From: an uncultured Oscillospiraceae bacterium
GTDB taxonomy: Bacteria; Bacillota_A; Clostridia; Oscillospirales; Oscillospiraceae
Assembly (NCBI GenBank): GCA_947631215.1
Contig: CANRKN010000066.1
Coordinates: 1-11,371 of the forward strand
Reading direction: 5' to 3'
DNA: 11,371 bases
Position numbers and translations under genes: made by a program. Of the stretch, positions 1 through 11,371 are shown one piece after another (within the stretch, counting starts at the first letter, position 1; each line of letters opens with the position of its first letter). The notes beneath the pieces are model-generated. The model made no database searches. It was not told the origin of the DNA and saw nothing but the letters and a program-made list of their open reading frames with translations.

Positions 1-4
1 AAAG

Positions 5-28
5 CAGCCAGCAGTTTCCTGCTGGCTG
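5..28. terminator. Terminator-like perfect hairpin
   Basis: A perfect 10-bp stem (5-14 pairing with 19-28) closes a 4-nt loop (TTTC). On the + strand the T-rich stretch that follows (about 37-50) is not immediately adjacent. On the - strand the stem is followed by CTTT up to the window edge. It most likely ends a gene lying left of the window, or serves both strands. Its exact role cannot be settled without the flanking sequence. Confidence 0.5.
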
Positions 29-78
29 GGATAAATCCTTATTCTTTTTCATTGTCCTCTTGACGGGTCGCAGTTCAC

Positions 79-93
79 CTCCCGCCGGGCGGC
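79..93. repeat. 15-bp GC-rich element, inverted copy at 11279-11293
   Basis: The 15 bases here are the exact reverse complement of 11279-11293. The match continues imperfectly: both copies have AAAGAC on one side (separated by 2 extra bases in the distal copy) and TGA after one mismatch on the other. The core is itself near-palindromic (CCGCC-C-GGCGG). It could be a dispersed intergenic repeat or a chance match between GC-rich sequences. Confidence 0.3.
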
Positions 94-131
94 GTCTTTC
101 GTCCGTGGCTCCGGAGGCGATATGCTCCATC

Positions 132-161
132 TTGCAAGACCGGGCTTTATCGTGCTATAGT
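132..161 (+). promoter_or_regulatory. Predicted sigma-A promoter of the two-component operon
   Basis: A TTGCAA -35 box (132-137) and a TATAGT -10 box (156-161) are separated by 18 bp. They match the vegetative consensus at 4/6 and 5/6 positions. Transcription would start near 168, leaving a leader of about 50 nt before the response regulator start at 218. No other good promoter is visible in 1-217. Confidence 0.55.
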
Positions 162-217
162 AATAAAGCAAAAGCAGTGCCCGCGCCCCCGGCGCCCCAG
201 AGAAAGGAAGCGGAACG

Positions 218-943
218 ATGCTTAAGATATCTGTTTGTGATGATGAGTCCGAAGAGCGGAAAAAGATCGTGGACAATCTCCGGGCTTATACAGCGGCACA
301 TGGCGAGCATGGCATCGAATTCGACGTATACCCGTCTGCGTTTGAGATGCTGGAAGCGTTTGACAGATCAGGCGCTCCCGATATCGCGCTTTTGGATATC
401 TGCATGCCCGGCATGCTGGGAACAGAGCTGGCGCGTGATATCCTCCGTTTCAGTAAAAATACCGACATCATCTTTCTGACGACCAGCCCGGATTATGCGG
501 TCGACGCCTTTTCCATACATGCCGCGGACTATATCTGCAAGCCCTATACCCAGGAGCAGTTCAACGCGGCACTGGAACGGGTTATTGCCAGGCGCGAGCA
601 GAAAACATGGATCCTTCTCCGCTGCGAGGGGGAACTGCACCGCATCGCCCTGGAGGATATCATGTACATAGAGACCAGGGACAAGCGGCGCGAGTTTTCC
701 CTGGCCTCCGGGAGAAAGCTGTCTGTGTGGTCGTTGCCGGCGCAGCTTCAGGAAACTATCATGGGCAAAAAAAGCATGACGATGTGCGGCAGTTCGTATA
801 TCGTCAACCTCAACCATGTCCGCTGCTTTTCCGGCGCGGATCTCGTCATGGACGACGGGACCCTCATTCCGGTCCCAAGGCGGTGCCGCGCTGAGCTGAA
901 GCAGGCGTTTTTTGATTTTTACTTAAGGGAGGCGGTGAACTGA
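218..943 (+). CDS. LytTR-family response regulator (AgrA/LytR type)
   Basis: This is a 241-residue cytoplasmic transcription regulator of the LytR/AgrA class. Residues 1-120 form a receiver domain with acidic pocket D8/D9, phospho-acceptor D60 in the ALLDICMPG strand-loop, the T88/T89 switch position and K108 in CKPY. Residues from about 128 to 238 match a LytTR DNA-binding domain, with the typical 'edImYIET.dk' start and the 'CGSSYIVNLNHV' segment. The start is fixed by AGGAAG at 205-210, 7 nt upstream. Its stop overlaps the start of the histidine kinase gene by one base (TGATG), so the two are a coupled pair. It should be phosphorylated by that kinase and bind paired direct repeats; a candidate site lies at 2273-2304 ahead of the transporter operon. 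That target assignment is inference. Confidence 0.93.
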   Translation: MLKISVCDDESEERKKIVDNLRAYTAAHGEHGIEFDVYPSAFEMLEAFDRSGAPDIALLDICMPGMLGTELARDILRFSKNTDIIFLTTSPDYAVDAFSIHAADYICKPYTQEQFNAALERVIARREQKTWILLRCEGELHRIALEDIMYIETRDKRREFSLASGRKLSVWSLPAQLQETIMGKKSMTMCGSSYIVNLNHVRCFSGADLVMDDGTLIPVPRRCRAELKQAFFDFYLREAVN

Positions 944-2223
944 TGCGGACGTTCCAGATCATCGTGATCTCCTTTTGCGTCAGCCTGCTGTTTTTTGCGA
1001 CGCATCTGACGGCGGGACTTTTGCTGCAGGAGGGAAAATACCCGGTAAAAAAGACGGCGCTGCTGTGGGGATCGGCGGGTATATTCCTTTTTCTGGAGGC
1101 ATGTTTCAGCTTTTTTTATCTGTCAAAGCCATGGAGGATGCCCATTGCTTTGATGCTTTCGTATCTGTACTTTTGGGGAATTTACATATATGTGTCGGCG
1201 GACGGATTCTGGAAGAAATGCTATCTTTGGATCACATATGGCTGTGTTTTCTGCGTTTCCCTGTCCATTTCATATTTGGGATGCTATTTGCTTGTGCCGA
1301 ACGGATCGGAAATACATGTGTATTTTGTGCGGGGCGTGATCTATGGCATCATCAGTTTTGCGATCTTGCTTGCGTATTATAGATACGGCAGACCGGTCAT
1401 CCGCGAGGTCAGCGGATTTCGCACAAAAAACTGGATATCGCTGAGTATCGTCTCCGTAATATATTTTCTTACTTTCGTGATACTCCTGTCAAAAATCAGC
1501 GCGGACAACGGGATCAATTCAAACACCTTGCTCCTCTTCTCGCTGCTCGCGTGCTCTTTTGCCCTGGCCAACACCCTGATGATAAGCAACATCCATCAGA
1601 TGCGGAAGGAAGCAAGGGACGAGTTGGTAAAGCAAAATGTTGAGTACCTGATATCCTATGTGGAGAACGCGAAAAAGACCGAGCAGGAGAACCGTCGGAT
1701 CCGCCACGATCTGCGCCATCACGACGAGCAGATCGCGGCCATGGCCCGGGAGGGCAACACAGAGGGGATCCTGGCGTATCTTGGGCAGAACAAAGGAGCG
1801 TCGGAGCGTTTTCCCGCATGGTGTCCGAACGTCACGGTCAACGGCGTCCTGCGCTCTTACGCGGGGAAAGCAAAAGAGGCCGGCGTGGAATTCATCGCGC
1901 AGGCGGATACCCCGGCGCAGTCGCCGGTCGCCGATGTGGATTTCGTGGCGATCCTCGCCAACCTTCTGGAAAACGCGCTGAACGCCTGCGTCGCGCAAAA
2001 AAGCGCCGGGCCTATTCAGGTCCATATCCGAGACGTAGGGAATAAGACGGTGGTCGCTGTCAGCAATCCCTGCGGCACGGAACTGAAGCTGGAAAACGGG
2101 CTGCCGGCTGCGCGGGGGGTCGGGATCGACAGTATCGTTTCCTCCTCTGCCAAGTATCATGGGGAGATCAACTATCAGATGCAGGAAGGTATATGTACCG
2201 CCTGCGTGATCCTGAATCCGTGA
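943..2223 (+). CDS. GHKL-domain sensor histidine kinase (AgrC-like)
   Basis: This is a 426-residue membrane sensor kinase. The first 215 or so residues are strongly hydrophobic, with about six or seven predicted membrane segments and no large extracellular domain. A helical linker follows, then a SpoOB-type H-box with H255 in RIRHDLRHHDEQ. The C-terminal GHKL ATPase has an N-box at about 337-348 (NLLENALNA, with N344 as the likely Mg/ATP ligand) and a G-box at 391-395 (RGVGI). The motifs look intact, so it should autophosphorylate H255 and pass phosphate to D60 of the adjacent regulator. AAGGGAGG at 925-932 provides the ribosome binding site. Unlike agr loci, no peptide pheromone precursor or AgrB-like protease is seen, so the signal is unknown; substrates of the downstream transporters are one possibility. 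The membrane half is visibly more AT-rich than the ATPase half. Confidence 0.92.
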   Translation: MRTFQIIVISFCVSLLFFATHLTAGLLLQEGKYPVKKTALLWGSAGIFLFLEACFSFFYLSKPWRMPIALMLSYLYFWGIYIYVSADGFWKKCYLWITYGCVFCVSLSISYLGCYLLVPNGSEIHVYFVRGVIYGIISFAILLAYYRYGRPVIREVSGFRTKNWISLSIVSVIYFLTFVILLSKISADNGINSNTLLLFSLLACSFALANTLMISNIHQMRKEARDELVKQNVEYLISYVENAKKTEQENRRIRHDLRHHDEQIAAMAREGNTEGILAYLGQNKGASERFPAWCPNVTVNGVLRSYAGKAKEAGVEFIAQADTPAQSPVADVDFVAILANLLENALNACVAQKSAGPIQVHIRDVGNKTVVAVSNPCGTELKLENGLPAARGVGIDSIVSSSAKYHGEINYQMQEGICTACVILNP

Positions 2224-2238
2224 AATTTCATTCTGAAT

Positions 2239-2264
2239 GCCGCCTTCGGGCGGCTTTTCCTTTT
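2239..2264 (+). terminator. Rho-independent terminator of the two-component operon
   Basis: A GCCGCC/GGCGGC stem (2239-2244 with 2249-2254) closed by a TTCG tetraloop is followed directly by TTTTCCTTTT. It lies 16 bases after the kinase stop codon. It separates the regulatory pair from the transporter operon, which therefore needs its own promoter. Confidence 0.93.
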
Positions 2265-2272
2265 CTGCCGGA

Positions 2273-2304
2273 GACCAATTTCGGAATCAAAACGACCAAT
2301 TTCG
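2273..2304 (+). promoter_or_regulatory. Paired 11-bp direct repeat, candidate LytTR operator
   Basis: GACCAATTTCG occurs at 2273-2283 and identically at 2294-2304, with 10 bp between the copies and 21 bp start to start. LytTR regulators such as AgrA and ComE bind direct repeats about two helical turns apart, just upstream of promoters with weak -35 boxes. The copies would sit at roughly -72 and -51 from the predicted start site. The repeat is seen directly; its binding by the regulator encoded at 218-943 is inferred from position, spacing and architecture. Confidence 0.6.
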
Positions 2305-2309
2305 ATGTT

Positions 2310-2338
2310 TTCCCCCATTCTTTAAATCGCTGTATTAT
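2310..2338 (+). promoter_or_regulatory. Predicted activator-dependent promoter of the STAS/transporter operon
   Basis: A TATTAT -10 box (2333-2338, 5/6 consensus) lies in a very AT-rich stretch (2329-2356). The sequence 17 bp upstream (2310-2315, TTCCCC) is a poor -35 box, so the promoter probably needs an activator. The direct repeats end 5 bp before the -35 position, where a bound LytTR dimer could contact RNA polymerase. An alternative -10 (TATATT) overlaps a few bases downstream. Confidence 0.5.
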
Positions 2339-2375
2339 ATATATTAAATTAATTTCAGAATCATGGGAGAGGTCT

Positions 2376-2459
2376 ATGAACATCAGACAGACGCCGGACG
2401 CCGCGGGGATCGACGAGGTCTGGATGCGGTCGAACAGCAGCTTGGAAAATATGGACTGA
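2376..2459 (+). CDS. Possible 27-residue leader peptide
   Basis: A short frame begins MNIRQT and ends at TGA 2457-2459, 16 nt before the STAS start. GGGAG at 2365-2369 gives a usable ribosome binding site with 6-nt spacing. The first residues resemble those of the STAS protein (MNIQKT), whose start lies exactly 100 nt downstream. A competing 38-codon frame starts at ATG 2363 and its stop (2477-2479) overlaps the STAS start, but it has no upstream ribosome binding site. I do not recognise either peptide, and this may simply be untranslated leader. Confidence 0.2.
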   Translation: MNIRQTPDAAGIDEVWMRSNSSLENMD

Positions 2460-2475
2460 AAAAAGAGGTAAGACC

Positions 2476-2772
2476 ATGAACATTCAAAAGACGGTGACCG
2501 GAACGACTTTGACCGTAAAGCTGGAGGGGAGACTGGATACCACGACCGCCCCGCAGCTGGAGAAAGAACTCAGGGACAGCATGGATGGCACAACCTGCCT
2601 TGTGATCGATCTTGCGGAGCTGGCGTACATCTCGTCCGCCGGTCTGCGCGTGCTTCTGGCCATGCAGAAGATCATGAACAGGCAGGGCGTGATGCGGATC
2701 AAAAATGCGAACGAAACGGTCATGGATATATTTGAGGTCACGGGTTTTTCAGATATTTTAACGATCGAGTAA
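2476..2772 (+). CDS. STAS-domain protein (anti-sigma factor antagonist type, RsbV/SpoIIAA-like)
   Basis: This 98-residue single-domain protein covers the whole length of a typical RsbV/SpoIIAA STAS fold. It shows the early 'L.G.LDT.TAP.LE..L' segment (about 16-32), the hydrophobic strand LVIDLAEL (42-49) and the ISSAGLRVLL loop-helix (52-61). By alignment to SpoIIAA, S54 corresponds to the phosphorylatable serine. Such proteins bind RsbW-type ATPase domains and switch partner when phosphorylated. No stand-alone RsbW kinase, SpoIIE/PP2C phosphatase or sigma factor is in the window, but three downstream transporter proteins carry RsbW-like domains, so those are its likely partners (inference). 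GAGGTA at 2465-2470 is the ribosome binding site. The stop overlaps the ribosome-binding region of the next gene, so the two are coupled. Confidence 0.9.
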   Translation: MNIQKTVTGTTLTVKLEGRLDTTTAPQLEKELRDSMDGTTCLVIDLAELAYISSAGLRVLLAMQKIMNRQGVMRIKNANETVMDIFEVTGFSDILTIE

Positions 2773-2789
2773 TGAAGGAGAGATGGAAT

Positions 2790-2987
2790 ATGGAGAGCAA
2801 ATGCGACAACAAACGGGACTGTCCCTGCACCTACGACTGCCCGCGGCACGGCAAATGCTGCGCCTGCGTGGCCCATCACCGCGATCATGATGAGGGCGTG
2901 CCGGGCTGCTTCTTTTCCAAAGAGGCGGAAGCGACCTATGACCGGAGCATCGAGGCGCTGGCCAGGGATCACGGGATCATCCAATAG
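2790..2987 (+). CDS. Small cysteine-rich DUF6485-type protein
   Basis: This 65-residue protein has eight cysteines in the first 40 residues (C5, C11, C13, C17, C23, C24, C26, C40), and H20, H29, H30 and H33 are interspersed. The CPCTY-CPRHGKCC-CV--H pattern followed by a CFF motif matches my recollection of the DUF6485 family of anaerobic Firmicutes. That layout suggests metal binding, probably zinc, but the function is unknown. I chose ATG 2790 because AAGGAG (2775-2780) stands 9 nt before it. An in-frame ATG at 2772, overlapping the STAS stop, would place that same AAGGAG inside the coding region and lacks its own site. It is transcribed between the STAS gene and the first transporter, and whether it belongs to the system functionally is unclear. 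Confidence 0.8.
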   Translation: MESKCDNKRDCPCTYDCPRHGKCCACVAHHRDHDEGVPGCFFSKEAEATYDRSIEALARDHGIIQ

Positions 2988-3053
2988 GAGACTGTGACGC
3001 AATGGCCCGTAAACAAAGAGGAACTGGCACATGGTGACAAGGAGAGGTGAACC

Positions 3054-4691
3054 ATGAACGATAAAAAGACAGTGACCGAAACGATCAAACCCCGGGGGGT
3101 AAAGGTAAACTCCCGCAGCGAAAACTACCCCCTGTCCGCGAAGACGATCGACACAGTATCCGGGATATGCGTGCAGGCGCTTTCGGAGGCAGGGGCGGAT
3201 AGAAAGGATATCATCCGCGTCCGCCTGTCCCTGGAGGAGATCCTGGGCGTCTGGCTGGAGCCTTTGGCGGGCGCTATGGTCCATGTGGACTGCGGGCAGA
3301 AATTTGGACGGGCTTTTTTGAAAATAAGCGTTGACGGTCCGACCATAGACCCATGGGATGACGAGGCTTTGGTGCTCAGCAGCCGTATGCTCTCCCAGGC
3401 AGGGCTTTCGTTTACATACGCCTATAAGGACGGAAAAAACTGTCTGGTCTGCAATCCCAAGAAAAAGAAGTCGTCCATGGGACAGCTGGCGTTTCTTTTG
3501 GGCGCGGTTTTCCTGGCAGCGTTCCTGGGTCTCGCCATGAGGCGGGCCCCGGTCATGCGGTCGGCGGCTCTTTCGGTCACGGAGCCCCTGTTCAATATGA
3601 TCCTGGGTGCGCTCCGGGCGGTCTCGTCCCCGCTGGTATTCCTGGCCGTCTGCTGTGGGATCGTGAGCATCGGCGATCTGACGATGGTAGGCAGGGTCGG
3701 CAAAAAACTGATCTTCAGAATGATCACGGGGACATTTGCTTTGGCGGTGGTCATGGCATTGGCGGGCTGCCTGCTGTTTCCCATCGCCTCGGAAGCGGGG
3801 GATGGGATCACAGGCGATTATTCGGCGATCTATCAGATGGTGCTGGACATCGTGCCCTCGGATATCGTCTCGCCGTTCCTGAACGGAAACGCGCTACAGC
3901 TCGTTTTCCTGGGCATCTGCGTGGGAGCCGCTTTCCTGATCCTGGGCGAGCGGGTATCGGCAGCCCAAAATACCCTCCTGCAGGTGAACGAGGCTGTAGG
4001 GTTCCTGATGAGCGTACTGGGAAAGATCATTCCCTTGTTCGTGTTTTTAAGCCTGTTCAACCTTATCCTTTCCGATTTTGGCAGCGGATTTTCAAGCCTG
4101 TTCAAGGTGTTTGCGATCACGATACCGGGATGCTTTATCCTGACATTGTTTTATGTCTTCGTGGCGGCCGCGCGGCTGAAGGTCAGCCCTGTCCTTCTGA
4201 TGAGGAAAATGCTGCCGACGTTTCTGATCGTCCTGACGACGGCCTCTTCGGCCGCCGCCCTCGCGACGAATCTGGAGACGTGCGTAAAGGAACTGGGCAT
4301 CCCCAAAAAGGTGGCGGATTTTGGCATCCCGCTGGGACAGGTCCTTTACAAGCCGGGCTTTGTGGTCGGCCTGTTTTCTCTGGCGCTGTGTATGGCGGAG
4401 TCCTATGGCATCCCCATCACGCCGCTGCTCCTTTTCATGTCGATCCTGACGGTAGGGCTTCTCTCCATGGCGCTGCCGCCGATCCCCGGCGGGGCCCTTT
4501 CCGTATTTACTGTTATGTTTGCGCAGCTGGGCATTCCCAGCGAGGCGCTGGCCCTGGCGGTCGCGGGCAACGCGATCCTGGACTTCTTTATGACGGCTGC
4601 CGGCGTTGCCTGCCTGCAGGTCCAGGTAACGCTCGCGGCGGAAAGCGTCGGGATGCTGGACGAAAATAAGCTGAAAAGGAGCATGTCATGA
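3054..4691 (+). CDS. SLC1-like (dicarboxylate/amino acid:cation symporter family) transporter with N-terminal RsbW-like domain
   Basis: This 545-residue protein has two parts. Residues 1-135 are soluble and resemble a degenerate RsbW-type ATPase domain: a helix with [13 protein letters not shown] (55-67) at the N-box position, VDGPTIDP (93-100) at the G1 position and a final strand [12 protein letters not shown] (124-135). The N-box asparagine is absent (V66). After KKKK (136-139) the membrane part begins, so the added domain should be cytoplasmic. Residues from about 142 to 545 match the SLC1/GltPh fold: HP1 with TTASS (395-399), TM7 with [14 protein letters not shown]2 with PPIPGGA, and TM8 with AILD510. 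Compared with GltPh, NMDGT in TM7 is replaced by YKPGF (432-436). In TM8 the R397, N401 and D405 equivalents are M513, G517 and L521. Standard glutamate/Na+ coupling is therefore doubtful and the substrate is unknown. AAGGAG at 3039-3044 is the ribosome binding site. Its stop overlaps the ABC gene start (ATGA). Confidence 0.85.
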
Positions 4692-7600
4692 TGGAGAACA
4701 AAACAAAAATAACGATACGGTTTAATTGGAAATTCTGCCTTTATCTGTCCCTGGTGATCGTTCTCATATGCCTGCTTCTTGGCGGCTGTGCAAAAAACGG
4801 CGGTGGGAAAGACGAGGCGATAACCGACATCCGTCAGCTGGACGGACAGGCCATCGGCGTGCTGACCGGCTCCAGCTTCGACGTCCATACCGACGAACTG
4901 ATCGAGGACGCGGACAAGCAGTATTACGACAAGGTCCCGGATCTGGCCTTGGCGGTGGAGCAGGGGAAGATCGCCGGCTTTTTGATGGACGAGCCCGTCG
5001 CCCGTACGCTTTGCCTGGAAAACCCGGCGGTGACCTATCTGCCCGATGTGCTGGTGGAGGAGAGCTACGCCGCCGCTTTTTCAAAGACCGAGCGGGGCGC
5101 GGCGCTGCGGGACGAGTATAACGAATTTTTGGCGCAGATCAGGGCCGACGGCACGCTGAAGGAGATCGACGGCATCTGGCTGGGCGCCGACGAGAGCAAA
5201 AAGGTGGTAGAGGACTGGACGGCCCTCCCGGCGGACAACGGCGTCATCCGCATGGCGGAAAAAACGGACATCGCGCCATTCTGCTATATCAAGGACGGCC
5301 AGATCGTCGGATACGACGTCGATATCATGGTCCGTTTCTGCAAGGCCTATGGCTACGGGCTGGAAATGAGCAGCGTGGAGATATCGTCTATTTTCGCGGG
5401 CCTTGCCACCGGTATGTACGACGTATCGGCCACCGGCCTGACCGTGACGGAGGAACGGGCGGAAAGCGTGAATTTCGCCGACCCGGATTATACCGGCGGC
5501 GTGGTGGCGGTGGTCGCCAATCGGGGACAGAACGCCGTCCGCTTCCGGACGATGCAGGACTTTGCCGGTAAGACCATAGGCGTCATGGCCGGCAGCATCT
5601 CCGACCAGCTCGTGAGCGCCGTGGTCAGCGGCTGCGAATTTCAGTATTATGACGACGCCTCCGCGCTGCTCCTGGCGCTGCAGTCGGGCCAGCTGGACGC
5701 CGTGGCCCATGATATGCCCGTGGCCCAGCTGGCGGTGGCCAGGCAGCCGGATCTGGCTATATTCCCCGAGACGGTGACGCCGGACACCTACGGCCTGGGC
5801 CTGCAGAAGGACAGCCCCCTGACGGATAAGATCAGCGCCATCATCGAGCGATATACGGAAGACGGCACGCTGGACGCCCTGCGGGAGAAATGGCTGGGTG
5901 CCGACGATAGTGTAAAGACCATCGATGTGGGGGCGTATGACGCGCCCAACGGCACCCTGCGGTATGCCCATGACTCTACGCTGGAGCCCATGAGCTATGT
6001 GGGCGGGAACGGCCAGTCCCTGGGCTATGAGGTGGAGCTTGTCTCCCTCATCGCCAAAGAGCTGGGAATGAAGCTGGAGATCACCCAGAGCACTTTCGGT
6101 TCGCTGATCCAGATGCTGAGCAGCGGCCGGGCGGACATCGTGTCCGGCGCCATGAGCATCACCGATGAGCGGAAGCAGAGCATCGATTTCCCCATTACCC
6201 ATTATGTGGGCGGCCTGACGCTCGTTGTCCGGGCCGAGGATATGGGCATGGCCGTTCAGGAGGAGGAAACGGGCTTCTGGGCCGGGCTCAAGGACAGCTT
6301 CTATAAGAATTTCATCCAGGAAAACCGGTGGGAGATGATCCTCTCCGGCCTGGGCGTCACGTTCATCATATCGATCTTTGCGGCTCTGTTCGGCACGGTG
6401 CTGGGTTTTGGCCTGTGCCTGCTGCGCCGCAGCCATAACAAGATAGCCTCCGGTATCACGGCGGCGTTCGTCCGGCTGATCCAGGGCATCCCTGTGCTGG
6501 TGCTGCTGATGGTGCTGTTCTACGTGGTATTCGCCAGGGCGAGACTGGACGGCATCGTCGTGGCCATCATCGGCTTCACCATCAACTTCGGCGTCTACGT
6601 CTCCGAAATGATCCGCACCGGCATCGACGCCGTGGACGTCGGCCAGTGGGAGGCGGCGTCCGCCATGGGCTTCGGCCGGGTCAAGACCTTTACGAAGATC
6701 ATCGCGCCCCAGGCGGCGCGGCATATCCTGCCGGTATACAGGGGCGAATTCATCTCCATGGTGAAGATGACCTCTGTGGTAGGGTATATCGCGGTGCAGG
6801 ACCTGACCAAGGTCACCGACCTTATCCGCAGCCGTACCTTTGAGGCGTTCTTCCCGCTGATCCTGACCGCGGTGCTGTATTTCCTGCTGGCGTGGTGCCT
6901 GACCTCTGTGCTGGGACTGGTGGAGAGGAAGATCGATCCCCGCCGCCGGCGCCGGGAGCCCAAGGGCGTCAACAGGAATACCTCCCTGACGGAGATTCAT
7001 GAAGAGGCGAAGGCCGCCCAGGGCGGGGGACCGGTCATCACCATCTCCCATCTGAAGAAGGTATATCCCAACGCCACGCCCCTGAAGGACGTCAACGCCG
7101 TCATAAACAAGGGAGACGTCATCTCCATCATCGGCCCCTCCGGTACGGGCAAGAGCACCTTCCTGCGCTGCATCAACCGGCTGGAGACGCCCACGGAGGG
7201 CGAGATACAGGTGTTCGGCCAGCCGGTGACCGGCGTGAAGCCGGCGCAGCTCGGCGCCGTGCGCCGCCGCATGGGCATGGTGTTCCAGAGCTTCAACCTG
7301 TTCCCCCATCTGACGGTGATCGAAAACATCATGCTGGGGCCGGTGGAGCTGCTGGGCTGCACCCGGCAGGAGGCCTATGAACGGGGCATGCGCCTGCTGG
7401 CAAAGGTGGGACTGGCGGAGAAGGGGCTCAACTATCCCGATGAGCTCTCCGGCGGCCAGAAGCAGCGTGTCGCCATTGCCCGTACCCTGGGCATGCAGCC
7501 GGAGATCATCCTCTTTGACGAGCCCACCAGCGCCCTGGACCCCACCATGGTGGGAGAGGTGCTGGCGGTTATCCGCAGTCTGGCCGAGCAGGGGCTGACC

Positions 7601-8119
7601 ATGCTCATCGTCACCCATGAGATGAAGTTTGCCCATGATGTATCCACGCGTGTATTTTACATGGACGAGGGCGTGGTTTACGAGGACGGGACGCCGGAGC
7701 AGGTGTTCGACCACCCCAGGACCGACCGCTGCCGGGCGTTCGTCCACCGCCTGAAGACGCTGCATATCGATATCGCCTCCAAGGAGTTCGACTTCATCGG
7801 CGCGGCGGGCGACATTGACCGCTTTGCCCGCAAGCAGCTTCTGGGCGCGCCCCAGTCCCTCAAGTATCAGCAGATCTTTGAGGAGCTGTGCGTGACGAGC
7901 ATCCTGCCGGCCCTGCCGGACGACGGGTGCAGCCTGAGCTTCGACGCCCTCTGCAGCGAGGACGGGAGCGAATGCGAAGCCGTCATCCGCTGGAGCGGGG
8001 AGGAGTTCGACCCGCTGACCCAGGGGGATGAGCTGAGCAGGACGCTGGCTCTCAGCAAAACGAAGAGCAGCGCCCACGCCTATGCCGGCGGGGTCAACAC
8101 GGTGACCGTTGTGTTTTAA
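4688..8119 (+). CDS. Single-polypeptide polar amino acid ABC importer (binding halves + permease + ATPase + RsbW-like tail)
   Basis: This 1143-residue fusion contains every ABC-importer part. Residues 1-34 are a lipoprotein-like signal ending LLGGC34. SBP_bac_3-type material follows: a C-terminal half (48-167, D101), a complete domain (185-405, R257 and D342) and an N-terminal half (421-519, R495). The named Arg and Asp align with amino-acid carboxylate and ammonium ligands in HisJ/GlnH-type proteins. Residues of about 545-750 are a HisM/GlnP-type permease with an EAA-like loop (EAASAMGFG from 655). Residues 783-1023 are a GlnQ-like ATPase with intact Walker A (816-824), Q-loop Q867, LSGGQ (920-924), Walker B D944/E945 and H-loop H977. 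Residues of about 1030-1143 resemble the RsbW-like domain of the neighbouring transporters (FEELCV at 1064, WSGEEFDPL to 1110), with the N-box asparagine missing. A homodimer would make a full importer. The start overlaps the upstream stop; AAGGAG at 4676-4681 serves ATG 4688 or the adjacent ATG 4691. Confidence 0.9.
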
Positions 8120-8132
8120 TGAGGTATGCCCT

Positions 8133-9737
8133 ATGGAAAGCGTGGAAGAAAGATATGCCCTGACAGGTCTTAGTATCGACGCTGCCGGAGAGGAGGCCTA
8201 TGAGTTCCTCACGGCGGAGAAGGTGGAGCGAAAAGACGCCCTCAGGGTCCGGCTGGCCCTGGAGGAGGCGCTGCTGCGCTACCGGGACGAGGGAACGGCG
8301 GAGGGATTCACCCTCCGCTGCCGCCGGCGCTTCCGCGCCCCGCGGGTGGAGCTTACTGTACCCGGCCCGTCCCTGGACCCCCTGGCGGAGGGGGATCAGC
8401 CTGACAGCGGCGCCCTGACGGGCATGATGGCCCATATGGGTCTGGCGCCCCTGTGGCAGTACAAGGACGGGGTCAACCGCGTCCTCTTTACCCCCAAGCG
8501 GAAAAAGCGCTCCCTCATGGGCTCCCTGGCCATCGCACTGGTGCTGGCGGTGGTACTGGGCTATCTGTGCAGGCTCCTGCCGGAGGCGGCGCGTTTGACG
8601 CTTTCGGATAAGCTGGTCTCGCCCCTTTTCAACACCTTCGTAGGCCTTCTCACCGCCGTATCCGGACCCATGATATTCCTCTCGGTGACATGGGGCATCT
8701 GCTGCATCGGCGACGTGGTCTCCTTTGGCCGCATCGGCAAGCGGATGATCGCCATGTTCATCCTGCTCACCGTCGTATTGACGACCATCGCGGGGGCGGC
8801 CGTGCTGCCCTTCTTCTCCGTGACCGCGGGGGGCGGCCAGGCCTTCGACCCGACGGAACTGATGGATATGGTGCTGGACATCGTGCCCGCCAACTTCTTC
8901 ACCCCCTTTACAGAGGGCAACCCCCTGCAGATCATCTTTGTGGCGGTGCTTATCGGCATGGCGCTGCTGGTTTTGGGAGAGAAGGTCTCCGTGACGGCCA
9001 CGTTCGTGGAGCAGTCCAACTACGTGGTCCAGCTCATCATGGAGGCGATCAGTTCTCTGGTCCCGGTGTTCGTGTTCGGCAGCGTCTTCAAGATGTTCCT
9101 GGGAGACGAGTTCCGGCTGTTGTTCCAGTCCTATAAGATCGTCCTCATCATGGTCCTGGGCACGGCGGTGGTGATGGTATGCAACCTGGCGCTGGTGTGT
9201 GTCCGGTGGAAGGTCGGGCCCATGACCATTCTCAAAAAGACCATGCCCACCTTCCTCATCGGCCTGAGCACGGCCTCTGCCGTGGCGGCCTATCCCACCA
9301 ACCAGGAGTGCTGCGAGCGGCAGCTGGGCATAAGCGAAAAAATCACCCGCTTCGGCATCCCCCTGGGGCAGGTCATCTACATGCCCGGCGCGGCGGTGCT
9401 GTTTCTGGTGGGAGGCCTGTGCATGGCGGAGACATACGGCGTGGCCATCACGCCGGCGTGGCTGCTGACACTGCTGTTCATCTCCGTGATGCTGGCCATC
9501 GCGGCGCCGCCGGTGCCGGGAGCGGCACTGACCTGCTACACGCTGCTGTTCACTCAGCTGGGCATGCCCATGGAGGCGGTGGCCATCATGACGGCCCTGA
9601 ACGTGATATTGGAGTTTGTCGCAACGGCGCTGAACCTGTTCGGCCTGCAGCTGGCGCTGACGGACTTGGGCGGCTCGCTGGAGATGCTGGATATCGATAC
9701 CCTGCGGAGCGCGGGGAAAGGAAAACGGAAGAAGTAA
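8133..9737 (+). CDS. Second SLC1-like transporter with N-terminal RsbW-like domain
   Basis: This 534-residue protein is a diverged paralogue of the one at 3054-4691. Residues 1-125 are the soluble RsbW-like domain: RVRLALEEALLRY (38-50) at the N-box with R49 in place of asparagine, VPGPSLDPL near 75-85, and YKDGVNRVLFTP before a KRKKR stop-transfer-like cluster. Residues of about 129-534 are the SLC1-like membrane part, with STAS (379-382) at HP1, IPLGQVIYMPG (TM7, Y416-G419), APPVPGAA at HP2 and NVILEF (490-495) in TM8. Relative to GltPh the binding Asp is E494, the Arg is A497, and the cation-site Asp is L505; only N501 is kept. NMDGT is replaced by YMPGA. I chose ATG 8133, with GAGGT at 8121-8125 seven nt upstream, rather than a TTG at 8109 that overlaps the ABC gene. 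It follows the ABC stop by 13 nt. Substrate unknown. Confidence 0.85.
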   Translation: MESVEERYALTGLSIDAAGEEAYEFLTAEKVERKDALRVRLALEEALLRYRDEGTAEGFTLRCRRRFRAPRVELTVPGPSLDPLAEGDQPDSGALTGMMAHMGLAPLWQYKDGVNRVLFTPKRKKRSLMGSLAIALVLAVVLGYLCRLLPEAARLTLSDKLVSPLFNTFVGLLTAVSGPMIFLSVTWGICCIGDVVSFGRIGKRMIAMFILLTVVLTTIAGAAVLPFFSVTAGGGQAFDPTELMDMVLDIVPANFFTPFTEGNPLQIIFVAVLIGMALLVLGEKVSVTATFVEQSNYVVQLIMEAISSLVPVFVFGSVFKMFLGDEFRLLFQSYKIVLIMVLGTAVVMVCNLALVCVRWKVGPMTILKKTMPTFLIGLSTASAVAAYPTNQECCERQLGISEKITRFGIPLGQVIYMPGAAVLFLVGGLCMAETYGVAITPAWLLTLLFISVMLAIAAPPVPGAALTCYTLLFTQLGMPMEAVAIMTALNVILEFVATALNLFGLQLALTDLGGSLEMLDIDTLRSAGKGKRKK

Positions 9738-9829
9738 GAAGGAGAACACAGGAGGCGGCGACATTTCTGCGGTATCTGATCTGACGGTCACACCATAGAA
9801 CAACAAAAAATGAAAGAGAGGCGAGGACG

Positions 9830-11236
9830 ATGTTATCACCGGAAAAAGTATTCCATGTAAGGGAAGCCGGTTCTACGGTCAAAACGGAAGTTCTGGCAGG
9901 GGTCACGACCTTTATGACCATGGCCTATATCCTCATGGTCAATTCCAGCATGTTTGCGGAGCTGCCGGGGGTGTCCTACAACGCGATCTATATCGCGACC
10001 GCGATCTCCGCCTGTATCGGGACGGTGCTGATCGGGCTGCTGGCGAATATCCCGCTGGCCCAGGCGTCCGCCATGGGCGCCAACGCCTTCTTTGTCTATA
10101 CGGTGTGCTTCGGCTTTGGGCTCAGCTACGCCAATGCCCTGGTACTCGTTTTGATGGATGGGATCCTGTTCATACTGCTCACGGTGACAGGGCTGCGGAA
10201 GAAGGTATTTGAGGCCATCCCGGCGCCGGTAAGGGTGGCGATCCCCGCGGGCGTGGGGCTGTTCATCGCCTTCATCGGGCTGAAGGATTCCGGGATCGTG
10301 GTGGCGGATGCGTCCACCTATGTGGGCCTTGCCTCCTTCAACGTTCTCTCCGGCAATGCAACGTGGAAAGACATCATGCCGATGCTCGTCACGATCGCCG
10401 CTTTGATTGCCATTGCTGTTCTGACATGCAGGCGGGTAAAGGGCGCCGTGCTCTGGGGGATCCTGGGGGGAACGGCGCTGTATTACCTTCTCGGTCTTAC
10501 CGTCCCCGGATTTTATGGGGGGTTCACAGATAATTTGAACTTTAACCCGCTCGCTGCCTTTGGGGACTTTGGCAGATACGCCTTTGGAAAGGTCTTTACG
10601 GAGGGCTTTGATTTTTCGGCCTATCTTGCCGGTCACAGCGCCATGGAGCTCGTCATACTGATCGCGACGACGGCGCTGGCGTTCTGCCTGGTGGATATGT
10701 TCGACACCATCGGCACCCTGTACGGGGCCTGTGCCCGGGGGAACCTGCTCACCGAAGAGGGGGAAGTGCCCAACATGGACAGGGCGATGCTGGCCGACGC
10801 CATCGCCACCACCTGCGGCGCGGTCTGCGGCACCTCCACGGTGAGCTCTTATGTGGAGGCCTCCACAGGCATCGCGGAGGGCGGGAGGACAGGCATGGCC
10901 GCCATGGTGACGGGGGCGCTGTTTTTTGTCAGCATGTTTTTGAGCCCCATCGCGAAGCTTGTCCCGGGCTGCGCCACGGCGGCGGCGCTCATCTATGTGG
11001 GCATCATGATGATGAACTGCGCCAGAAGCATAGACTGGCTGCAAACAGAGGACGCGGTCCCGGCGTTCCTGACCCTGGCGATCATGCCCATGACCTACAA
11101 TATCTCCTACGGCATTGCCTTCGGCGTGATCTCCTATACGCTCATCAGCGTGTTTACCGGAAAGGCGAGGAACGTAAAAGCGGGCACATGGGTGATCGCG
11201 GCGCTCTTTGCCGTCATGTTCTTTGTGACGCATTGA
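9830..11236 (+). CDS. NCS2-family purine permease (guanine/hypoxanthine/adenine type, AzgA/PbuG-like)
   Basis: This 468-residue integral membrane protein takes up purine bases by cation symport. The family signatures are clear: TEVLAGVTTFMTMAYIL near the N-terminus, the AMGANAFF segment (N85), DMFDTIGT (289-296) and GTSTVSSYVEASTGIAEGG beginning at G334 (E343 is in the substrate-binding region of UraA/AzgA-type proteins). Length and hydrophobic pattern fit a complete 14-helix protein. AGAGAGG at 9815-9821 is the ribosome binding site, 8 nt from ATG. It follows the second SLC1-like gene by 92 nt with no terminator visible between, so it may be read through from the transporter operon. It lacks the RsbW-like domain seen on the three preceding transporters, so it is probably a passenger or an ordinary neighbour rather than part of the same mechanism. 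Exact base specificity cannot be read from the sequence. Confidence 0.92.
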   Translation: MLSPEKVFHVREAGSTVKTEVLAGVTTFMTMAYILMVNSSMFAELPGVSYNAIYIATAISACIGTVLIGLLANIPLAQASAMGANAFFVYTVCFGFGLSYANALVLVLMDGILFILLTVTGLRKKVFEAIPAPVRVAIPAGVGLFIAFIGLKDSGIVVADASTYVGLASFNVLSGNATWKDIMPMLVTIAALIAIAVLTCRRVKGAVLWGILGGTALYYLLGLTVPGFYGGFTDNLNFNPLAAFGDFGRYAFGKVFTEGFDFSAYLAGHSAMELVILIATTALAFCLVDMFDTIGTLYGACARGNLLTEEGEVPNMDRAMLADAIATTCGAVCGTSTVSSYVEASTGIAEGGRTGMAAMVTGALFFVSMFLSPIAKLVPGCATAAALIYVGIMMMNCARSIDWLQTEDAVPAFLTLAIMPMTYNISYGIAFGVISYTLISVFTGKARNVKAGTWVIAALFAVMFFVTH

Positions 11237-11278
11237 AACTTCACGAAACAGCGTCGTCACCAATAAGATCAAAGACCG

Positions 11279-11293
11279 GCCGCCCGGCGGGAG
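11279..11293. repeat. 15-bp GC-rich element, inverted copy of 79-93
   Basis: Exact reverse complement of 79-93, in the intergenic region just after the purine permease. Part of the flanking sequence also matches (AAAGAC on one side, TGA on the other). A separate 13-nt stretch starting GATATGCTCC is shared in direct orientation, with one mismatch, between 119-131 and 11296-11308. The element may be a dispersed intergenic repeat, but only two copies are visible. Confidence 0.3.
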
Positions 11294-11298
11294 TTGAT

Positions 11299-11352
11299 AT
11301 GCTCCCTCAATGGAAGACAGTGAAAAAGACACTGCATCCATGGAGGGAGCAT
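11299..11352 (+). promoter_or_regulatory. Long hairpin overlapping a candidate ribosome binding site
   Basis: 16-nt arms at 11299-11314 and 11337-11352 are complementary with a single mismatch. Inside the loop a second 5-bp stem (CAGTG 11318-11322 with CACTG 11330-11334) closes a 7-nt A-rich loop. The right arm contains GGAGGG (11342-11347), which is 9 nt from an ATG at 11357, so folding would hide that ribosome binding site. No T tract follows within the window, which argues against a plain terminator. It does not match a riboswitch class I recognise. Confidence 0.5.
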
Positions 11353-11356
11353 TATT

Positions 11357-11371
11357 ATGGGGAAAAAGATC
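11357..11371 (+). CDS. Possible start of a further gene, cut by the window edge
   Basis: ATG 11357 reads MGKKI up to the window edge and has GGAGGG at 11342-11347 with 9-nt spacing. Other starts also remain open to the end: ATG 11299 (with GGGAG at 11289-11293, 5-nt spacing) and ATG 11310 (no ribosome binding site). Five codons are not enough to identify a product, and which frame is real cannot be decided here. Confidence 0.25.

Follow-up and report, generated by a model that had tools for sequence, protein, structure and literature searches.

The 11,371-nucleotide stretch of DNA analysed here (the window) carries the following genes and features:

218–943, LytTR response regulator (Pfam)
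943–2223, GHKL histidine kinase (Pfam)
2239–2264, plus strand, intrinsic-terminator-like stem and T-run 3′ of the histidine kinase gene (pattern scan only)
2476–2772, plus strand, STAS domain-only protein of 98 amino acids, RsbV/SpoIIAA type (PF01740, E 3e-17)
2772–2987, plus strand, small Cys-rich DUF6485-like protein (PF20095, E 0.0013, below the cut-off)
3054–4691, plus strand, SDF1, an SLC1/SDF symporter with an N-terminal RsbW-like domain (PF00375, residues 148–518)
3105–3473, plus strand, D1, the degenerate RsbW-like domain of SDF1, residues 18–140 (AF2, fold searches, hhalign)
4688–8119, plus strand, ABC fusion protein with solute-binding domains, permease, GlnQ-type ATPase and a C-terminal RsbW-like domain (Pfam)
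7745–8116, plus strand, D3, the degenerate RsbW-like domain of the ABC protein, residues 1020–1143 (AF2, fold searches, hhalign)
8133–9737, plus strand, SDF2, a second SLC1/SDF symporter with an N-terminal RsbW-like domain (PF00375, residues 131–504)
8133–8516, plus strand, D2, the degenerate RsbW-like domain of SDF2, residues 1–128 (hhalign to D1; PF13581, E 0.05)
9830–11236, plus strand, xanthine/uracil permease-family protein without the extra domain (PF00860)

The genes from STAS through SDF2 overlap or lie at most 66 bases apart, and the terminator-like stem at 2239, after the histidine kinase gene, suggests that the STAS and transporter genes form a transcription unit of their own; the pattern scan gave two terminator-like sites in 2100–3100, where 0.9 were expected. 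The STAS protein, whose presence beside the transporters was part of the original prediction and is borne out by its Pfam match, also scored above the cut-off of TIGR00377 (anti-sigma factor antagonist) and contains the phosphorylatable-Ser motif YISSAGL. The two SDF proteins matched PF00375 with 183.9 and 213.3 bits (cut-off 27.9), and the substrates of the transporters, judged from their families only, are probably amino acids. In related loci, the DUF6485-like gene is a recurrent neighbour of the fused transporters and the xanthine/uracil permease gene a frequent one downstream. Neither a SpoIIE-type phosphatase nor a HATPase_c_2 kinase was found in the 11.4-kb window. Also absent is the SLC26/SulP arrangement, a STAS domain fused to a SulP transport domain: STAS has a gene of its own here, and the transporters belong to the SDF and ABC families.

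The Pfam boundaries of SDF1, SDF2, and the ABC protein leave about 120 residues unaccounted for in each; in the ABC protein, most ABC ATPase profiles stop around residue 1020–1030. An extra domain of this size, N-terminal in the two symporters and C-terminal in the ABC protein, had been predicted from the letters of the DNA, and AlphaFold, hhalign, and the Pfam boundaries agree on it. The sequence features cited for it were exact: the paired glutamates E61/E62 (SDF1), E44/E45 (SDF2), and E1065/E1066 (ABC), and the replacement of the N-box Asn by V66, R49, and T1070, respectively. The “G...DP” motif (DGPTIDP at SDF1 94, PGPSLDPL at SDF2 77, SGEEFDPL at ABC 1103) and the terminal strand motif (YKDGKN, YKDGVN, and YAGGVN) are likewise present. 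The claim of several transporter folds stood in part: SDF and ABC are two folds, not three, because SDF1 and SDF2 share one. A cytoplasmic position had also been proposed; a cytoplasmic N-terminus fits both symporters, whose extra domains contain no hydrophobic window and whose first membrane helix is preceded by Lys/Arg-rich stretches. Residues 1–140 of SDF1 have 39 relatives, all with PF00375, and residues 1020–1143 of the ABC protein have 101. SDF proteins of plasmids lack the domain; none of the 186 records matched covered 80% of SDF1.

No Pfam model reached its cut-off in D1, D2, or D3 taken alone; the sole Pfam match of D2 was HATPase_c_2 (PF13581) at E 0.05. In profile–profile comparisons, the best of 180 column-shuffled controls gave an hhalign E value of 0.003. 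The domains of SDF1 and SDF2 matched each other at E 1e-17 to 1e-19 (both directions). Against HATPase_c_2 kinases linked with SpoIIE-type phosphatases, the SDF1 domain gave 1.6e-8 and 2e-9 and the ABC domain 4e-6 and 5e-8 (both directions), and the ABC domain matched the HATPase_c_2 domains fused to MATE transporters at about 1e-6. The direct match between the SDF1 and ABC domains was weaker (1.5e-4 and 4.6e-4). The score of the SDF2 domain against the kinases (0.004) was no better than the shuffled control, so that this domain is linked to them via SDF1; the SDF1 and SDF2 domains against the MATE-fused set (0.004 to 0.04) were also no better than the control. SpoIIAB, the sporulation kinase encoded in the same genomes, did not match the domains (0.03 to 0.37). 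On these sequence comparisons, the kinship of the extra domains is to the SpoIIE-linked kinases.

AlphaFold models of the SDF1 domain (pLDDT 82, pTM 0.76; folding alignment with two kinase rows) and of the ABC domain (pLDDT 94.5, pTM 0.89; alignment with no kinase rows) have the RsbW/SpoIIAB fold. Among Foldseek matches at E ≤ 0.001, SpoIIAB/RsbW/UsfX anti-sigma factors made up 15 of 16 for the SDF1 domain and 11 of 11 for the ABC domain, and SiaB was among the structural matches of both models. A sequence search of the PDB with the two domain profiles matched no anti-sigma factor, and the identification is therefore based on profile and fold comparison; in the same kind of search the kinase profile matched RsbW and SpoIIAB. 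These results agree with the predicted RsbW/SpoIIAB-like folds and with the domains being related either directly or through the same kinases, and we regard their RsbW/SpoIIAB-type identity as nearly certain. The stand-alone proteins of about 200 amino acids in two related loci (L032 and L036) and the N-terminus of a glyoxalase fusion in a third (L095) have an N-box that looks similar; hhalign gave no clear relationship for them.

To count residues of the ATP site, 12 SpoIIE-linked kinases and 6 MATE-fused domains were aligned jointly with non-redundant subsets of D1 (36 of 53), D2 (6 of 10), and D3 (83, that is, 84 less one truncated). The N-box Glu is kept in 36/36 D1, 6/6 D2, and 83/83 D3 (125/125 in all), as it is in all kinases and MATE-fused domains. 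The N-box Asn, needed for Mg-ATP, is present in 12/12 kinases and 5/6 MATE-fused domains, and in 2/36 D1, 0/6 D2, and 0/83 D3. The G1-box Asp shows the same pattern (12/12, 5/6, 0/36, 0/6, and 0/83). The last Gly of the G2-box is present in 0/36 D1, 0/6 D2, and 3/83 D3, but this region is poorly aligned, and in an alternative alignment the kinase GGLG falls opposite a “GL” in the SDF domains, so that loss of the G2-box is not firm. Because the G1 Asp is gone from all of these domains and the N-box Asn from all but two D1, ATP binding by D1, D2, and D3 has most likely been lost.

The retained Glu is placed by the RsbV–RsbW crystal structure, in which Glu49 of RsbW (construct of residues 5–145) contacts Ser56 of RsbV (PMC7340262). 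Provided that chain index 1 corresponds to residue 5, alignment of the kinase profile to the crystal chain makes Glu49 the N-box Glu. The extra domains have thus retained the residue opposite the STAS Ser and lost those that hold ATP. By eye, the other RsbW residues that bond RsbV (Arg23, Asp42, Lys44/Ser48, and Tyr118) have no conserved counterpart in the domains. The Ser motif is present in 21/21 STAS proteins of related loci.

Conserved linkage of such fusions with STAS genes in other genomes had been named as a check on the original prediction. The check covered 42 loci in which an SDF or ABC gene carries the fusion, in three sets. Set A holds 12 (of 14, two lacking the domain-coding part being left out), and set B holds 19 of 22 matches, with L069 and L070 (repeats of L002 and L001) and the short contig L073 left out. 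Set C holds 11 of 20 regions hand-picked from a profile search, mostly by frame length, the nine that lacked such a fusion being dropped; it includes L159, fetched for its kinase match and hence biased toward linkage. At least one STAS, SpoIIE, or kinase gene is found no farther than 10 kb from the transporter in 18/42 loci (17/41 without L159; 4/12, 9/19, and 5/11 in sets A, B, and C), and by type the counts are 16 for STAS, 14 for SpoIIE, and 14 for kinase genes. The remaining 24 loci, many on short contigs, have no linked switch gene within the stretch read, so that linkage holds for a part of the loci. Throughout the 42 loci, the nearest STAS, SpoIIE, or kinase gene is always on the strand of the transporter. 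The counts are too low for L003 and L006, since the stretches read for these loci stop short of their SpoIIE-kinase gene, which lies some 5 to 6 kb away from SDF2. All loci come from related genomes and are thus not independent.

In nine loci (L001, L003, L094–L097, and L140–L142), no more than 50 bases separate STAS from the transporter gene. The gene order is SpoIIE, SDF, STAS, kinase in L142 and SDF, STAS, kinase in L141; L140 combines ABC and SDF genes with two STAS genes, SpoIIE, and a kinase, L094–L097 have the ABC gene with STAS and SpoIIE/kinase, and in L010 STAS and a SpoIIE-kinase fusion precede SDF1. In L003 and L006, whose gene order is near that of the window, genes for STAS, an MFS protein, and a fused SpoIIE-kinase follow that of the purine permease, with a D-Ala-D-Ala-ligase-type gene in between in L006. 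A SpoIIE gene within 10 kb of the ABC gene was found in 9/17 set B genomes against about 0.7 expected (by hand, from 75 SpoIIE matches in 38.9 Mb), which we give as an indication and with no p-value because the genomes are related. Among the 12 set A genomes, 11 have both a STAS gene beyond the SpoIIAB-adjacent one and a HATPase_c_2 kinase beyond SpoIIAB. Fused transporters also occur in the remaining assembly, G011 (locus L013), where the sporulation pair is the only STAS and strong kinase found. A profile search that matched 66/295 genomes was unusable as a count of fused transporters, its alignment (A2) containing two kinase rows.

The domain reaches a third type of transporter. Of 185 candidate relatives of a MATE-fused domain, 117 were assessed as such and 116 of these have both MatE and HATPase_c_2, and one relative carries the JGI name Na+-driven multidrug efflux pump/anti-sigma regulatory factor. 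The 12 set A genomes encode six MATE proteins with a C-terminal RsbW-type domain (that of L034 below the Pfam cut-off), and for 4/6 a gene for STAS or SpoIIE lies at most 6 kb away; the two without one are G001:C6 and G008:C3. Together with the SDF and ABC fusions, this places the domain on three transporter folds, N-terminally in SDF and C-terminally in ABC and MATE proteins.

We then considered sigma factors. A region-2 profile built from 29 segments of two genomes, run over the window and 44 loci, gave 0 matches at E 0.01; it matched one frame in each of 6/6 SpoIIAB control loci, one of which (L051) lies in one of the two source genomes. The place of the sigma factor looks vacant, and the fused transporters seem to stand in it. 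Among the matches listed, many sigma genes occur elsewhere in these genomes, and an unlinked sigma factor might be the partner of the kinases near these transporters.

Taken together, these data make it fairly likely, in our judgement, that the loci encode a partner-switching module whose output is transporter activity instead of a sigma factor. In this module, an RsbW/SpoIIAB-type domain that has lost ATP binding would be fused to amino-acid-type importers at their cytoplasmic end, and a SpoIIE/RsbU-type sensor phosphatase and a true HATPase_c_2 kinase would set the phosphorylation of STAS. Unphosphorylated STAS would dock on the dead domains, its Ser opposite the retained N-box Glu, and alter transport, by activation or inhibition; phosphorylated STAS would release. 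The transporters would take the position of the sigma factor in the classical system. For the window, which of these switch genes holds only STAS, the phosphatase and kinase would be located beyond it or elsewhere. Docking of STAS on the dead domains appears likely, and gating of transport by STAS plausible; we infer that binding depends on phosphorylation and affects transport in one direction or the other. The wider proposal, that in gut Clostridia one STAS phospho-switch gates SDF, ABC, and MATE transporters through fused RsbW-type domains in a sigma-independent network, is one toward which we lean slightly.

The retained STAS-facing Glu and the linkage would suit sequestration equally well. 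The domains could then be decoys or sinks that titrate STAS away from kinases or a sigma circuit, so that transporter abundance informs regulation and transport itself is ungated; the search of these loci gave no sigma gene, but many lie elsewhere in the genomes. That several types of transporter bear the domain, some N-terminally and others C-terminally, fits an action on the transporter itself instead, and sequestration alone would need no fusion to importers; we consider this explanation unlikely. About as unlikely, or slightly more so, is that the domains are dimerisation or assembly modules only, or sensors of another ligand, with STAS binding gone. Helix 1 and strand 1 of RsbW form a homodimer (PMC7340262), loss of the ATP site leaves a pocket free, and most loci lack linked switch genes (24/42); against this stand the Glu that meets the STAS Ser, kept in all 125 domains, and the STAS genes no more than 50 bp from a fused transporter gene in nine loci. 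That the domains are still-active kinases with an unusual ATP site, phosphorylating STAS themselves, is very improbable: the N-box Glu is retained and the Asn persists in 5/6 MATE-fused relatives and 2/36 D1, but the G1 Asp is lost in 125/125 and the N-box Asn in 123/125, and separate intact kinases are encoded nearby in 14/42 loci.

Partner switching is known mainly as sigma-factor control, plus a few enzyme outputs. The RsbU-RsbV-RsbW-SigB and SpoIIE-SpoIIAA-SpoIIAB-SigF systems have in common a SpoIIE-type phosphatase, a STAS protein with Ser, and a HATPase_c_2 kinase, and the RsbW/SpoIIAB fold is shared by these classical switches and the extra domains; unlike RsbW and SpoIIAB, the latter lack ATP-site residues, are fused to transporters, and had no sigma factor found with them in the loci searched. 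In the SLC26/SulP anion transporters, as here, a transporter is joined to one half of the STAS/RsbW pair, but the fused half is the RsbW-like one in the present case, with STAS left as a free protein, and the transporter families differ. The SiaB-SiaC and other non-sigma partner switches also use RsbW-fold proteins on a STAS-like partner. Their output is an enzyme, whereas here it is probably transport, with the domain fused to its target. The MATE-HATPase_c_2 fusions, some from the same genomes, likewise combine a transporter with an RsbW-type domain, but have the MATE fold and keep the N-box Asn and G1 Asp in 5/6. MalK and MetN are parts of ABC importers with a C-terminal regulatory domain on the ATPase; the regulatory domain of this type of importer occupies the same slot as in the ABC protein, which has an RsbW-like domain instead. 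In the open-access literature (preprints and most subscription journals being outside the scope of the search), we found no description of RsbW domains fused to transporters and no study of the function of MATE-HATPase_c_2 fusions; this absence is weak evidence.

The loci suggest that the receiver of a partner switch was copied, disarmed, and put on transporters of different folds. If this is true, one phosphoprotein could set the uptake of several nutrients together, and a membrane-bound sensor phosphatase would have a fast way of acting on transport in these gut bacteria, which are known mostly from metagenomes. Transport would then be under post-translational control by a system so far known mainly from transcription, and a function would be assigned to fusions that are named, if at all, mostly “ATP-binding protein” or plain symporter.

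A small cysteine-rich gene resembling DUF6485 was a repeated neighbor of the fused transporters, the SDF (SDF1, SDF2) or ABC proteins that carry an extra degenerate RsbW-like domain. This gene occupies positions 2772–2987 of the window, and it likewise adjoins fused transporters in L007, L010, L013, L091, L094, L095, L096, and L159, all loci from related genomes (the L-numbered loci below likewise come from genomes other than that of the window). Two transporter genes were apparently broken copies: SDF2 in L003 (15028–16618) is divided between two frames, and only fragments of the ABC gene are left in L008 (10082–10739). Alternatively, the split and the fragmentation may be assembly errors.

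STAS domains were also found joined to other parts. An APH-type phosphotransferase domain and a STAS domain share one protein in L032 (7103–8278) and L146 (10955–12100), in each case beside a SpoIIE gene. A 417-aa protein in L152 (4521–5774), whose gene is immediately preceded by two SDF2-type genes, carries a C-terminal STAS domain and a further N-terminal part. An N-box-like helix, LRLL(A/T)EE, occurs in three proteins adjoined by STAS or SpoIIE genes; the protein of L095 (3431–4639) is fused to a glyoxalase domain, and those of L032 (11563–12177) and L036 (7845–8450) stand alone. A resemblance of these three to RsbW domains is at most tentative.

Genes for an MFS protein with an additional N-terminal part and for a D-Ala-D-Ala-ligase-type protein immediately precede the SpoIIE-kinase gene in L027 (16920–19768; same genome as locus L006), L035, and L037, and the ligase domains were confirmed in L027. 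In a single 904-aa protein, P0262, the listed domains were ammonium transporter (PF00909), PAS/GAF, SpoIIE, and HATPase_c_2; here a transporter perhaps does the sensing for a partner switch.
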